The notes under the pieces: model-generated
Databases searched by the model: none
Seen by the model: only the letters and a program-made list of their open reading frames with translations
Told to the model about the DNA's origin: nothing
Shown: positions 1 to 64,000 of the stretch, one piece after another
How positions within the stretch are numbered: the stretch's first letter is position 1
Layout: each line of letters opens with the position of its first letter
Assembly (NCBI RefSeq): GCF_900631955.1
Contig: NZ_UZWD01000015.1
Location: forward strand, 1-64,000
Direction: 5' to 3'
Length of the DNA stretch: 64,000 bases
DNA from: Devosia equisanguinis
Lineage (GTDB): Bacteria > Pseudomonadota > Alphaproteobacteria > Rhizobiales > Devosiaceae
Made by a program: the position numbers and the translations under genes

Positions 1-7
1 CCCCCTA

Positions 8-186
8 AGTGCACCCACACCCACCGGTCGTCACCCTCGGGTCTCCGCCCGAGGGCCGCCCCGTATGGGTTGCCCCTTCAGTGTACCCACACCCACTGGT
101 CGTCACCCTCGGCCTTGAGCCGAGGGCCCTACACTTTGCCCCACCGCGCCAGCCAAAGACCCCTCGGGTCTTCGCCCGAGGGTGAC
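8..186. repeat. Cluster of three REP-like palindromes
   Basis: The gene-free stretch before ftsK (bases 1-319) carries three hairpins with an almost identical stem CCCTCGGG/CCCGAGGG: stems at 34-41/48-55, 106-113/119-126 (CCCTCGGC variant) and 161-168/175-182. The first two are in direct orientation and are each preceded by the same 33-base block (8-40 and 80-112, two mismatches, period 72). The third is inverted, so its conserved GTCA flank lies on the right side. This arrangement of short GTCA-flanked palindromes in both orientations is typical of REP/BIME-type intergenic elements. No open frame in the region looks coding. Confidence 0.7.
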
Positions 187-261
187 GGCCGGAGGAGAAG
201 AGTATTGCCCCGCACAGTTCCGCTCTCGGGCCCGACCCGAGAGCCACCCGCCACCCGCCCC

Positions 262-290
262 AAAACAAAAACCCCGGCACATGGCCGGGG
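262..290 (-). terminator. Rho-independent terminator of ftsK
   Basis: Perfect 7-bp stem CCCCGGC/GCCGGGG (72-78 and 84-90 of the 201-290 block, i.e. 272-278 and 284-290) with a 5-base loop. On the minus strand it is followed by a T-rich tail (TTTTTGTTTT), placing it about 30 bases after the ftsK stop codon. Confidence 0.8.
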
Positions 291-319
291 CTCTTTCACA
301 TCAGGGCATCTATCGCCGC

Positions 320-3097
320 TCAGTAGCCGTCGGCATTGTTGCCGACCAGAATCTCGCGCTTGCCGGCGTGGTTGGGGCCGCTGATGACCCCTTCGCGTTC
401 CATGCGCTCGATCAGTGTCGCGGCCTTGTTGTAGCCGATGGCCAGGCGCCGCTGCACATAGGAGGTTGAAGCCTTCTTGTCGGTCATGACGATATGGACC
501 GCCTTGTCGTAAAGCTCATCCCCCGAGCCAGCATAGCTGTCGCCGCCGGCATCGCCGCCCATCTCGCCGCCCTCTTCGTCTTCCTCGGTGATATTGTCGA
601 GATAGTCCGGAGAGCCCTGGCTCTTGAGGTGGGCCACGACCGACTCGACTTCGTTGTCGGAGACGAAAGCGCCATGCAGGCGTTTGGTGCGGCCGCCAGA
701 GGCCATGTAGAGCATGTCGCCATTGCCCAGGAGTTGCTCGGCGCCCTGCTCGCCCAGAATGGTGCGCGAGTCGATTTTCGAGGTCACCATGAAGGAGATG
801 CGGGTCGGGAAGTTGGCCTTGATGGTACCTGTGATCACGTCGACAGACGGGCGCTGCGTTGCGGTGACCATATGGATGCCGGCGGCACGGGCCATCTGGG
901 CGAGGCGCTGGATGGCGCCTTCGATGTCCTTGCCGGCCACCATCATCAGGTCGGCCATTTCGTCGACGATGATGACGATATAGGGCAAGGGCTCGAGATC
1001 GAACTCTTCGCTTTCAAAGATCGCCTCGCCGGTTTCGCGATCGAAGCCGGTCTGCACCGTGCGGGTAATGGTCTTGCCTTCGGCCGCAGCTTCGGACACG
1101 CGCTGGTTGAAGCCGTCGATGTTGCGCACACCGATCTTGCTCATCTTGCGATAGCGGTCTTCCATCTCGCGCACCGCCCATTTGAGTGCCACCACCGCCT
1201 TGTTGGGGTCGGTGACCACGGGGGTGAGCAGATGCGGGATGCCGTCATAGATCGACAGTTCCAGCATTTTGGGATCGATCATGATCATGCGGCACTGCTC
1301 GGGCGTCATCTGGTAGAGCAGGCTGAGGATGAAGGTATTGATACCGACCGACTTGCCCGAGCCCGTGGTGCCAGCGATGAGCAGGTGCGGCATGCGCGCC
1401 AGATCGGCAATCACCGGCTCGCCACCAATGGTCTTGCCCAGGCAGATCGGCAGCTTGCCCTTCATCTTCTCGAAGTCGGAGCTGGCCAGCATTTCGCGGA
1501 AGAACACGGTCTCGCGTACCTGGTTGGGCAGCTCGATACCGATGGCATTGCGGCCCGGCACCACGGCGACGCGGGCGGAGATAGCGCTCATCGAGCGGGC
1601 GATATCGTCGGCCAGCGAAATGACCCTGGACGACTTGATGCCGGGGGCCGGTTCGAGTTCGAACAGGGTGACCACCGGGCCGGGACGCACATTGATGATG
1701 TCGCCCTTGACGCCGAAATCGCCCAGCACCTCCTCGAGGCGACGCGCCATGGCTTCGAGACGCTCTGGCGCGTGCTCGGGCGAGGGCCCCTTGTGCTTGG
1801 GTTCGGCCAGGAGGCTGAGCGCCGGCAGCTCGAAACCATGCGGTTCATCCAGCAGCGAGCCCTGGGCTTCGCGGAACACGCGCTGGCCCTGGACCGGACG
1901 CGGAGCAGGTGCGGCCACGGCGACACGCGGCGCCGAATGATCGACCGGATGGAAGCGCGAATCGCCACGCATTGTCTGGGTCGGCGCCGGCATGTCGGGC
2001 ACGAAGGGGATATCGTCCTCGGGCTCGTCGGGATAGTCGATTTCGGTATCGTCGTAATTGGGCTGCGCCAGGATGCGCGCGGATGGCTCGAAACTGGGTT
2101 CGAAGCTCGGTTCGATCGCCGGCTCGACCGGAGCGTGAATCCGCCGCTGCGGCGCCGCCATGATCGGCTCGCGCGGAATGGACACTTCGGGCGTTAAGGT
2201 TTCGTTCATATCGCGGTCAGACTCGGCGCCGAACTGGGGTTCAGGCGCCTCGGCCTCGCGGCGGGTCTGATACTCGGCGCGGGCGCGGCGGAAGGCGGTG
2301 CGCAGCGAATAGCCCATATGCACCACCGCGCCGATAGCCACTTCCACCAGCGGATTGGGCTCGCGCTCGTCCATGGCCTCTTCGGCTACGCCCTTGCGGC
2401 CATTGACCTTTTTCGGCACGGCCCGCACGGCGGTGCCCAGGCCCATGGCGATCCAGAACAGCGCCAGCGCCGGCGCGGCCAGAATAACGGCGAACAATGT
2501 TGCAGTCACCGGCTGCGGATCGGCCCCGACGATCATGTTCGCCAAAGTCACGAATCCCATGCCCACGATTCCCCCCAAACCGGTCGGCAAGGGCCAGGTT
2601 TCGGGCATGGGGATAAACGAAAAAACCCCGCAAAACAAAAGACTTGCGCCGATCCAGGCCAGCGCGCGCAGCGGCATGCGTGTCGGCTGGTAACGCCGGA
2701 CCATGGCCCAGCCCCAGAGCGCCATCGGCACCACCATCACCAGACCGGCGAGCCCCAGGAACTGGAAAACCAGGTCGGCAATTACCGCGCCGGGATAGCC
2801 GAGCCAGTTGGCCGCGACCTTGTCGGTGGCAAAGGACAAGGACGGATCATCCACCGACCACGAGGCCATGGCCGCCAGCAAAATCGCCGAAAAGCCCAGC
2901 AAAATCAGTCCCGCAACGCGCAACGGGATGCGAATGGCGATCGCCGGCGGGGGCGTTGGCACACTGGCTTTGCTGCTCGGAGCCCGAGCACGCGGGGGCA
3001 CGGGGCGGACATCGTCTAGCGTCGGAACGGGATGGCTGGGCATGGGCACGCATACTCGTTGCCGGGTCCAGGAGGAGCGGACCCGATGTGCCGCCAT
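320..3097 (-). CDS. ftsK: DNA translocase FtsK
   Basis: Septum-anchored ATP-driven double-stranded DNA pump that moves chromosome termini through the closing division site and activates dimer resolution. The 925-residue protein has a hydrophobic N-terminal block (several membrane segments between about residues 58 and 225), an acidic/proline-rich linker (about 230-420), the RecA-like motor with Walker A GTTGSGKS near residue 575 and Walker [11 protein letters not shown], and a C-terminal winged-helix gamma domain ([12 protein letters not shown]) that reads polarity sequences. Length and domain order are those of full-length FtsK. Met19 (MPSHPVP) is an equally plausible start, since neither candidate has a strong ribosome-binding site. 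It is a single-gene unit ending in its own terminator. Confidence 0.95.
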
Positions 3098-3256
3098 GCT
3101 AATTGCCTGTGGTTAATCGCAGGCTAACCAATTCCATTTGCGGTTCATTTGCCAGTTTTACCGGCAGTTGTCCGGGGTGTGCGGCCCATGCGATTTGCGA
3201 GTGGGAAGCCTCTGTGGCGGGCCAAGAGGACATGGGCCGCACGCCGCGGACAACGG

Positions 3257-3282
3257 GGAAGCGGCGCCGAAGCGCCACTTCC
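3257..3282 (-). terminator. Hairpin downstream of first amt gene
   Basis: Inverted repeat GGAAG-C-GGCGC / GCGCC-A-CTTCC with a 4-base CGAA loop, nine bases past the stop of the first amt gene. There is no convincing T-run on the minus strand, so it may stabilise the transcript rather than terminate it. A hairpin with the same GCGCCGAAGCGC-like core follows the second amt gene. Confidence 0.4.
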
Positions 3283-3291
3283 AGGATTGCA

Positions 3292-4629
3292 TCAGTTATA
3301 GGCACGCTCGCCATGCGAGGAGAGGTCGAGGCCGTCGCTTTCGCCGGCTTCCGACACGCGCAGGCCACCGAACAGGGCCTTGACGATCAACAGCGCCACG
3401 AAGGTCACGACTGCCGACCAGACGATTGCAACGACGACGGCAAGGATCTGGGTGACCAGCTGGCCGCCCATGGCGTAACCCTCGGCACCGAAGCCACCCA
3501 GGGCCGGATCGGCGACGATGGCGGTGCCGATGGCGCCGACAATGCCGCCAATGCCATGGATGCCGAACACGTCGAGGCTGTCGTCATATTTCAGCATCGG
3601 CTTGAGGCTGACCACGGCCCAGAGACAGACCAGGCTTGCTACGGCACCGAGCACGATGGCACCGAACGTACCCGCAAAACCTGCAGCCGGGGTGATGGCG
3701 ACGAGGCCGGCGACGGCGCCGGAGAAGGCACCCAGGGCCGAGGCATGGCCACGGGTGATCTTTTCGCCCAGGGCCCAGGCCAGAGCCGCGGCAGCGGGAG
3801 CAGTGATGGTATTGAGGAAGGCCTGCGAAGCGACGCCGTTGGCGGCAAGGGCAGAACCAGCATTGAACCCGAACCAACCAACCCAGAGCAGGGAGGCGCC
3901 GATAAAGACGAAGACCAGGTTATGCGGCGCAATCGGCTCCTTCATATAGCCAAGGCGCGGCCCGAGTACGATTGCGGCGACGAGAGCGGCAACACCCGAA
4001 TTGATGTGCACCACGGTGCCGCCGGCAAAGTCGAGAGCGCCCATGTTGAAGAACAGGCCCGCACCCGACCAGACCATGTGGGCGATCGGCAGGTAGGAGA
4101 AGGTGAACCAGATGGCCAGGAAGGCCATTACGGCGCCGAACTTCATGCGCTCGGCGATACCGCCGACGATGAGGGTGGCGGTGATGCAGGCGAAGCTCAG
4201 CTGGAACACCACGAAGACGAGTTCCGGAATGCTGCCGGAGACCGAGTCGGGCGTCGTGGCGCCGAGCATGAAATTGGAGAAGTCGCCAATAAAGGCCGAG
4301 AGGCCACCTTCGGTTGGGCCGGCAAAGGCCAGCGAGTAGCCATAGGTGACCCAGAGCAGCGCGATAAGGGCGAAACCGGCGAAGACCTGGGTCAGCACCG
4401 ACAGGATGTTCTTGGAGCGGACGAGGCCACCATAGAACAGGGCCAGGCCCGGAATGGTCATGAGGATGACGAGGATGGTCGAAACGATCATCCAGGCGGT
4501 GTCGCCGGTATCGATGGTTGCAACCTCAACCGCTTCGGCCGGCACCGCGTCCTGACCGAGAGCCGGCAGGGCCAGCAACAGGGAGGCCAGGGCGGCACTT
4601 CCCAATATCTTTGATGTCTTGCTTGACAT
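3292..4629 (-). CDS. amtB: Ammonium transporter AmtB (first copy)
   Basis: Inner-membrane ammonium channel of the Amt/Mep/Rh family; 445 residues. Residues 1-25 look like a signal peptide ending ALG-Q, as in other Amt precursors, followed by eleven hydrophobic segments. The twin-histidine pore pair is present (His208 in GTVVHINSG and His358 in FGIHGIGG). It is the second gene of a glnK-amt operon, 26 bases after glnK, the standard arrangement in which PII protein plugs the channel when nitrogen is plentiful. The second Amt in the window is clearly a different paralogue rather than a recent copy. Expression should follow the sigma-54-like promoter ahead of glnK. Confidence 0.95.
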   Translation of the reverse strand: MSSKTSKILGSAALASLLLALPALGQDAVPAEAVEVATIDTGDTAWMIVSTILVILMTIPGLALFYGGLVRSKNILSVLTQVFAGFALIALLWVTYGYSLAFAGPTEGGLSAFIGDFSNFMLGATTPDSVSGSIPELVFVVFQLSFACITATLIVGGIAERMKFGAVMAFLAIWFTFSYLPIAHMVWSGAGLFFNMGALDFAGGTVVHINSGVAALVAAIVLGPRLGYMKEPIAPHNLVFVFIGASLLWVGWFGFNAGSALAANGVASQAFLNTITAPAAAALAWALGEKITRGHASALGAFSGAVAGLVAITPAAGFAGTFGAIVLGAVASLVCLWAVVSLKPMLKYDDSLDVFGIHGIGGIVGAIGTAIVADPALGGFGAEGYAMGGQLVTQILAVVVAIVWSAVVTFVALLIVKALFGGLRVSEAGESDGLDLSSHGERAYN

Positions 4630-4655
4630 GAGTGAGCTCCGAACAGAACGGGTTC

Positions 4656-4994
4656 TTAGAGGGCGGAAGCGCCGGTTTCGCCGGTGCGGATGCGGGTGAC
4701 GGCCAGAAGATCGAGCACGAAGATCTTGCCATCGCCGATGCGGCCGGTCTGGGCGGCGTCGCGAATGGCGGTGCTCACGGCGTCGGCGAGCGCGTCATCG
4801 ACCGCGATCTCCACCTTGAGCTTGGGCAGGAAATGCACCGCATATTCGGTGCCGCGATAAATCTCGGAATGGCCCTTCTGCCGACCATACCCCTTCACTT
4901 CGGTGACGGTCATGCCGTGCACGTCGAGCGAATTGAGCGCCTGCCGGACTTCTTCGAGCCGGGACGGCTTGATGATGGCAACCACCAGTTTCAT
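4656..4994 (-). CDS. glnK: PII signal protein GlnK (first copy)
   Basis: 112-residue PII trimer subunit that senses ATP/ADP and 2-oxoglutarate and gates the ammonium channel. The T-loop (about residues 37-55) carries the uridylylation residue Tyr51 in RGTEY, and the C-terminal signature GRIGDGKIFV is intact. It leads the glnK-amt operon. It differs from the second GlnK in the window at only two of 112 positions (Ser74 versus Gly, Val93 versus Ile), although the adjacent channels are divergent. Preceded by a sigma-54-like promoter, consistent with NtrC control. Confidence 0.95.
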   Translation of the reverse strand: MKLVVAIIKPSRLEEVRQALNSLDVHGMTVTEVKGYGRQKGHSEIYRGTEYAVHFLPKLKVEIAVDDALADAVSTAIRDAAQTGRIGDGKIFVLDLLAVTRIRTGETGASAL

Positions 4995-5042
4995 ATGACC
5001 CCCTTGGCGCCGACCTGGCGCGTGCTGGACTGCCCTCCTAGA

Positions 5043-5059
5043 CTCAAGCCGCGTGCCAA
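5043..5059 (-). promoter_or_regulatory. Sigma-54-like promoter of first glnK-amt operon
   Basis: On the minus strand reads TTGGCACGCGGCTTGAG, close to the -24/-12 consensus (TGGCAC-N5-TTGC) with GAG in place of GC at -12. It sits about 50 bases before the glnK start. The element ahead of the second glnK has the same TTGGCAC-N5-TTGAG form. The gene-free stretch 4995-5299 otherwise holds only AT-rich sequence and the hairpin after the second amt. Confidence 0.65.
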
Positions 5060-5265
5060 ATGCATACCCAACAAAATACTCTTTATTTTCAGCATGTTAG
5101 AAAGGAAGTGCAAAACCCGCCTCGCGATGACACAAAATTGAGCGCATTTTCTGTGCAGGCAGGGCCGTTCGTGGCTAAAAATTAATCAGCACTGATGCGG
5201 GCGAGCATTCTGCGCGATTTTCGCGCAGCGTGGGCTGTGACTTGCCCTGGAGAGCGGCAGGCGAA

Positions 5266-5293
5266 GGATGGCCGCGCCGAAGCGCGACCATCC
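5266..5293 (-). terminator. Hairpin downstream of second amt gene
   Basis: Inverted repeat GGATGG-C-CGCG / CGCG-A-CCATCC around a CCGAAG loop, six bases beyond the stop of the second amt gene. No T-run follows on the minus strand. The core and position resemble the hairpin after the first amt gene, suggesting both were copied with the operon. Confidence 0.4.
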
Positions 5294-5299
5294 GTTGTG

Positions 5300-6661
5300 T
5301 CACTTGAACTCTGGATAGGCCTCGACGCCGACTTCCACCACGTCGAGCCCCAGATCCTCGTCTTCCTCGCTCGGGCGCAGGCCCATTGTGGCCTTGAGGA
5401 TGAGCCACACCACCAGGCTGATGACGAAGACGAAGACGCCAACGGCAAATATGGCGAGAAGCTGCACGCCGATATTGGCGTCGGGGTTGGAGAGAACCAC
5501 GGCGATGGTGCCCCAGATGCCGGCGAGCAGGTGCACGGGAATGGCGCCCACCACATCATCGATCTTGAAGCGGTCGAGCAGCGGCACGGAGAAGACCACG
5601 ATGGCGCCGCCGACGGCACCAATCAGTGATGCCATGCCAAGTCCCGGCGTCAACGGCTCGGCGGTAACCGAGACCAGGCCGGCCAGGGCGCCATTGATCA
5701 CGAAGGTCAAGTCGACCTTCTTGTACATCACGGCGGTCAGCACCGCAGCAGCAAGAGCCCCGCCAATGGCACCGGCATTGGTATTGGCCATGACACGGCC
5801 GACATCGGCGATGTCGCCCACCGTGCCCATGGCCAGCTGGGAGGCGCCGTTAAAGCCGTACCAACCCATCCAGAGGATGAACATGCCGAGCACTGCCAGC
5901 GGCATGTTGGAGCCGGGAATGGCGCGGACAGTGCCATCCGGATTGTACTTGCCCTTGCGTGCGCCCAGAACGAGGGCGCCAGCCAGCGCCGCCCAGCCGC
6001 CGACCGAGTGAACGACGGTGGAGCCGGCAAAGTCGAGGAAGCCCATCTGGTCGAGGAAGCCACCGCCCCACTTCCATGATGCCTGGATGGGGTAGACGAG
6101 CGCAGTTAGCACCGCCACGAAGATCAGGAACGGCAGCAGCTTGATGCGTTCGGCCACGGTGCCCGAGACGATTGAGGCGGCAGTGGCGCAGAACATCACC
6201 TGGAAGAAGAAGTCCGAGCTGACCGTGGCATAGGTGAGGTCGGCGGCCTCGGCCGCAAGACCCACCGGCTCGAGAACGGCAATGCCGATAGCCCCGAACA
6301 CACCATCGATCAGCCAGCCATCACCGGGATACATGATCATGTAGCCGATCAGGTAATAGGCGAAGCAGGCCAGCGAATACATGGTGATATTCTTGAGCAG
6401 CTGCATGGAGACATTCTTGGTCCGAACGAAGCCGGCTTCGAGCATGGCGAAGCCCGCCGCCATCCAGAACACCAGAATGCCGCCGAACAGCATCAGGAAG
6501 GAGTTGAGGATGTATTGGGTCTGGGCGGAGGCTTCGCCGCCAGCCGTGACCTCGACGACGGCTTCGGCCGGCGCATCCTGACCCAGGGCAGGCAGCGCTA
6601 GAAGCAGCGAGGTCAGCGCAATGCCGCCGGCGATCTTTAGGGGAGTGTTGAACCCTGTCAT
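5300..6661 (-). CDS. amt: Ammonium transporter (second Amt paralogue)
   Basis: Amt/Mep/Rh channel, 453 residues from the chosen start (MTGFNTPL); an upstream in-frame extension would run back into glnK and is rejected. N-terminal signal peptide to about residue 27 (LLLALPALGQDA, nearly the same as in the first Amt), then eleven hydrophobic segments. Pore histidines are His218 (STVVHSVGG) and His377 (IPVHLLAG). Compared with the first Amt it has a different N-terminal third (FAMLEAGFVRTKN) and a GKYNPDG loop, placing it in a different Amt subclass. It follows its own glnK by 28 bases. Two channel types with near-identical PII partners suggest different affinity or regulation. Confidence 0.93.
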   Translation of the reverse strand: MTGFNTPLKIAGGIALTSLLLALPALGQDAPAEAVVEVTAGGEASAQTQYILNSFLMLFGGILVFWMAAGFAMLEAGFVRTKNVSMQLLKNITMYSLACFAYYLIGYMIMYPGDGWLIDGVFGAIGIAVLEPVGLAAEAADLTYATVSSDFFFQVMFCATAASIVSGTVAERIKLLPFLIFVAVLTALVYPIQASWKWGGGFLDQMGFLDFAGSTVVHSVGGWAALAGALVLGARKGKYNPDGTVRAIPGSNMPLAVLGMFILWMGWYGFNGASQLAMGTVGDIADVGRVMANTNAGAIGGALAAAVLTAVMYKKVDLTFVINGALAGLVSVTAEPLTPGLGMASLIGAVGGAIVVFSVPLLDRFKIDDVVGAIPVHLLAGIWGTIAVVLSNPDANIGVQLLAIFAVGVFVFVISLVVWLILKATMGLRPSEEDEDLGLDVVEVGVEAYPEFK

Positions 6662-6689
6662 TGTGTTGTGTCTCCTGATGTCGGGGGCG

Positions 6690-7028
6690 TCAGAGCGCGG
6701 AAGCGCCGGTTTCACCGGTGCGGATGCGGGTGACGGCGAGCAGGTCGAGGATAAAAATCTTGCCGTCTCCGATGCGGCCGGTCTGGGCAGCATCGCGAAT
6801 GGCCGTGCCCACCGCGTCGGCGAGCGCATCGTCCACGGCAATTTCGACTTTCAACTTGGGCAGGAAATGCACCGCATATTCGGTGCCGCGATAGATTTCG
6901 GAATGGCCCTTCTGGCGGCCATAGCCCTTCACTTCAGTGACGGTCATGCCGTGCACGTCGAGCGAGTTGAGAGCCTGCCTCACCTCTTCGAGCCGTGACG
7001 GCTTGATGATTGCAACCACCAATTTCAT
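6690..7028 (-). CDS. glnK: PII signal protein GlnK (second copy)
   Basis: 112-residue PII protein, 110 of 112 residues identical to the other GlnK in the window. Tyr51 of the T-loop and the C-terminal signature are intact. It heads the second glnK-amt operon. The strong protein conservation compared with the divergent neighbouring channels implies either recent conversion between the two glnK genes or very tight constraint. Heterotrimers of the two forms would be expected. Confidence 0.95.
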   Translation of the reverse strand: MKLVVAIIKPSRLEEVRQALNSLDVHGMTVTEVKGYGRQKGHSEIYRGTEYAVHFLPKLKVEIAVDDALADAVGTAIRDAAQTGRIGDGKIFILDLLAVTRIRTGETGASAL

Positions 7029-7072
7029 GGATGCCCCTTTCTGTTCCTTGCGCTTTCAACAGCCACCAAGGA

Positions 7073-7089
7073 CTCAAGAGGTGTGCCAA
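7073..7089 (-). promoter_or_regulatory. Sigma-54-like promoter of second glnK-amt operon
   Basis: Minus strand reads TTGGCACACCTCTTGAG, matching the TTGGCAC-N5-TTGAG element ahead of the first glnK in sequence and in distance to the start codon (about 45 bases). Confidence 0.65.
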
Positions 7090-7305
7090 ACTGGCTTGGC
7101 AGCACAAAAATTGCTGAAAACTAACGGCTTTTCCGGCGAGCACGGGACAAGAACGCATTGTGGCAAGTTCGTGGCTTCACAAGAATTGTGCAATAGATGT
7201 GCAGATTTTCGCACATGCCCACCGATTGATCATAAGGGCCGCGGCATTGCCGACACTTGCAGTCGGGATTGGCGAGGCAGACAATAGAGACCCAAGGAGC
7301 CGGCC

Positions 7306-8529
7306 ATGAACGAGCACATTCAGCATCAATTCGACATCATCATCGTGGGTGGTGGGCCGGTGGGGCTGACGCTGGGCCTGGCGCTGGCGCAATCGGCTCC
7401 AGGCATTCGGCTGGCGCTGTTGGATCGGCGCCCGCTCAGCGTGCCGCGCGACAATCGAGCTTCGGCCATCGCCGCCGGCGTGCGCCGGATTTTCGAGGCA
7501 TTGGGGGTATGGGACGACATGGCCAGCCAGTCGCAGGCCATGACCGCCATGCGCATCACCGATTCGGGGACTGGCGACATTGCGAGGCCAGTCTTTCTCA
7601 ACTTCGAAGGCGATGTCGCTCCGGGCGAAGCCTTTGCCCATATGGTGCCCAATCAGGCGAGCGCCGCGGCACTGATGCGGGTGGCCGAACAGATCACGAT
7701 CATCGCCCCTACGGAGATTGCCGACTGGTCCGCGAACAGCGTCCATGCACAACTGACATTGGCCGACGGCCGCATTTTGCGCGCACCGCTGATCGTCGCC
7801 GCCGACGGCGCGCAGTCAGCGCTGCGGCAGCGTGCCGGCATCGGCGTCATCCAGCACGACTATCGCCAGACTGGGCTGGTGGCGACCATTGCTCACGAAC
7901 TGCCCCATGACGGCGTCGCCTATGAGCACTTCCGGCCCGCCGGTCCTTTTGCCAGCCTGCCCTTGCCCGGCAATCGCTCGTCCCTGGTTTGGACGGAAAG
8001 CCCGGAGGAGGCCACGCGCCTTCTGGCGCTCGCCAATGAGGCGCTGGCACTGGAAATCGAAGCGGCGATGGGCTCGACGCTCGGGCTCGTCAGCGTCGAG
8101 GACAAGCTCATGGGCTTCCCGCTGCGTCTGCAACTGGCTCACAGCTTCATCGGCCCGCGACTGGCACTTGTCGGCGACGCCGCCCATGTGGTGCACCCGA
8201 TTGCCGGCCAAGGGCTCAATCTCGGCCTCAAGGACGTGGCGGCGCTGGCCGAGGTGGTGGTGGACGCCATGCGGCTGGGGCTCGATCATGGCGGCGAGGA
8301 CGTGCTGGGGCGTTACCAGGCCTGGCGACGGCTCGACACCGCCTCGATGGCGCTGGTTACCGATGGCATGAACCGGCTGTTTTCCAACGACGTCGCCCCG
8401 ATCCGGGCGCTGCGCGACTTCGGCCTGGGTCTGGTGGATCGGGCCGCACCGGTCAAGTCGGCTCTGATCCGGGCCGCTTCGGGGCTCGGCAATACCGGCC
8501 CCAAGCTGCTGAGCGGGCTGCCCCTTTAG
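7306..8529 (+). CDS. UbiH/UbiF/Coq6-family FAD-dependent hydroxylase
   Basis: Flavoprotein monooxygenase that most likely hydroxylates the ubiquinone ring during coenzyme Q synthesis. 407 residues with the N-terminal dinucleotide fold IIIVGGGPVGLTLG, and the second FAD motif LVGDAAHVVHPIAGQGLNLGLKD near residue 290, which is diagnostic of the UbiH/UbiF/Coq6 group. The start is supported by an AAGGAG site eight bases upstream. It stands alone, converging on the trm112-like gene. The ring position it hydroxylates cannot be told from sequence alone. Confidence 0.85.
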   Translation: MNEHIQHQFDIIIVGGGPVGLTLGLALAQSAPGIRLALLDRRPLSVPRDNRASAIAAGVRRIFEALGVWDDMASQSQAMTAMRITDSGTGDIARPVFLNFEGDVAPGEAFAHMVPNQASAAALMRVAEQITIIAPTEIADWSANSVHAQLTLADGRILRAPLIVAADGAQSALRQRAGIGVIQHDYRQTGLVATIAHELPHDGVAYEHFRPAGPFASLPLPGNRSSLVWTESPEEATRLLALANEALALEIEAAMGSTLGLVSVEDKLMGFPLRLQLAHSFIGPRLALVGDAAHVVHPIAGQGLNLGLKDVAALAEVVVDAMRLGLDHGGEDVLGRYQAWRRLDTASMALVTDGMNRLFSNDVAPIRALRDFGLGLVDRAAPVKSALIRAASGLGNTGPKLLSGLPL

Positions 8530-8537
8530 GGAAATGA

Positions 8538-8777
8538 TCAGTCGAGGTCTGGATGGTGCCGCATCGCTTGCAGCTCCTCCGGCTCGACATTGCGGGCCTC
8601 TTCAAGGCTGAGCAGGGGCACGCCCCGCGTGATCGGAAAGGCGAGGCGCGCCGCCATGGAAATGAGCTCGCCCCGATCCGCCGACAGCACCAGCCGCGTC
8701 TTGGTCAGCGGGCAGACCAGCATTTCCAGCGCCTTGGGATCGAGCCGGTGCCGCGGGTTGGTGTCCGGCTCGACCAT
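8538..8777 (-). CDS. Trm112/YcaR-family small protein
   Basis: 79-residue protein of the Trm112-like zinc-ribbon-fold family, with the typical MLVCPLTKTRL segment and the LAFPITRGVPLL segment of bacterial YcaR proteins. In eukaryotes and archaea the family activates methyltransferases; the bacterial role is unclear. The first base of its start codon overlaps the stop of the upstream Lon-substrate-binding-domain gene, so the two are probably co-transcribed. Confidence 0.85.
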   Translation of the reverse strand: MVEPDTNPRHRLDPKALEMLVCPLTKTRLVLSADRGELISMAARLAFPITRGVPLLSLEEARNVEPEELQAMRHHPDLD

Positions 8778-9442
8778 CAGTTGAGCGGCGCGGCGGTGCC
8801 GCCGCCCTTGGCCATTTCGTACTCGGTCATGGCGATCAGGGTTTCGGCGCGCTCATTGAGCGTCTGGGCTTCAAGCAGCACCTGCTTCTCGGCCGCACCA
8901 TAGGGTGAAACCATGCAGCAGAAATTGACGAGATCGGCCGTGCCGGTGCGCTCGATTTCTTCCCAGTTGAGATCGACATTGGCGAACTCGGCATAGTCGC
9001 GCATCATCCGCACGAAGCGCACACGATCCACCTGATCCTCGCCATGGCTGCGCTCGAAATCGGCGGCAAAGCCTTCGCCGGAGATCTCGAACATGCGATA
9101 GGGCCGCTCGGTCGTCACCTCGCGCAGCGCGCGGAACCGGCACACACCCTCGAGAATGATGAAGTAGCGGCCATCGCCGTTTTCCTCGAAATGGGTGATG
9201 CGGCCCAGGCAACCCACCCTCTGCAGCGGCGCCTGCCCCTTGGGGCTTTCCTCGCTCGGGTCTTCGGGCTGAATCAGCCCGATCAACCGGTCCGCCCGCA
9301 GGGCATCGTCCACCATATCTATGTAGCGCTGCTCAAAGACATTGAGCGGGCGATGTGAGAAGGGCAGCAACAAGGCCCCGCTCAAGGGAAAGACCGGGAC
9401 AGCACCGGGCAGATCTGCAGGCGCGGCAGGACGCTTGGGCAT
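8777..9442 (-). CDS. Lon-protease substrate-binding-domain protein
   Basis: 221-residue stand-alone LON N-terminal domain (PUA-like) without ATPase or protease parts. Recognisable by VFPLSGALLLPFSHRPLNVFEQRYIDMVDD near the N-terminus, GCLGRITHFEENGDGRY in the middle and the DW-NWEEIERTGTADLVNFCCMVSPYG helical part. The start chosen (MPKRPAAP) follows the thioredoxin gene by ten bases. The order thioredoxin-TPR, LON-domain, Trm112 is common in rhizobial genomes, suggesting a shared housekeeping role in protein quality control, but no specific function is established. Confidence 0.85.
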   Translation of the reverse strand: MPKRPAAPADLPGAVPVFPLSGALLLPFSHRPLNVFEQRYIDMVDDALRADRLIGLIQPEDPSEESPKGQAPLQRVGCLGRITHFEENGDGRYFIILEGVCRFRALREVTTERPYRMFEISGEGFAADFERSHGEDQVDRVRFVRMMRDYAEFANVDLNWEEIERTGTADLVNFCCMVSPYGAAEKQVLLEAQTLNERAETLIAMTEYEMAKGGGTAAPLN

Positions 9443-9452
9443 AGGCGCCGCC

Positions 9453-10394
9453 TCAGGAAAACAGAGCTGCGGACAAAAGCCGGCGCCCCTTGAGCGTTGC
9501 CGGTTCCTTCGGACCCCAGGCCTCGAAGAATTCGAGGAGCTTCTTGCGGGCACCATCGTCGTTCCAGGTCCGATCGCGCTTGAAAATGGCAATCAAAGCC
9601 TCGGCCGCCTCCAGACGCTTGCCCTCTGCATTGAGCACCACGGCAAGATCGAAACGCGCCTGCAGGTTGTCCGGATCGGCGGATATGGCCGCCTCGAGTG
9701 TTGCCGCTTCGGAGAGGCCCGAGGCTTCTTCGCGCAGGCGGATCGAATTGATGAGTGCGCTATAGTCTTCGCCGCTGCGCTGGTCTTCGGCCAGCATGTC
9801 GAGCGTCGCCTTGGCCTGCTCGACTTCATCGGCAGACAGATAGATGCCGGCAAGACCGATCAGGGCTTCGGCATTGTCGGGGGCATGCTGGAGAATCATG
9901 CCAAAAATCTGCGCGCCCTGCCCAAGATCACCAGCGGCAACCGCAGCTTTGGCCGCTTCAAGGGCGGCCGAGATCTGGGCTTCGAGCGAATCGGGAGCCG
10001 GACCCGATTCCGGACCGGCGGCGATGACGCGCTCGGCAAAGCGGCGCACTTCGCCCTCAGGCATGGCCCCCATGAAGCCGTCGATCGGCCGCCCGCCGGC
10101 AAAGGCGAACACTGCGGGGATGGATTGCACGCCGAGCTGCCCGGCCACCATCGGGTGCTCGTCGATATTGATTTTCACCAGGCGGATCTTGCCGGCCTTC
10201 TCGGCGATCACCTTTTCGAGCGCAGGAGTCAGCTGCCGGCAAGGGCCGCACCAGGGCGCCCAGAAATCGACCAGAACCGGCACCTCGCGGGAGGCATCGA
10301 TGACGTCGGCCTTGAACGCTGCATCGCTCGATTCGCGAACAAGATCAGCGGTGGCCGGCGCAGCAGTGGGGGCACCATCAAAAGAAAGGGTCAT
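9453..10394 (-). CDS. cnoX: Thioredoxin-domain protein with TPR tail (CnoX/YbbN-like)
   Basis: 313 residues: a thioredoxin domain (about residues 20-125) with active site WAPWCGPCRQL, then about 170 residues of helical TPR-like repeats ending in a YbbN-type C-terminal segment (FKRDRTWNDDGARKKLLEFF). This architecture is that of CnoX, a chaperone-redoxin that protects clients from oxidation and hands them to chaperonins. The CGPC motif is intact, unlike the E. coli protein, so a disulfide-reducing activity is possible. It heads an operon with the LON-domain and Trm112-like genes. Confidence 0.8.
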   Translation of the reverse strand: MTLSFDGAPTAAPATADLVRESSDAAFKADVIDASREVPVLVDFWAPWCGPCRQLTPALEKVIAEKAGKIRLVKINIDEHPMVAGQLGVQSIPAVFAFAGGRPIDGFMGAMPEGEVRRFAERVIAAGPESGPAPDSLEAQISAALEAAKAAVAAGDLGQGAQIFGMILQHAPDNAEALIGLAGIYLSADEVEQAKATLDMLAEDQRSGEDYSALINSIRLREEASGLSEAATLEAAISADPDNLQARFDLAVVLNAEGKRLEAAEALIAIFKRDRTWNDDGARKKLLEFFEAWGPKEPATLKGRRLLSAALFS

Positions 10395-10590
10395 GGATTT
10401 AAGCTCTTTGGCTCAGCGATACAGCAGCGTTCCCGGCCTTTTTGCACAAGCCGGGACCCTTGTGGCAAGTCCCGTTTCCCACAGGCTACGCACAAGTTCA
10501 TCGAACTGCAAAATAGTGGGTTGCAATCGGTCATGTCATTGGGCATATAGGCGCTCGTCGACGCGCTGCAAGGCGCCGGCGACACGGAGC

Positions 10591-10665
10591 GCGGGTGTAG
10601 CTCAGGGGTAGAGCATAACCTTGCCAAGGTTAGGGTCGTGGGTTCGAATCCCATCGCCCGCTCCA
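10591..10665 (+). tRNA. tRNA-Gly (GCC)
   Basis: 75 bases including an encoded CCA end. Acceptor stem GCGGGTG/CGCCCGC (one T-G pair), D-arm GCTC...GAGC, anticodon stem TAACC/GGTTA with loop TTGCCAA giving anticodon GCC, and T-loop GGTTCGAATCC. All four arms fold without mismatch beyond the wobble. Confidence 0.97.
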
Positions 10666-10687
10666 GTTTCCCGAAAGGGAAAAGCAG

Positions 10688-10720
10688 AAAAGCGGTCCTT
10701 CGGGGCCGCTTTTGCTTTTT
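10688..10720 (+). terminator. Terminator after tRNA-Gly
   Basis: Hairpin AAAAGCGG-T-CC / GG-G-CCGCTTTT with a TTCG tetraloop, followed by a T-rich tract (TTTTGCTTTTT). It lies about 22 bases after the tRNA. Confidence 0.8.
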
Positions 10721-10800
10721 CAGGCTTTTGCATCTCCAGGCGTCACTCCACACCACGGGACTACGGGCAGCCGAGTGTCCTCGCCTGCCCGCTGGATCGA

Positions 10801-11436
10801 TCAATAGGCGTAGTGAACCTGAGTCTTGCTCAGGCTGGGCTTTTCGATCTCGTCGACGATCGCCAGGGCAAAGTCGGCACCGCTGATGGCGGATTTGCCG
10901 GCCGCATCGAACAAAGCCACATCCTTGCCGACGCGATAGGTGCCGAGCGCTTCGCCGGGAGCATAGGCGCCGAATTCGCCACCCGGGCTGACGAAAAGCC
11001 AGTCGGCCGTCGTGGCACCGGCCTCGAGCTGTTCGAGAATCGCATTCATTTCCTTGGCCTCGGCGGCATAGGCTTCCGGAATGCCATCGCCTTCAGCAAA
11101 GCGGGGTGCGTCCGGCGCCGGGCGCGTGGAGCTGAAGCCGCCCACGGCGATAAAGCGTGCGCCGGCAGCAGCAGACTGATCGGCCAGCTGCAGGTAGATC
11201 GGCCCGAGCGTGCCAGCACTGTCACCGCGCGGCGAAAGCGTTGCGACCACCACGTCGGCGCCCTTGATGGCGTCGGCAGCCTGATCGGCGGGGGCGGAAA
11301 CATAGCGGACCCCCTCAATGGGGGCTGCGGGCTTGTTGCGGCTGACCACGGTCACTTCATGGCCGCGCGACTGGGCCTGGTGGGCGATAGCCGCCCCAGC
11401 GTAGCCGGTGCCACCAAATACGGTAATCTTTGCCAT
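10801..11436 (-). CDS. NAD(P)-binding epimerase/reductase-like protein (NmrA/YwnB type)
   Basis: 211-residue atypical short-chain dehydrogenase: N-terminal Rossmann motif ITVFGGTGYAGAAIAHQ, followed by SRNKPA and VVVATLSPRG strands, and no canonical YxxxK pair. Proteins of this NmrA/YwnB/YhfK type are NAD(P)H-binding reductases or redox sensors. The start MAKITVFGG has an AGGAG site on the minus strand about eight bases ahead. The gene stands alone between tRNA-Gly and the SMP-30 gene, so its substrate is unknown. Confidence 0.75.
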   Translation of the reverse strand: MAKITVFGGTGYAGAAIAHQAQSRGHEVTVVSRNKPAAPIEGVRYVSAPADQAADAIKGADVVVATLSPRGDSAGTLGPIYLQLADQSAAAGARFIAVGGFSSTRPAPDAPRFAEGDGIPEAYAAEAKEMNAILEQLEAGATTADWLFVSPGGEFGAYAPGEALGTYRVGKDVALFDAAGKSAISGADFALAIVDEIEKPSLSKTQVHYAY

Positions 11437-11520
11437 GTCGTTCTCCTGTCCAGTTGGCGAGATGTCACGACACATAATCGCGCCGCTCACTATTGGTAAG
11501 GAGGCACCTTTTGGTGAGTA

Positions 11521-12423
11521 CTATCGGCAGCCTGTGGCAGCGACATAGACAAGATAGACCGAGCTGGTGGCCGTGATGAACAGTCGGTTCCGACGCGGGC
11601 CGCCAAAGGTGAGGTTTGAGACGCGCTGCGGAACCCTGATCTTGCCGAGCAATTCGCCCTGCGGCGAAAACACATGCACGCCATCTCCGGCGCTCGACCA
11701 GACATTGCCATTGGTGTCGCAACGAATGCCGTCCGGGATGCCGCTGTCGAGGGTGCAGAAGACGCTGCCGCCCGAGACCGTGTCGCCATGGACATCGAAG
11801 ACGCGGATCACGGAAGGCACCGTGGCGTCATGACTGCCGCCGCTCTCGGCGACATAGAGACGGCTTTCATCGGGCGAAAAACACAGACCATTCGGCTGGG
11901 TGAAGTCACTGATCACGGCGCTTAACTGGCCGCTCTGCGGATCAAGGCGGAACACATTGCGCGCCGCTTGCTCCGGCTCGGCACGAAAACCCTCATAGTC
12001 CGACAGAATCCCGTAGGTGGGGTCGGAGAACCACACCGAGCCATCGGATTTGACCACGACGTCATTGGGGGAATTGAGGCGTTTGCCCTCGAAGCTGTCG
12101 GCCAAGACGGTGACCGACCCGTCCGGCTCGGTGCGGGTCACGCGGCGCGTGCCATGTTCGCAGGATACCAGCCGACCCTGCCGATCCCTCGTATGACCAT
12201 TGGCGAAATTCGAGGGCGCGCGGAAGGCACTGACCCCCTGCCCCGGGAGCCAGCGCAGGATGCGCTCGTTGGGGATGTCGGAAAAAAGCAGGAGATTATG
12301 TTCGGCGAACCAGACGGGCCCTTCGGTCCAGCGACAATTGTCAGCGATTTCCTCAAGGCCCGCCGATGTGACCACGCAATCGAGAAAACGGGGGTCACGG
12401 ATGTCGTAGAGATGCTCAGCCAT
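11521..12423 (-). CDS. SMP-30/gluconolactonase-family lactonase
   Basis: 300-residue six-bladed beta-propeller calcium-dependent lactonase. Visible family motifs are EGPVWF near the N-terminus (metal-binding Glu), [23 protein letters not shown] (metal-binding Asn in the middle) and [16 protein letters not shown] (metal-binding Asp). Likely hydrolyses an aldonolactone such as gluconolactone, in oxidative sugar catabolism. The start MAEHLYD is preceded by AGGAG with 8-base spacing; an upstream Met (MLNSFDAS) is less well supported. Divergent from the hybrid kinase; no other sugar gene is adjacent. Confidence 0.85.
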
Positions 12424-12745
12424 AGCCCAGGCTCCTGAAATTGGCGACGCGTCAAAGCTATTGAGCATTGAAATCCCGCCAAAGCAAAGGTGCGGCGGAC
12501 CAAGACAGGCAATCGATTGCGGACGACGCGAACCAATTGCTGCAAAGCGCAAGCAATCCTGGGTCAGGATCGTAACCCAATATTGACGAAGCCGACCGGT
12601 CATGCGGGCGTGTCAACTTCCCATAAACAAGTCCAACCCAGATTTGAGCGAGGCGCGCCCAGCTTTAACACGATCTCAGCGCCAAAAACTGCCGATCTCG
12701 CTGCGAAAATGAGGTCGCAAACTCTCAGAAGAGGCGAGAAAAGCG
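12424..12745. other. Divergent intergenic region, lactonase / hybrid kinase
   Basis: 322 bases holding the divergent promoters of the lactonase (minus) and the hybrid kinase (plus). I see no RNA gene and no strong operator; only a weak TGGGT/ACCCA dyad with a ten-base loop near 12566-12585. No coding frame is convincing. Confidence 0.4.
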
Positions 12746-15700
12746 ATGTTTGGCAGAAAAATCTCAATCCAGACCGCGCTTATACTGATCATCATCAGCG
12801 TGTTTATACCCATTTTGGGCGTCATTGGCATGGCGATCCTCAATGCCGGAGCGTCATACCGCGAGGCGTCGACCCAGCAATTGCTGGAAACCGCGCAAGT
12901 GGTCTCGCAGGCGGTGGACAGCGAACTCGATGCCACGGCGCGGCTGATGCACGGCGTTGCCGAACTGCGCCGCCTCGAGATCGCGCAGAACCAGACCGCT
13001 GGCGACGGCGCGGCCCTGCTTGGTGGCAGTTTCGCGCTCGTCACCGTGCAAGAGGGTCAGGCTGTCGCCGCAGGCCCAGGTGAGATTGGCACTATTGCGC
13101 TGGAGGCGGCGCGAAGCGGTCAACCCAGCCTTTCCAACATCATCGCGCAGGGGCTTGATGGCGACGAAGGTCCCCATTTGGTGCTTGCCGTGCCGCACAG
13201 CTCCGGCGAAGGCCGCGAGGAGATTGCCGTATTGGTGGCGTCGCCCGCCGAATTGATCCGGTCTCTGGCCCGGACCGCCCATACGAGTGGCAATGCAATA
13301 CTGGCCATTACCGATGGCAGCGGCCGGATCATCGGTCGGTCGGTGGATGGCGAGCGGTTCGTCGGCCGGCCGGTGCCGGACTGGGAAACGCTGCGCGCCC
13401 TGGGCACCGACAGGGGCTGGTTCCGGGCAACGACCATCGAGGGCAATCAGATCGTCTTCGCCTTTAGCGCAATTCCCGGCACGCCGGGCTGGATGGCGGT
13501 GGTAGGGGAGCCGGCCGCCAGCTTCGATGCCCGCTGGCAGGGCCCGATCATGACCATGGTCATCGCCTCGGCCATTACCGTGCTCCTGGCAATCGTCATG
13601 GCGATCCTGCTGGCGCGTCAGGTGCTGCGCCCCATCAGTGGCCTCGTCAAACGCGCCCAGGCCATCGTGGCCGACGACTCCGCCAATCCAGGACGGCCCG
13701 ACATTGCCGTGCCACCTTCTTTCGTCAGCGAATTCGAGACCTTGCGCACCAGCCTCGATCAGGCCGATGCGGTGTTGCATCGCAGCCTTGATGAAAGCCG
13801 CGCCGCCGAACACGCTGCCCTGCAGAGTGCCCAGGCAATGCGCGAAGCCGAGCGACTGGCCCGTATCGGCAGCTGGACTCTTGATCTGGCGACCCACGAA
13901 TTCGTCTGCTCGGACATGCTCTATGAGCTCAATGGTGCCGATCCCGATGGTCCCCCTCTTACGGTGGCCGATCTCCAGCGGTTCATGACGCGCGACAGCC
14001 TGCGCGACATGCAGCGCGCCATGGATCGCTGCATTGCCACGGGCGAACCCTATGGCATCGAGGTGGAGCACTTGCGCAAGGACGGGCGCCACTTCCAGGC
14101 GTTCATCCAGGGGCAGCGCATTTGCGATGAGCATGGCAAGGCCATCAAGCTGAGCGGCACGGTGCAGGACGTCAGTGAACGCAACGAGGAGCGCAAGCGG
14201 CTGGCGGCTCTGGCCGATAACCTGCCCAGCGGCGTCATCTTCCGGCTCGAGCGCGGCAGCGGCACCGCGATGCGCGCCAGCTATGTGAGTGCCGGCATCG
14301 AAGATCTGGTTGGCCTGTCTCCTGCTGAAATAGTGGACGATCTCGCGCGCTTCGTGGCCCTGGTCGATCCGGAGGACCAGCCGGGCCTCGACACGCTGTT
14401 CGACTCCAGCCTGCAGCCTGGCCAGGTGTTCGATCACGCCGTACGCGTCAACACTGGCCCACGCGGCACCATCTGGATGCATATTCGCGCCGCGCTGCGC
14501 CTGCAGGCCAATGGCAGCTTCGTCTGGGACGGTATCGCTCGCGACATCACCAGCGAGCGGGAAGTCGCCGATGCGCTGCGTGCGGCCAAGGACGCTGCGG
14601 AAGCCGCAGAGAGTGCCAAGAGCGATTTCCTCGCCACCATGAGCCATGAAATCCGCACGCCGATGAACACGGTGATCGGCATGACGCGGCTGGCGCTGCA
14701 GACCGACCTCGATGCCCGGCAACGCAACTATCTCGAGAAAATCAACGGCTCGGCCACGGCGCTGCTCGGGATCATCAACGACATTCTGGACTTCTCGAAG
14801 ATCGAAGCGGGCGGGATGACGCTGGAAGGCGCAGTGTTTTCACTGGAATCGGTGCTCGAAGGCGTTTCGGCCGTGACCGCACTGCGCGCCGAGGAGAAGG
14901 GGCTGGAGCTGGCCTTCGCCGTCGACCCGTCCATACCCTCACACCTACAGGGGGATGCGCTAAGGCTCGGCCAGGTGCTGACCAATCTGGTCAGCAATGC
15001 GGTCAAATTCACCGACCAGGGCGAAATCGTCGTCTCCGTGCGCCCTGCCGGCATAATGACAGGCGACGCCATCCGACTGGAATTTTCGGTCAAGGACACC
15101 GGCATCGGACTGACCGAGCACGAAATGGCCGGACTTTTCCGTCCGTTTACCCAGGCGGCCAGCGACACCTCGCGCCGCTATGGCGGCACCGGGCTGGGGC
15201 TGGCCATCTGCCGCCGCCTGGTCGAAATGATGGATGGCGAAATCGGTGTTCAGAGCGAGCCGGGCCTCGGCAGCACGTTTAGCTTTAGCGCGCGCTTCGA
15301 GCGGGTGCGCGATGCCGAAATCCCGGCGGTGGCCATCAAGACCTCGGGCCAGATTCGCGGACGGCGGGCGCTGATCGTCGATGACAATCAGAGCGCGCGC
15401 GAAGCCTTGGCCGAAATGGTGGGCGGCTTTGGCATGTCGGTGGAGACGGTGGCCTCCGGCAAGAAGGCGATCGCCCTGTTGCGCGAGCAGGCCGCCTTGA
15501 GCACCCCTTTCGACATCGTGTTGCTGGATTGGCGCATGCCGGAGCAGGACGGTCTTGAAACCGCACGTCTCATTCGCGCCGACCAGGGCCTCCCCGATAT
15601 GCCGGCGGTGCTGATGGTCACCGCTTATGGTCATGAAGTGGTGATGCAGGCGGTCGATGAAATCGGGCTGCAGGGGGTATTGCTGAAGCCGGTGACCCAG

Positions 15701-16840
15701 TCGCTGATGTTCAACACTATTCTGGGCGCTCTGGCGCCCGCCAAAGGCGCGCTTGAGGATGGGGCTGCCCGATCGCGGACACCGGCCAATAGTGGGGCGG
15801 ACCTGGCGGCGCTGGCCGGACGGCGGGTGCTGGTGGTGGATGACAATGCGCTCAACCGCGAAGTGGCTACCGATTTCCTCGAACTGGTTGGCGTCAAGGT
15901 GGAGACGGCCGTCAACGGCGTCGATGCTCTCGCCAAGATCGCGGCGCAGCGTTTCGACGTGGTGCTGATGGACATGCACATGCCGGTGATGAATGGGCTC
16001 GATGCGGTACGCGAAATTCGCAAGCGCCCCGAATGGGCCAACCTTCCGGTCGTCGCGCTGACGGCCCAGGCGCGGGTCGAGGACCATCGCGCCAGTATCG
16101 AAGCCGGCATGACGGCCCATCTGACCAAGCCGATCGACGAAAAGGCGCTTTATGGCACCTTGATGGAGGTGCTCGGCCTTTCAGGAGATGATGGCGCTGG
16201 CCACGAGGCCGCACCGGATATTTCGAATGAGGAGATCGACCTCGTGGCCATTCGCAGCCGGTTTGGCGGCGATGACAAGCGCACCGAGCGGGTAATGCGC
16301 GGTTTCCTGCGCGACTTTTCGGCCGCGCCGACGCAGCTGGAGAGCCTGCTGGCAACCCAAGATTGGGAGGGCCTCGCTGAGCTCGTGCACCAGATCAAGG
16401 GTGGGGCAGGCTATGTCGCCTCCGCAGGGCTGGTCGACAGTGCCGAAGCGCTGGAGCGCGCGGCACGGCGCCATGACATGGCGAGCGTTTTGCCGCTAGC
16501 GGCCCCATTCATCGCCAACCTGCGCAAAAGTCTCGCCGCTCTCGAAAACGCCCTTGCCGCAGTCGCGACGCCCACCGCAACGCCCGGCACGGCGTTTGAC
16601 AGCCTTGCGGCGCTGGATCTGGTCGAGCGGGCCCTGCCGCTGGTGCAGAAGGGCGAATTCGCCGCCAACGCCTTGCTCGAACAGCTCAGCCGCACTTTGG
16701 GTGCAAACGCTCTTCAGGCCGACAGCGTCCATATCCAGGACCTGTTCGACGAGCTCGAAATCGAGGCGGCGGTGTCGGCCTTGCGCGCATTGCGCGCGCA
16801 GCTTGCAGAATCGGCGCCGGAAAGGGAGGCAGCCCGATGA
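12746..16840 (+). CDS. Hybrid sensor histidine kinase (sensor-PAS-HisKA-HATPase-REC-REC-HPt)
   Basis: 1364-residue membrane kinase carrying a whole phosphorelay. Transmembrane segment at about 9-31, a periplasmic sensor of about 235 residues (Cache-like), second membrane segment about 269-290, a HAMP-like linker, two PAS-type segments (about 365-490 and 490-610), HisKA with phospho-acceptor His634 in [10 protein letters not shown], HATPase with DTGIGL and GGTGLGLAI, two receiver domains with acceptors Asp928 (LLDWRMP) and Asp1076 (LMDMHMP), and an HPt domain with His1215 in [11 protein letters not shown]. The diguanylate cyclase gene overlaps it by four bases, so that protein is the expected output. 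The ligand is unknown. Confidence 0.92.
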
Positions 16841-17742
16841 GCCAGCAACCCACGGTCCTGATCGTTGATGATGACCGGCTCAACCGCGCACTATTGGCCG
16901 AATTGCTCAAGGACGATTGCCGACTGCTGCTGGCCAAGGACGGTTTGTCGGGCCTCGACATCGCCCAGCGCGAGGATGTGAGCCTCATCCTGCTGGACGT
17001 GTCCATGCCCGGCATGGATGGCTACGAGGTCATGCGCCGCCTGCGCGCCAATCCCGAGACTGCCGATATCGGTGTCATCTTCATCACCGGCATGGCCGAG
17101 GAAGAGGACGAGGAAAAGGGCCTGATGCTGGGCGCGGCCGATTATGTGCAAAAGCCGATCCGCCCTGCCATCGTCAAGGCACGGGTCAAGGTCCATCTCA
17201 AGCTCGCGGCGCAACGCCGGGAATTGGAGCGGCTGTCCCTTCAGGACGGGCTGACCGGCATCGCCAATCGCCGCTATTTCGACGACGCCTTCGAGCGCTG
17301 CCTGCGACGCGCCGCCCGGCAAGGCGAAGCCATGGGCGTGGCCATTTTCGATGTCGACCACTTCAAGCAGTACAACGACTTTTACGGCCACGGCGCCGGC
17401 GATGAGGCGCTGCGTCAGGTCGCGGCGGTGTTCAGCCACTTCACTCGCAGACCGGGCGATGTGGCCGCACGCTATGGCGGCGAAGAATTTGTGCTGCTGA
17501 TGCCCCAGGCGAGCAATTTCGCCGATATTGCCGAGGAGTTGCGCCAGGCCATCGTCGCGCGGAGCATCGCCCATGCACGCTCGCCGACATCAGCCGTCCT
17601 GACGCTCAGCGGCGGCGGCGTTATTGTCACCCAGTCGCAGGGACTGACCACGACGCAATTGCTCGCCCAGGCCGACACCTTGCTCTACCGCTCCAAAAAC
17701 GAGGGGCGAAACCGGGTCTTTATCGACCATTTTTCCGCCTAG
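16837..17742 (+). CDS. Response regulator diguanylate cyclase (REC-GGDEF)
   Basis: 301 residues; makes cyclic di-GMP under phosphorelay control. REC domain 5-120 with Asp54 (LLDVSMPG) as phospho-acceptor, then a GGDEF domain from about 135. The catalytic loop is GGEEF at 214-218, an active variant, and the RPGD inhibitory I-site lies at 205-208, exactly five residues before it, so product feedback inhibition is expected. The start codon overlaps the stop of the hybrid kinase gene (ATGA), implying translational coupling and a dedicated partnership. Confidence 0.92.
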   Translation: MSQQPTVLIVDDDRLNRALLAELLKDDCRLLLAKDGLSGLDIAQREDVSLILLDVSMPGMDGYEVMRRLRANPETADIGVIFITGMAEEEDEEKGLMLGAADYVQKPIRPAIVKARVKVHLKLAAQRRELERLSLQDGLTGIANRRYFDDAFERCLRRAARQGEAMGVAIFDVDHFKQYNDFYGHGAGDEALRQVAAVFSHFTRRPGDVAARYGGEEFVLLMPQASNFADIAEELRQAIVARSIAHARSPTSAVLTLSGGGVIVTQSQGLTTTQLLAQADTLLYRSKNEGRNRVFIDHFSA

Positions 17743-17869
17743 GGCGGCCTTGTCCTGCCGGAAACGGCCGAGGACGGGATTTATATTCGCTCATTGTAAT
17801 ATGTCTGGTTTGGTGGCAGGACAGTCGCGGTCTTGTGACCTCGACATCTCCCCATTCCCGGACTCCGAT

Positions 17870-19051
17870 ATGAGCCAGCCGATCACGCGCAACAAGAATG
17901 TCATGGTGCTGACCGCGGCGCAGGCATTGGGCGGTGCCAGCCCGCCGATCGTGATCGCGCTGGGCGGCCTGGTAGGGCAGCAGCTCTCATCCGATCCGGC
18001 TCTGGTGACGCTGCCGGTCAGCATGCTGAATTTGGGGCTGGCCCTGGGCACGCTGCCATCGGCCTATGTCACGCGACGCTTTGGGCGGCGGCGGGGTTAT
18101 GTGTTCGGTGCCAGCATCGGCGTCGTTGCCGGCATCGTTGCGGCTTTCGGCATCTACCTGGCATCGTTTGCTGTTTTTTGCGCCGGCACACTGATCGCGG
18201 GCTTCTATGCGGCCTATGTACAGAGCTATCGCTTTGCTGCGGCGGACGCGGTCGAAGGGCCGGACAAGGCCAGGGCCATTTCCTGGGTGATGATTGGTGG
18301 CCTCGTGGCTGCGATCATCGGCCCGCAACTGGTCATCTGGACGCGCGACCTGTTTCCCGGCACGCCTTTTGTCGGCAGCTTCCTGAGCCAGGCCGTCCTG
18401 GCGCTGCTGGCCATTCCGGTGCTGCTGCTGCTCGCGGCCAAGCCTGCCAACACCAAGGCCCAAAGCAGTGCCGCGCCCACCCGCACACTCATGCAGATCA
18501 TGCTGATGCCGCGCTACATGCTGGCCGTGGCCGCAGGGACCGTGTCCTACGGGCTCATGGTCTTCGTCATGACTGCCGCGCCTATCGCCATGGTTGGGCA
18601 CGGTCACTCGGTGGACCATGCAGCGCTCGGCATTCAATGGCACGTGCTGGCCATGTTCGCGCCGAGCTTTTTCACCGGCAGGCTGATGGCCCGGTTCGGC
18701 AAGGAACGCGTGACGGCCGTGGGCCTCCTGCTCATCGGCATTTCGGCCGGCTTTGCCCTGGCGGGTCTGGAGCTGTTCAATTTCTGGGTGTCACTGATCC
18801 TGCTGGGGATCGGCTGGAATTTCGGTTTCATTGGCGCCACAGCCATGGTCACCGATTGCCATACGCCCGAAGAGCGCGGCATGGCCCAGGGCGCCAATGA
18901 TTTCCTGGTGTTCGGCACCGTCGCTGTCGCCTCGTTCTTCGCCGGGGCGCTGTTGCACGCCTCGGGCTGGCAGACCATCAATTGGCTGGTTTTTCCGGCG
19001 GTGGCATTGGTGCTGGTGCCACTGGTCTGGCAGGCTGGTCGCAAGGGCTGA
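17870..19051 (+). CDS. MFS transporter
   Basis: 393-residue major facilitator superfamily permease with twelve hydrophobic segments. The loop after the second segment carries a basic RRFGRRRGY motif, matching the family motif A region. The conserved middle TM helices are present. The start MSQPITRNKN puts the first membrane segment at about residue 11; an ATG at 17801 would add 23 residues that look non-coding. No strong Shine-Dalgarno supports either. Substrate unknown; it ends nine bases before the convergent bigR-type gene, so it is probably independent of the sulfide operon. Confidence 0.8.
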   Translation: MSQPITRNKNVMVLTAAQALGGASPPIVIALGGLVGQQLSSDPALVTLPVSMLNLGLALGTLPSAYVTRRFGRRRGYVFGASIGVVAGIVAAFGIYLASFAVFCAGTLIAGFYAAYVQSYRFAAADAVEGPDKARAISWVMIGGLVAAIIGPQLVIWTRDLFPGTPFVGSFLSQAVLALLAIPVLLLLAAKPANTKAQSSAAPTRTLMQIMLMPRYMLAVAAGTVSYGLMVFVMTAAPIAMVGHGHSVDHAALGIQWHVLAMFAPSFFTGRLMARFGKERVTAVGLLLIGISAGFALAGLELFNFWVSLILLGIGWNFGFIGATAMVTDCHTPEERGMAQGANDFLVFGTVAVASFFAGALLHASGWQTINWLVFPAVALVLVPLVWQAGRKG

Positions 19052-19060
19052 CCGGGCGCC

Positions 19061-19366
19061 TCAGCAGGCGCAGTAGATATTGTAGAGAGTGGAGAGAACT
19101 TGGCGCACCTCGCTCGAGGCCAACGAGTAGTTGATCTGCGGACCATCGCGACGAGTCTTTACCAGCCCCCAGGCGCGCAGCTTCGACAGATGCTGGGACA
19201 GCGGTGATTGTCCCAGCTCGACACGCTCGGCCAGCTGCCCGACATTGAGCTCCTGGTCGAGCAGATTGCACAGGATCAACAGGCGCTTGGGGTTGGCCAT
19301 GGCCGTCAGGAGCTCGGATGCCTTCTCGGCATTCTGCTCCATCTTCTCCAGTTCCATATTGATCAT
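19061..19366 (-). CDS. bigR: BigR/SqrR-type ArsR-family persulfide-sensing repressor
   Basis: 101-residue winged-helix repressor. The DNA-reading helix is in LGQSPLSQHLSKLRAWGLV. Two positions fit the redox cysteine pair that forms a tetrasulfide bridge in BigR/SqrR: Cys33 in LLILCNLL and Cys99 (or Cys101) in the C-terminal YCAC. It is divergent from the sulfide operon, separated by 76 bases, so it probably represses both directions until sulfide or persulfide accumulates. Alternative starts at Met4 or Met9 cannot be excluded. The window's context makes a metal-sensing ArsR role unlikely. Confidence 0.85.
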   Translation of the reverse strand: MINMELEKMEQNAEKASELLTAMANPKRLLILCNLLDQELNVGQLAERVELGQSPLSQHLSKLRAWGLVKTRRDGPQINYSLASSEVRQVLSTLYNIYCAC

Positions 19367-19368
19367 AT

Positions 19369-19395
19369 TAGAAATCTCGTATATGAGAATAATCG
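19369..19395. promoter_or_regulatory. Candidate BigR operator
   Basis: AT-rich imperfect dyad AATCTC-GTATAT-GAGAAT (19374-19391 region) between the divergent regulator and the sulfide operon, overlapping the regulator's leader. AT-rich dyads are usual for ArsR/BigR repressors. The match is imperfect, so this is a suggestion. Confidence 0.4.
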
Positions 19396-19442
19396 TTAGT
19401 TCACTATCGCTGTTTCGGAACCGGTTTTCAAGGAGTTTGGAG

Positions 19443-19655
19443 ATGTCCGTCAATGTCGGCCCTGCCGATCGTCTGATCCGCCTCATCGCCGGCGTCGTGC
19501 TGGTTGCGCTGGCGCTTACCGGCCTGTTGCCGCACCCCGCCCTGTTCTGGATCAGCCTGGTCGCGGGCGTGATCATGATCGCTACCGCGGCTTTGCGTTT
19601 TTGCCCCCTTTATCGGCTTATCGGCCTCTCTACCTCCAAGGTTTCCAACCCATGA
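19443..19655 (+). CDS. DUF2892 small inner-membrane protein
   Basis: 70-residue protein of the DUF2892 family (the membrane part of YgaP-type rhodaneses): MSVNVGPADRLIRLIAGVV, two hydrophobic helices and a RFCPLYRLIGL end with the conserved CPLY motif. A strong AGGAG site precedes the start. First gene of the sulfide operon; its last codons overlap the start of the following YeeE-type gene. In related proteins this domain tethers or accompanies sulfurtransferases at the membrane. Confidence 0.85.
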   Translation: MSVNVGPADRLIRLIAGVVLVALALTGLLPHPALFWISLVAGVIMIATAALRFCPLYRLIGLSTSKVSNP

Positions 19656-20080
19656 CTGAATTTACGCCCGTGGCGTCGCTGCTTGGCGGCGCGCTGATTG
19701 GCCTGTCGGCCGTGTTGCTCATGGCGTTTCATGGCCGCATTGCCGGCATGACGGGAATTCTCTCAGGGCTCTTGCCGCCCTTCTCGAGCGATTGGGCCTG
19801 GCGCGCAGCGTTTATCGCCGGCGCCATCGTCGCCCCGCTGCTGGTCATGGCCGTGTCCGGCTTCACCGTCGATTATTCCAGCCCGGTGCCAATGCCGTGG
19901 ATCATTGCCAGCGGACTCGTCGTCGGGGTCGGGGTGTATTTCGGCTCGGGCTGCACCTCGGGTCATGGGGTGTGCGGCATCGCGCGGCTTTCCCCACGCT
20001 CCATCGTCGCCACCGCGGTTTTCCTCGGCGTTGCCATGCTGACCGTCTTCGTCATTCGTCACGTGCTGGGAGGCTTCTGA
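19652..20080 (+). CDS. YeeE/YedE-family sulfur transporter, first half
   Basis: 142-residue membrane protein of the YeeE/YedE (TsuA-like) family that moves thiosulfate or a related sulfur species. Carries the conserved cysteine-bearing motif GSGCTSGHGVCGIARLS at about residues 90-106. The start overlaps the previous stop (ATGA). It works with the next gene: the two together equal one full-length YeeE channel, a split arrangement common in alphaproteobacteria and Xanthomonas/Xylella bigR operons. Confidence 0.88.
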   Translation: MTEFTPVASLLGGALIGLSAVLLMAFHGRIAGMTGILSGLLPPFSSDWAWRAAFIAGAIVAPLLVMAVSGFTVDYSSPVPMPWIIASGLVVGVGVYFGSGCTSGHGVCGIARLSPRSIVATAVFLGVAMLTVFVIRHVLGGF

Positions 20081-20520
20081 TGCAGCGCACCATTCTTGCG
20101 GGCCTGATCGGCATCGTCTTCGGTACCGGCATTGCCGTTTCCGGCATGGCCAACCCGGCCAAGGTGCTTAATTTCTTCGACGTGGCCGGCACTTGGGACC
20201 CGTCGCTGCTGCTGGTCATGGCCTCAGCCCTCCTGGTCACGTCCATCGGTTATCGTTTCGTGCTGAGGCGGCCCAAGCCGGTGCTCGAAGCCAGGTTCCA
20301 CCTGCCCACCAACCGCCGGATCGACATGCCATTGATCGCCGGCGCGGCCGTGTTCGGGATCGGCTGGGGCATATCCGGGTTCTGCCCGGGTGGCGCCATT
20401 CCAGCCCTCGGCCTGGGGGAAGTAACGGCCTGGGCCTTTGTGGGCGCAATGATGGCCGGCATCTTCGCCGCTCGCACCCTGCGCCAATCGCTCGCCCAGC
20501 GCGCCACGCAATCCGCCTGA
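20080..20520 (+). CDS. YeeE/YedE-family sulfur transporter, second half
   Basis: 146-residue partner of the preceding gene. Motifs GTGIAVSGMANPAKVLNFFD and WGISGFCPGGAIPALGLG carry the second conserved cysteine of the YeeE fold. Start overlaps the previous stop as TGATG, so translation is coupled. Membrane segments: about four. Probably forms a heterodimeric channel with the first half, exporting or importing sulfite/thiosulfate for the oxidation steps encoded next. Confidence 0.88.
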   Translation: MQRTILAGLIGIVFGTGIAVSGMANPAKVLNFFDVAGTWDPSLLLVMASALLVTSIGYRFVLRRPKPVLEARFHLPTNRRIDMPLIAGAAVFGIGWGISGFCPGGAIPALGLGEVTAWAFVGAMMAGIFAARTLRQSLAQRATQSA

Positions 20521-20541
20521 CCCTTACCAAAGGAGCTTTTC

Positions 20542-21435
20542 ATGGCCAGTCTTGCTTTCACCCCCGACCTTTCGGTGAAGCCGGAAGTGACCGCTTTCTT
20601 CGACGCGCCAACCAACACCATTTCCTATGTGGTCAAGGACCCGAACTCCGAGGCCTGCGCGGTGATCGATTCGGTGATGGATATCGACTATGCCGCCGGG
20701 CGTATCACCTATGACGGCGCCGACCGGATCATCGCCTTCATTCGTGACAACGGGCTCAAGGTGGAATGGCTGATCGAGACGCATGTGCATGCCGATCACC
20801 TTTCGGGCGCGCCCTATATCCAGTCCAAAACCGGCGGCAAGCTGGCGATCGGGGAGAACATCACCATCGTCCAGGACACGTTTGGCAAGATCTTCAACGA
20901 AGGCACCGAATTTCAGCGCGATGGCTCGCAATTCGACCGCCTGCTCAAGGATGGCGACAGCTACCAGATTGGCTCACTGACCGCCCATACCATGCACACG
21001 CCTGGCCATACCCCCGCCTGCATGACCCATGTCATCGGTGACGCCGCCTTTGTCGGGGACACGCTATTCATGCCCGATGGCGGCTCGGCCCGCGCCGACT
21101 TTCCCGGTGGGGATGCGCGCACGCTTTACCGCTCCATCCAACGGGTCCTTCAACTGCCGCGGCAGATGCGGCTCTTCATGTGCCACGACTACGGTCCAAA
21201 CGGCCGTGATATCCAGTGGGAAACCACGGTCGGCGACGAAATCGACCACAATATCCATGTCGGCAAAGGCACCAGCGAGGACAGCTTTGTCAGCATGCGC
21301 GAAGCGCGCGACGCGACACTGGCCATGCCCAAGCTGATCATCCCGTCACTGCAGGTCAATATGCGCGCCGGTCAGCTGCCGCCCAAGGACAAGGATGGCA
21401 AGACCTTCCTCAAGGTGCCGGTCAACGGCCTCTAG
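20542..21435 (+). CDS. blh: Metallo-beta-lactamase-fold persulfide dioxygenase (Blh/ETHE1 type)
   Basis: 297-residue non-haem iron enzyme that oxidises glutathione persulfide to sulfite. The metal motif is ETHVHADHLSG (about residues 79-89), followed by HTPGHTPACM and GDTLFMPDGG, and the C-terminal MCHDY histidine. These, and the insertion KTGGKLAIGENI, match the Blh proteins of bigR operons rather than glyoxalase II. An AAGGAG site lies 8-10 bases before the start. Together with the sulfurtransferase-like next gene it carries the core chemistry of the operon. Confidence 0.88.
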   Translation: MASLAFTPDLSVKPEVTAFFDAPTNTISYVVKDPNSEACAVIDSVMDIDYAAGRITYDGADRIIAFIRDNGLKVEWLIETHVHADHLSGAPYIQSKTGGKLAIGENITIVQDTFGKIFNEGTEFQRDGSQFDRLLKDGDSYQIGSLTAHTMHTPGHTPACMTHVIGDAAFVGDTLFMPDGGSARADFPGGDARTLYRSIQRVLQLPRQMRLFMCHDYGPNGRDIQWETTVGDEIDHNIHVGKGTSEDSFVSMREARDATLAMPKLIIPSLQVNMRAGQLPPKDKDGKTFLKVPVNGL

Positions 21436-21453
21436 CACGCGACCGCCCAAACC

Positions 21454-21813
21454 ATGTTCTCCTTCTTCAAGCCCAAGAGCAAATCGATGACTATCCGCAA
21501 GATCAGCGACGACTTCTCGGCCACCGGCCAGATCACGCCCGACCAGGTCAAGGCCACGGCCGAAGCCGGCTTCAAATCCATCCTCTGTGCCCGCCCTGAT
21601 GACGAAGAACCCGGCCAGCCCAGTTTCGCCGACGTGGCCAAGGCGGCCGAGGAGCAAGGGATCGCCATCGTGCATGTCCCGGTCTCGGGCATGCTGGGCG
21701 AAGGCCAGATCATCCGCTTCCATGATGCCTGGGCGAGCATGCCCAAGCCGATGCTGGGCTATTGCCGCTCCGGTGCCCGGGCCGGCAGCCTCTATGCCAC
21801 ACTGAACCAATAG
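21454..21813 (+). CDS. DUF442/TIGR01244-family phosphatase-fold sulfurtransferase
   Basis: 119-residue protein with a tyrosine-phosphatase/rhodanese-like fold: MTIRKISDDFSATGQI, ARPDDEEPGQPSFADV and the active-site loop GYCRSGARAGSLY near the C-terminus with a nucleophilic cysteine. In many genomes the domain is fused to the persulfide dioxygenase; here it follows as a separate gene by 18 bases. Likely transfers sulfane sulfur to or from glutathione or thiosulfate. A start at the internal Met12 (21487) gives the usual family length (about 108 residues) and may be the true one. Confidence 0.8.
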   Translation: MFSFFKPKSKSMTIRKISDDFSATGQITPDQVKATAEAGFKSILCARPDDEEPGQPSFADVAKAAEEQGIAIVHVPVSGMLGEGQIIRFHDAWASMPKPMLGYCRSGARAGSLYATLNQ

Positions 21814-21864
21814 CCCCATGCCCGACCACAGGCCCATTGTGGTGCACAGACAGAGTATCGAGCG

Positions 21865-23607
21865 GTGCGCTTGCAGTCCTATTTCCCCATCCTTACTTGG
21901 GGCCGCAGCTATAACAGGCAGACGCTGACCAGCGATCTGATAGCGGCGGTGATCGTCACCATCATGCTGATCCCGCAATCGCTGGCCTATGCGCTGCTGG
22001 CCGGCCTGCCGCCGGAAGTGGGTTTATACGCCTCGATCCTGCCGCTGCTGGCCTATGCGGTTTTCGGCACGTCGTCGGCACTCGCAGTGGGTCCGGTGGC
22101 GGTGGTATCGCTGATGACCGCCAGCGCGGTCGGCCGCATCGCCGCAGAAGGCAGCGTGGATTATGCCAGCGCCGCCATCATGCTGGCCCTGCTCTCTGGG
22201 GTCATGCTGACCATGATGGGCCTGTTCAGGCTCGGCTTTGTCGCCAATTTTCTATCCCATCCGGTGATCTCCGGCTTCATCACCGCATCGGGCATCATCA
22301 TCGCCACCAGCCAGATAGGAGGCCTCTTCGGTATCAAGACCGAGGGCCACACCCTCCCCGAGCTTGTCATCTCCATCTGGACCAATCTGGGCGCTATAAA
22401 TCTCTGGACCCTGGCCGTGGGCGCCGTCGCGCTGGCACTGCTGCTATGGATCCGGCTCGATCTCAAGAACTGGCTGGCTCGCCTGGGCATTCCCAAAAGT
22501 GTCGCGACCGTCCTGGTGCGCGCCGGGCCAGTCCTGGTGGTTTTTCTCACCATGGCCTGGTCGGTTGGCATGGATCTGGGCGCAAAGGGTGTGGCGCTGG
22601 TGGGCGATGTCCCGCAGGGTCTGCCGATGCTGAGCATGCCCAACCTTGATCTCGGCGTGATCAACCAGCTCGCACTGCCCGCACTCATCATTTCCATCGT
22701 CGGCTTTGTCGAATCCATCTCCGTGGCGCAGACGCTCGCCGCCAAGCGGCGGGAGCGCATAGCGCCCAATCAGGAACTGATCGGCCTCGGCGCCTCCAAT
22801 ATCGCCGCAGCACTTGGTGGCGGCTATCCGGTGACCGGCGGCTTCGCGCGCTCGGTGGTCAATTTCGACGCCGGCGCCGCGACGCCGGCGGCCGGCGCCT
22901 TCACCGCCATCGGCATTGCCTTGGCCACCCTGCTGTTGACGCCGTTCCTCGCCATCCTGCCCAAGGCGACCCTGGCCGCAACCATCGTCATTGCGGTTTT
23001 GACGTTAGTGGATTTCTCTATCCTCAAGCGCGCCTGGACCTATTCGCGCGCGGACTTTGCCGCTGTCGCCATCACCATGGTCGGCACACTGCTGCTGGGC
23101 GTAGAAACCGGCATCGCTTTGGGCGTTGGCGCCTCGATCCTGGTGTTTCTCTACCGTTCCTCGGTGCCGCATGCCGCCATTGTCGGGCAGGTGCCGGGAA
23201 CCGAGCACTATCGCAACGTCAAGCGCCACAAGGTGGACACCGTCCCCGGCGTCATTTCCATTCGCGTCGACGAAAGCCTCTACTTCGCCAATGCCCGCTA
23301 TCTGGAGGATCTGGTGCTGCAACAGGTTGCGGACCATCCCGGCATCACCGACATTGTGCTGATGTGCTCGGCGGTGAACACTATCGACATGTCGGCACTC
23401 GAAAGCCTCGAGGCCATCGCGCATCGGCTGCACGACATCGGCATTGCACTGCACCTGTCGGAAGTGAAGGGGCCGGTGATGGATAAGCTGGAGCGCACGG
23501 ACTTTATCGCCCATCTTGCCGGGGTTCATCTCAGCCAGCATCAGGCCATGCAAGCGATTGCCGCGCACCGCCTGCGTACAACAGGTGAAGAAGGGGAAGC
23601 GGCATGA
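21865..23607 (+). CDS. SulP-family sulfate/anion permease with STAS domain
   Basis: 580-residue SLC26/SulP transporter begun by a GTG codon. Signature IPQSLAYALLAGLPPEVGLYASI near residue 40 and eleven to twelve hydrophobic segments up to about 410, then a cytoplasmic STAS domain (about 430-560, ISIRVDESLYFANARY). Positioned after the persulfide oxidation genes, it probably exports sulfite/sulfate made from sulfide, or imports sulfate. Its stop overlaps the start of trxC. Confidence 0.9.
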   Translation: MRLQSYFPILTWGRSYNRQTLTSDLIAAVIVTIMLIPQSLAYALLAGLPPEVGLYASILPLLAYAVFGTSSALAVGPVAVVSLMTASAVGRIAAEGSVDYASAAIMLALLSGVMLTMMGLFRLGFVANFLSHPVISGFITASGIIIATSQIGGLFGIKTEGHTLPELVISIWTNLGAINLWTLAVGAVALALLLWIRLDLKNWLARLGIPKSVATVLVRAGPVLVVFLTMAWSVGMDLGAKGVALVGDVPQGLPMLSMPNLDLGVINQLALPALIISIVGFVESISVAQTLAAKRRERIAPNQELIGLGASNIAAALGGGYPVTGGFARSVVNFDAGAATPAAGAFTAIGIALATLLLTPFLAILPKATLAATIVIAVLTLVDFSILKRAWTYSRADFAAVAITMVGTLLLGVETGIALGVGASILVFLYRSSVPHAAIVGQVPGTEHYRNVKRHKVDTVPGVISIRVDESLYFANARYLEDLVLQQVADHPGITDIVLMCSAVNTIDMSALESLEAIAHRLHDIGIALHLSEVKGPVMDKLERTDFIAHLAGVHLSQHQAMQAIAAHRLRTTGEEGEAA

Positions 23608-24032
23608 CCAATATCGTCTGCTCGGCCTGTGGGGCCACCAACCGCATTGGCGTTGACAAAGCGATGGCGCGCGGCAAATGCGGGCGCTGCGGCAAGGCGC
23701 TGTTCTCGGGCACTCCGGCCGACGTGCCAGCCGCCATTCTCGAAAAGCAAATCGCCAAATCCGACATTCCAGTGGTGGTCGACGTCTGGGCGCCCTGGTG
23801 CGGACCATGCCGTGTCATGGGACCGCAATTCGAAGCGGCAGCGCGTGCGGCAGAGCCGGAGATGCGCTTCGTCAAGCTCAATTCCGACGACAATCAGGCG
23901 CTTGCAGGTCAGCTTGGTATTCGGGGCATCCCGACCATGATCCTGTTCAAGAACGGCAAGGAAGCGGGCCGCGTCTCCGGCGCCATGTCGAGCACCGACA
24001 TTGTGAACTGGGCCCGCCAGACAGCGCGTTAA
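23604..24032 (+). CDS. trxC: Thioredoxin 2 (TrxC) with N-terminal zinc finger
   Basis: 142 residues. An N-terminal zinc ribbon with two CxxC pairs (Cys6/Cys9 and Cys26/Cys29) precedes a thioredoxin domain with active site WAPWCGPC (Cys66, Cys69). This is the TrxC form, a cytosolic reductant resistant to oxidative stress. As the last gene of the sulfide operon (ATGA overlap with the SulP gene) it may reduce persulfidated proteins. Confidence 0.93.
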   Translation: MTNIVCSACGATNRIGVDKAMARGKCGRCGKALFSGTPADVPAAILEKQIAKSDIPVVVDVWAPWCGPCRVMGPQFEAAARAAEPEMRFVKLNSDDNQALAGQLGIRGIPTMILFKNGKEAGRVSGAMSSTDIVNWARQTAR

Positions 24033-24360
24033 GGCGCTGCACCCGAGCGCCTGATCACGGCACCAACCAGGCGCATTTTTGAACTAGACTCAAAATCATT
24101 GGGTCAAACAGCAAGATATTTTTGCGCCGTATCAGGATAAGTACGTATAGCGGACAAAATCGCCGCTGACGACGCAGTTCACGACAAGCAAAGGATATGT
24201 CGACAAAACGAATTGATTTGCGCAAAAACGATGCAACATTCGATTCTCAATTTGAACAAAGCAGCCGATCCTCATGGCCTGGCCTCCCCTGAACTGCGAA
24301 GCGCCGTCCCATTTCTGTCTCATCGCATTTGGGCGTGCAGGGTCGTGACGAGGACCTGAA
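24033..24360. other. AT-rich intergenic region before XRE-cupin regulator
   Basis: 328 bases. A short GGCGCT/AGCGCC hairpin without T-run (24033-24051) follows trxC. The rest is more AT-rich than its surroundings and probably holds the promoter of the next gene. No coding frame or RNA gene is recognisable. Confidence 0.4.
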
Positions 24361-24957
24361 ATGGCCATCGAAGTCACCCTATCGCCGGACCTTGAGAAGG
24401 CGACAGCCGCTATGCTGAATGCCATCGGCATGCGTATTCGTGCGGCGCGGCGGACGCGCAAGCTGACCCTGCAGGCGCTTTCGGCGACATCGGGCCTCAG
24501 CACCTCCATGCTCAGCCTCGTCGAACGCGGCCGTGCGTCCCCCTCCATTGCCTCGCTGATGGTGATCGCCAGCGCGCTCGAACTGACCGTGCCGGACCTG
24601 CTGGTGGCCGACCCGAACGGCGAGGAAACAATTGTCACACGCGCCGGCAAGGGCCGCCATGTCGAGACGCCCGAGCACATGGTCACGCAATTGCTCAAGC
24701 AGGACCGTGCCAGCGGCGTTTCGGTCTCGCTGACCCATTTTGCCGCACGCGGCGGCGGCAACGAGTCGCCAGCGTCGCATGACGGTTTTGAATATGGTTA
24801 CGTGCTCGACGGCGTTCTATCCGTCGAAGTGGATGGCGCCGTTCACGACCTGGGCCCCGGTGACCTCATTGCCTATCAGGCGCGCCGGATGCACAGGATC
24901 TGGAACCCAGGCGACGTTGAAACACGCGCACTTTGGTTCAATCTCGAGCACGAATAG
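24361..24957 (+). CDS. XRE-family regulator with cupin domain
   Basis: 198 residues: an N-terminal helix-turn-helix (about 20-75, LTLQALSATSGLSTSMLSLVERGRASPS) and a C-terminal cupin barrel (about 110-195) with GYVLDGVLSVEVDGAVHDLGPGD and the NPGDVETRALWF strand. Proteins of this layout (PuuR/SutR-like) bind a small molecule in the cupin and control transport or catabolic genes. The GH3 gene begins 236 bases downstream on the same strand and is the nearest possible target, but no operator is evident. Confidence 0.85.
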   Translation: MAIEVTLSPDLEKATAAMLNAIGMRIRAARRTRKLTLQALSATSGLSTSMLSLVERGRASPSIASLMVIASALELTVPDLLVADPNGEETIVTRAGKGRHVETPEHMVTQLLKQDRASGVSVSLTHFAARGGGNESPASHDGFEYGYVLDGVLSVEVDGAVHDLGPGDLIAYQARRMHRIWNPGDVETRALWFNLEHE

Positions 24958-25193
24958 CGCCAGCCTCTGCCTGGCGGAGCTTTCAACCCCATCGACAGTC
25001 ATGGCCCATACTAGGCTCGGTCGCGGTCAGCGCGTCGCCATAGAGCCTGGTGTTGGCCGGACGCTGCACTTGCCGCGTGGTACGGAGCCGAAAGCGTGCG
25101 CGAAACCATGGGCAAAAGGCTGAAGAACGTGCTTCGCCAGACCTTCAAAACCCTCTATCAAACACCGGCCAGCTCGGCCAAGGGAGGACAATC

Positions 25194-27656
25194 ATGAGCA
25201 ATTCCGAACGCATCGAACAGCTTCTGGCCAGCATGACGCTGGAGGAGAAGGTGTCCATCCTCTCGGGCGAAGATTTCTGGAGCGTGCCTGCCGTCGATCG
25301 ATTGGGTATCGGCAAGCTGCGGGTGACCGACGGCCCCAATGGGGCGCGCGGCGGCGGCTCCCTGGTTGGCGGGGTGAAGTCCGCCAGTTTCCCGGTCGGC
25401 ATCGCGCTGGGATCGACCTGGAATGTGGCGCTGCTCGAAGAGATCGGCGCCGCACTGGCCGAGGAAGTCAAATCCAAGAACGCTCATATGCTTTTGGCGC
25501 CCACCGTCAACATCCACCGTTCGGTGACCAATGGGCGCAATTTCGAATGCTATTCGGAAGACCCGTTCCTCACCGCCGAACTGGCCGTGGGCTATATCAA
25601 GGGGCTGCAGGATCGGGGAATTGGCGCCACCATCAAGCATTTTGTCGGCAATGAAAGCGAGATCGAGCGTACCACGATCTCAAGCGAAATCGACGAACGG
25701 GCGCTGCGCGAAATCTACCTTTTGCCGTTCGAGGCAGCCGTCAAGAAAGCCGGCACTTGGGGCGTCATGAGCTCTTATAACCGGCTCAACGGCACCTTCA
25801 CCTCCGAGCACAACTGGCTCCTCGGCACTGTGCTGCGCGACGAATGGGGTTATGACGGCATCGTCATGTCCGATTGGTTCGGCAGCCACTCGACCGCCGA
25901 AACCGTCATTGCCGGACTCGACCTTGAAATGCCGGGGCCAACGCGTGACCGCGGGCAGAAGCTGGTCGATGCCGTCAAGGCCGGAACGGTCAACCAGGAC
26001 ATTCTCGATCGGCGTGTGCTGGCCATGCTGCGCCTGATGGACCGCGTCGGCTCGCTCGACGATCATCGTCCCCATGCCGAACGCGCCGACGACCGGCCGG
26101 AGACGCGCGCCTTGATCCGCCGCGCCGGTGCCGAGGCCGCCGTACTCCTCAAGAACGAGGGCGTACTGCCTCTCGCCGGCACCGGCACGATCGCGGTGAT
26201 CGGCCCCAATGCCAAGACCGCACAGATCATGGGCGGCGGCAGCGCCCAACTCAATGCCCATTACCGCATCTCGCCCTGGCAGGGCCTGGTCTCGGCGGTC
26301 GGCGAAAACCGGCTCCGCTACGCGCCCGGCTGCACCAATGACCGCTTCCAGCCGGTGCTGCGCGGTCCATTTGATGCCGAGTATTTCGACAATGAGACGC
26401 TCAGCGGCACGCCTGTTTATGTCGGCACACAGGAAGACGCGCAGACCTTCTGGATCGGCCGCGTCGCCGAGGGCAAGGTAGACCCGCTGCACTTCTCGGT
26501 CCGATTGACCGGCCACTTCAAGCCCGAGCACAGCGGCGCGCACAATCTGGGCATTTATGCTGCGGGCTTTGCCAAGGCCTATGTGGACGGCAAGCTCATC
26601 GCCGATGCTTGGACCAACTGGAGCAAGGGCCGCACCTTCTTCGAGGAAGGCTGCGATGAGGTGGTCGGGTCGGTGATGCTGGAGGCCGGTCGCGCCCATG
26701 AGGTGGTGATCGAATTCGCCACCAAGGATTTCTCGACCCTTGGCCTCGCCGCATTGGCCTGTGGCATCGGCTATCCGCTGGGCGATGCGGCGATTGCCGA
26801 AGCAGTAGGGGCCGCCAGCGGTGCTGAAGTCGCCATCCTCTTTGTCGGCCGCAATGGCGAATGGGACACCGAGGGCAGCGACCTGCAGTCGATCACCCTG
26901 CCCGGGCGGCAGGATGAGCTGGTGGCGGCCGTCGCCAAGGCCAATCCCCGCACCATCGTCGTGCTGCAGACCGGTGGGCCGGTGGAAATGCCCTGGATTG
27001 GCTCGGTGGCCGCCGTGCTCGAAGCCTGGTATCCCGGCCAGGAGGCCGGCAATGCCATCGCGGACGTGCTGACCGGCGCGGCAGAGCCCAGCGGTCGCCT
27101 GCCACAGACCTTTCCGGTGCGCTGGTCCGACAATCCCGCCCATAGCCAGGACCGCGAGGTCTATCCGGGCCTCGAGGGCAAGGTGCGCTACGAAGAAGGC
27201 ATTTTCGTCGGCTATCGCCATTATGACAAGCTGGGTCTGACCCCGCTCTACCCCTTCGGCTTCGGCCTCGGCTACACTCAATTCGCCCTGTCGGATCTCG
27301 TGGTCGATGACAGTGACTTCGAGAGCGACGGCGTGGTCAATGTTGCGGTCAGGCTGACCAATACCGGGGCGCGCGAGGGCTCAAGCGTGGTGCAGCTTTA
27401 CGTCAGCGACGCTGAAGCCTCGGCGCCGCGTCCGGCCAAGGAGCTCAAGGCGTTTGCCAAGATCAAGCTGGAGGCCGGCGCCTCCACAACTGTCTCGCTG
27501 GCGCTCGATGCCCGCAGCTTCGCGTTCTTCGACACCCATGCCAAAGTCTGGCTGGTCGAGGCGGGTGCATTCACCATTCATGTAGGCCTGTGCTCGACCG
27601 ACCTGCCATTGCAGCAGCAGATCACCCGCAAGAGCGCGCTGACACTGCCGCTCTAA
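25194..27656 (+). CDS. GH3 beta-glucosidase with PA14 insert
   Basis: 820 residues in the order GH3 N-terminal barrel (about 25-300), GH3 C-terminal domain interrupted by a PA14 carbohydrate-binding insert (about 390-520), and a fibronectin-III-like C-terminal domain (about 735-805). The nucleophile is Asp227 in VMSDWFGSH. There is no signal peptide, so it acts on sugars already imported. The start MSNSERIEQ follows an AGGGAGG site. The adjoining, convergently transcribed sugar ABC transporter makes a beta-linked oligosaccharide a likely substrate. The specificity (gluco-, xylo- or other) is not readable. Confidence 0.92.
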   Translation: MSNSERIEQLLASMTLEEKVSILSGEDFWSVPAVDRLGIGKLRVTDGPNGARGGGSLVGGVKSASFPVGIALGSTWNVALLEEIGAALAEEVKSKNAHMLLAPTVNIHRSVTNGRNFECYSEDPFLTAELAVGYIKGLQDRGIGATIKHFVGNESEIERTTISSEIDERALREIYLLPFEAAVKKAGTWGVMSSYNRLNGTFTSEHNWLLGTVLRDEWGYDGIVMSDWFGSHSTAETVIAGLDLEMPGPTRDRGQKLVDAVKAGTVNQDILDRRVLAMLRLMDRVGSLDDHRPHAERADDRPETRALIRRAGAEAAVLLKNEGVLPLAGTGTIAVIGPNAKTAQIMGGGSAQLNAHYRISPWQGLVSAVGENRLRYAPGCTNDRFQPVLRGPFDAEYFDNETLSGTPVYVGTQEDAQTFWIGRVAEGKVDPLHFSVRLTGHFKPEHSGAHNLGIYAAGFAKAYVDGKLIADAWTNWSKGRTFFEEGCDEVVGSVMLEAGRAHEVVIEFATKDFSTLGLAALACGIGYPLGDAAIAEAVGAASGAEVAILFVGRNGEWDTEGSDLQSITLPGRQDELVAAVAKANPRTIVVLQTGGPVEMPWIGSVAAVLEAWYPGQEAGNAIADVLTGAAEPSGRLPQTFPVRWSDNPAHSQDREVYPGLEGKVRYEEGIFVGYRHYDKLGLTPLYPFGFGLGYTQFALSDLVVDDSDFESDGVVNVAVRLTNTGAREGSSVVQLYVSDAEASAPRPAKELKAFAKIKLEAGASTTVSLALDARSFAFFDTHAKVWLVEAGAFTIHVGLCSTDLPLQQQITRKSALTLPL

Positions 27657-27674
27657 AACGCGGAGAAACACAAC

Positions 27675-27707
27675 GGCCGTGGCCTGGGATTTTCCCATGC
27701 CACGGCC
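27675..27707. terminator. Terminator between GH3 gene and sugar ABC operon
   Basis: Perfect 9-bp stem GGCCGTGGC/GCCACGGCC with a 15-base loop, lying between two convergent stop codons. A weak T-stretch on the plus side suggests it ends the GH3 transcript and may also act on the opposite strand. Confidence 0.65.
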
Positions 27708-27737
27708 ACTTCATTTTCAGCTGACGGGATAAGTCCG

Positions 27738-28808
<1,071 letters not shown>

Positions 28809-28822
28809 TTCGGAAACTCCTG

Positions 28823-29647
28823 TTAGCCCTTCACCGCGCCCTGCATCAGGGCGGCGACGAATTGGCGCTGGAAGAGAAGGAAGAGTGCGATGGTGGGCGC
28901 GAGGATCAGCAGCGCGCCGGCGCAGAGCAGCGGAATGTCAGTGCCCCACTGCCCCTGGAAGGCGCCGAGGGCGCCGGCCATGGTGCGTTGCATCGGGTCC
29001 TGCACCAAGACGACGGGCAGCAGGAACTGGTTCCAGGTCCACAGGAACAGCAGGATGGTCAGCGACATGATGGCGGGACGCGCCAGCGGCACCTGCACCA
29101 TCCAGAATTCCTTCCAGCGGGTGGCGCCGTCGAGCTGCGCGGCCTCGGTCAGGTCATGCGGCACGTTGAGGAAGTGGGCGCGCATCCAGTAGACACCGAA
29201 GGGCATATAGAGCCCGATCAGCGGTAGGATGATCGCGAAGCGCGTATTGAGCAGGCCCAGCGCCCGCACTTCGTAATAGAGGGGTGTGATCACAGCCTCG
29301 AAGGGCAACGTCAGCCCGAAGACAAAGAGCAGGTAGAGCCACTTGTATTTATTGGTGGTGAGCTTGGCCAGGCCATAGCCCGCCATGGTGGCGATCAGCA
29401 CCGAGATCGGCACCACGCCCAGCACGATCAGCACGCTGGAGAGCAGCAGCTGGTCCATCTTGGAGACTTCGAAGGCGCGAACGAAATTGCCCCATTGCGG
29501 ATCGGCGGGCCATTGCAAGCCATTGGGATAAGTCCCCTGCGGCGCCAAAGCGGCAGAGAGCATGGCGAGGAAGGGCAGCAGGGTGATGACCATCAACAGG
29601 ACGATCAGCCCGCGCGCCACCAGCGTATTGGAATGCGTCGTCTTCAT
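28823..29647 (-). CDS. Sugar ABC transporter permease (MalG type)
   Basis: 274-residue inner-membrane subunit with six hydrophobic segments and the EAA loop ([26 protein letters not shown]) that docks onto the ATPase. The start MKTTHSNTL overlaps the previous permease's stop by four bases; an alternative start seven codons upstream is less likely. With the adjacent permease it forms the heterodimeric CUT1 channel. Confidence 0.92.
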
Positions 29648-30570
29648 TTCTTTTCCCGGGCAAACCACTGGATCGGCGTGATCGAGATCAGCACCAGCAC
29701 CATGAGCACAATGGCCAAGGCCGAGGCGAGGCCGACCTGGCGGTGGGCGAAGGCAAGTCTGTAGATTTCGAGCCCCGGCACGGTGGTGGTGATGCCCGGC
29801 CCGCCCAGGGTGGAGATATAGACGATGTCGAAGCTCGCCAGCGCCGAGATGACGGTCAGCGTCACGCAGACGGCGATTTCCTGGCGCAGGCCCGGCAGGG
29901 TGATGTAACGGAATTCATGCCATGGCCGCGCGCCGTCGAGACGGGCGGCCTCGTAAAGGCTCGGGTCGATCTTGGTGATGCCGGTGACCAGCAGCATGGT
30001 GCAGAGCCCGAGCAGCACCCAGGCGCCGATCATGCCGACAGCGGGCAGTGCCCAGACGAAATCGCCCAGCCAGCCGCGCGCCCAGTCGGACAGACCAATC
30101 GCGCGCAGGCCCTGATTGACGACGCCGGTCGAGGCAAACATCCAGCTCCAGGCGATGCCGGCGGCAACCAGCGGAATGACCTGGGGCAGGAACAGAATGG
30201 TGCGTGTGGCAGTGCCGAAGGCGCCTGCCATGTGGCCACGAATGACCGAGGCGACGGCAAGACCCAATACAACCGGTATGATGGTGAAATAGCCCACCAG
30301 CTGGAAGGCGTTGCCGATGATCTGCAACAGCTTGGGGTCGGTCAGGACGGTGATGTAATTGGTCAGCCCGTGGAAGCGCGCTTCCCCGATGCCGTCCCAG
30401 CGCAGGAACGAATAGTAGAAGCTCATGGCCAGAGGCACGAGCACGAAGGCAGCATAGGCGATGGCGGCGGGCGCGATGAACAGCCAGGCCGTCATGACGG
30501 CCTTGCGATTGCCCTTGGCGGGCGCCCGCCGCTTTGTGTCTTGCCGCTGCGCGGCCGGTGTCGATGTCAT
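29644..30570 (-). CDS. Sugar ABC transporter permease (MalF type)
   Basis: 308-residue permease with an N-terminal cytosolic stretch, six membrane segments and the EAA motif YEAARLDGARPWHEFRYITLPGLR. Pairs with the MalG-type permease through a translationally coupled gene border. The binding-protein gene lies 117 bases upstream. Confidence 0.92.
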   Translation of the reverse strand: MTSTPAAQRQDTKRRAPAKGNRKAVMTAWLFIAPAAIAYAAFVLVPLAMSFYYSFLRWDGIGEARFHGLTNYITVLTDPKLLQIIGNAFQLVGYFTIIPVVLGLAVASVIRGHMAGAFGTATRTILFLPQVIPLVAAGIAWSWMFASTGVVNQGLRAIGLSDWARGWLGDFVWALPAVGMIGAWVLLGLCTMLLVTGITKIDPSLYEAARLDGARPWHEFRYITLPGLRQEIAVCVTLTVISALASFDIVYISTLGGPGITTTVPGLEIYRLAFAHRQVGLASALAIVLMVLVLISITPIQWFAREKK

Positions 30571-30687
30571 ATGTCTTTCACCATCGCTGTGGCTCGAGTG
30601 CCCCTAGGGCCTCTGTCATAGCAAGAACTGGATCAGGCCACTCCCTGGGAGAGTGACCTGATCCGGGTCGGCAGCGGCTCGAAATCC

Positions 30688-31992
30688 TCAGCGGGACAAC
30701 TGGGTTTCGTATTCGCGCTGCACGGCTTCGAGCAGGCCGGTGGCGTTCTGCTGACCGCCAACCATCTTCTGCAGTTCGGGGGTCCAGCCAGCGGCAAAGA
30801 TGGCGCCGGTGGCGTTGGCGATAAAGTCCATGGCGCCATTGTCCTTGGCCAGGGTCGCGCCGGCAGCGAGCGACTGCTCGGTCACCGAACCCGGCTCAAC
30901 GGCGGGCAGCGGCAGATCGGTCGGGCCGCCGGGGTTGGAACCTCCGACTTCCACATTGATGGCGCGAGCCTGTTCGTTGCGAGCCACCCAATCAAGGAAG
31001 AAGGCGGCGCATTCCGGATTGGCGGCCTTGGCCCCAATGCCATAGGTCAGGGGCGAGGACATGGAGGCGTGGCGACCGCCATCTTCCAGGCTCGGCATGA
31101 TGAAGAAGCCGAACTTGTCCTTGGCATTGGTGTCGAGATTGCCCGACTCCCAGTCGCCGTTGAACATGAACAGACCTTCGCCGCCGATATAGCGGCTCAT
31201 CATCTGGAAATATTCGATGGCATTGGCATCGGAGGGGAAATAGCCAGCCTTGATCCAGCCATCGAGATGCTCGGCAGCCTTGAGATTGTCGGGCGTGTTA
31301 ATGGTGGCGCCGTCCTTCTGGAAGATCCAGTCGTTGATCGGCTCGGGCGCGCCGTAGGCACCCATCAGGTTCTGCAGCGGGAAGGCGAGGCCTGCCGTGC
31401 CCTTGTTCCACTGCATGACGGGCAGAATACCGGCTTCCTTGGCCTTGGCCATGGCGGCGTCAAGTTCGGCCAGCGACTTCGGCGGCTCGGTCATGCCGAT
31501 CTTGGCGGCCAGTTCCTTGTTATAGAACACGCCGGTCATCGAGTAGTTGAGGCCCATGCCGTAGAGCGAGCCGGTACCACGCGGACGGCCGCCCTCTTCG
31601 ACGCGCAGCTGCACCAGCTGGCCCGCGGGGAACTGGTCCCAGCCCAGCGCGGTGAAATCGTCGTCGAGATTGCGCAACAGGTTGTTGGCAACCAGATCGG
31701 TGATCGAGGGCACGCGGATCAGGTCCGGCGCATTGTCTTCGGACAGAATGCGCGGGGAGTTCTCCATCATATTGGCGAACTGGTCTTCCTTGATGTCGAA
31801 GGTGACATTGGGGAACTGCTTGGTGAACTCTTCGGCCAGGCGCGTGGGCAGCGGGAAGCCGGTTTCGAAATAGGAATTGAGCACGACCGGGTCGGTGCCG
31901 CAGGTGGGCGCGGCCATTGCGGTGCCGGCCGTTGCGGCCACCGACAGGGTCAGCGCGGCGATACGAAGTGCGTGGCGGGACTGATTTCTCAA
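30688..31992 (-). CDS. Sugar ABC transporter substrate-binding protein
   Basis: 434-residue periplasmic binding protein of the carbohydrate (CUT1, MalE-like) family. Signal peptide about 1-28 (IAALTLSVAATAGTAMA-AP), then a two-lobed binding domain; GDWESGNL, MPSLEDGGR and FLDWVARNEQ segments are typical. First gene of the transporter operon. A TGCTAAA-N4-TTTAGCG operator lies 41 bases before its start, the same motif as ahead of the glycosidase, so it should be controlled by the nearby LacI protein. Sugar specificity cannot be read from sequence. Confidence 0.92.
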   Translation of the reverse strand: MRNQSRHALRIAALTLSVAATAGTAMAAPTCGTDPVVLNSYFETGFPLPTRLAEEFTKQFPNVTFDIKEDQFANMMENSPRILSEDNAPDLIRVPSITDLVANNLLRNLDDDFTALGWDQFPAGQLVQLRVEEGGRPRGTGSLYGMGLNYSMTGVFYNKELAAKIGMTEPPKSLAELDAAMAKAKEAGILPVMQWNKGTAGLAFPLQNLMGAYGAPEPINDWIFQKDGATINTPDNLKAAEHLDGWIKAGYFPSDANAIEYFQMMSRYIGGEGLFMFNGDWESGNLDTNAKDKFGFFIMPSLEDGGRHASMSSPLTYGIGAKAANPECAAFFLDWVARNEQARAINVEVGGSNPGGPTDLPLPAVEPGSVTEQSLAAGATLAKDNGAMDFIANATGAIFAAGWTPELQKMVGGQQNATGLLEAVQREYETQLSR

Positions 31993-32032
31993 GACGACCT
32001 CCTCCAGGGTAAAGGCAGTGGATATTTCCGTC

Positions 32033-32050
32033 TGCTAAATGGATTTAGCG
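32033..32050. promoter_or_regulatory. LacI-type operator ahead of sugar-binding-protein gene
   Basis: 18-base inverted repeat TGCTAAA-TGGA-TTTAGCG, one mismatch from a perfect dyad, shared with the site at 34222-34239. It sits in the promoter region of the ABC operon. Confidence 0.7.
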
Positions 32051-32099
32051 CATGGAGCCGGAGGAGAGTCAATATGTCCCTCCTGCCGATGCGCAGCGA

Positions 32100-33257
32100 C
32101 TATACCAGCTTGCGCAAAGCCTCGATGACGGTCGTTGCGCGCCGGTCTTCCGGCCCCATCATCCAGTTGGTGACGAAGCCGAAACCGATCCGGCGCCGGG
32201 GATCGGCAAAGCCGACCTGTCCACCTGCGCCGTCATGCCCGAAGCAGCCGTCGCCGAGATAGCGCCGCGCTTCGGAATCGAGCTGGAAGCCGTAGCCCCA
32301 GCGAGAAAATGGAGGCTCCCCGCCAAACACCGGCTCGCCCTGGCTTTGCGGACGCGTCGCCTCGGCGATGACCGCATCGTCGAGCAGCCGGACACCTTCT
32401 GTGGGCGTTACGACAGCCGACCAGATGGTGGCGAGAGCCTCGGCCGAGGCAATGCCGCCGGCGCCCGGGATTTCGGCGGCACGAATACGGTGCTTGTTGA
32501 AGCCGCCGGTCTCGCTGACGAGGTCGACGGGCAAGGCGTGCCCCAGCGTCATGGCCTTGTATGGCCAGTTCGGCTGCGGCTTCTTGCTTTCCTCGGCCCA
32601 AAGATCGATCAGCGGCTGGCTGACGCGGATATGGGCGGGCCGATCGGCCAGCGCATCGGGAAGGCCGATCCAGGCGTCGGCGCCCAGAGGGGCAGTGATC
32701 AGTTCACTGAAATACTGGCCCACGGACATGCCGGTGACGCGGCGGATGATTTCGCCGGCGAGCCAGCCATGGGTCAGGGCATGATATTGATAGCCCGTGC
32801 CCAGCGGCCAGAGCGGTTCCTGCGCAGCCAGAATGGCGGTGATGCGATCCCAATCGACGATATCGTCTTCGCTGAGATCGGCGCGCGGCGCGGACAGCCC
32901 CGCCTGATGCGCCAAGGCCTGGCCCACGGTGACCTTGTCCTTGCCAGCCACGGCGAATTCGGGCCAGTACTGGCTGACCGGGGCGTCGTAGTCAAGCCGA
33001 CCATCCTGAACCAGGCGCGCCGCCAGAACCGAAACCAGACCCTTGGTGCAGGAAAAGACCGTGGTGGGCGTGTCCTTGGTCCAGACACGCCCGCTGCGCG
33101 CATCGGCAACCCCACCCCAGAGGTCGACGACGGTCTTGCCGTCCACGCGGACATGCAGCCCTGCGCCCATTTGCGGACGATCGGCAAAGCCAAGCGCGAA
33201 GGCGTCGGCCAGGGGTTCGAAACCGGGTTCGACCGAACCGTTGATATCCACGCTCAT
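32100..33257 (-). CDS. Class C beta-lactamase-fold serine hydrolase
   Basis: 385-residue esterase/beta-lactamase-like hydrolase with no signal peptide, hence cytosolic. The catalytic SxxK tetrad is Ser69-Cys-Thr-Lys72 (TVFSCTKGLVSV) and the second motif contains Tyr158 (GYQYHALTHGW). Resembles EstB-type esterases that remove acyl groups rather than true beta-lactamases. It follows the glycosidase gene by three bases, in a sugar-uptake locus, suggesting deacylation (for example deacetylation) of an imported oligosaccharide. That role is an inference from position. Confidence 0.82.
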   Translation of the reverse strand: MSVDINGSVEPGFEPLADAFALGFADRPQMGAGLHVRVDGKTVVDLWGGVADARSGRVWTKDTPTTVFSCTKGLVSVLAARLVQDGRLDYDAPVSQYWPEFAVAGKDKVTVGQALAHQAGLSAPRADLSEDDIVDWDRITAILAAQEPLWPLGTGYQYHALTHGWLAGEIIRRVTGMSVGQYFSELITAPLGADAWIGLPDALADRPAHIRVSQPLIDLWAEESKKPQPNWPYKAMTLGHALPVDLVSETGGFNKHRIRAAEIPGAGGIASAEALATIWSAVVTPTEGVRLLDDAVIAEATRPQSQGEPVFGGEPPFSRWGYGFQLDSEARRYLGDGCFGHDGAGGQVGFADPRRRIGFGFVTNWMMGPEDRRATTVIEALRKLV

Positions 33258-33260
33258 GCC

Positions 33261-34211
33261 CTAAGCCTCCACGACCAGATAATTGTCAGCTCCGACGACC
33301 AGGGGCAGCGGATCGGAAATGCCGCCGCGGAAGTCGCCGTTCTCAGTGACATTGTTGAACGCCAGCAGATGCGGCTTGCCCGCACGATCCAGGGCGACAC
33401 GACCGGCATAGAGCCGCTCGTCGACCAGAAGCCGCGCCTTGGAGAAATCGACCTGACCGGGCATCTCGCCCACCGGCAGGGTCCAGACACCGCCGGTCTG
33501 CCCGGCGCGCGGGCCACAGAGTTTTGCCGTGTCGCAGCAGAAGACGATGTGGTTCTGCCCGGCGATGGCGATCAGTTGGAACACTTCGAGATGAGCAAAG
33601 CCGGAACCGGCTGCGCTGAGCGCCGGCTGCACTGTCCAATTGTTGAGATCGGATGAGGTCGCATGAGCCATGACGCCGCGATCGGGCTCGAGACCATCCT
33701 TGCCGCGGGCGGTCACCAGCATGTGCCAGAGCCCTGCGGCATCTCGGAACACCCATGGGTCGCGCCAGGCCTCTTCCGGCCAGCTCGATGTCCCCAGCGT
33801 TTCGTAGAGCGAGGGGTCAGGGACGACGACCGGGCCGGGCTGCTTGGTCCAGGCGAACAGATCCGGCGAAGTCGCCAGGCCAACGGTTTCGATATTGGCA
33901 AAGCTGTCGGGCGAGAGGAAGCGCGAGCCGGTATAGAACATGCGCCAGAGGCCGACATCGTCGCGCACGATCGAGCCGGTCCAGGTGGCGCTGCCATCAA
34001 AGCTGCCTTCGGGGCCGGCATCGAACACGAGGCCATGATCGGTCCAGGACACGAGATCGGGCGACGTGGCATGGCCGATACGGGCATTGCGATGGCGCAG
34101 GTCGGGATTGCCGAGCGCGCGCGGGGCATGCAGGTAGAATAGGTGAAACTGGGCGCCATCGTCGGCGAACCAGAAATCCCAAACCCAGTGATCGGGAAGG
34201 TTGAAAGACAT
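33261..34211 (-). CDS. Five-bladed beta-propeller glycoside hydrolase (GH43/GH32-like)
   Basis: 316 residues of the clan with five-bladed propellers. N-terminal Asp in VWDFWFADDG is a likely nucleophile or base; internal TWTGSIVRDD and SWPEEAWRDPWVFRD are the RDP-type motifs of the GH32/43/68 group (RDP transition-state stabiliser). No signal peptide, so it acts in the cytoplasm. Its start is preceded by AGGGGCC, and the operator for LacI lies 11 bases upstream of the ATG. First gene of a short operon with the serine hydrolase. Family-level call only; arabinan, xylan or fructan specificity is undecided. Confidence 0.78.
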   Translation of the reverse strand: MSFNLPDHWVWDFWFADDGAQFHLFYLHAPRALGNPDLRHRNARIGHATSPDLVSWTDHGLVFDAGPEGSFDGSATWTGSIVRDDVGLWRMFYTGSRFLSPDSFANIETVGLATSPDLFAWTKQPGPVVVPDPSLYETLGTSSWPEEAWRDPWVFRDAAGLWHMLVTARGKDGLEPDRGVMAHATSSDLNNWTVQPALSAAGSGFAHLEVFQLIAIAGQNHIVFCCDTAKLCGPRAGQTGGVWTLPVGEMPGQVDFSKARLLVDERLYAGRVALDRAGKPHLLAFNNVTENGDFRGGISDPLPLVVGADNYLVVEA

Positions 34212-34221
34212 GCAAGGCCCC

Positions 34222-34239
34222 TGCTAAAACCATTTAGCA
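34222..34239. promoter_or_regulatory. LacI-type operator ahead of glycoside hydrolase gene
   Basis: Perfect 18-base inverted repeat TGCTAAA-ACCA-TTTAGCA beginning 11 bases upstream of the glycosidase start codon and about 100 bases before the divergent LacI gene, so repressor binding would block the glycosidase transcript directly. Confidence 0.75.
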
Positions 34240-34338
34240 AATGCTACGCGGCGGGAGAGTTGTCAAGCGTCCGCTGCATGGCTATCCAGTCGAAAATGCA
34301 TGGCGCTGATTTCGCCGGCATCAACAGGGGCATAGGGC

Positions 34339-35358
34339 TTGCCGAAAAAGCGTGTGACATTGGCCGATGTGGCCCGGCTTGCCGGGCTTTCGACCACAGC
34401 GGCATCGATGATCCTGACGGGCAGGCCGGATACGCGCCTATCGGCCGACGCCCATGCCAAGGTGCATGAGGCCGCAACCACGCTCGGCTATCGTCCCAAT
34501 GTTGCCGCCCGCGCGCTGCGCACCGATAAATCGCGCTCCATCGCCTTCATTTCCGACTATGTGGCGACAACGCGTTTCGCCAGCGGCCTTATTCGCGGCG
34601 CGCTGGCCGGTGCCGAGGACGCCAAGCATGTCATGCTGGTGCTCGAAACCGGCGGCGAGCCGGCGCGCGAGATTCAGGCGGTGGAAGCGGCGCTCGATCG
34701 GCAGGTCGACGGGCTGATCTTCGCCGCCATGCGGGCGCGCGAAGTGTTCGTGCCCGATATCGCCATCAATGTGCCGACGGTGATGCTCAACAGCACCAGC
34801 GCGCGCTTTCCCCTGTCGGTGCTGCCGGACGAATATGAAGGTGGCCGCACGGCGGTTAGACTTCTGGTCGAGGCAGGGGTGAGCGAGAGCGTTGTGCTTG
34901 TTGGCCACAATGCGGAAGAAGAGGCAGGGCTGTTTCGCTCGGAAAGCATTTCCCGGCGCTTTGCCGGCATTCGCGACGAGATGGGGGCGCGTGGCCTGCG
35001 GTTCGACGCCGAGCTCAGTTGCTGGAACTGGGAGCCGGACCAGGGCTACGCTCTCACTAAGGCGCAGTTGCAGAAAGGCACACCGCGCGGCCTGCTCTGC
35101 CTCAATGACCGGCTGGCCTTCGGCGCCTACCAGGCCCTGACGGAAGCCGGGCTCGCCATTCCCGACGACGTGGCGCTGGTCTCGTTCGACAATGACGAGC
35201 TCGCCTCCTATCTCCGGCCGGGTCTGACCACGATCGGCCTGCCCCACCAGGAAATGGGGCGCCGCGCGGTGAACCTGCTCTTTGCCGGTCAGAAGGCCAA
35301 GCCACAGATGGTGCCCATGCCCACGCTCATCCGCGGCTCCCTGCCCGCTGCGCACTAG
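34339..35358 (+). CDS. LacI-family transcriptional regulator
   Basis: 339 residues: N-terminal helix-turn-helix VTLADVARLAGLSTTAASMIL and a periplasmic-binding-protein-like sugar-sensing core (about 65-335). The frame must begin with TTG at 34339, because the upstream in-frame ATG at 34300 runs into a TAG after eleven codons; the TTG follows an AGGGG stretch by about ten bases. Divergent from the glycosidase/serine-hydrolase operon and probable repressor at both TGCTAAA-N4-TTTAGC(A/G) operators. A rare start could keep repressor levels low. Confidence 0.92.
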   Translation: MPKKRVTLADVARLAGLSTTAASMILTGRPDTRLSADAHAKVHEAATTLGYRPNVAARALRTDKSRSIAFISDYVATTRFASGLIRGALAGAEDAKHVMLVLETGGEPAREIQAVEAALDRQVDGLIFAAMRAREVFVPDIAINVPTVMLNSTSARFPLSVLPDEYEGGRTAVRLLVEAGVSESVVLVGHNAEEEAGLFRSESISRRFAGIRDEMGARGLRFDAELSCWNWEPDQGYALTKAQLQKGTPRGLLCLNDRLAFGAYQALTEAGLAIPDDVALVSFDNDELASYLRPGLTTIGLPHQEMGRRAVNLLFAGQKAKPQMVPMPTLIRGSLPAAH

Positions 35359-35523
35359 CGGCAGAGGCAAGGCCTGTCCGGCCTCCATCAACCCCACGCG
35401 CTATGGGCAGGCGCGGTTCGTCAATCGGTGCATTTCGCCCCGCCGCTCCGTCTTGTTAGCGTATTGTTAACCATGACGGCAGCTGATGGGCAGCACGGGA
35501 TCTCTGCTGATTTGGAGTTCGAA

Positions 35524-36360
35524 ATGGCCCAGGGCGGCACGCATGTCATTGTGGTCGGCAACGAAAAAGGTGGCTCGGGCAAATCCACCACCGCGCTGCA
35601 TCTGGCGGTCTATCTGCTGCATCTGGGGCACAGGGTCGCCACCATTGACGTCGATAGCCGCCAGCAGACCCTGACCCGCTACGTCCGCAATCGCCGCGCC
35701 TCGGCCGAGGCCAGCGGCCGCGATGTGTTGATGCCCAAGCATGTGCACCTGCCGACCGCCTGGGGCGACTCCATCCGCGAAAACCAGCAGGTCGAGTTGG
35801 GAATCTTCACGCGCGCCATGGATGGCCTGCGCGGCCAGGTGGATTTCGTCGTCATCGACACGCCCGGCTTTGACGGCAACCTCGCCAGGCTTGCCCATGG
35901 CGCGGCCGATACACTGGTCACCCCCATCAATGACAGCATGATCGATCTCGACGTGCTGGCCCGCATCGATCCCAAGACCGGTGCGCCGCTCGAGGCCAGC
36001 CCCTATTCGCGCAATGTGCAGAAGGCGCGCGCCGAGCGTCAGGCCGAGAACGGGGGCGCCATCGACTGGGTGCTGGTGCGCAATCGCATTTCCAATCTCG
36101 GCTCGCACAATGCCAGCCGCGTGCAGGAGACGGTAGAGCGCCTCGCCGAAGGATTGGGCTGCCGGGTTGCCGACGGCATTGCCGACCGCGTGATCTTCCG
36201 CTCGCTTTTCCTCACCGGCATGACCGTGTTCGACCCGCTGGAGGCCGACCTGCTCGGCGGCGCACCGACCATGTCGCATATCAACGCCCGCCACGAATAT
36301 CGCTCGCTGGTGACGGCCCTGCGCCTGCCTCAAGCACAGGACCTGCGGGCCTCGGCATAG
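35524..36360 (+). CDS. mipZ: MipZ-type division-plane ATPase
   Basis: 278-residue ParA/MinD-superfamily ATPase with a deviant Walker A GNEKGGSGKSTTALHLA, and the switch region DFVVIDTPGFDGNLARL. The VGNEKGG start and the RQQTLTRYVRNR segment resemble Caulobacter MipZ, which forms polar gradients and inhibits FtsZ away from midcell. Orthologues occur in most Hyphomicrobiales as single genes with no parB next door, as here. The start MAQGGTHV has a GGAG site eight bases ahead; an upstream ATG at 35473 would add 17 residues. Confidence 0.88.
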   Translation: MAQGGTHVIVVGNEKGGSGKSTTALHLAVYLLHLGHRVATIDVDSRQQTLTRYVRNRRASAEASGRDVLMPKHVHLPTAWGDSIRENQQVELGIFTRAMDGLRGQVDFVVIDTPGFDGNLARLAHGAADTLVTPINDSMIDLDVLARIDPKTGAPLEASPYSRNVQKARAERQAENGGAIDWVLVRNRISNLGSHNASRVQETVERLAEGLGCRVADGIADRVIFRSLFLTGMTVFDPLEADLLGGAPTMSHINARHEYRSLVTALRLPQAQDLRASA

Positions 36361-36451
36361 CCAGGCATTTCGCGCCGCGGGCAAAGCGTGACCGCGCCGA
36401 GCGGAACTCACCGCCCTGCCGGACATTGGCCTCCCAACCACGGAGGACCAA

Positions 36452-37345
36452 ATGACCGACCGCTTCACCATGCAGGACCCGCGCCATCAATATCCAGCGC
36501 CGCCCTTTCCCCGCCAGCCGCAATCCCAGCCGGGCATTGTCGGCAAGATGACGCCGCCGCCGGACCACGGCGAAGAAAGCTATGCCGGTTTCGGCCGCCT
36601 TCTCGGCCGCAAGGCGTTGATCACCGGCGGCGATTCCGGCATTGGCCGCGCTGCCGCCATTGCCTTTGCGCGCGAAGGCGCCGATGTCGCCATCAACTTC
36701 CTGCCTGACGAGATCGACGACGCCAATGAGGTGATCGGCTATATCGAAAAGGCCGGGACCAGGGGCTATGCCTTGCCCGGCGATATATCCGAGGAAAAGA
36801 CTTGCCGCTCTATTGTCGAGCAAGCCATCAAGCAGCTGGGTGGCCTCGACATTCTCGTCATCAATGCTGCGCGGCAGCAGGCGCGGGAATCGGTGGAAGA
36901 AGTCTCGAGCGAGGACTTCGACCGCACCATGAAAACCAATCTCTACGCGCTGCATTGGATGACGCAGGCCGCCGTGCCGCATTTGCCGCCCGGCGCGTCG
37001 ATCATCACCACCGCCTCGATCCAGGCCTATGAACCCTCGGCGCATCTGCTCGACTATGCCACCACCAAGGCGGGGATCGTCGCCTATACCAAGGCCCTGG
37101 CGGAGCAGATGATCGAGCGCGGCATTCGCGTCAACGCCGTGGCGCCCGGCCCGTTCTGGACGGTGCTGCAGCCCAGCGGCGGACAATTTCCGGAGAAGGT
37201 CGAGACGTTCGGAGGGAATAGTGCCTTCGGGCGGCCGGGGCAGCCGGTGGAACTGGCGCCCATCTACGTGCTGCTCGCCTCCCAGGAGGGCAGCTATATT
37301 ACCGGGGAAGTGTTCGGGGTGACCGGTGGCAAGGGCGTCGCCTGA
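36452..37345 (+). CDS. Short-chain dehydrogenase/reductase (YghA/YhdF type)
   Basis: 297 residues. An N-terminal extension of about 50 residues (PPFPRQPQSQPG, MTPPPDHGEESY) precedes a Rossmann fold with GGDSGIGRAAAIAFAREGADV, NAA motif INAARQQ, and the catalytic Ser...Tyr-x-x-x-Lys (LLDYATTKAGIV). The proline-rich extension and motifs identify the general-stress/aldehyde-reductase group. The gene has its own AGGACCAA leader and ends in a strong terminator. Substrate unknown. Confidence 0.85.
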   Translation: MTDRFTMQDPRHQYPAPPFPRQPQSQPGIVGKMTPPPDHGEESYAGFGRLLGRKALITGGDSGIGRAAAIAFAREGADVAINFLPDEIDDANEVIGYIEKAGTRGYALPGDISEEKTCRSIVEQAIKQLGGLDILVINAARQQARESVEEVSSEDFDRTMKTNLYALHWMTQAAVPHLPPGASIITTASIQAYEPSAHLLDYATTKAGIVAYTKALAEQMIERGIRVNAVAPGPFWTVLQPSGGQFPEKVETFGGNSAFGRPGQPVELAPIYVLLASQEGSYITGEVFGVTGGKGVA

Positions 37346-37360
37346 TCCCAAAAACAGAAA

Positions 37361-37390
37361 GGGCGGGACCCTTGGGTTCCCGCCCTCTTT
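37361..37390. terminator. Terminator between SDR and Afu-type ABC operon
   Basis: Hairpin GGGCGGGAACCC-like stem pairing with TTCCCGCCC, flanked by AAAAA on the left and TCTTTCGTTT on the right, located between two convergent stop codons. It can serve both strands. Confidence 0.75.
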
Positions 37391-37398
37391 CGTTTGGC

Positions 37399-39042
37399 CT
37401 AGAGCAAAGCCTGCTCGTTGCGTCCCATCAGCCGGAAGGCGATGTAGACGGCGATACCGCTCAGCACCAGAAGGATGGTGGACATGGCCGCTGCCGTGCC
37501 GAAATCACCGTCGAGGATCAGCAGGTAGATGCGGACCGGCATGGTGATGGTCGAGCCGACATAGAGCACCAGCGAGGAGGACAGCTCGTTGATCGCCGTG
37601 ACGAAGCTCAGCATACCGCCGGCGATAATGCCGGGAACGATGAGCGGCACGGTGATGCGCAGGAAGGCCTGGAAGGGGCTGTAGCCAAGGGAAACCGCAG
37701 CCTCCTCCAGACTGGGGGATATCTGCCGCAAGGCCGATGAGGTGGTACGCACCGTATAGGGCAGGCGGCGGATAAAGATCGACAACACGATGATCGAGGC
37801 CGTGCCGGTCAGCACCAGCGGACCGGTATTGAAGGCCGCGATATAGGCGATGCCGATGACGATCCCCGGCATGACATAGGGGATCATGAAGGCGCCATCG
37901 AGCAGCGAGGTGTTGAGCGTGGTACGCCGGGCAACCAGCACGCCCACAATGGTGCCAACGATGACGATCATCACCACGGCGCTGGCCGAGAAGGTCAGCG
38001 AATTGCGCACCACGTCGCCGAGATTGAACAGAATACGCTCATAGCTCTGCAGCGCGAAGCCGTCCTGGAACACCGGCCCATTGGTGCGACGCAGCGAGTA
38101 GATAACCGAAATGATCACCGGCATGGCGCCGCACAACCCGATGAAATAGACGGCGAAATGCGCCAGCACATTGCGCCAGCCCTTGAGCTGGATCTTGGTG
38201 GGCTTGTTGATCATGTTGCCGTGGTAGACGTTCCGGCGCGACATGAAGCGCTGCATCATCACGAAGACCATGGAGACGACGATGAGCACCACGCTGATGG
38301 TGGTGGCCATCGACATGTTGGAGCCCACTTCGGCCGAATAGAGCGTATAGGCTTCGGTCGCCAGCACATTATAGCCGCGCCCGAGCAGACGGGGCGTGCC
38401 GAAGTCGGCAATGGACTGGATCAGCGCCAGAAGTCCACCAGCGGTCAGAGCCGGAAACACCATCGGGAACGAGATCTTGAAGGTACGCTGCAGCGGCGTG
38501 AGCCCCAGCCCTTCGGCCGCTTCCTCGAGTGAGCGGTTGACGTTGGAGAGCGCCCCCGAAACCATCAGATAGACGAAAGGATAGAATTTGAGCGCGAAGA
38601 CGATGAGGATGCCGCCGACGCCATAGATCGGCGGCATGGTGATGCCGAAATCGCGCAGCCACGCACGAACGACGCCGCCGGCGCCGAACAGCACGATCCA
38701 GGAATAGGCGCCGATAAAGGGCGGCGACACCAGGGCCAGGATGGCGAGGAGCGAGACGAAGCGGCTGCCCTTGATCTGGAAGCGCGAAATGCAGAAGGCC
38801 ATGATCGAGCCGAGCAGCAAGGCGCCGAACAGCCCGCCGAAGCCGACGACAAGCGTATTAAAGAAGGCGCGCTGGAATCGCGGCTCGCCGAAGAACCGCA
38901 GATAGTTTTCGACGGTCGCATTGCCGGCCGTGTCGAAAAAGCTCGAGAGCAGAACCGAGCCGACGGGGATGAAGAGGAGCAGGAGCAGAATGCCCCAGGT
39001 TCCCAGCATCACCAGCGTCCAGAAATCGAATTTGCGCAACAT
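37399..39042 (-). CDS. ABC transporter fused permease (FbpB/AfuB type)
   Basis: 547-residue membrane protein with two tandem permease domains of about six segments each, each carrying an EAA-type loop (LEEAAEGLGLTPLQRTFKISFPMVFP and LEEAAVSLGYSPFQAFLRITVPLIVP). This double-length layout is the FbpB/AfuB/2-aminoethylphosphonate-permease family. It is transcribed after the ATPase gene, three bases apart. The substrate is set by the binding protein encoded on the opposite strand next door, which does not have the iron-binding Tyr-Tyr pair. Confidence 0.9.
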   Translation of the reverse strand: MLRKFDFWTLVMLGTWGILLLLLFIPVGSVLLSSFFDTAGNATVENYLRFFGEPRFQRAFFNTLVVGFGGLFGALLLGSIMAFCISRFQIKGSRFVSLLAILALVSPPFIGAYSWIVLFGAGGVVRAWLRDFGITMPPIYGVGGILIVFALKFYPFVYLMVSGALSNVNRSLEEAAEGLGLTPLQRTFKISFPMVFPALTAGGLLALIQSIADFGTPRLLGRGYNVLATEAYTLYSAEVGSNMSMATTISVVLIVVSMVFVMMQRFMSRRNVYHGNMINKPTKIQLKGWRNVLAHFAVYFIGLCGAMPVIISVIYSLRRTNGPVFQDGFALQSYERILFNLGDVVRNSLTFSASAVVMIVIVGTIVGVLVARRTTLNTSLLDGAFMIPYVMPGIVIGIAYIAAFNTGPLVLTGTASIIVLSIFIRRLPYTVRTTSSALRQISPSLEEAAVSLGYSPFQAFLRITVPLIVPGIIAGGMLSFVTAINELSSSLVLYVGSTITMPVRIYLLILDGDFGTAAAMSTILLVLSGIAVYIAFRLMGRNEQALL

Positions 39043-39045
39043 CGA

Positions 39046-40104
39046 CTAGCCCTCCAGCGAGAGGCGCTTGCCATCGGCATCGAATGCCATCAAGGCGTTG
39101 CGCTCGAAGAGAACCGAGACCGTGTCGCCCGGATTCCGTACCGCGCCAAGGGCGGGGTTGGAGACCTGAACCACCACCGGGCCGGCCGCGGTATCGACCA
39201 GAACATGGGCCTCGCGACCCAGATAGGTGAACTTGTTGACGGTCCCCGACACCACGACTGCACCGACAGGAGCCGTTGCACCGCTTTCGACCAGTGACAG
39301 GCGTTCGGGGCGCACCGTCCAGTGCGCAGCGGCACGGCCGAGGCCGAGATCGGCGAGCAGGCGGGAGAGCCCTTCGCCTGCAACCAGCGTATTGAGCGTG
39401 CCCACGAAATTGGCGACGAACAGGGTCTGGGGATCGCCATAGATCTGCTGCGGGGTGCCGATCTGCTCGATATGGCCGGCGCTCATCACGCAGATGCGGT
39501 CGGAAATGGCCAGCGCCTCTTCCTGATCATGCGTCACATAGATGGTGGCGATATCGACGCGTTTCTGGATGTCGCGAATCTCTTCGCGCAGTTCGATGCG
39601 CAGCTTGGCGTCGAGATTGGAGAGCGGCTCGTCCATCAACAGCAATTGCGGATTGATGACCATGGCACGTGCGAGGCCGATACGCTGCTGTTGTCCGCCG
39701 GACATGGCAGCGGGGAGACGCTCGGCCAGGGCTTGCAGATGCACGGCCGACAGCGCCTCGGCGACGCGGGTCTTGATCTGTTCGGCCGGCACCTTGCGTG
39801 GCTTGAGGCCGAAAGCGACGTTGTCGAAGACGCTGAGATGGGGAAACACGGCATAGTCCTGGAAGACCATGCCGATATCGCGTTTGTGCGGCGGGATGGC
39901 GCGCAAATCCTTGCCGTCCAGCATGATGCTGCCGGAGCTGAGGTCGTTGAAGCCGGCAATGGCGCGCAGAAGCGTGGTCTTGCCGCAGCCCGACGGCCCC
40001 AGCAGCGTGAAGAACTCCCCGCGTTCCACCGCAATGGACACTCCATTCAGCGCCCGGAACGTCGCGAACTGCTTCACACCGTCATTAACAGTCAGATAGG
40101 CCAT
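39046..40104 (-). CDS. ABC transporter ATP-binding protein (FbpC/AfuC/PotA type)
   Basis: 352 residues: Walker A GPSGCGKTT, signature MSGGQQQRIGLARAM, Walker [14 protein letters not shown]-loop TYVTHDQEEALAIS, and a C-terminal TOBE-like domain. Drives the fused permease. Its start is 129 bases from that of the divergent binding-protein gene, with a TGAAA-N5-TTTCA dyad between them, so both directions are probably co-regulated. Confidence 0.9.
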   Translation of the reverse strand: MAYLTVNDGVKQFATFRALNGVSIAVERGEFFTLLGPSGCGKTTLLRAIAGFNDLSSGSIMLDGKDLRAIPPHKRDIGMVFQDYAVFPHLSVFDNVAFGLKPRKVPAEQIKTRVAEALSAVHLQALAERLPAAMSGGQQQRIGLARAMVINPQLLLMDEPLSNLDAKLRIELREEIRDIQKRVDIATIYVTHDQEEALAISDRICVMSAGHIEQIGTPQQIYGDPQTLFVANFVGTLNTLVAGEGLSRLLADLGLGRAAAHWTVRPERLSLVESGATAPVGAVVVSGTVNKFTYLGREAHVLVDTAAGPVVVQVSNPALGAVRNPGDTVSVLFERNALMAFDADGKRLSLEG

Positions 40105-40170
40105 ACGAGCCCTCCCTAGCCCTTAGGTCGATTTTCTAAAACGTAAACACGATTTTCGTCTTGCAACAAG

Positions 40171-40185
40171 TGAAATGTCGTTTCA
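40171..40185. promoter_or_regulatory. Candidate operator in Afu-type divergent promoter
   Basis: Perfect inverted repeat TGAAA-TGTCG-TTTCA between the divergent ATPase and binding-protein genes, 48 bases ahead of the latter. The DeoR regulator encoded downstream is the likeliest ligand. The same bases also fit the TGA-N9-TCA form reported for RirA boxes, so the two assignments are not resolved. Confidence 0.5.
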
Positions 40186-40232
40186 TGATCGCAACCGATC
40201 AAAAACTGATCATGGGAGTACAGGAGGAAATT

Positions 40233-41222
40233 ATGCGTGTTGCAAAACGAACATTCATCGGCATGGCTCTCGCACTTGCCGCCACGACGGCCTTGAGCCC
40301 GGCGATCCTGGCCCAGGACGCGTCCGTGGTCATCTACACCGCCCACAAGTCCTCGATCGTCGATCGCCTGCTGCCGGTCTTCGAACAGGAAACCGGACTC
40401 AAGGCCGAAGTCGTGCAGCTTGGTTCGGGCGATGTCGCCCGCCGCGCCCGCGCCGAAGCCAATGCCCCGGCCGCCGACGTGATCTGGTCGATCTCCGGTA
40501 GCCAGCTGACCGAACTGGCCGACATTCTCGAGCCCTATAGCCCGCCCGAATTCGACCAGATCGATCCCCAGTTCGTCGCCAATGACGCCTGGACCCCCTA
40601 TACCGCCGTTGTCTATGTGCTGGCGGTCAACACCGACCTGCTCTCGCTCGAAGACGCCCCCAAGAGCTGGGCCGACCTGGCCGATCCCAAGTGGCAGGGC
40701 CAGATCGCCTCGGCCCGTGCCGATGGTTCCGGTTCGGCCATGCAGCAGCTGCAGGCCGTGCTCACCCTGTTCGGTGACAAGGGCTGGGAAGAATATGCGG
40801 AGATCGCCAAGAACTTCGTGTTCACCGACAGCTCCGGCGCCGTGCCGCGCTTCGTTGCCGATGGCGAGACCTCCATGGGCCTCACCCTCGAAGACAATGC
40901 GCTCGAATATGTGCAGGGCGGCGCCCCGATCGGGGTGATCCTGCTCAGCGACGGCACCGTGGCCACGCCGGACGGTATTGGCCTGGTCAAGGGCGGACCC
41001 AATCCCGATGGCGGCAAGGCCTTCATCGATTGGGCCCTGTCCAAGTCGACCCAGGAACTGCTGGCCAATGATATCGGCCGCCGCTCGGTTCGTCTCGACG
41101 TCGCACCGCCTCCGGGCACGCCGAACCTGGCCGACGCCAATGTGCTCAAGATCAAGCCGCTGAGCGAGCTTGGCGGGGCCGAGGCCGTGCTGGCCGAGTG
41201 GCGCACGGCCATCGGCGAATAA
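40233..41222 (+). CDS. ABC transporter binding protein (AfuA/FbpA-like)
   Basis: 329-residue periplasmic protein with signal peptide about 1-27 (ALAAT-TALSPAILAQ-DA) and the PBP type-2 fold of the iron/thiamine/phosphonate/spermidine-type cluster (VVIYTAHKSSIVDRLLPVFEQETG). The adjacent Tyr pair used by true ferric-binding proteins is absent: no two neighbouring tyrosines occur in the chain. AfuA-type homologues bind hexose phosphates, and close relatives bind 2-aminoethylphosphonate, so an organophosphate ligand fits better than iron. First of three co-directional genes with a PP2C-fold phosphatase and a DeoR regulator. Strong AGGAGG site. Confidence 0.85.
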   Translation: MRVAKRTFIGMALALAATTALSPAILAQDASVVIYTAHKSSIVDRLLPVFEQETGLKAEVVQLGSGDVARRARAEANAPAADVIWSISGSQLTELADILEPYSPPEFDQIDPQFVANDAWTPYTAVVYVLAVNTDLLSLEDAPKSWADLADPKWQGQIASARADGSGSAMQQLQAVLTLFGDKGWEEYAEIAKNFVFTDSSGAVPRFVADGETSMGLTLEDNALEYVQGGAPIGVILLSDGTVATPDGIGLVKGGPNPDGGKAFIDWALSKSTQELLANDIGRRSVRLDVAPPPGTPNLADANVLKIKPLSELGGAEAVLAEWRTAIGE

Positions 41223-41259
41223 GAACAAAACCAAGCACGTGATGACGGGACTATTCTGA

Positions 41260-42276
41260 ATGCAGCACATGGAAGCCTTCTCGCTGGGCAAGAAGTTCAG
41301 CGCTCCAGGAGCCAATGAGGACAGTCTCGTCATCATGCCCAATCGTGGTTACGCCGTCATCGATGGCGTAACCGACCGCAATGGCACCAGCTATGACGGC
41401 ATGTTGTCGGGGCAGTTCGCCTCCCGTGTCGTGCAGGGCGCCATCGAGAAATTCATTTTGGCGCAGGGCGATGCCAGCCAGCCCGAATTGCAATTCGCCG
41501 GCGGCCAGCATTTCGTAGACTATCTCGGCCGCGCCATCCGCGCCCGCTATGTGGCCAATGGCGTGCTCGACGCTGTTACCGCCGACTGGAAATTGCGCGG
41601 CGGCTGCACCGTCATGGCGACGCTGATTATCGGCGACCAGCTGGAAGTGGTCGCTGTGGGCGATAGCGGGTTGCGCATCAATGGTAACGACGTGCTGCAG
41701 GTGCTCAAGCCGCTGGACGACGTGACCGCCATCATGCGGCGCGAAACCTGGCGCTATTTCGAAGCCCTTGGCCGCAGCACCGCCGATTGCGACCGCCTCT
41801 CCGCCCTCATCACCTGGCAGGGCACGCGCCACCAACCGTCAGGCGCGGAAACAGCTGACGCCGGTGTTATTGCCGAAATCGAAAGCCGCTCGCTCGCCGC
41901 CTGCAAGGCGCATCTACCGAATGTGCCCGTCGCCGAGATCGAGACGCTCGTGCATGGCGGCATCTGCTACGGACAAGGCGACTTCCAGAACGTCACTGAC
42001 AAGGTGCTCGGCTATGGCGGTCTCGACGGATTTGCCGTGCCGGAACGATATGTGGAGACCCGCTCCTACGCTCTGGCCGATATCGATACAATCGAGCTAT
42101 TCTCCGATGGCTATTTCAAGCTGGGGGAAGGCTTTGGCGTCGCGGCCTGGGAACAGGGGTTCCGCGATGTCGAAGCCGAGGATTTGCACAAGATCGGCCG
42201 CTATATGAGCACCAAGGGCACCACCGATATCGCCTTGACCGACGACCGCACCTATATGGGCGTGCGCCTGAAATGA
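41260..42276 (+). CDS. PP2C-fold phosphatase-like protein
   Basis: 338 residues resembling metal-dependent PP2C phosphatases: an NED-S motif near the start (GANEDSLVIM), DGVTDR with the metal-binding Asp-Gly (about residue 33), GGCTVMATLIIGDQLEVVAVGDSGLRI (GS-T...GDS core), a late SDGYFKLGEG segment and the C-terminal LTDDRTYMGV strand. The usual regulatory domains are missing, so it is a stand-alone enzyme. It lies between an organophosphate-type binding protein and a DeoR regulator, so it might dephosphorylate an imported sugar phosphate instead of a protein. That is inference; PP2C enzymes generally act on phosphoproteins. Confidence 0.75.
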   Translation: MQHMEAFSLGKKFSAPGANEDSLVIMPNRGYAVIDGVTDRNGTSYDGMLSGQFASRVVQGAIEKFILAQGDASQPELQFAGGQHFVDYLGRAIRARYVANGVLDAVTADWKLRGGCTVMATLIIGDQLEVVAVGDSGLRINGNDVLQVLKPLDDVTAIMRRETWRYFEALGRSTADCDRLSALITWQGTRHQPSGAETADAGVIAEIESRSLAACKAHLPNVPVAEIETLVHGGICYGQGDFQNVTDKVLGYGGLDGFAVPERYVETRSYALADIDTIELFSDGYFKLGEGFGVAAWEQGFRDVEAEDLHKIGRYMSTKGTTDIALTDDRTYMGVRLK

Positions 42277-43091
42277 GCGGCCATGCGCGGATGGACCTAC
42301 CCCGTTCCGCGCCTGATCTGGCTGGTTCCAGTCCTGCTGACTTGAACCAGCGCCAGGCCCAGATCCTGGAGGCCGTGCGCGCCAATGGCGCCGCTGCCGT
42401 TTCCGAACTGGCCGCTCAGTTCTCGGTCACCACCCAGACCATTCGCCGCGATCTCAAGGTGCTGGGTGACCGGGGCCTGTTGGTCAAGGGTTTTGGTGGC
42501 GCCTTCGCCGCGCCGGGTGTCGCCCGCTACACCTATAGCGAACGCCACAACACCGAAGTCGAAATCAAGCGGCAGCTGATCGAAGCCCTGCGTCCTTTCC
42601 TCTTCAACGGCGCCACCATTTTCGTGGGTCTGGGCACCACTTTCCATACGCTGCACACGGTCCTGGCCGAATTTCCGGGCGTATTGGTGGCCAGCCCCAA
42701 TCTCGAAGTCATCTACAATTGCGCCCTGCATACCGATGCGACGGTCTATGCCTATGGCGGCTATGTGCGGAACAAGGACACCTCCATCCTCACCATCAGC
42801 GGTGCGGCCCGTCAGCAGTTCAAGTTTGACATTGCTCTGATCGGCGCCAGCGCCATTGACCGGGACGGCGCCGTGCTCGAATTCGACCCGCTCGAAGTCG
42901 AGCTGACACGCGAGATCCTGACGCAGAGCCGTCAGGTCATCCTGCTGGCCCATGAAGGCAAGTTCGAAAAGAAGGCGCCACACCTGGTGACGGAAATGTC
43001 AAAAGTCGACGTGCTGATCACCAATGGCACGCCGCACGAGCATTTCGACCAGGCCGATGCGCTTGCCGGCGTCACGCTGGTGCAGATCTAG
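42273..43091 (+). CDS. DeoR-family regulator
   Basis: 272 residues. N-terminal DeoR helix-turn-helix (NGAAAVSELAAQFSVTTQTIRRDLKVLGDRGLL) and a DeoRC ligand domain (IFVGLGTTFHTLHTVLAEFPGV, ASNLEV-like) with the GASAIDRDG segment, which binds phosphorylated sugars in relatives. The start overlaps the phosphatase stop (ATGA). It probably represses the divergent ABC operon until the phosphorylated ligand enters the cell. A start six codons downstream is possible. Confidence 0.9.
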   Translation: MSGHARMDLPRSAPDLAGSSPADLNQRQAQILEAVRANGAAAVSELAAQFSVTTQTIRRDLKVLGDRGLLVKGFGGAFAAPGVARYTYSERHNTEVEIKRQLIEALRPFLFNGATIFVGLGTTFHTLHTVLAEFPGVLVASPNLEVIYNCALHTDATVYAYGGYVRNKDTSILTISGAARQQFKFDIALIGASAIDRDGAVLEFDPLEVELTREILTQSRQVILLAHEGKFEKKAPHLVTEMSKVDVLITNGTPHEHFDQADALAGVTLVQI

Positions 43092-43094
43092 CGC

Positions 43095-44045
43095 TCACCC
43101 ACCCCAGACCACCGCGCTTTCATGGCGCTTGATGACGTGGCGCAAATTCTCGAACACGGTGATGAGATGCAAGGCGAACCGGTCGGCAGCCGGGACGCGC
43201 TGGGTATCGACGCGGCGCAATATGCCCAGCGATCGATCCGGCTGCGGGATGGCATAGGGCACCAGCGTCACCCGGTTCTCCTTGCGCAACGCGAACAGCA
43301 CTGAAAAGGGCAGCACGGCCAGAGCGTCGGACTCGGCGAGGAAATTGACCACGCTCATCAGCGAGCCGCCGGCATAGCGGATATTGAGATCGGAAACGCC
43401 GATGCTCATCAGGATCATCTGCAGATCCGACATCAGCGGCGATCCCGGCAGCGGCGCGATCCAAGGATAGGCGGCCAGATCATTGGCCTTGGGCACGCGC
43501 CGCCGCAGGAGCGGATGCCCGACCCGGCAGGCCACCACATTGCGGCCCGGCAGCAGTTCGGTGAAGTCATAGTGCGAGCCGGGATGGGTGGAGCCGATGG
43601 GCACGATCCCGAGATCGATCAGGTGCGCATCGAGCGCCGATACCAGTTCGGGCAGGTTGCCATAGCTCTGGTGCACAGTGACCTCGGGCTCTTCGCGATG
43701 GAACTCGGCGATCATCTGGCTGACCAGCGCATCCATGAAGAAGGGCACCCCGCCCACCCGCACCACGCCGCTCGTGCCCTTGAGATGGCCCTGCACCGCA
43801 TCGGTGGCGCGGCGGGAAGCGGTGAGAATGGCGCGGCCATGAATGGCCAGCTGATTGCCCAACGCCGTCGGCTGAAGAGGCCGGCGCCCGGACACGAACA
43901 GCGCCTCGCCCACCCGTGCCTCGAGCATGGACAGCGAGCGGCTGACGGCGGATTGGGTCATGCCCAGCAGCGCCGCCCCTTCCGAGACACCTCCGGCATC
44001 AATGACAGCGGCCAGCTGCATGAGATGGCGTTCGTTCAGCTTCAT
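43095..44045 (-). CDS. LysR-family regulator of the aromatic/quinone operon
   Basis: 316 residues. HTH at about 1-60 (LAAVIDAGGVSEGAALLGMTQSAVSRSLSMLE) and a C-terminal effector domain. It is divergent from the intradiol-dioxygenase operon, 89 bases apart, with a perfect ATAGCA-N3-TGCTAT dyad overlapping its own start codon that fits the T-N11-A LysR box. Expected to activate the operon and repress itself. Effector unknown; aromatic hydroquinone or quinone by context. Confidence 0.9.
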   Translation of the reverse strand: MKLNERHLMQLAAVIDAGGVSEGAALLGMTQSAVSRSLSMLEARVGEALFVSGRRPLQPTALGNQLAIHGRAILTASRRATDAVQGHLKGTSGVVRVGGVPFFMDALVSQMIAEFHREEPEVTVHQSYGNLPELVSALDAHLIDLGIVPIGSTHPGSHYDFTELLPGRNVVACRVGHPLLRRRVPKANDLAAYPWIAPLPGSPLMSDLQMILMSIGVSDLNIRYAGGSLMSVVNFLAESDALAVLPFSVLFALRKENRVTLVPYAIPQPDRSLGILRRVDTQRVPAADRFALHLITVFENLRHVIKRHESAVVWGG

Positions 44046-44058
44046 AGCAAACTGCTAT
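44044..44058. promoter_or_regulatory. LysR-type box (T-N11-A)
   Basis: Perfect dyad ATAGCA-AAC-TGCTAT overlapping the start codon of the LysR gene; contains TAGCAAACTGCTA, a T-N11-A match. Consistent with autoregulation and divergent activation. Confidence 0.55.
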
Positions 44059-44134
44059 ATTATGAATACCATAACTCATCAATCCGGCGGTCGGGACATG
44101 CCAGATTATGCCTCGGGAAAGGGAGGTCCCGTCG

Positions 44135-45040
44135 ATGGATTCTGGCCAGGGCGACATGCTGGCTGCGCGCGATACGGCGCCTGCTGACGCCTTGCTGGCG
44201 CGGCTGGCTCAGGCCGACCCGTCCCGGCTGGCCGATATGATCGCGGTCATCGGCGCGCGCCTGCATGAGCTGGTTGCCACAATCCGCCCGACCCAGTCCG
44301 AATTGCGGCTAGTACTCGATTTCCTCGCCGAGGTCGGCCACTACACCGATAGCCGCCGCCATGAATTCCTGTTGCTGGCCGATGTGCTGGGACTATCGAG
44401 TGCGGTGGACGATATCAACCTCGCCCTTCCGCCTGGGGCCACGCCCAATGCCCGGACCGGCCCGTTCTATCGGCCCGACGCGCCGCTGATCGCGATGGAT
44501 GGTACGCTGTCGCGCGATGGCAAGGGGGCTCCCCTCGCCGTCTCCGGGCAAGTCCTGGGCCTCGATGGCCGCGCGGTTGGCGGAGCCGCTATCGAAATCT
44601 GGCATGCCAATCACGATGGGCTCTACGAAAACCAGGAGCCGGACCGGCAGCCCGAATTCAACCTGCGCGGCCGCATAGTGGCCGATGGTCAGGGGCGGTT
44701 CCGGTTCAGAACGATCAAGCCAGGCGGCTACCGCATTCCCAATGGCGGGCCGGTGGCCGCGCTTCTCACCCGTCTGGGCCTGTCGCTCGATCGCCCGGCC
44801 CATATCAGTTTCCGCGTCACGGCCAAGGGCTACAGGACGCTGACCACCCACATCTTCGACCGGGCTCACCCTGCCATCGGTCGGGATGCAATCTTCGGGG
44901 TCAAACCCGAACTATTGGCCGAGTTCCGCGCCGTCGCCCCCGAGAATGGGCGCGCGGGCCATGCGCTCGACTTCACGCTCGTGCTCTGCCCGGAGGAGGG
45001 CAGCACGCCACCACATCAAGGAAGGAGCATCTCACCATGA
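44135..45040 (+). CDS. Intradiol ring-cleavage dioxygenase-like protein lacking one iron ligand
   Basis: 301 residues of the catechol/hydroxyquinol 1,2-dioxygenase family (N-terminal helical domain, TGPFYRPDAP, beta-sandwich). Three expected Fe(III) ligands are present: Tyr164 (DGLYENQ), Tyr199 (GGYRIP) and His223 (RPAHIS). The fourth, normally His two residues on, is Ser225: the DNA reads CAT-ATC-AGT, so it is not a misread frame. The second intradiol enzyme in the window has the complete HIH. This suggests altered metal chemistry or a non-cleaving role. It starts the quinone-type operon; GGGAGG lies about nine bases ahead of the ATG chosen. Confidence 0.85.
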   Translation: MDSGQGDMLAARDTAPADALLARLAQADPSRLADMIAVIGARLHELVATIRPTQSELRLVLDFLAEVGHYTDSRRHEFLLLADVLGLSSAVDDINLALPPGATPNARTGPFYRPDAPLIAMDGTLSRDGKGAPLAVSGQVLGLDGRAVGGAAIEIWHANHDGLYENQEPDRQPEFNLRGRIVADGQGRFRFRTIKPGGYRIPNGGPVAALLTRLGLSLDRPAHISFRVTAKGYRTLTTHIFDRAHPAIGRDAIFGVKPELLAEFRAVAPENGRAGHALDFTLVLCPEEGSTPPHQGRSISP

Positions 45041-45996
45041 GCAAGATCAGTGGTTATCACCACCTGACGCTGTCCACCGACGGCGCGCAGGAGGATTTCG
45101 ACTTCTACACCAAGACGCTGGGCCTGCATTCGGTCAAGCGCACCGTGCTGTTCGACGGCGTGATCCCGGTCTATCACCTCTATTATGGCTCGCCCAATGG
45201 CGATGCCTCCACCATCATCACCACCTTCCCGTTCCGCAAGCCCGGCGTTTATGGCCGGCGCGGCACCAACCAGTCGCGCGCCATCCTGCAGGCCATTCCA
45301 GTGGGCGCCGCCGATTTCTGGGTGGATCGTCTCAACGGTCGCGGCATCGAAGCCAAGAAAGTGACCCGCTTCGGCACCGATCGCGTGATCTTCGCCCATC
45401 CCTGCGGCATTCCCCATGAGCTCGTGGAAAGCGACAGCGACAAGCGCGAGCCGATCACCAATGCCAGCCAGGGCATCGGCAAGGATCACGGCATCAAGGG
45501 CATTTACGGCAGCGTCGTCGCGGTGACCGACAAGACCGCCATGAACGACTTCCTCACCATCGCCCTGCCGCTGGAACTCGAATCCAGCACCGATGACGGC
45601 GATGTCTATCGCGTTCCCGATTCCTCGGGCGTGATCCAGCGCGTCGAGGTGATCACCGACCGCCAGAGCCCGCAGGGCACCTGGACGCTGTCCGGCGGCA
45701 CCATTCACCACCTGGCGCTCAATACCGGCGACGAGGAAAGCCAGCTGAAACTGCGCGCCCATATCGAGGGCCTCGGCTTCACCGATATTTCCGAACAGAA
45801 GGACCGCAACTACTTCAAGTCCTGCTATGTCCGCTCGCCCGGCGGCGCGCTGTTCGAACTGGCCTGGACCACGCCGGAAGGCTGGACCAAGGACGAGCCG
45901 GCCGGCTCGATCGGCAAGACGCTGGTGTTCCCGCCCTGGTTCAAGGACCGCGAAGACGAGCTGCGCGAGGGCCTCGAACAGGCGGACTTCGTCTAA
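45037..45996 (+). CDS. mhqO: VOC-family ring-cleaving dioxygenase (MhqO type)
   Basis: 319 residues with two vicinal-oxygen-chelate modules. Metal ligands visible: His near the N-terminus (GYHHLTLSTDG), His in TIHHLALNTGD and Glu in ALFELAWTTPEG. Matches the MhqO/MhqA-like hydroquinone dioxygenases induced by quinone stress in Bacillus. Start overlaps the preceding stop. Cleaves a hydroquinone-type substrate; it could supply ring-cleavage that the HIS-variant intradiol protein no longer performs. Confidence 0.85.
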   Translation: MSKISGYHHLTLSTDGAQEDFDFYTKTLGLHSVKRTVLFDGVIPVYHLYYGSPNGDASTIITTFPFRKPGVYGRRGTNQSRAILQAIPVGAADFWVDRLNGRGIEAKKVTRFGTDRVIFAHPCGIPHELVESDSDKREPITNASQGIGKDHGIKGIYGSVVAVTDKTAMNDFLTIALPLELESSTDDGDVYRVPDSSGVIQRVEVITDRQSPQGTWTLSGGTIHHLALNTGDEESQLKLRAHIEGLGFTDISEQKDRNYFKSCYVRSPGGALFELAWTTPEGWTKDEPAGSIGKTLVFPPWFKDREDELREGLEQADFV

Positions 45997-46652
45997 TGGC
46001 AGCAGCGACCGGCCTCCGGCGCGGAGCCAGTGGTTCCGCGGTCAAGGCGCTGTGCGTCTTCGTCCATGGTCGCGGCCAGTCGCCCGAGGAAATGGAAAGC
46101 CACGTTCTCAAGCGCCTCTGGGCGACGAATGTGGCCTTCACCCTGCCCCGGGCGCCACGTGGCGCCTGGTACGATGCCAAGGCGGTGGATCCCATCAGCA
46201 GCACGACACGGGCTCAGCTCGAGGAGGCGCTGGGCCTGCTCGGCGACGAGATCGCCGCCTTGCGGGCAGATTATCCGGGGCTGCCGCTCCTGTTGGCGGG
46301 CTTTTCTCAAGGCGCCTGTCTTTCGCTCGAATATGTCTGTCGCGGCCAAGACGCGCCTGACGCACTGGCTGCTTTGACGGGCTGCCGGGTGGGGACCACC
46401 AGCTGCGATCGCCCGCTGGCAGCGCCGGCCGACCTACCGGTCTATTTGAGCGGCAGCGACGCCGACCCATGGATTCCGGTCACCGCCTCTGCCGAGGCGA
46501 TGCTGGAGCTCGGGCGCCAGAAGCTGCAGCTGCGCACCGACCTCTTCCCCGGCCGTGGACACGAGGTATCGCCGCCCGAAATCGCCATGCTCGAAACCAT
46601 GCTGACCGATCTCGGAAATGGGCATAAACCGCGGTTCAACGCCACGCGCTGA
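45996..46652 (+). CDS. Alpha/beta hydrolase, phospholipase/carboxylesterase family (MhqD type)
   Basis: 218-residue hydrolase: nucleophile elbow GFSQGACLSL (catalytic Ser in GFSQG), acid Asp in SGSDADPWIP and base His in PGRGHEVSPP. MhqD-type hydrolases accompany MhqO dioxygenases in quinone-resistance operons. Start overlaps the preceding stop (TAATG), so it is translationally coupled. Likely hydrolyses the ring-cleavage product or a conjugate. A terminator follows within 15 bases. Confidence 0.85.
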   Translation: MAAATGLRRGASGSAVKALCVFVHGRGQSPEEMESHVLKRLWATNVAFTLPRAPRGAWYDAKAVDPISSTTRAQLEEALGLLGDEIAALRADYPGLPLLLAGFSQGACLSLEYVCRGQDAPDALAALTGCRVGTTSCDRPLAAPADLPVYLSGSDADPWIPVTASAEAMLELGRQKLQLRTDLFPGRGHEVSPPEIAMLETMLTDLGNGHKPRFNATR

Positions 46653-46666
46653 ACCCCAGATCGCAG

Positions 46667-46694
46667 AAAAGCCCGGCCCAACAGCCGGGCTTTT
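46667..46694 (+). terminator. Terminator after aromatic/quinone operon
   Basis: Perfect hairpin AAAAGCCCGGC / GCCGGGCTTTT around a short CCAACA loop, followed by TTCCG, 15 bases after the hydrolase stop. Confidence 0.75.
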
Positions 46695-46742
46695 CCGTCT
46701 TTGCCGACCAAACCGGCGCGAATAGACAGAAACATGCAGTCT

Positions 46743-46761
46743 CCTGGCACGGAAGTGCAGG
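46743..46761. promoter_or_regulatory. Degenerate CCTGC-N9-GCAGG-type dyad before hupE-like gene
   Basis: CCTGG-CACGGAAGT-GCAGG: nine of the ten core positions match the CCTGC-N9-GCAGG dyads found at 48663, 51024 and (N8) 51056. It lies about 97 bases before the hupE-like start. Confidence 0.45.
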
Positions 46762-46857
46762 CGCGCCTTGCCCCGCTTGGGCAGGCTAGACGACACATGC
46801 GGCACAATGGCAAACAAGGCCGGGCCCGAAGGCCGACTGCGTGCAAGGGAACGGAAC

Positions 46858-47496
46858 ATGCGCAAGATATCGCTGGGACTTGGCCTGCCCATGGCCTTTC
46901 TGCTGCTCACCACGCAGGCCCATGCGCATCATGCCTTGGGTGGCAAGTTGCCGATCGGCTTCGGCGAGGGCCTGCTTTCAGGGCTGGCGCATCCGGTCAT
47001 CGAAGTCGACCATCTGGCCTTCGTCCTGGCCGTGGGTGTCCTCACCGCCGTCGCCCAGGGCGGCTTCTGGCTGCCGGTGTGGTTCGTGGGTGGTACCGTA
47101 TTCGGTTGCCTGCTCAATGCAGGCAGTCTGCAGTTGCAACCCGCCGAATGGATGGTGCCACTCAGCGCCCTGCTGATTGGCGGCTATCTGGCCTGGGGCA
47201 GAGACGATGCTGATGGCCGCTGGCACAAATGGCTGTTCCTCGTCGCGGGCGCCCTGCATGGCCTTGCCTATTCTCAGGCGATTATCGGCAGCGAGAACAA
47301 TTCCTTGCAGGGTTATCTGCTGGGCTTTGCCATCATACAGACCATGGTCGCCTGGACGGCGATGCTGGCCGCCTATTGGTTCTGGCGCGGCGATCGGCTC
47401 TATGCCAATGCGCGGGTGTTTGGGGGTGTCCTGGCCGGGGTGGGACTGACGGCACTCTACCAGGCCGGCGTTGCGAGCCTCCTGCCTATCGTATAG
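46858..47496 (+). CDS. hupE: HupE/UreJ-family membrane protein
   Basis: 212 residues with a signal peptide (about 1-22, LGLPMAFLLLTTQAHA) and about six membrane segments. The N-terminal motif HPVIEVDHLAFVLAVG matches the HPLGGLDHLL-type metal-binding motif of HupE/UreJ, which transport nickel or cobalt or aid metalloenzyme assembly. No urease or hydrogenase genes lie near, so its job here is more likely metal uptake or export. It is followed after 28 bases by the RirA-like regulator. Preceded by a degenerate dyad. Confidence 0.8.
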   Translation: MRKISLGLGLPMAFLLLTTQAHAHHALGGKLPIGFGEGLLSGLAHPVIEVDHLAFVLAVGVLTAVAQGGFWLPVWFVGGTVFGCLLNAGSLQLQPAEWMVPLSALLIGGYLAWGRDDADGRWHKWLFLVAGALHGLAYSQAIIGSENNSLQGYLLGFAIIQTMVAWTAMLAAYWFWRGDRLYANARVFGGVLAGVGLTALYQAGVASLLPIV

Positions 47497-47524
47497 GTGT
47501 GGATGTCAGGAGGGGCTGTGTCGT

Positions 47525-48025
47525 ATGCGCCTGACCAAGCAAAGCAATTATGCAGTGCGGGCGCTGATGTATTGTGCGGCCAACCGCACTGGCCTTAGCC
47601 GCATACGCGATATCGGCGACGCCTTTGGCGTGTCCGAAATGTTCCTGTTCAAGATCCTCGTCCCCGTCGGCCGCAGCGGCCTGCTCGAAACCATTCGTGG
47701 ACGCAATGGCGGTGTGCGGCTGGGTGCGCCGGCCGATAAAATCAGCATCATGGACGTCTTGCGCGTCACCGAGGAAGATTTCGACCTCACCGAATGCGGA
47801 CGGGAAAAGTGCGCCCATTGTCCACTCGGCGGCACCTGCGTCTATGAGAGCGCCCTGGGCGAGGCCATGCGTGCCTTTGCGCAGGTGCTTGAAAGCTACA
47901 CCATTGCCGATCTTGTCGCCGATACCGAGGGCGTCGCGACAGCGCTCGGCCTGCACAAGGTGGCCCCCCGCGCCTCCAATCCCGGCTGGACGCCCAAGCC
48001 CGCCATCTCCCGCTCGGAGAGCTGA
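47525..48025 (+). CDS. rirA: Rrf2-family iron regulator, RirA-like
   Basis: 166 residues. N-terminal winged helix MRLTKQSNYAVRALMYCAAN and the segment YGVSEMFLFKIL-like SEMFLFKILVPV match RirA of rhizobia closely. Cysteines at 91, 99 and 105 occupy exactly the three RirA [4Fe-4S] ligand positions, with an extra Cys96. RirA represses iron uptake when iron is replete. Its position inside a metal-transport module is unusual because RirA genes are normally stand-alone. Operon with the hupE-like gene. Confidence 0.85.
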   Translation: MRLTKQSNYAVRALMYCAANRTGLSRIRDIGDAFGVSEMFLFKILVPVGRSGLLETIRGRNGGVRLGAPADKISIMDVLRVTEEDFDLTECGREKCAHCPLGGTCVYESALGEAMRAFAQVLESYTIADLVADTEGVATALGLHKVAPRASNPGWTPKPAISRSES

Positions 48026-48134
48026 GACAGTCCGCTCCGAATCGCAGTGGTAAAAACTGGCTGCATTTGTGCAGGATTTCGCCGTGCCCTCGGGTGTCTT
48101 GTGAGCGCGTATCACCCGGATATCGGAGGCAGGG

Positions 48135-48626
48135 ATGTTGAGACCCCCATTGTTGTCAGCTCTCGTGGTTATTTGCCTTGGCACCGGCCTGGTGCTGGCG
48201 GAGGCGCCGAACAATGCGGTGGGCGACACCATCGCCGCGCGCCGCGGCTTGATGAACCAGCTGGCCACGCTGCAGACGCTGGTCGATGCGCGGGTGAGCA
48301 GTGGCGGCTATTCCCCCGAACTCTACGATCTCGGCCAGGCCGCTGCGGCCTCGCTCGATGCCTTCGCCGTCCTCCTGCCGCCGCAGAGCAATCTTTTGGG
48401 TGGCGCGCCTGCCATCGAGGGCGTCGATACCACGGCTGCGGCCGCGATCTGGGACGACCTTCCGGCTTTCCGGCAGCTGCTGCGCGACACCGCTGCGCAT
48501 GCCCGCGCTGCCTCGGAAGCCGCTGATCTCGCGGGCTTCCAGGCCGAATGGGACAAGGTGGCGCAATCCTGCTCGTCCTGCCACGAGAGTTACGTGGTCT
48601 TCGATCCGTTCGCCGCCTTCAACTGA
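48135..48626 (+). CDS. Cytochrome c' (class II c-type cytochrome)
   Basis: 163-residue periplasmic haem protein: signal peptide about 1-22, then a four-helix bundle with the class II arrangement in which the haem-binding motif lies near the C-terminus (CSSCHESY). An RRGLM segment near the N-terminus of the mature chain matches the class. Cytochromes c' bind NO and can protect against it. Placed between the RirA-like regulator and the metal ATPase, preceded by a degenerate dyad near 48054-48078. Confidence 0.85.
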   Translation: MLRPPLLSALVVICLGTGLVLAEAPNNAVGDTIAARRGLMNQLATLQTLVDARVSSGGYSPELYDLGQAAAASLDAFAVLLPPQSNLLGGAPAIEGVDTTAAAAIWDDLPAFRQLLRDTAAHARAASEAADLAGFQAEWDKVAQSCSSCHESYVVFDPFAAFN

Positions 48627-48662
48627 TCGCTTCCGGCCGGCGCGCATGCCCAAATCTGCGGT

Positions 48663-48687
48663 AATCCTGCAAGGAACGTGCAGGATT
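48663..48687. promoter_or_regulatory. Perfect CCTGC-N9-GCAGG dyad before P-type ATPase
   Basis: AATCCTGC-N9-GCAGGATT, a perfect 8+8 inverted repeat with a nine-base spacer, 73 bases upstream of the ATPase start. The same core (with AA-A-CCTGC flanks) recurs at 51024, and with an N8 spacer at 51056. Probable operator for a regulator of this metal module. Confidence 0.7.
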
Positions 48688-48760
48688 TGGGTGCTTTTGC
48701 CGCCCATCTTCCCTGATAAGAGATCAGGCATGCCCAAGCCTGTGTCCGGGGAGGAGATCA

Positions 48761-50857
48761 ATGAGTACCCACACGCATGCTGGCCATGCCCATGGCCACC
48801 ACCATGACGATCATGACCACCACGGACATGATCACGATCATCACCATCACCACGAGCATGGTCATGACCACCCTCATGACGACGACGATCATGGGCACCA
48901 CCACAGCCACGCTTTCGGCCCGACCGAGGTGTTTCGCATTGCCCTGACCGGCCTTTGCGCCCTGGCCGTGTGGCTGGGATTTCCCGATCATTCCTACATA
49001 AGCTTTGCCGACCAATTCTATCTCAACTTCTCCTGGTACGCGCTGATCGGCTTGGTCATCGGCGGCTGGCCCCTGTTCGAGGAGGCCTGGGAAAGCATCC
49101 GCAAGCGCCGCATGACCATGGAATTATCGATGGGCATTGCGGTGCTGGCGGCAGCCTATACCGGCTATTTCTTCGTCGCCTTGATCATCACCTTCTTCGT
49201 CCTGATCGCCGAAGTGCTCGAAGGCATGACGCTGGAACGCGGGCGCCGCGCCATTCGCGACCTGATGGCCCTCTTGCCCAGCGAGGTGCAGTTGCGCCGC
49301 GATGGCCAGGTGGTTACCGCAGGCATTGGCGAGGTCACACCGGGCACGCTCGTCGTCGTGGCGCCGGGGGCACGCGTGCCAGTGGACGGGCCCGTGGTTT
49401 CGGGCAATTCGTTCGTCGATGAATCCCGCATTACCGGGGAATCCATGCCGGTCGAGAAGATCGCCGGCAGCTACGCCTATGCCGGCACCGTCAACCAGTC
49501 CGGCGCCATCGAAATCCGCGCCGAACGCGTCGGCCGCGCCACCAGCTACGGACAAATTCTCGAAACGGTGGAAGAAGCAGAGCGATCGCGCGCGCCGGTG
49601 CAGCGTCTGGCGGATCGGCTGGCGGGCTATATCGTCTATGTGGCCTTGGGCTTTGCCGCCTTCGAGTACTGGATCACCGGCGGCGACGTGAACTCAACGA
49701 TTGCCGTCATCGTCGTCGCCGGTGCCTGTGGCGTCGCCGCCGGTACGCCGCTGGCCATTCTGGGTGGCATTGGCAGGGCCGCGCAGATGGGTGCGATCAT
49801 CAAGGGCGGGGTGCATCTCGAAACCCTGGGCAAGGTCGATACGGTTGTGCTCGACAAGACCGGCACGCTGACCTTCGGGCGCCCTGAAGTCAGCCATGTC
49901 CTTCCGGCCGAGGGCATTACCGCCGATGAGTTGCTGCGGGCCGCCGCCACCGCCGAGGCATTGTCCGAGCACCCGCTGGGCAAGGCCATCATCGCCGAGG
50001 CGGCCAGCCATGGCGTTACGCCCCTGCCCGTCAGCGGCTTCAGCTACGAGCCCGGGCGCGGTATCAAGGCCAGCGATGCGGAAGGGGCCATCTATGTCGG
50101 CAATGCCGCCTGGATGACGGCAAATGGCGTGGGCGCCGTGCCAGAGGAAGGCGCCTTTGTCGGCACACGAGTGTTTATCGCCCGCGAGGGGCGCCTGCTT
50201 GGCCATGTCGTCGTCGAAGACAAGGTCCGGCCCGAGGCCCGCCAGGCGGTGGAAAAGCTGCGTGGCATGAACATCGATGTGCAACTGCTGACCGGCGACA
50301 CGGCGCAGGTGGCCCGGCGGGTCGCGGCCGATCTCGGCATCACCGCAGTCGAAGCGGGACTGTTGCCTACCGAAAAACTCCAGCGAATCAAGGCTATAAA
50401 GGCGAGCGGCCGCACCGTGGCCATGGTGGGCGATGGGGTCAACGATGCACCGGCGCTGGCGACCGCCTCGGTGGGCATCGCCATGGGTTCTGGTACCGAA
50501 GTCGCCCGCGAAAAGGCCGATATCGTGCTTTTGGGCAATGATCTCATGCGCTTTGCCGAGACGGTGCATCTGGCGCGCCGGACCCGCAAGATCATCTGGT
50601 TCAACTTCGCCGGCACTGTCACCGTGGACATTCTGGGCATTGCTGCGGCGATGGCCGGCTGGATCGGCCCGGTGGAAGCGGCGATGATCCATACCGGGTC
50701 GGAGCTGGCCTTCATTCTTAATTCGGCGCGACTGGTGCCGGGCCAGACCATGGCTAACGGCTTCAAATCCTTCGGAAAATCGATACAGGGCTGGGGCTCC
50801 GGCAGTGGCGCCGGACTGGCGTCGAAACGGCCTGCAGCCGAGCACGGACCGCATTGA
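48761..50857 (+). CDS. His-rich P1B-like heavy-metal ATPase lacking CPC motif
   Basis: 698 residues. The first 50 residues hold 26 histidines plus Asp, a likely metal sink, with no HMA fold. Then eight predicted membrane segments, phosphorylation site DKTGTLTFG (Asp365) and hinge GDGVNDAPAL, and the TGES actuator motif, all intact. At the transmembrane metal site, where P1B ATPases have CPC, SPC or TPC, the chain reads GACGVAAGTP (Cys323-Gly-Val), confirmed by codons TGT-GGC-GTC. Substrate therefore unassigned; a divalent ion such as iron, zinc, cobalt or nickel is possible. Flanked by dyads and next to a RirA-like regulator. Confidence 0.88.
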   Translation: MSTHTHAGHAHGHHHDDHDHHGHDHDHHHHHEHGHDHPHDDDDHGHHHSHAFGPTEVFRIALTGLCALAVWLGFPDHSYISFADQFYLNFSWYALIGLVIGGWPLFEEAWESIRKRRMTMELSMGIAVLAAAYTGYFFVALIITFFVLIAEVLEGMTLERGRRAIRDLMALLPSEVQLRRDGQVVTAGIGEVTPGTLVVVAPGARVPVDGPVVSGNSFVDESRITGESMPVEKIAGSYAYAGTVNQSGAIEIRAERVGRATSYGQILETVEEAERSRAPVQRLADRLAGYIVYVALGFAAFEYWITGGDVNSTIAVIVVAGACGVAAGTPLAILGGIGRAAQMGAIIKGGVHLETLGKVDTVVLDKTGTLTFGRPEVSHVLPAEGITADELLRAAATAEALSEHPLGKAIIAEAASHGVTPLPVSGFSYEPGRGIKASDAEGAIYVGNAAWMTANGVGAVPEEGAFVGTRVFIAREGRLLGHVVVEDKVRPEARQAVEKLRGMNIDVQLLTGDTAQVARRVAADLGITAVEAGLLPTEKLQRIKAIKASGRTVAMVGDGVNDAPALATASVGIAMGSGTEVAREKADIVLLGNDLMRFAETVHLARRTRKIIWFNFAGTVTVDILGIAAAMAGWIGPVEAAMIHTGSELAFILNSARLVPGQTMANGFKSFGKSIQGWGSGSGAGLASKRPAAEHGPH

Positions 50858-50894
50858 TGCCGGCCTGAGGGTTGCATCCTCTAGCACATGAAAA

Positions 50895-50930
50895 GAGCCG
50901 GCGATGCCCCAACATCGCCGGCTTATTCTT
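50895..50930 (+). terminator. Terminator after metal ATPase
   Basis: Stem AGCCGGCGATG / CATCGCCGGCT with a 6-base loop, preceded by AAAAG and followed by TATTCTT on the plus strand, about 40 bases after the ATPase stop. Confidence 0.75.
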
Positions 50931-51023
50931 GTGGCCCCTGCCACCGGTAGAACTCCCGAGGAGAGAGAATGGGAGCGGAAAGCTGCGCTTTCCTGAGGAT
51001 TACTATGCGCCCGCCCCCTTATC

Positions 51024-51050
51024 AAAACCTGCACCAATCGAGCAGGTTTT
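51024..51050. promoter_or_regulatory. CCTGC-N9-GCAGG dyad, copy downstream of metal ATPase
   Basis: AAAACCTGC-N9-GCAGGTTTT, perfect nine-base halves. Located in the convergent gap between the metal ATPase and the hydroxyquinol dioxygenase. It could also act as a hairpin, since T-rich sequence follows. Confidence 0.5.
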
Positions 51051-51055
51051 AACAT

Positions 51056-51080
51056 AAACCTGCTAATCGTTGCAGGTTTT
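51056..51080. promoter_or_regulatory. Second CCTGC-type dyad, N8 spacer
   Basis: AAACCTGC-N8-GCAGGTTT immediately after the previous dyad (32-base period), giving two tandem hairpin-capable dyads. The stretch between the terminator and this dyad (50931-51023) holds nothing convincing except a short open frame from 50969. Confidence 0.45.
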
Positions 51081-51139
51081 ATCGGTCCACAAAATGACTC
51101 TAGGTGACCGCATTATGAACGAAGTATGAACAAAACGCC

Positions 51140-51174
51140 GCATGGCTGGCGGTCGTGACGACAGCCAGCCATGC
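51140..51174 (-). terminator. Terminator of hydroxyquinol dioxygenase operon
   Basis: Perfect 11-bp stem GCATGGCTGGC/GCCAGCCATGC with a 13-base loop. On the minus strand it is followed by GGCGTTTTGTTC. It lies about 30 bases after the dioxygenase stop. Confidence 0.7.
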
Positions 51175-51201
51175 CAAAAGCGATCCGCCGGTGTTTGAGG
51201 C

Positions 51202-52080
51202 TCAGGACGCGGCTGCGGCGGGGCGCAGGCCGAAGGTATGATCGAGCGACTTATGGGCGCCGATACGCTCGCCGGACGCATTCCATCCAGCTTCTTCGTC
51301 GGTGAGGTTGACGATCAGCTGCTCCTTGACGCCGAACACGGCATCGCTGTGCAGATAGTCGTCGCCGGCGATGAAGAGATGGGTGACGAGCGTGTCATAG
51401 CCATCCTTGCCGATCATGAAATGGATATGGGCGGGGCGATAGGGATGGCGGCCCACCGCCTCGAGCATCTTGCCGACCGGACCGTCATGGGGGATGGGGT
51501 AGAAGGTCGGGACGATCGACCAGAAGGACAGCCGGCCTTCGGCATCGGTGCGGAAGCGGGCGCGCAGGTTTTCCTCCTGCCCGGGCTTTTGCACATCGTA
51601 ATAGCCGTCGTCATCGGACTGCCAGACATCGACCCAGGCATCGGCAATCGGCTTGCCGTCGGGGGTCAGCACCTGGGCACTCACATGCAGCGGCGTGCCT
51701 TGGCTGGCGCCGGCAATGTCGCTGCCATGCGGCCGTTCCTTGAGCGGCGGGACATAGAAGGGCCCCAGCACCGTCGTCTCGGTCGTGCCTTCCATGCTGC
51801 GGTGATTGATGGCATCGACCAGCATGGAAAAGCCCAGCGTGTCGGAGAGCAGGATGAATTCCTGCCGTTTGTCATCGCACATATGCCCGGTCTGGGTGAG
51901 GAAGCCGATGGCGGTTTCCCATTCGGACATGGAGAGGTTCACATCGAGGGCGAAGGCATGCAGATGGCGGACCAACGATTGCAGCACTTCGCGCAGGCGC
52001 GGATTTTCGGCATTGGCGAAGCTGGCCACGACCTCTTCGGTCAGCGCATTGGCATCGCTCTTGAGGGTCTGGGCGGTCAT
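51202..52080 (-). CDS. Hydroxyquinol 1,2-dioxygenase (intradiol)
   Basis: 292 residues with an intact non-haem Fe(III) site: Tyr161 (YYDVQ), Tyr194 (TFYPIP), His218 and His220 (RPAHIH). The pairing of an N-terminal helical domain (HAFALDVNLSMSEWETAIGFL) with the LGPFYVPP motif matches hydroxyquinol (1,2,4-trihydroxybenzene) dioxygenases; catechol 1,2-dioxygenase cannot be excluded. The window encodes maleylacetate reductase but no muconate cycloisomerase or muconolactone isomerase, which favours hydroxyquinol. The gene ends the LIV-type transporter operon and overlaps the LivM-type gene's stop region. It has an AGGAG site. Confidence 0.85.
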   Translation of the reverse strand: MTAQTLKSDANALTEEVVASFANAENPRLREVLQSLVRHLHAFALDVNLSMSEWETAIGFLTQTGHMCDDKRQEFILLSDTLGFSMLVDAINHRSMEGTTETTVLGPFYVPPLKERPHGSDIAGASQGTPLHVSAQVLTPDGKPIADAWVDVWQSDDDGYYDVQKPGQEENLRARFRTDAEGRLSFWSIVPTFYPIPHDGPVGKMLEAVGRHPYRPAHIHFMIGKDGYDTLVTHLFIAGDDYLHSDAVFGVKEQLIVNLTDEEAGWNASGERIGAHKSLDHTFGLRPAAAAS

Positions 52081-53174
52081 TTTTTCTGCTCCTTGGCAGA
52101 GCCGATATCCAGGCGTCGCCGCGTCGGGAACAGGTGGATGCCGGTAAATTGGGAGAAATTGCCCCAGATACCCTTGGGCGCGAGCAGCATCACCGCGATG
52201 CCCAGCGCACCGAGCACGATGAGATACCAGGGGCCGTAACCGGACAGGGCATTGCGCAGCAGCACGAAGAGGATGGCGCCGATGATCGGCCCTTCGATGG
52301 TGGCGAGGCCGCCGATGACAACGATGAAGATGATGTAAGCGGTCCAGTCGAGCAGCGAGAAGGCGGCGTCGGGCGAGATGCGCGAGGTCTGGAGGAAGTA
52401 GATGGCGCCGACCAGGCCGGCACAGAAGGCGGCAAAGACATAGATGGCGAACTTGATTCGCGTGGTGCTGACGCCAACGCTCTGGGCCGCCACTTCACCA
52501 TCCTTGATGGCGCGCAAAGCCAGGCCCACACGCGAGCGCAAGAGGTAGTAGCAGCCGCCGACCACCAGCACGATGGTGAAGAGCGCAGCCCAATAGATGA
52601 TGATCTCGCGGGCGGCGGCGCTGCGCACGCCAAACAGCTCGCTGACGAATTCGAGGCCAAACATGTCACCGGTGGCCGAGCGCGGCAACGAGGTGCCGGT
52701 GCCGCCACCCAGCTCGCGCCACTGGGCGAGCAGCAGGCGGAAGACTTCGGCCACCACCCAGGTGACCACGGCGAAATAGGCGCCCTGCATGCGGAAGACC
52801 AGCGAGCCCACCGGAATGGAGAGCAGCGCCACGATGATGGCCGCGACGGGGATGGAGAGGAGCGGATCAAAACCGCCGACAATAATCAGTGCGAAGAGCG
52901 CATAACCACCCAGACCCACAAAGGCCTGCTGGCCGACCGAGATCAGGCCGGCATAGCCGGCCATGAGGTTCCAGCACAGCGCCAGCGAGGCAAGCAGGAA
53001 AACCAGGATCAGATCCTGCAGCATCGGGCGGGAGGCGAAGGCCGGGGCAAAGACCAGCACGGCGACCAGCGCCAGGGCGATGACGGTAAAGATACGCGAG
53101 GTGCGGGTGGCGACGCGGACGGTGTAGCCGCCTGCGACGGGCTCGGGGGCGGCGGTAGGGATGGGTTGGGACAT
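52077..53174 (-). CDS. livM: LIV-type ABC transporter permease (LivM)
   Basis: 365-residue inner-membrane permease with eight or so hydrophobic segments and the LivM motif LMAGYAGLISVGQQAFVGLGGY, plus LRAIKDGEVAAQSVGVSTTRIKFA. Starts MSQPIPTAAP, 4 bases from the LivH-type stop. Imports branched-chain amino acid-type or aromatic acid substrates together with LivH, LivG and LivF. Confidence 0.9.
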   Translation of the reverse strand: MSQPIPTAAPEPVAGGYTVRVATRTSRIFTVIALALVAVLVFAPAFASRPMLQDLILVFLLASLALCWNLMAGYAGLISVGQQAFVGLGGYALFALIIVGGFDPLLSIPVAAIIVALLSIPVGSLVFRMQGAYFAVVTWVVAEVFRLLLAQWRELGGGTGTSLPRSATGDMFGLEFVSELFGVRSAAAREIIIYWAALFTIVLVVGGCYYLLRSRVGLALRAIKDGEVAAQSVGVSTTRIKFAIYVFAAFCAGLVGAIYFLQTSRISPDAAFSLLDWTAYIIFIVVIGGLATIEGPIIGAILFVLLRNALSGYGPWYLIVLGALGIAVMLLAPKGIWGNFSQFTGIHLFPTRRRLDIGSAKEQKK

Positions 53175-53178
53175 GTCT

Positions 53179-54036
53179 CTACTGCTTCGGGAACAGGCCA
53201 CGCGGGCGGAAGATGATGAACACCAGGAAGACCAGGTGTCCGGCCAGGATCTGCCATTCGGGATTGATACGGGCGCCGATGGCCTGGGCCACGCCGAGGA
53301 TGACGCCGCCGGCTAGGGTACCCCAGAGGCTGCCGAGGCCACCGATCACCACCGCCTCGAAGGCGTAGAGCAGGCGCGCCGGGCCGACGCTGGGGTCGAA
53401 ATTGGAGCGGATGCCCATGAAGAAGGCGGCAATGGTCAGCACCACGAAGGAAATGCCCATGGCAATGGCGAAGACGATGCGCGGATTGACACCCATGAGC
53501 TGCACCACTTCGGTCGAGTCCGAGGTGGCGCGCAGGCGGCGGCCGAGTCCGGTGCCATAGAAGATGTAGCTGAGGACGCCGAGCACCACCACGGCGACGG
53601 CGAAGGTGATCAGCGGAACCACGCCAAGCGAAAGACCCAGAATATTGACCGACTGGGTTTCTATGGGGCCCAGCGACAGCTTGCGACTATCGGCGCTGAA
53701 GGCGACCAGAAGCCCGTTCTGAATGAGAATTTGCAGGCCGAAGGTGACCAGCAGCGGCAGGAGGATATCGTCGCCCAGGGTGCGGTTGAGCAGATAACGC
53801 TGCAGAGCCCAGCCCAGCGCGAAGGCGAAGGGCAAAAGAATGAGCAGCGCGATCGGCAGCGGCAGGCCCAAGGCGGTGACCATGGCCAGAAGCACGAAGG
53901 CGGCCAGGACGATGAGATCGCCATGGGCCAGGTTGATGAGGCGCATGACGCCGAAGATCAGGGACAGGCCCGCGGCATAGAGGGCATAGAGCCCGCCCAG
54001 CAGGACGCCTTGTACAATGGTGTTGAGGTATTCCAT
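53179..54036 (-). CDS. livH: LIV-type ABC transporter permease (LivH)
   Basis: 285-residue permease with the hallmark GLYALYAAGLSLIFGVMRLINLAHGD near the N-terminus and a later LRATSDSTEVVQLMGVNPR coupling loop. Two bases separate it from the LivF-type stop. Forms the translocation pore with LivM. Confidence 0.92.
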   Translation of the reverse strand: MEYLNTIVQGVLLGGLYALYAAGLSLIFGVMRLINLAHGDLIVLAAFVLLAMVTALGLPLPIALLILLPFAFALGWALQRYLLNRTLGDDILLPLLVTFGLQILIQNGLLVAFSADSRKLSLGPIETQSVNILGLSLGVVPLITFAVAVVVLGVLSYIFYGTGLGRRLRATSDSTEVVQLMGVNPRIVFAIAMGISFVVLTIAAFFMGIRSNFDPSVGPARLLYAFEAVVIGGLGSLWGTLAGGVILGVAQAIGARINPEWQILAGHLVFLVFIIFRPRGLFPKQ

Positions 54037-54038
54037 CC

Positions 54039-54743
54039 CTAACTTCCGAAATAGGCCGCGAGGATCTGCGAACGATCGAATTCATCCGCACGACCAGCCA
54101 GGCTGACCTTGCCCTCGAGGAAACAATAAATGCGGTCGGCAGCGCTCAAGGCAGCGTTGAGGTCCTGCTCGACGATGACGATGGTGGTGCCGCGCTTCTT
54201 GATCTCGGCGATGGCGGCATAGACGTCCTTGACGGCGGCGGGCGAGAGGCCAAGGCTGATCTCGTCGCACAAGAGAACGCGCGGATTGGAGATCAGCGCC
54301 CGGCCGATAGCCACCATCTGCTGCTGCCCGCCCGAAAGGGTGGGGGCCAGCTGATCGGCGCGTTCGCGCAATATGGGGAAGAGATCGCAGATGGTCTCGT
54401 AGTTCCAGCCGCGATCGCCGCTCTTGCCGTTTTCACCCATGCGCAGATTGTCGCCAACCGACATGGACGGGAAAAGCCGGCGCCCTTCGGGCACGAGGGC
54501 AATGCCGGATTTCACCATGTCGAAGGCGGGCTTGCCGCCAACCGGCTTGCCATCGAGCAGAATGCCGTCGGGCCGGCTTTTGACCAGGCCGGAAAGCGCC
54601 TTGAGGAAAGACGATTTGCCGGCGCCATTGGCACCGATAATGGCGACGGTCTCGCCTTCATTGACGTGAAAATCCACGCCGAACACGGCCTGGAAGTCGC
54701 CATAAAAGACTTCCAGGTTCTTGGTCTCGAGCAAGGCCATCAT
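54039..54743 (-). CDS. livF: LIV-type ABC transporter ATPase (LivF)
   Basis: 234-residue ATP-binding subunit. Walker A GANGAGKSS, signature LSGGQQQMVAIGRAL, Walker B LLCDEISLG and the LivF-type VPEGRRLFPSMSVGDNL segment. Its first codons overlap the end of the LivG-type gene. Note a MetMet start; either may be used. Confidence 0.92.
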   Translation of the reverse strand: MMALLETKNLEVFYGDFQAVFGVDFHVNEGETVAIIGANGAGKSSFLKALSGLVKSRPDGILLDGKPVGGKPAFDMVKSGIALVPEGRRLFPSMSVGDNLRMGENGKSGDRGWNYETICDLFPILRERADQLAPTLSGGQQQMVAIGRALISNPRVLLCDEISLGLSPAAVKDVYAAIAEIKKRGTTIVIVEQDLNAALSAADRIYCFLEGKVSLAGRADEFDRSQILAAYFGS

Positions 54744-55468
54744 GCTGCGACCTCGTCATCGATGCCGAGATAGGACCGGCGGACCTGAGGATCGGCCATG
54801 ACGGCGTGGGGCTCGCCGTCGGCGATCTTGCGGCCGAATTCCAGGACCATGAGACGGGAGACCACCGACATGAGCGCGTGCACGACGTGCTCGATCCAGA
54901 CGATGGTGACGCCCTGCTGGTTGACCTGCTTGATGAACTCGACGAGTTCGTGGCACTCGGCCTCGGTGAGGCCGCCGGCGATTTCGTCGAGCAGCACGAT
55001 ATTGGGCTCGGTGGCCAAAGCGCGCGCCATTTCCAGACGCTTGCGGTTGAGTAGCGTGAGCTTGCCAGCCAGGGTATTGGCGTGCGGCGCAAGGCCCGTG
55101 CGCTCCAGAATGGAGCCGCAGAGTTCGTTGGCGCCGCGGTGGCCATGCTCGCGGCCATATTCGGCGGCGACCAGAAGGTTCTCGAAGACGGTCAGGCTCT
55201 CAAAAGGTCGCGGGATCTGGAAAGACCGCCCAATGCCCGCCACGCAGCGATTGCGCAGCGACACATTGGTGACGTCCTTTCCAGCCAGGGTCACCGTACC
55301 GGCATCGGGGGTGATGACGCCGGTAATGAGGTTGAACAGGCTCGACTTGCCGGCGCCATTGGCGCCGATTATGCCGAGGGCTTCTCCGTGGGCCACTTCG
55401 AGGTCGATATTATCGGCCACGACAACAGCGCCAAAGCGCTTGGATACGCCGGCAAGTCTCAGGATCAT
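54740..55468 (-). CDS. livG: LIV-type ABC transporter ATPase (LivG)
   Basis: 242-residue ATPase: Walker A GANGAGKSS, GIGRSFQIPRPFESLTVFEN (LivG signature), LTLLNRKRLEMARALA in place of the standard LSGGQ-type stretch, and Walker B IVLLDEIAGGL. Works with LivF to power import. Located four bases after the binding-protein gene. Confidence 0.92.
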   Translation of the reverse strand: MILRLAGVSKRFGAVVVADNIDLEVAHGEALGIIGANGAGKSSLFNLITGVITPDAGTVTLAGKDVTNVSLRNRCVAGIGRSFQIPRPFESLTVFENLLVAAEYGREHGHRGANELCGSILERTGLAPHANTLAGKLTLLNRKRLEMARALATEPNIVLLDEIAGGLTEAECHELVEFIKQVNQQGVTIVWIEHVVHALMSVVSRLMVLEFGRKIADGEPHAVMADPQVRRSYLGIDDEVAA

Positions 55469-55472
55469 TTGA

Positions 55473-56783
55473 CTACTCGATAGCTTCCATCTTGCCGCCC
55501 AGCGGAATTTCCGGATGGGCAGCGTTTTCGACGATCACCAGCTCGAAGCTGCCATCGTCCTGAATGCGCCACTGGCCACCGACCAGCGGGGTCTTGGAGA
55601 CGTTGGCGGCAACCACGGGCGGCAGGCCTTCCTGGCCGAACTGGACATGGCCAACGATGGTGTCGAGGTTGATCGCCGCAATGGATTCAGCCAGCGAATC
55701 CGGATCGAAGGGATCGTCGGCGCGCTTGATGGAGTCGATCGCAACCTCGAACAGGCCATGGGCAAAGCCGATCGGCTGGGTCCAGGGACGACCGGTGGCG
55801 GCGGTGAAGCCTTCAGCCAATTCGCCCGCACTCTGGCCAGTCAGCGAGGACTTGAAGGGGTGCGAGGCCGACCACCACACTTCGCTCGACAGGTTGTTGC
55901 CGATGGGGCCAAGGGCTTCCACGGCGATCGGGAACAGGATGGCCTTGGCGACCGACACCACCTTGGGCTTGAAACCCTGCTGGTTGGCCTGGGTCCAGAA
56001 GGTGGTCAGATCGGGCGGGATGACCACGCCGGTGACGATCTCGGCATTGGCAGCCTTGAACGCATTGATCTGGGCGGTGAAGTCGTCCGACAGGTTCTGG
56101 AAGCGACCCGGATCGGTGACGGTGTAACCACCGGCGGCCAGAGCCGGGGGAAGACCGACATCGGGATTGCCCCAGGCATTGCCGTCGGCGTCGTTGGGGA
56201 ACAGGCCACCGACCTGCTTGTTGGTCTCGAGCTGGTTCCACATGCCCTGATAGGTGGCAATGACGTCTTCGAGGCCCCAGAAGAAATGGTAGGTGTAGTC
56301 AAAGGATTCCCATGTGGACGGATCGCCCGGATTGGCCTGGCGCTCGATGAACCACGGCTGCCACGGCGCGGCGGTGGAAATGCAGGGGATGCCTTCGATT
56401 TCGCACTGGGCCGAAACCGGATTGGTGGTTTCGGGCGTGGAGGCCACCACGATCAGCTGCACTTCGTCGTCGACGATCAGCTGGCGGGCCACTTCGGCGG
56501 CGCGATTGGGATTGGACTGGCTGTCGCGAACGATGATCTCGACATTGACCGGGCCATTGGCGGTCTCGATGCTGCCACCAAGAATGTCATAGACCTGCTT
56601 GATGACGAAATCGTCGGCTTCGGCAAAGGCGGCGAGCGGGCCGGTCTGGGGCGTCACATAACCGATCTTGATGGTTTCGCCTTGCGCCATGACGGCCGGA
56701 GACATGGCGAGTACGGCCAGCGCCGAGGTCGCCCCCAAGAAGATGCGCCGGCTGACCGGCATAAACTTGGTGGATTTGGACAT
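55473..56783 (-). CDS. LIV-type ABC transporter binding protein
   Basis: 436-residue periplasmic protein of the LivK/Leu-binding family, with a Tat-type twin-arginine signal (SRRIFLGATSALAVLAM) and mature start near AQGETIKIGYVTPQTG. First gene of a five-gene transporter operon that ends in hydroxyquinol dioxygenase. Aromatic acids rather than amino acids are the probable ligands, by context: related binding proteins take up benzoates. Confidence 0.9.
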   Translation of the reverse strand: MSKSTKFMPVSRRIFLGATSALAVLAMSPAVMAQGETIKIGYVTPQTGPLAAFAEADDFVIKQVYDILGGSIETANGPVNVEIIVRDSQSNPNRAAEVARQLIVDDEVQLIVVASTPETTNPVSAQCEIEGIPCISTAAPWQPWFIERQANPGDPSTWESFDYTYHFFWGLEDVIATYQGMWNQLETNKQVGGLFPNDADGNAWGNPDVGLPPALAAGGYTVTDPGRFQNLSDDFTAQINAFKAANAEIVTGVVIPPDLTTFWTQANQQGFKPKVVSVAKAILFPIAVEALGPIGNNLSSEVWWSASHPFKSSLTGQSAGELAEGFTAATGRPWTQPIGFAHGLFEVAIDSIKRADDPFDPDSLAESIAAINLDTIVGHVQFGQEGLPPVVAANVSKTPLVGGQWRIQDDGSFELVIVENAAHPEIPLGGKMEAIE

Positions 56784-56921
56784 TACTTCTCCCTCCGATG
56801 AACCTTGCGATGGCCTGCCCCGTAAAGGGACAGGCCGGGTTATTTTTATTCGCGAAAGTCAGACTAGGGATGCGGAAGCGGTTATTCCTGCAAGCGGCAG
56901 CGCCGATCTTGCACGAAACGA

Positions 56922-57830
56922 TCAGTTCCGCTTCGAGCGCCGGTAGGCTGCAGGCGTGGTTCCGCAGTGACGGCGGAACAGACGGGTCAGATGCTCCTGA
57001 TGGGCGAAGCCGCATTCATAAGCGATCTCGGCAATCGACATGCTGGTCTTTTCCAGCAGGCGGCGGGCCTTGTCGACGCGCAGATTGATGAGATAGCGAT
57101 GCGGCGGCATGCCCAGTTCGGTGCGGAAGATGCGCGCGATATGGCTGGGGCTGCGATTGGTCGCCTGGGCGATATCGGCAAGGTTGATGGCCTCGTCGAT
57201 ATTGGCGGTCATGTAGTCCACCGCGTCCGAGAGCGTCGGCGACAGGCTTGCGGCTCCCGACACCCGGCCGCCGCCCTTGAGCTTGGCCTTGGAATAGCCG
57301 CGGATCAGTTGGGCCGCGATGGTGCGCGATAGGTAGTCGGTGAACATGGAGGAGCCGATGCTCTCATCTTCCACCGCATAGGCGGAAGCATCGATCAGGG
57401 CATGCAGGGCCTTGTCGGTCTCCACGATGCTGCTGGGGATTTCGAGCTTGGCGGGGTCGCCATCGACCATTTCGAGGGCGACTTCCTCGATGATGGCGCG
57501 GCGCACATAGACATGCACCGTTTCGATGGAGCCGGTGAGGTTGATGCCGAAATCGACACCCGGCGAGATGATGTGGATGCCACCGGCAGGCACCACACGC
57601 TTGCCGATGCGGCGGTCGCATAGGCTTTCCACCTGCACGGGGCCGTCGCGATGCAGGACCAGAAGATGGTCCCGCGAGGATTGGAACACACCCTGGAAGG
57701 GGGTCTCCCGTTGCACGGACGCGAACATGGATGTCCAGTCGCGTCCGTCACTATTGGCTTTGATCCTGGCGCTTGGTTGCGCCAGCATGCCATGCGTTTC
57801 GTCTATGCCGAAGGGGCGTCGAGCATACAT
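56922..57830 (-). CDS. AraC-family regulator
   Basis: 302 residues. N-terminal AraC-binding-like sensor domain (about 1-180) and two C-terminal helix-turn-helices (INLADIAQATNRSPSHIARIF and SIAEIAYECGFAHQEHLTRLFRRHCGTTPAAYR). Start MYARRPFGID follows an AAGGAG-like AGAAG site. Located between the transporter operon and the thiolase gene, all on the minus strand, so it may sense an aromatic compound. Not linked by overlap to either neighbour. Confidence 0.88.
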   Translation of the reverse strand: MYARRPFGIDETHGMLAQPSARIKANSDGRDWTSMFASVQRETPFQGVFQSSRDHLLVLHRDGPVQVESLCDRRIGKRVVPAGGIHIISPGVDFGINLTGSIETVHVYVRRAIIEEVALEMVDGDPAKLEIPSSIVETDKALHALIDASAYAVEDESIGSSMFTDYLSRTIAAQLIRGYSKAKLKGGGRVSGAASLSPTLSDAVDYMTANIDEAINLADIAQATNRSPSHIARIFRTELGMPPHRYLINLRVDKARRLLEKTSMSIAEIAYECGFAHQEHLTRLFRRHCGTTPAAYRRSKRN

Positions 57831-57937
57831 TTCTTCTCTCCCACTTGCGCTTTCCGGCTCTTTATCGGCCGCTTGAAAGCGCGTGCCTCGGTGATCGAGG
57901 ACTTTGTTGTGGCGGTTATCCCCGCCGATGAACTCTC

Positions 57938-59140
57938 CTAAACTCGCTCCAGACCGACAGCGATGCCCTGGCCGACACCGATGCACATGGTGGCCAAGCC
58001 ATAGCGCTCGCCCGTGATCGACAGTTCCAGCGCCGCTGTCCCGGTAATGCGCGCGCCGCTCATGCCAAGCGGATGGCCGAGGGCAATGGCGCCGCCATTG
58101 CGGTTGACCTGCGGCGCATCCTCGGCCAGCCCGAGATCGCGCAATACCGCAATGCCCTGGCTCGCAAAGGCCTCGTTGAGTTCGATGACACCGAACGCAC
58201 TGGGGGTGAGGCCGAGACGGGCGCAGAGTTTCTTGGTGGCGGGGGCCGGCCCCATGCCCATGATGCGGGGCGGGACACCGGCGGTGGCGCCGCCGAGAAT
58301 GCGGGCGATTGGGGTCAGCCCGTATTTTCTGGCAGCGGCTTCCGACGCGATGATCAGCGCGGCGGCGCCGTCATTGACGCCGGAAGCATTGCCGGCTGTG
58401 ACCGTTCCATTGGGGAAGAGCGGGCGCAGCTTGGCAAGGGTTTCAACCGTGGTGCCGGCGCGCGGATGCTCGTCCTTGTCGACGATAACGGCATCGCCCT
58501 TTTTCTGGGGGATGGTGACCGGCACGATTTCGCGGGCCAGGCGACCGCTGGCCTGGGCGGCGACGGCCTTGTCCTGGCTGCGCACGGCGAATTCGTCCTG
58601 GGCCTGGCGCGAAACGCCGAACTCCTGGGCGACGTTCTCGCCGGTCTCGGGCATGGAATCGACGCCGTATTGCGCCTTCATCTGCGGATTGACGAAGCGC
58701 CAGCCAATGGTGGTGTCGTAAATCTCGGCATTGCGCGAAAAGGCGCTGTCGGCCTTGGGCAGGACGAAGGGCGCCCGCGACATGGATTCAGTGCCGCCGG
58801 CAATCATCAGCTCGGCCTCGCCGGCCTTGATGGCGCGCGCGGCAGCGATGACCGCATCCATGCCGGAGCCGCAGAGACGATTGATGGTGGTACCGGTGAC
58901 GCCCACCGGCAGGCCGGCCAGCAACAGGCTCATGCGGGCGACATTGCGATTGTCCTCGCCGGCCTGATTGGCATTGCCGAAGATGACGTCGTCGACGGCA
59001 TCCCAGTCCACACCGGCGGCTTCGGCCATCAGGGCCTTGAGCGGAATGGCGCCGAGATCGTCGGGGCGGACAGCCGAGAGGCTGCCGCCGAACCGGCCGA
59101 TGGGTGTCCGCTTATAGGCGCAGATAAAGGCTTCAGCCAT
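57938..59140 (-). CDS. pcaF: 3-oxoadipyl-CoA thiolase (PcaF)
   Basis: 400 residues. Active-site Cys90 (NRLCGSGMDAV), the GGAIALGHPLGMSGARI histidine and the CIGVGQG cysteine near the C-terminus, giving a complete thiolase triad. The opening AFICAYKRTPIGRFGGSLS and the FGNANQAGEDNRNVARM segment are typical of PcaF. Cleaves 3-oxoadipyl-CoA to succinyl-CoA plus acetyl-CoA. One base separates it from the CoA-transferase B gene. Confidence 0.95.
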   Translation of the reverse strand: MAEAFICAYKRTPIGRFGGSLSAVRPDDLGAIPLKALMAEAAGVDWDAVDDVIFGNANQAGEDNRNVARMSLLLAGLPVGVTGTTINRLCGSGMDAVIAAARAIKAGEAELMIAGGTESMSRAPFVLPKADSAFSRNAEIYDTTIGWRFVNPQMKAQYGVDSMPETGENVAQEFGVSRQAQDEFAVRSQDKAVAAQASGRLAREIVPVTIPQKKGDAVIVDKDEHPRAGTTVETLAKLRPLFPNGTVTAGNASGVNDGAAALIIASEAAARKYGLTPIARILGGATAGVPPRIMGMGPAPATKKLCARLGLTPSAFGVIELNEAFASQGIAVLRDLGLAEDAPQVNRNGGAIALGHPLGMSGARITGTAALELSITGERYGLATMCIGVGQGIAVGLERV

Positions 59141-59923
59141 TTATGCGGCCCTCTTGGTGCCATTGTGGGCGGCAGTGGTGCGCGCCTGCAGATCGCGCAG
59201 CGTACCAAGCTCTTCGGCGGTCGGCACGGGGGTTTCTTCGAGATCGTCGGCGAAGCGCACTTTCCAGCCGCAGGTTTCCTGCACCATGTCGCGGGTGACG
59301 CCGCGATGCAGCGAGCGCACGACGAATTCCTTGGTCTCGTGGTCGGGGCGCCAGATGGCCAGATCGGTGATCAGCAGCGTCGGCCCCTTGGTCTTGAGAC
59401 CCAGGCGCTGGCGGTGGTCACCGCCTTCGCCATGGCCGAACGAGGTATAGAAATCGATCTTGTCGACCATCGAGCGGGTCGCCTGCTTGAGGGTGATGTA
59501 GATCTCGCCGCAGGAGGTGGCGATCTCCGGCGCACCGCCGCCGCCAGGCAGACGCACCTTGGGCTGGTTGTAATCGCCGATGACGGTGGTGTTGATATTG
59601 CCGAAACGGTCGAGCTGCGCCGCGCCGAGGAAGCCGATGGAAATGCGGCCACCCATCAGCCAGTAGCGGAACATCTCGGGCACGGCGACGGTGCAGAGCG
59701 CGGTCTCGCACAATTCGCCATCGCCGATGGAGAGCGGCAGGACATCGGGCGCGGTGCCGATAGTGCCGCTTTCATAGATGAGGGTGATGTCGGGCGCGTG
59801 GGTGAGACGGGCGACATTGCAGGCAGCAGAGGGCGCACCGATGCCGACAAAGCAGACATCGTCATTGCTCAGCTGGCGCGCTGCCGCAATGGTCATCATC
59901 TCGTTGGGCGTGAAGTCGGTCAT
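59141..59923 (-). CDS. pcaJ: 3-oxoadipate CoA-transferase subunit B (CatJ/PcaJ type)
   Basis: 260 residues, the longer CatJ-like form of the two PcaJ types. Contains CFVGIGAPSAACNVARL and GELCETALCTVAVPEMFRY (family I CoA-transferase core with catalytic region), and LPGGGGAPEIATSC. Acts with subunit A to move CoA from succinyl-CoA to 3-oxoadipate. Start overlaps the subunit A stop (ATGA). Confidence 0.9.
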   Translation of the reverse strand: MTDFTPNEMMTIAAARQLSNDDVCFVGIGAPSAACNVARLTHAPDITLIYESGTIGTAPDVLPLSIGDGELCETALCTVAVPEMFRYWLMGGRISIGFLGAAQLDRFGNINTTVIGDYNQPKVRLPGGGGAPEIATSCGEIYITLKQATRSMVDKIDFYTSFGHGEGGDHRQRLGLKTKGPTLLITDLAIWRPDHETKEFVVRSLHRGVTRDMVQETCGWKVRFADDLEETPVPTAEELGTLRDLQARTTAAHNGTKRAA

Positions 59924-60771
59924 ACGCGCAAATCCCTTACTCGGTCGGCAAATGCCTCGGGGGTGGCCTCGAGCACGTTCTGCTTGATCCAGCCGGCGAA
60001 CAGCTCACGATCGGAGGAAATCTTGTCCCATTCGAGATAGGTGGCGTTGTCGCGCTGGTAATAGCCATGGGTATAGGAGGGATGCGCCCCACCCGGCACC
60101 ACGGCGATGGCATCGACCGTCCAATGCGGCAGGATGCAGAGATTGGGATGCAGGCCCTTGAAGCTGGGCACCACTTCCTCGACCGTGACCACGACGCGCT
60201 TGGCGGCGAGGGCGGCTTCCTTCTGCACGCCGATAATGCCTTCGATCAGGATATCGCCCTTCTCGCTGGCCTTCTGGGCATGGATGAAGGTGACATCGGG
60301 ATGATGGGCCGGCACCGCTGCCAGCTGCTCGCCGGTAAAGGGGCAGGTCATCATCTTGATGTTGGGATTGACCTTGGGCAGATCGGCACCCTTGTATCCA
60401 CGGAACAGGGCCAGCGGCAGGCCGGAGGCGCCGGCCTCATAGGCCTGGGCCATGGCCGAATGGGAATGCTCCACCGTCTCGATGCCGCGCGGAAAGGCGT
60501 TCTCGATGGCATCGCGCATGCGACGCAACAGCCCCACACCGGGATTGCCGGCATAGGAGAAGATCACCTTCTTGGCCATACCCATGCCGATCATCTGGTC
60601 ATAGATGATGTCGGGGGTCATGCGGATCAGGGTGAGATCCTTGAAGCCTTGGCGGATCGCCTCATGGGCCGCCGCATGGGGGATGAGATGGGTGAAGCCT
60701 TCAAAGGCCACCGCATCGCCATTGTTCAGATTTTCTCCCACCGCCTGGCTGAGCGGCACAAATTTGCTCAT
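59920..60771 (-). CDS. pcaI: 3-oxoadipate CoA-transferase subunit A (CatI/PcaI type)
   Basis: 283 residues from MSKFVPLSQAVG; the frame extends much further upstream, but that part overlaps the divergent PcaQ gene antisense and is not coding. Contains VAFEGFTHLIPHAAAHEAIRQ, IFSYAGNPGVGLLRRM and PFTGEQLAAVPAH. First gene of the pcaIJF operon. The length of 283 rather than about 230 fits the CatI lineage. Confidence 0.9.
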   Translation of the reverse strand: MSKFVPLSQAVGENLNNGDAVAFEGFTHLIPHAAAHEAIRQGFKDLTLIRMTPDIIYDQMIGMGMAKKVIFSYAGNPGVGLLRRMRDAIENAFPRGIETVEHSHSAMAQAYEAGASGLPLALFRGYKGADLPKVNPNIKMMTCPFTGEQLAAVPAHHPDVTFIHAQKASEKGDILIEGIIGVQKEAALAAKRVVVTVEEVVPSFKGLHPNLCILPHWTVDAIAVVPGGAHPSYTHGYYQRDNATYLEWDKISSDRELFAGWIKQNVLEATPEAFADRVRDLRV

Positions 60772-60808
60772 CGTCTTGTTTCTTTTGCCATAACTAATAG
60801 CTGTATAT

Positions 60809-60827
60809 TGCCCATTGAAACTGGGCA
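60809..60827. promoter_or_regulatory. Candidate PcaQ-binding dyad
   Basis: TGCCCA-N7-TGGGCA, a perfect inverted repeat between divergent pcaQ and pcaI, within the 97-base gap. A T-N11-A match lies inside it. This spacing and location fit a LysR activator site for pcaIJF, though the sequence does not match a known PcaQ box closely. Confidence 0.55.
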
Positions 60828-60868
60828 GTAAAATGATAATTTTGCCCTGATATATAACTCTGGATGAT

Positions 60869-61807
60869 ATGATGGCGACCAGCCTCCTCGACCCGCGTAT
60901 CAAGTTGCGGCACATCAGCTGCTTTTTGGAAGTCAACCGGCAGCGCGGCGTGGTGCCGGCGAGCCAGGCGCTGGGGCTCAGCCAGCCGGCGGTGTCCAAA
61001 TCCATCGCCGAGCTCGAGGACCTGCTGCAGACCGCCCTGTTCGACCGCTCCGGGCGAAAGCTGGTGCTGACCCGGCAGGGCGAGATTTTCGCCCGCCATG
61101 CCATGGCGGCGGCTGCGGCGATCCGCGAGGGGATCGAGAGCATGGACCTCAACCGGTCCAGCCACACCGTGGTGCGTCTGGGCGCGTTGCCGACCGTGGA
61201 AGTGGAGGTGGTGCCGCGCGCCGTGGAGCGCTTCATGCACACCCCCTTTGCCTGCCGGGTGCATGTGGAAAGCGGCCCCAGCGGCCACATGCTGGCCATG
61301 CTGCGCGATGGCAATCTCGACTTCATCGTCGGGCGCCTGGCCAGTCCCGAGGTGATGAACGGATTGATCTTCGAGCATCTTTATTCCGAACAACTCACCT
61401 TTGCGGTGCGCCCGAGCCATCCTTTGGCAAGCAAGCCGACGCTGAGCTATCGCGAGCTTGAGCCTTATCCGATGCTGTTGCCACCGGCCAATGCCATCAT
61501 CCGGCCGATCGTGGATTCGCTGTTCATCGCTGGAGGCGCCGGCCGGTTCCGCTATGAGATCGAGACGGTGTCAAACGGCTTTGCCCGCGCCTATGCGCTT
61601 GAGAACGACGCCATCTGGACGATTTCGCGCAGCGTCGTCGCCCATGACCTGGAGATCGGGCAATTGGTGGCGCTGGCGCTCGACACCAGCGCCAGTCATG
61701 GGCCGGTGGGCATCACCATGCGCAGCAATGAACAGTTGAGCGTGGTCACCAGCGCTTTGCTCGACGCCGTGCGCGAAGCGGCGGCGGAGGTGGCAGCGCG
61801 GGGCTGA
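60869..61807 (+). CDS. pcaQ: PcaQ-type LysR regulator of the pca genes
   Basis: 312 residues. N-terminal LRHISCFLEVNRQRGVVPAS followed by LGLSQPAVSKSIAELEDLLQ is diagnostic of PcaQ, the LysR regulator of protocatechuate/3-oxoadipate genes. The downstream effector domain reads GALPTVEVEVVPRAVERF. Divergent from pcaIJF, and expected to activate it with 3-carboxymuconate or 3-oxoadipate-type ligands, so hydroxyquinol-derived intermediates may be ligands here. Confidence 0.93.
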   Translation: MMATSLLDPRIKLRHISCFLEVNRQRGVVPASQALGLSQPAVSKSIAELEDLLQTALFDRSGRKLVLTRQGEIFARHAMAAAAAIREGIESMDLNRSSHTVVRLGALPTVEVEVVPRAVERFMHTPFACRVHVESGPSGHMLAMLRDGNLDFIVGRLASPEVMNGLIFEHLYSEQLTFAVRPSHPLASKPTLSYRELEPYPMLLPPANAIIRPIVDSLFIAGGAGRFRYEIETVSNGFARAYALENDAIWTISRSVVAHDLEIGQLVALALDTSASHGPVGITMRSNEQLSVVTSALLDAVREAAAEVAARG

Positions 61808-61826
61808 CGCGCAGGGGCACGGAAGA

Positions 61827-61882
61827 GCCCCCCTCTCCGGCCTTCGCTGCGCTGCGGCCATCTCTCCCCGAGAGGGAGAGGA
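61827..61882. repeat. Palindromic CCTCTCC/GGAGAGG intergenic element
   Basis: Sequence of the common alphaproteobacterial form in which CCCCTCTCC, an internal GGCC...GGCC arm and GAGAGGGAGAGG form a long imperfect hairpin, between the convergent pcaQ and AAA+ ATPase genes. It could terminate both transcripts. Confidence 0.5.
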
Positions 61883-61896
61883 AAGAGGGAAGAGAG

Positions 61897-62883
61897 CTAG
61901 ACGCGTTTCCAGTCTTCAGGGGCGGTGTTGGCGGGTTCGCGGCCGAAGACGCGTTGGTAATATTCGCCGTAGAGCGGGCGCTCGGCCTCGTCGCAGCGGT
62001 TGAGGAAGGCGGTGTTGAAGGCGAAGTCGAGATCGCCGAAGACGCGATAATTCTGTGCCCAGGAAATGACGGTGCGCGGCGACATCACCACCGAAACATC
62101 GCCAGCGGCGAAGCCGGCGCGGGTCAGGTTGGCCATGCGCACCATCTGCAACAGCATCTCGCCGCGTTCAGCCTCGCCCATGAACGGCACCTTGCTCAGC
62201 ACCACCTCGACCTCGGCGCCCTCATCGAGATAATCGAGGCGTGCGATGATGTTCCAGCGGTCGAGCTGGGCCTGATTGAGCTGCTGGGTGCCGTGATAGA
62301 GCCCGGTGACGTCGCCCAGGCCCACCGTATTGGCAGTGGCGAACAGGCGGAAGAACGGATTGGGCGGAATGACCTTGTTCTGATCGAGAATGGTCAGCTT
62401 GCCCTCGGCCTCGAGCACACGCTGGATGACGAACATCACATCGGGCCGGCCGGCATCATATTCATCGAGCACCAGCGCCACCGGGCGCTGATAGCACCAG
62501 GGCAAGAGGCCCTCGCGATATTCGGTGACCTGCTTGCCGTCGCGCAACACGATGGCGTCCTTGCCGATGAGATCGATGCGGCTGACATGGCTGTCGAGGT
62601 TGAGGCGCAGGCAGGGCCAGTTGAGGCGGGCGGCCACCTGCTCGATATGGCTGGACTTGCCGGTGCCGTGGCGGCCCTGCAGCAGCACGCGCAGATTGCC
62701 GTTGAAGCCGGCAAGGATGGCCATGGTGGTGGCCGGATCGAAGCGATAGCTGGGATCGAGCGCCGGAACATGTTCGTCGCGGGTGGAAAAGGCCGGGACC
62801 GTGCCCTCGACATCGAGGCCGAAGGTGTCGCGAATGGAGAGCTCGATATCCGGACGGGCGCCGGGCGACAATTCCTGGATCAC
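61897..62883 (-). CDS. CobS-like AAA+ ATPase (MoxR/CobS family)
   Basis: 328 residues, closely like CobS, the ATPase subunit of aerobic cobaltochelatase. Walker A GRHGTGKSS, then HIEQVAARLNWPCLRLNLDSHVSRIDLIGKDAIV, Walker B LVLDEYDAGRPD and sensor 1 FATANTVGLGDVTGLYHGTQ. No CobN, CobT or other cobalamin gene is in the window, and the gene overlaps a Rieske-type gene (ATGA) in a hydroxyquinol catabolic cluster. So it may be a paralogue that remodels or loads metal into another enzyme, such as an oxygenase. A true CobS in a novel place remains possible. Confidence 0.8.
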   Translation of the reverse strand: MIQELSPGARPDIELSIRDTFGLDVEGTVPAFSTRDEHVPALDPSYRFDPATTMAILAGFNGNLRVLLQGRHGTGKSSHIEQVAARLNWPCLRLNLDSHVSRIDLIGKDAIVLRDGKQVTEYREGLLPWCYQRPVALVLDEYDAGRPDVMFVIQRVLEAEGKLTILDQNKVIPPNPFFRLFATANTVGLGDVTGLYHGTQQLNQAQLDRWNIIARLDYLDEGAEVEVVLSKVPFMGEAERGEMLLQMVRMANLTRAGFAAGDVSVVMSPRTVISWAQNYRVFGDLDFAFNTAFLNRCDEAERPLYGEYYQRVFGREPANTAPEDWKRV

Positions 62884-63290
62884 GCTTGGTCTCCGGGGCG
62901 GGAAATCACGATATTGCCGTCCTCGACATGCACCGGAACGGGGTCGAGCCAGCAGTTCTGCGCCGCGCCGGCCACGCCAAAACCGTCTTCGATGCGGAAT
63001 TCGGCGAAATGCATGGTGCAGCGGATGCGGCTGCCATCCTCGTTGAGGAAATGGCCGGCGCGATGGTTGAGGGGCGAGGAATAATGCGGGCAGATATTGA
63101 GATAGCCGAACACCTGCGCGCCACGGCGTACCACGAACATGGAAAACACCGTGGTGCCGCGGCCGAAGACAAATTCCTTCGCGGCGCCATCGGCCAGCTC
63201 TTCGAGCGGGGCCAGCACCGTGCCGGGCATGGGCGCGCGCGGGCGAGTACGCCAGAGGATGGGATCGGGCTGGGAAAGTGCGTCAGCCAT
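62880..63290 (-). CDS. Rieske-type 2Fe-2S ferredoxin-like protein
   Basis: 136 residues from MADALSQPDP. The Rieske ligands are Cys67-x-His69 (ICPHYS) and Cys91-x2-His94 (RCTMH), so the cluster site is complete. Lacks a catalytic iron domain, hence an electron carrier or stand-alone Rieske. Start lies 8 bases inside the end of the YciI-like gene and its stop overlaps the CobS-like start. Probably serves an oxygenase, not visible here. Confidence 0.85.
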   Translation of the reverse strand: MADALSQPDPILWRTRPRAPMPGTVLAPLEELADGAAKEFVFGRGTTVFSMFVVRRGAQVFGYLNICPHYSSPLNHRAGHFLNEDGSRIRCTMHFAEFRIEDGFGVAGAAQNCWLDPVPVHVEDGNIVISRPGDQA

Positions 63291-63588
63291 GGGCGGGCTC
63301 CGGCTGGCCCAGGCCCCAGTTAAAGCCGGTGATGGTGACGGTCTCAAAGAGGTTTTCCAGCATATAGGGGTCTCCGGCCAGATAGGTCTCGACCGCCGCG
63401 CGGTTGTCGGCCTCGATGACCAGCATGGTGCCGATCATGGCGGCGGCACCGTCGAGCAGCGGGCCGCCTATGCGGACGCTGACCGGATGATCATGCTGCC
63501 GGAGGCGGGCCCGATGGCTTTCACGCAGGCGCTGGCGGTCTTCGAGCCGGCCGGGGCGATCCAGGGCATGGACACAGAAATATGCCAT
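63283..63588 (-). CDS. YciI-family protein
   Basis: 101 residues with the ferredoxin-like YciI fold: MAYFCVHALDRPGRLEDRQ opening, GGPLLDGAAAMIGTMLVIEADNRAAVETYLAGDPYM core. Family members resemble muconolactone isomerases and some take part in ring-opened intermediates. The gene follows the maleylacetate reductase stop by seven bases, so it is in the same operon. Catalytic role not established. Confidence 0.8.
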   Translation of the reverse strand: MAYFCVHALDRPGRLEDRQRLRESHRARLRQHDHPVSVRIGGPLLDGAAAMIGTMLVIEADNRAAVETYLAGDPYMLENLFETVTITGFNWGLGQPEPAHG

Positions 63589-63595
63589 GCCGACC

Positions 63596-64000
63596 TCAGG
63601 GCGCCCTGCCCTCGAAGGCGGCCTGCAGCATGTGGCGCACGCCTTCGCGGGTAACCGGGCGCGGATTGTAATAGGGGTTCTGCAGGGCGATATCGGCGGC
63701 CGTGTCGAGATCGGCTTCGGTGAGGCCCATTTCGGCCAGCGAGCGCTTGCTGGCGGCGCGCTGGGTCAATTGGTAGATGCCGGTGGGTCCATCAACCGTG
63801 CCAAGGGCGCGGGCAATGCTGGCCATGGCCTCGGGCGCGGCGTCGCGGTTATAGGCGGAGGTGTAGGGGATCATCAGCGCGTGGATGTCGGCATGGTTCA
63901 GGTTGAACGTGCCGCCCAGCGTGTGACAGATCTTGTGATGGATGGCCATGCCGACGGCGCCGAGGCAGACCCCGGCCAGCCAGGCGCCGTAAAGCGCTTC
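63596..64000 (-). CDS. Maleylacetate reductase (partial, 3' part)
   Basis: C-terminal 134 residues visible; the open frame continues past the window end, so the start is not in view. The segment EALYGAWLAGVCLGAVGMAIHHKICHTLGG is the iron-dependent alcohol-dehydrogenase signature of maleylacetate reductases, including the metal-region histidines (HHKICH). Reduces maleylacetate, the hydroxyquinol ring-cleavage product, to 3-oxoadipate, feeding pcaIJF. First visible gene of the operon with the YciI-like, Rieske and CobS-like genes. Confidence 0.88.
   Translation of the reverse strand, partial: EALYGAWLAGVCLGAVGMAIHHKICHTLGGTFNLNHADIHALMIPYTSAYNRDAAPEAMASIARALGTVDGPTGIYQLTQRAASKRSLAEMGLTEADLDTAADIALQNPYYNPRPVTREGVRHMLQAAFEGRAP

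Follow-up and report, generated by a model that had tools for sequence, protein, structure and literature searches.

The hydroquinone operon of Devosia equisanguinis carries at its two ends the genes of a CobS-like AAA+ ATPase and a CobT-like VWA protein. We propose, with a probability of roughly 60%, that these proteins form a dedicated AAA+/VWA pair related to CobST, that their client is the Fe(II) enzyme hydroquinone 1,2-dioxygenase (HQDO; subunits PnpC and PnpD), whose iron site they open and reload, and that the neighbouring Rieske protein is the electron donor. The two-ended gene order recurs among the carriers, the motifs of both proteins are intact, and the pair occurs jointly with HQDO and is phylogenetically separate from ordinary CobS and CobT. 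A spare CobS/CobT-like version of the ATP-driven motor that otherwise assists in cobalt insertion for vitamin B12 probably keeps HQDO loaded and active in Devosia-like bacteria and some of their relatives, to judge from this comparative analysis.

The hydroquinone locus and its genes

The stretch analysed (the window, 64,000 nucleotides) comprises bases 1-64000 of a contig of 117,453 bases, and the sequence runs on past 64000. The genes concerned are as follows, the last four being located further along the contig, beyond the window:

51202-52080, minus strand: intradiol dioxygenase of catechol/hydroxyquinol type (Pfam, homology)
52077-56783, minus strand: branched-chain-type ABC transporter of five genes (Pfam, homology)
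52077-53201 and 53179-54036, minus strand: permeases of this transporter (Pfam/homology)
54039-54743 and 54740-55468, minus strand: its ATPases (54740-55468 by homology and size only)
55473-56783, minus strand: its binding protein (Pfam/homology)
57938-59140, minus strand: 3-oxoadipyl-CoA thiolase (TIGR02430, 654.5 bits, cut-off 597)
59141-59923, minus strand: CoA transferase, subunit B type (Pfam)
59920-60771, minus strand: CoA transferase, subunit A type (Pfam; the start is an internal Met of the ORF)
60869-61807, plus strand: LysR regulator of PcaQ type, adjoining the CobS-like gene (TIGR02424, 350.8 bits, cut-off 303.8)
61897-62883, minus strand: CobS-like AAA+ ATPase, 328 aa, GTG start (ORF list, Pfam, TIGR01650, homology)
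62880-63290, minus strand: Rieske [2Fe-2S] protein (Pfam, alignment of relatives; the listed ORF opens with TTG, but the alignment with relatives begins at the ATG at 63290, for a protein of 136 aa)
63283-63588, minus strand: YciI-like protein, 101 aa (ORF list, Pfam)
63596-64648, minus strand: maleylacetate reductase (MAR) of PnpF type, 350 aa, Fe-ADH-type, running past the window end at 64000
64675-66138, minus strand: aldehyde dehydrogenase
66243-67286, minus strand: HQDO large subunit PnpD (homology to 5m21, PF18191)
about 67309-67809, minus strand: HQDO small subunit PnpC (homology to 5m21)
67982-69844, plus strand: CobT-like VWA protein (CobT_C, 270.6 bits)

Together, the window and the flanking genes presumably encode the full pathway from hydroquinone to 3-oxoadipate. 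Behind the MAR gene on the minus strand, the YciI-like, Rieske and CobS-like genes overlap as originally predicted, by 8 bases (Rieske/YciI) and 4 bases (CobS-like/Rieske), and all their Pfam matches exceed the cut-offs (YCII 46.5, Rieske 29, CobS_N 45.6 and AAA_5 44.1 bits). The ATPase had been called very like CobS, in agreement with its CobS_N match and with its closest solved homologue, CobS 9ujv (451 bits). The complete Rieske centre recognized earlier (Cys67/His69 and Cys91/His94, in the pattern C-x-H ... C-x2-H) keeps the same numbering, and its ligands are invariant in all 22 HQDO-linked Rieske proteins aligned.

An aromatic oxygenase had been expected just beyond the window, and the PnpC and PnpD genes lie there, past base 64000. 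Both subunits are homologous to the solved HQDO (5m21; PnpD 570.9 bits, PnpC 224.9 bits), as is characteristic of a type II hydroquinone 1,2-dioxygenase, and PnpD matches PF18191 with 172.8 bits (cut-off 25). The motifs HxNxxxE and RH, whose residues we take to be the iron ligands of the large subunit, are present in 32 of 32 PnpD sequences in the alignment of HQDO loci. By homology, the ring-cleavage enzyme of the operon with the CobS-like gene is hydroquinone 1,2-dioxygenase and its substrate hydroquinone. The earlier term 'hydroxyquinol operon' was apt in so far as an intradiol dioxygenase is encoded at 51202-52080, but it did not name the operon's own ring-cleavage enzyme. The intradiol dioxygenase misses the NCBIfam thresholds set for catechol dioxygenase and for chlorocatechol dioxygenase, and 'hydroxyquinol' is a label that we infer for it.

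The predicted partner of CobT or VWA type was also located beyond the window. This protein of 620 aa combines an N-terminal CobT domain with a VWA domain, and its gene is divergent from the HQDO genes across a gap of about 170 bases. With such a partner in the same locus, the CobS-like gene is not a lone cobS.

Distribution and history of the pair

A total of 32 HQDO loci were examined, nine carrying the CobS/CobT-like pair and 23 lacking it. The carriers are the window, D. enhydra, two more Devosia genomes, HKCCE2091, metagenome-assembled genomes of Paracoccaceae, Maritimibacter and Bauldia, and Ruegeria. Inspection of these neighbourhoods placed the CobS-like homologues of all nine carrier loci beside hydroquinone-pathway genes and showed the same two-ended layout in each, the CobT-like gene being divergent beside pnpC and the CobS-like gene closing a YciI-Rieske-CobS-like string. 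Four carriers (L017-L020) have an ABC transporter and an intradiol gene between the MAR and YciI genes, and one of them (L020) has an IclR-type regulator between the CobT-like gene and pnpC. Relatives of the ABC transporter were found in eight of the nine carrier loci, including the window, and none was seen in L016.

The PnpD search of genome contigs yielded 17 loci. Six have the pair, all with a PnpD of at least 77% identity; in the other 11, with a PnpD of at most 75% identity, neither a CobS-like nor a CobT-like gene occurs in the available stretch, and their genomes contain at most one CobS each. PF18191 was detected in 10 of 385 class genomes, and the nine besides the window's have no CobS/CobT-like pair in the stretches inspected. 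The pair is likewise absent from the three inspected of 20 plasmid HQDO records. The pnpCDEFG-type operons of p-nitrophenol and hydroquinone degraders, exemplified by Pseudomonas JS425 plasmid pPNP1, share with the window HQDO, aldehyde dehydrogenase, MAR, intradiol dioxygenase, YciI and Rieske genes; unlike the window, pPNP1 has no CobS/CobT-like gene in its 15 kb stretch. The 23 of 32 loci that lack the pair include those whose PnpD is closest to that of the carriers (L021-L023). HQDO can therefore function in its absence, and the pair is at best an enhancement and no general requirement of the enzyme. The Rieske gene (within the available stretch of 22/32 loci) and the YciI gene (14/32) are wider companions of HQDO operons than the CobS/CobT pair (9/32).

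Scores against the CobT-like protein separate ordinary CobT (at most 416 bits) from the clade members found (at least 665 bits). Among 136 genomes of the family, the CobT-like clade is present in four and PF18191 in the same four; two random sets of this size would coincide with a chance of about 1 in 13.6 million, a figure that kinship makes less extreme. The clade was found in one of 385 class genomes and three of 397 order genomes, all of them HQDO-bearing, and in one of 390 genomes of the Ruegeria order, this one being the chosen centre. It is present in none of 72,556 plasmid records, the best among the matches listed reaching 385 bits. In the samples searched the pair was never seen without HQDO, whereas HQDO often occurs without the pair. 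PnpD was the sole route to five of the nine carriers, a bias from which the family, class and order searches alone are exempt. A protein search listed 120 clusters in the score range of the clade (659-1348 bits), many of them metagenomic and given without genomic context, and exceptions with the CobT-like clade but no HQDO may exist among them. One of these clusters comes from a Bradyrhizobium genome.

This distribution bears on another idea, in which the pair would be an unspecific chaperone that limits quinone or oxidative damage, is regulated together with hydroquinone breakdown and has no fixed metal task. In favour of this idea, hydroquinone is a toxic and redox-active substrate. In addition, a MoxR protein is reported to guard a model protein from aggregation (PMC11432383). 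However, the clade is missing from 132 of the 136 family genomes, and its confinement to the same four as HQDO favours a specific client, so that we regard a general chaperone as improbable.

Phylogenetic analyses united the nine carriers for each of the three proteins: for CobS (58 rows) with support 100/100 and a long stem, the bootstrap being not quite settled; for CobT (50 rows, quick method) with support 99; and for PnpD (32 rows) with support 100/99, the nearest relatives being the pair-less L021-L023. This pattern fits one gain of the CobS/CobT-like pair. The CobS phylogeny suggested by the original prediction places the carrier clade outside the ordinary CobS group, in a tree whose root is not settled. 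Rooting with three plasmid AAA+ homologues failed, with outgroup end branches of 2.65-7.19 and paraphyletic carriers. HKCCE2091 joins Devosia for the CobS-like (100/90) and CobT-like (96) proteins, but its ordinary CobS joins that of Ruegeria (93/85), which suggests that the HQDO cluster moves between orders as a unit; the placement of its PnpD has no clear support. Distances of CobS-like, CobT-like and PnpD proteins correlate at 0.92-0.94 (36 pairs from nine loci, with no unlinked control gene), as is expected of any genes travelling together. Correlations with Rieske gene distances were discarded because three extracted rows had only 16-20 aa.

A cluster that seems to have moved between orders, and an HQDO that manages without the pair in 23 of 32 loci, could mean that the pair merely hitch-hikes with the operon and has no role there. 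To this we give the least credence of the explanations considered: the two genes lie at either end of the operon, on different strands, and have stayed together with intact motifs; this retention extends to the five non-Devosia carriers, whose CobT-like proteins are 46-56% identical to the window's; and the start of the CobS-like gene in the window overlaps the Rieske stop.

Relation to the cobaltochelatase motor

The genome of D. equisanguinis encodes a second, ordinary CobS/CobT pair on other contigs. Against the CobS equivalog TIGR01650 (cut-off 558.55) the operon protein scores 503.6 bits and the other CobS 637.6 bits; against the CobT equivalog TIGR01651 (cut-off 759.05) the operon protein scores 468.1 bits and the other CobT 880.3 bits. 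Further carriers also fall below the cut-offs, with 507.1 (L016) and 515.5 bits (L150) for CobS, and 466.7 (D. enhydra) and 453.4 bits (HKCCE2091) for CobT. A lone or B12-type cobS was rejected as an identity for the operon gene on the grounds of its CobT-like partner, these equivalog scores and the HQDO linkage.

CobS, CobT and CobN were then searched across 27 HQDO-bearing genomes. Seven contain an additional CobS (484-515 bits) and an additional CobT (230-271 bits), both of lower score; these are the window's genome and six whose HQDO loci carry the CobS/CobT-like pair. The ordinary CobS was seen as fragments only in the carrier genomes G388 and G389, and extra CobT matches turned up in three genomes: two in G388, both from a different contig, one in G389, broken into two fragments, and two in G390, both short. 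Two of the 27 genomes (G007 and G398) gave no CobS match, and in G289 CobS is in two pieces, probably one gene split across contigs. An AAA_5 match (C53) considered as an ordinary cobS was rejected as McrB-like. CobN matches occurred in 20 of the 27 genomes and, elsewhere in the genome, in six of the seven carriers searched. Those of the window's genome are on other contigs, not in the HQDO locus, and the draft genome of the carrier Rhodobacterales HKCCE2091 (G386) gave no CobN match despite having both pairs. By the mark of cobaltochelatase CobNST, a cobN linked to the pair or at least found with it, the operon pair does not qualify.

Walker A, Walker B, sensor 1 and DRW motifs are present in all nine CobS-like proteins, as in AAA+ ATPases, and the MIDAS residues in all nine CobT-like proteins (DxSGS and SDG in 9/9; GFTT in 8/9 and GFST in 1/9). 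An AAA+ ATPase and a VWA protein with MIDAS (DxSxS-T-D) are thus encoded together in 9/9 loci, and layout and co-occurrence tie the gene pair to one metalloenzyme. The same motifs are equally intact in ordinary CobS and CobT. The arginine of GFTTR, next to the MIDAS threonine, is found in 33 of 36 ordinary CobT rows versus two of nine carriers, and at nine CobS positions, each nearly invariant among 44 ordinary rows, none of the nine carriers has the usual residue. Both changes may mark a changed partner.

These data allow a redundant cobaltochelatase motor, working with CobN and placed in the operon by accident, to be weighed. The closest solved homologues are CobS and CobT (9uka, 392 bits, for the CobT-like protein), the ATPase and MIDAS motifs are intact, and CobN matches exist in the window's genome. 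Like the motor of CobNST, the pair consists of an AAA+ protein and a VWA partner with an N-terminal CobT domain. Unlike it, however, the pair has no CobN in its locus, belongs to separate clades and has its cobS-like and cobT-like genes far apart, one at each end of a catabolic operon, in 9/9 carriers an HQDO operon; both proteins miss the equivalog cut-offs that the genome's other pair passes, and HKCCE2091, a draft genome, has both pairs and no CobN match. A redundant motor is therefore highly improbable.

Proposed action on HQDO and other candidate clients

The earlier reading of the trio as serving an adjacent oxygenase is supported by the genes found past base 64000, and activation of this oxygenase by the pair is what we infer. 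The pair would form a complex with HQDO as its client and reactivate it at the expense of ATP, with a benefit to the host. The CobS-like protein would build an ATPase ring, on which the CobT-like protein would dock and present its VWA/MIDAS face to PnpCD. ATP hydrolysis would force PnpCD open and so allow an iron site that is dead or empty to be cleared and reloaded with Fe(II), and the Rieske protein would donate an electron for the reduction of Fe(III) to Fe(II) in PnpCD.

Small redox partners of ring-cleavage enzymes are known. XylT, a plant-type ferredoxin, restores the reduced iron of catechol 2,3-dioxygenases. XylT-type ferredoxins are likewise small [2Fe-2S] proteins encoded with an Fe(II) ring-cleavage dioxygenase, but the window protein has a Rieske domain instead (PF00355 is its sole domain match) and shows no plant-type [2Fe-2S] ferredoxin domain. 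The Rubisco activase CbbQ/CbbO, likewise an AAA+/VWA pair, has no metal task and belongs to a different sequence family. Its task is to restore an enzyme that has become inhibited after catalysis.

Three published observations underlie the mechanism. First, the HQDO of Sphingomonas TTNP3 is easily inactivated: Fe(II) and ascorbate brought back part of the activity lost to O2, Fe(II) failed to restore what was lost during hydroquinone turnover, and the authors propose ferredoxins as in vivo rescuers (PMC3222310). Second, NorQ/NorD, a MoxR-type AAA+/VWA pair, is required by nitric oxide reductase for the insertion of its non-heme iron, FeB (PMC9976466, PMC13036017), and so resembles the operon pair in being tied to one non-heme-iron enzyme; it differs in its sequence family and in its client, a membrane haem enzyme, and CobS and CobT have no occurrence in the texts of these two papers. 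Third, in cobaltochelatase the role of ATP-driven engine is ascribed to CobS, with CobT as partner and CobN as substrate holder (PMC7689651). On this basis, the operon pair probably remodels PnpCD, clearing and reloading its iron site. The available portions of PMC4871426 and PMC4879640 mention no ferredoxin and contain nothing on accessory proteins. No paper joining CobS/CobT to a ring-cleavage dioxygenase was found in the open-licence literature searched.

The client of this putative mechanism could also be another protein of the operon, namely the intradiol dioxygenase, the Rieske cluster, MAR or the ABC transporter. AAA+/VWA machines serve varied clients, Rieske and MAR genes are present in 9/9 carrier loci, and the ABC transporter in 8/9 and the intradiol gene in the five whose stretch reaches it are also at hand. 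Nevertheless, the CobT-like gene abuts pnpC or sits one regulator away in 9/9 carriers; L016, which has the pair, gave no match to the ABC transporter or the intradiol dioxygenase over its 21 kb; and L022 has intradiol, ABC, MAR and Rieske genes without the pair, with one CobS in its genome. We consider another client unlikely, though less so than the explanations above. Carrier-specific docking residues sought in PnpC and PnpD gave nothing convincing; there is one carrier-private invariant residue in each subunit, plus one private acidic position in PnpC.

If PnpCD is indeed the client, the pair would use ATP to activate an aromatic ring-cleavage dioxygenase, one of a class of enzymes known to lose their iron or to die in turnover, and would be a B12 chelatase motor re-aimed at a protein client. 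It would offer a soluble and simple test bed for iron loading by AAA+/VWA machines and a means to keep ring-cleavage dioxygenases alive in clean-up strains, and 'cobaltochelatase' names in databases would be no proof of B12 synthesis. More tentatively, cobaltochelatase might be just one user of CobST, which would activate metalloenzymes in general: cobN-unlinked pairs would serve HQDO (iron), urease (nickel, on a Pandoraea plasmid), a taurine/sulfoacetaldehyde operon and, in Alphaproteobacteria, some housekeeping client, with BolA and a J-domain protein encoded alongside; we hold this wider view to be possible but doubtful. In the taurine-linked CobST loci, a gene guessed to encode a Rieske oxygenase proved to encode an FAD-dependent oxidoreductase.

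CobS and CobT in genomes with no CobN match

Among the 25 CobS-bearing genomes of the set that carries hydroquinone 1,2-dioxygenase (HQDO), seven encode CobS and CobT with no match to CobN, the third subunit of the cobaltochelatase (G027, G244, G386, G393, G394, G396 and G399). The same combination, CobS and CobT with no CobN match, was found in the Caulobacter vibrioides control. Genes for BolA and a J-domain protein adjoin the ordinary CobS/CobT pair, as distinct from the HQDO operon copies, in the compared stretches L098, L099 and L102. The client of this housekeeping pair may be something other than B12.

Further surroundings of CobS/CobT and a distant homologue

A CobS/CobT pair also lies within the urease cluster of a Pandoraea oxalativorans plasmid, in the following order:

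L103, 3362-10820: ureDABC, divergent from a gene for a UreE-type protein, ureG, cobS and cobT

No UreF was found among the annotated genes of this urease stretch, for which the gene table is incomplete. A separate CobST lineage, hosted by beta- and gammaproteobacteria, is adjoined by xsc and pta, genes of taurine/sulfoacetaldehyde breakdown (L100, L101, L104 and L105); no cobN is annotated within the L100 stretch. On an Azospirillum plasmid (L165, 843-7918), a distant AAA+ homologue is accompanied by two proteins, one of DUF3150 and one of VWA type, and this group is adjoined by the recombination genes bet and exonuclease.

HQDO operons and neighbouring genes

The HQDO operon of L022 (9464-19786) comprises an ABC transporter, an intradiol dioxygenase and a Rieske protein and lacks the CobS/CobT-like pair; it is a natural control for the contribution of that pair. 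In public records, hydroquinone dioxygenase subunits are labelled 'hydroxyquinol 1,2-dioxygenase' (L167, 6365-7948; L169, 6941-7960), which is likely a misnaming. On the Devosia equisanguinis contig, the genes beyond the CobT-like gene, outside the window, encode a HupE/UreJ-type protein and cytochrome c' (L009, 10428-11845; contig 70428-71845).
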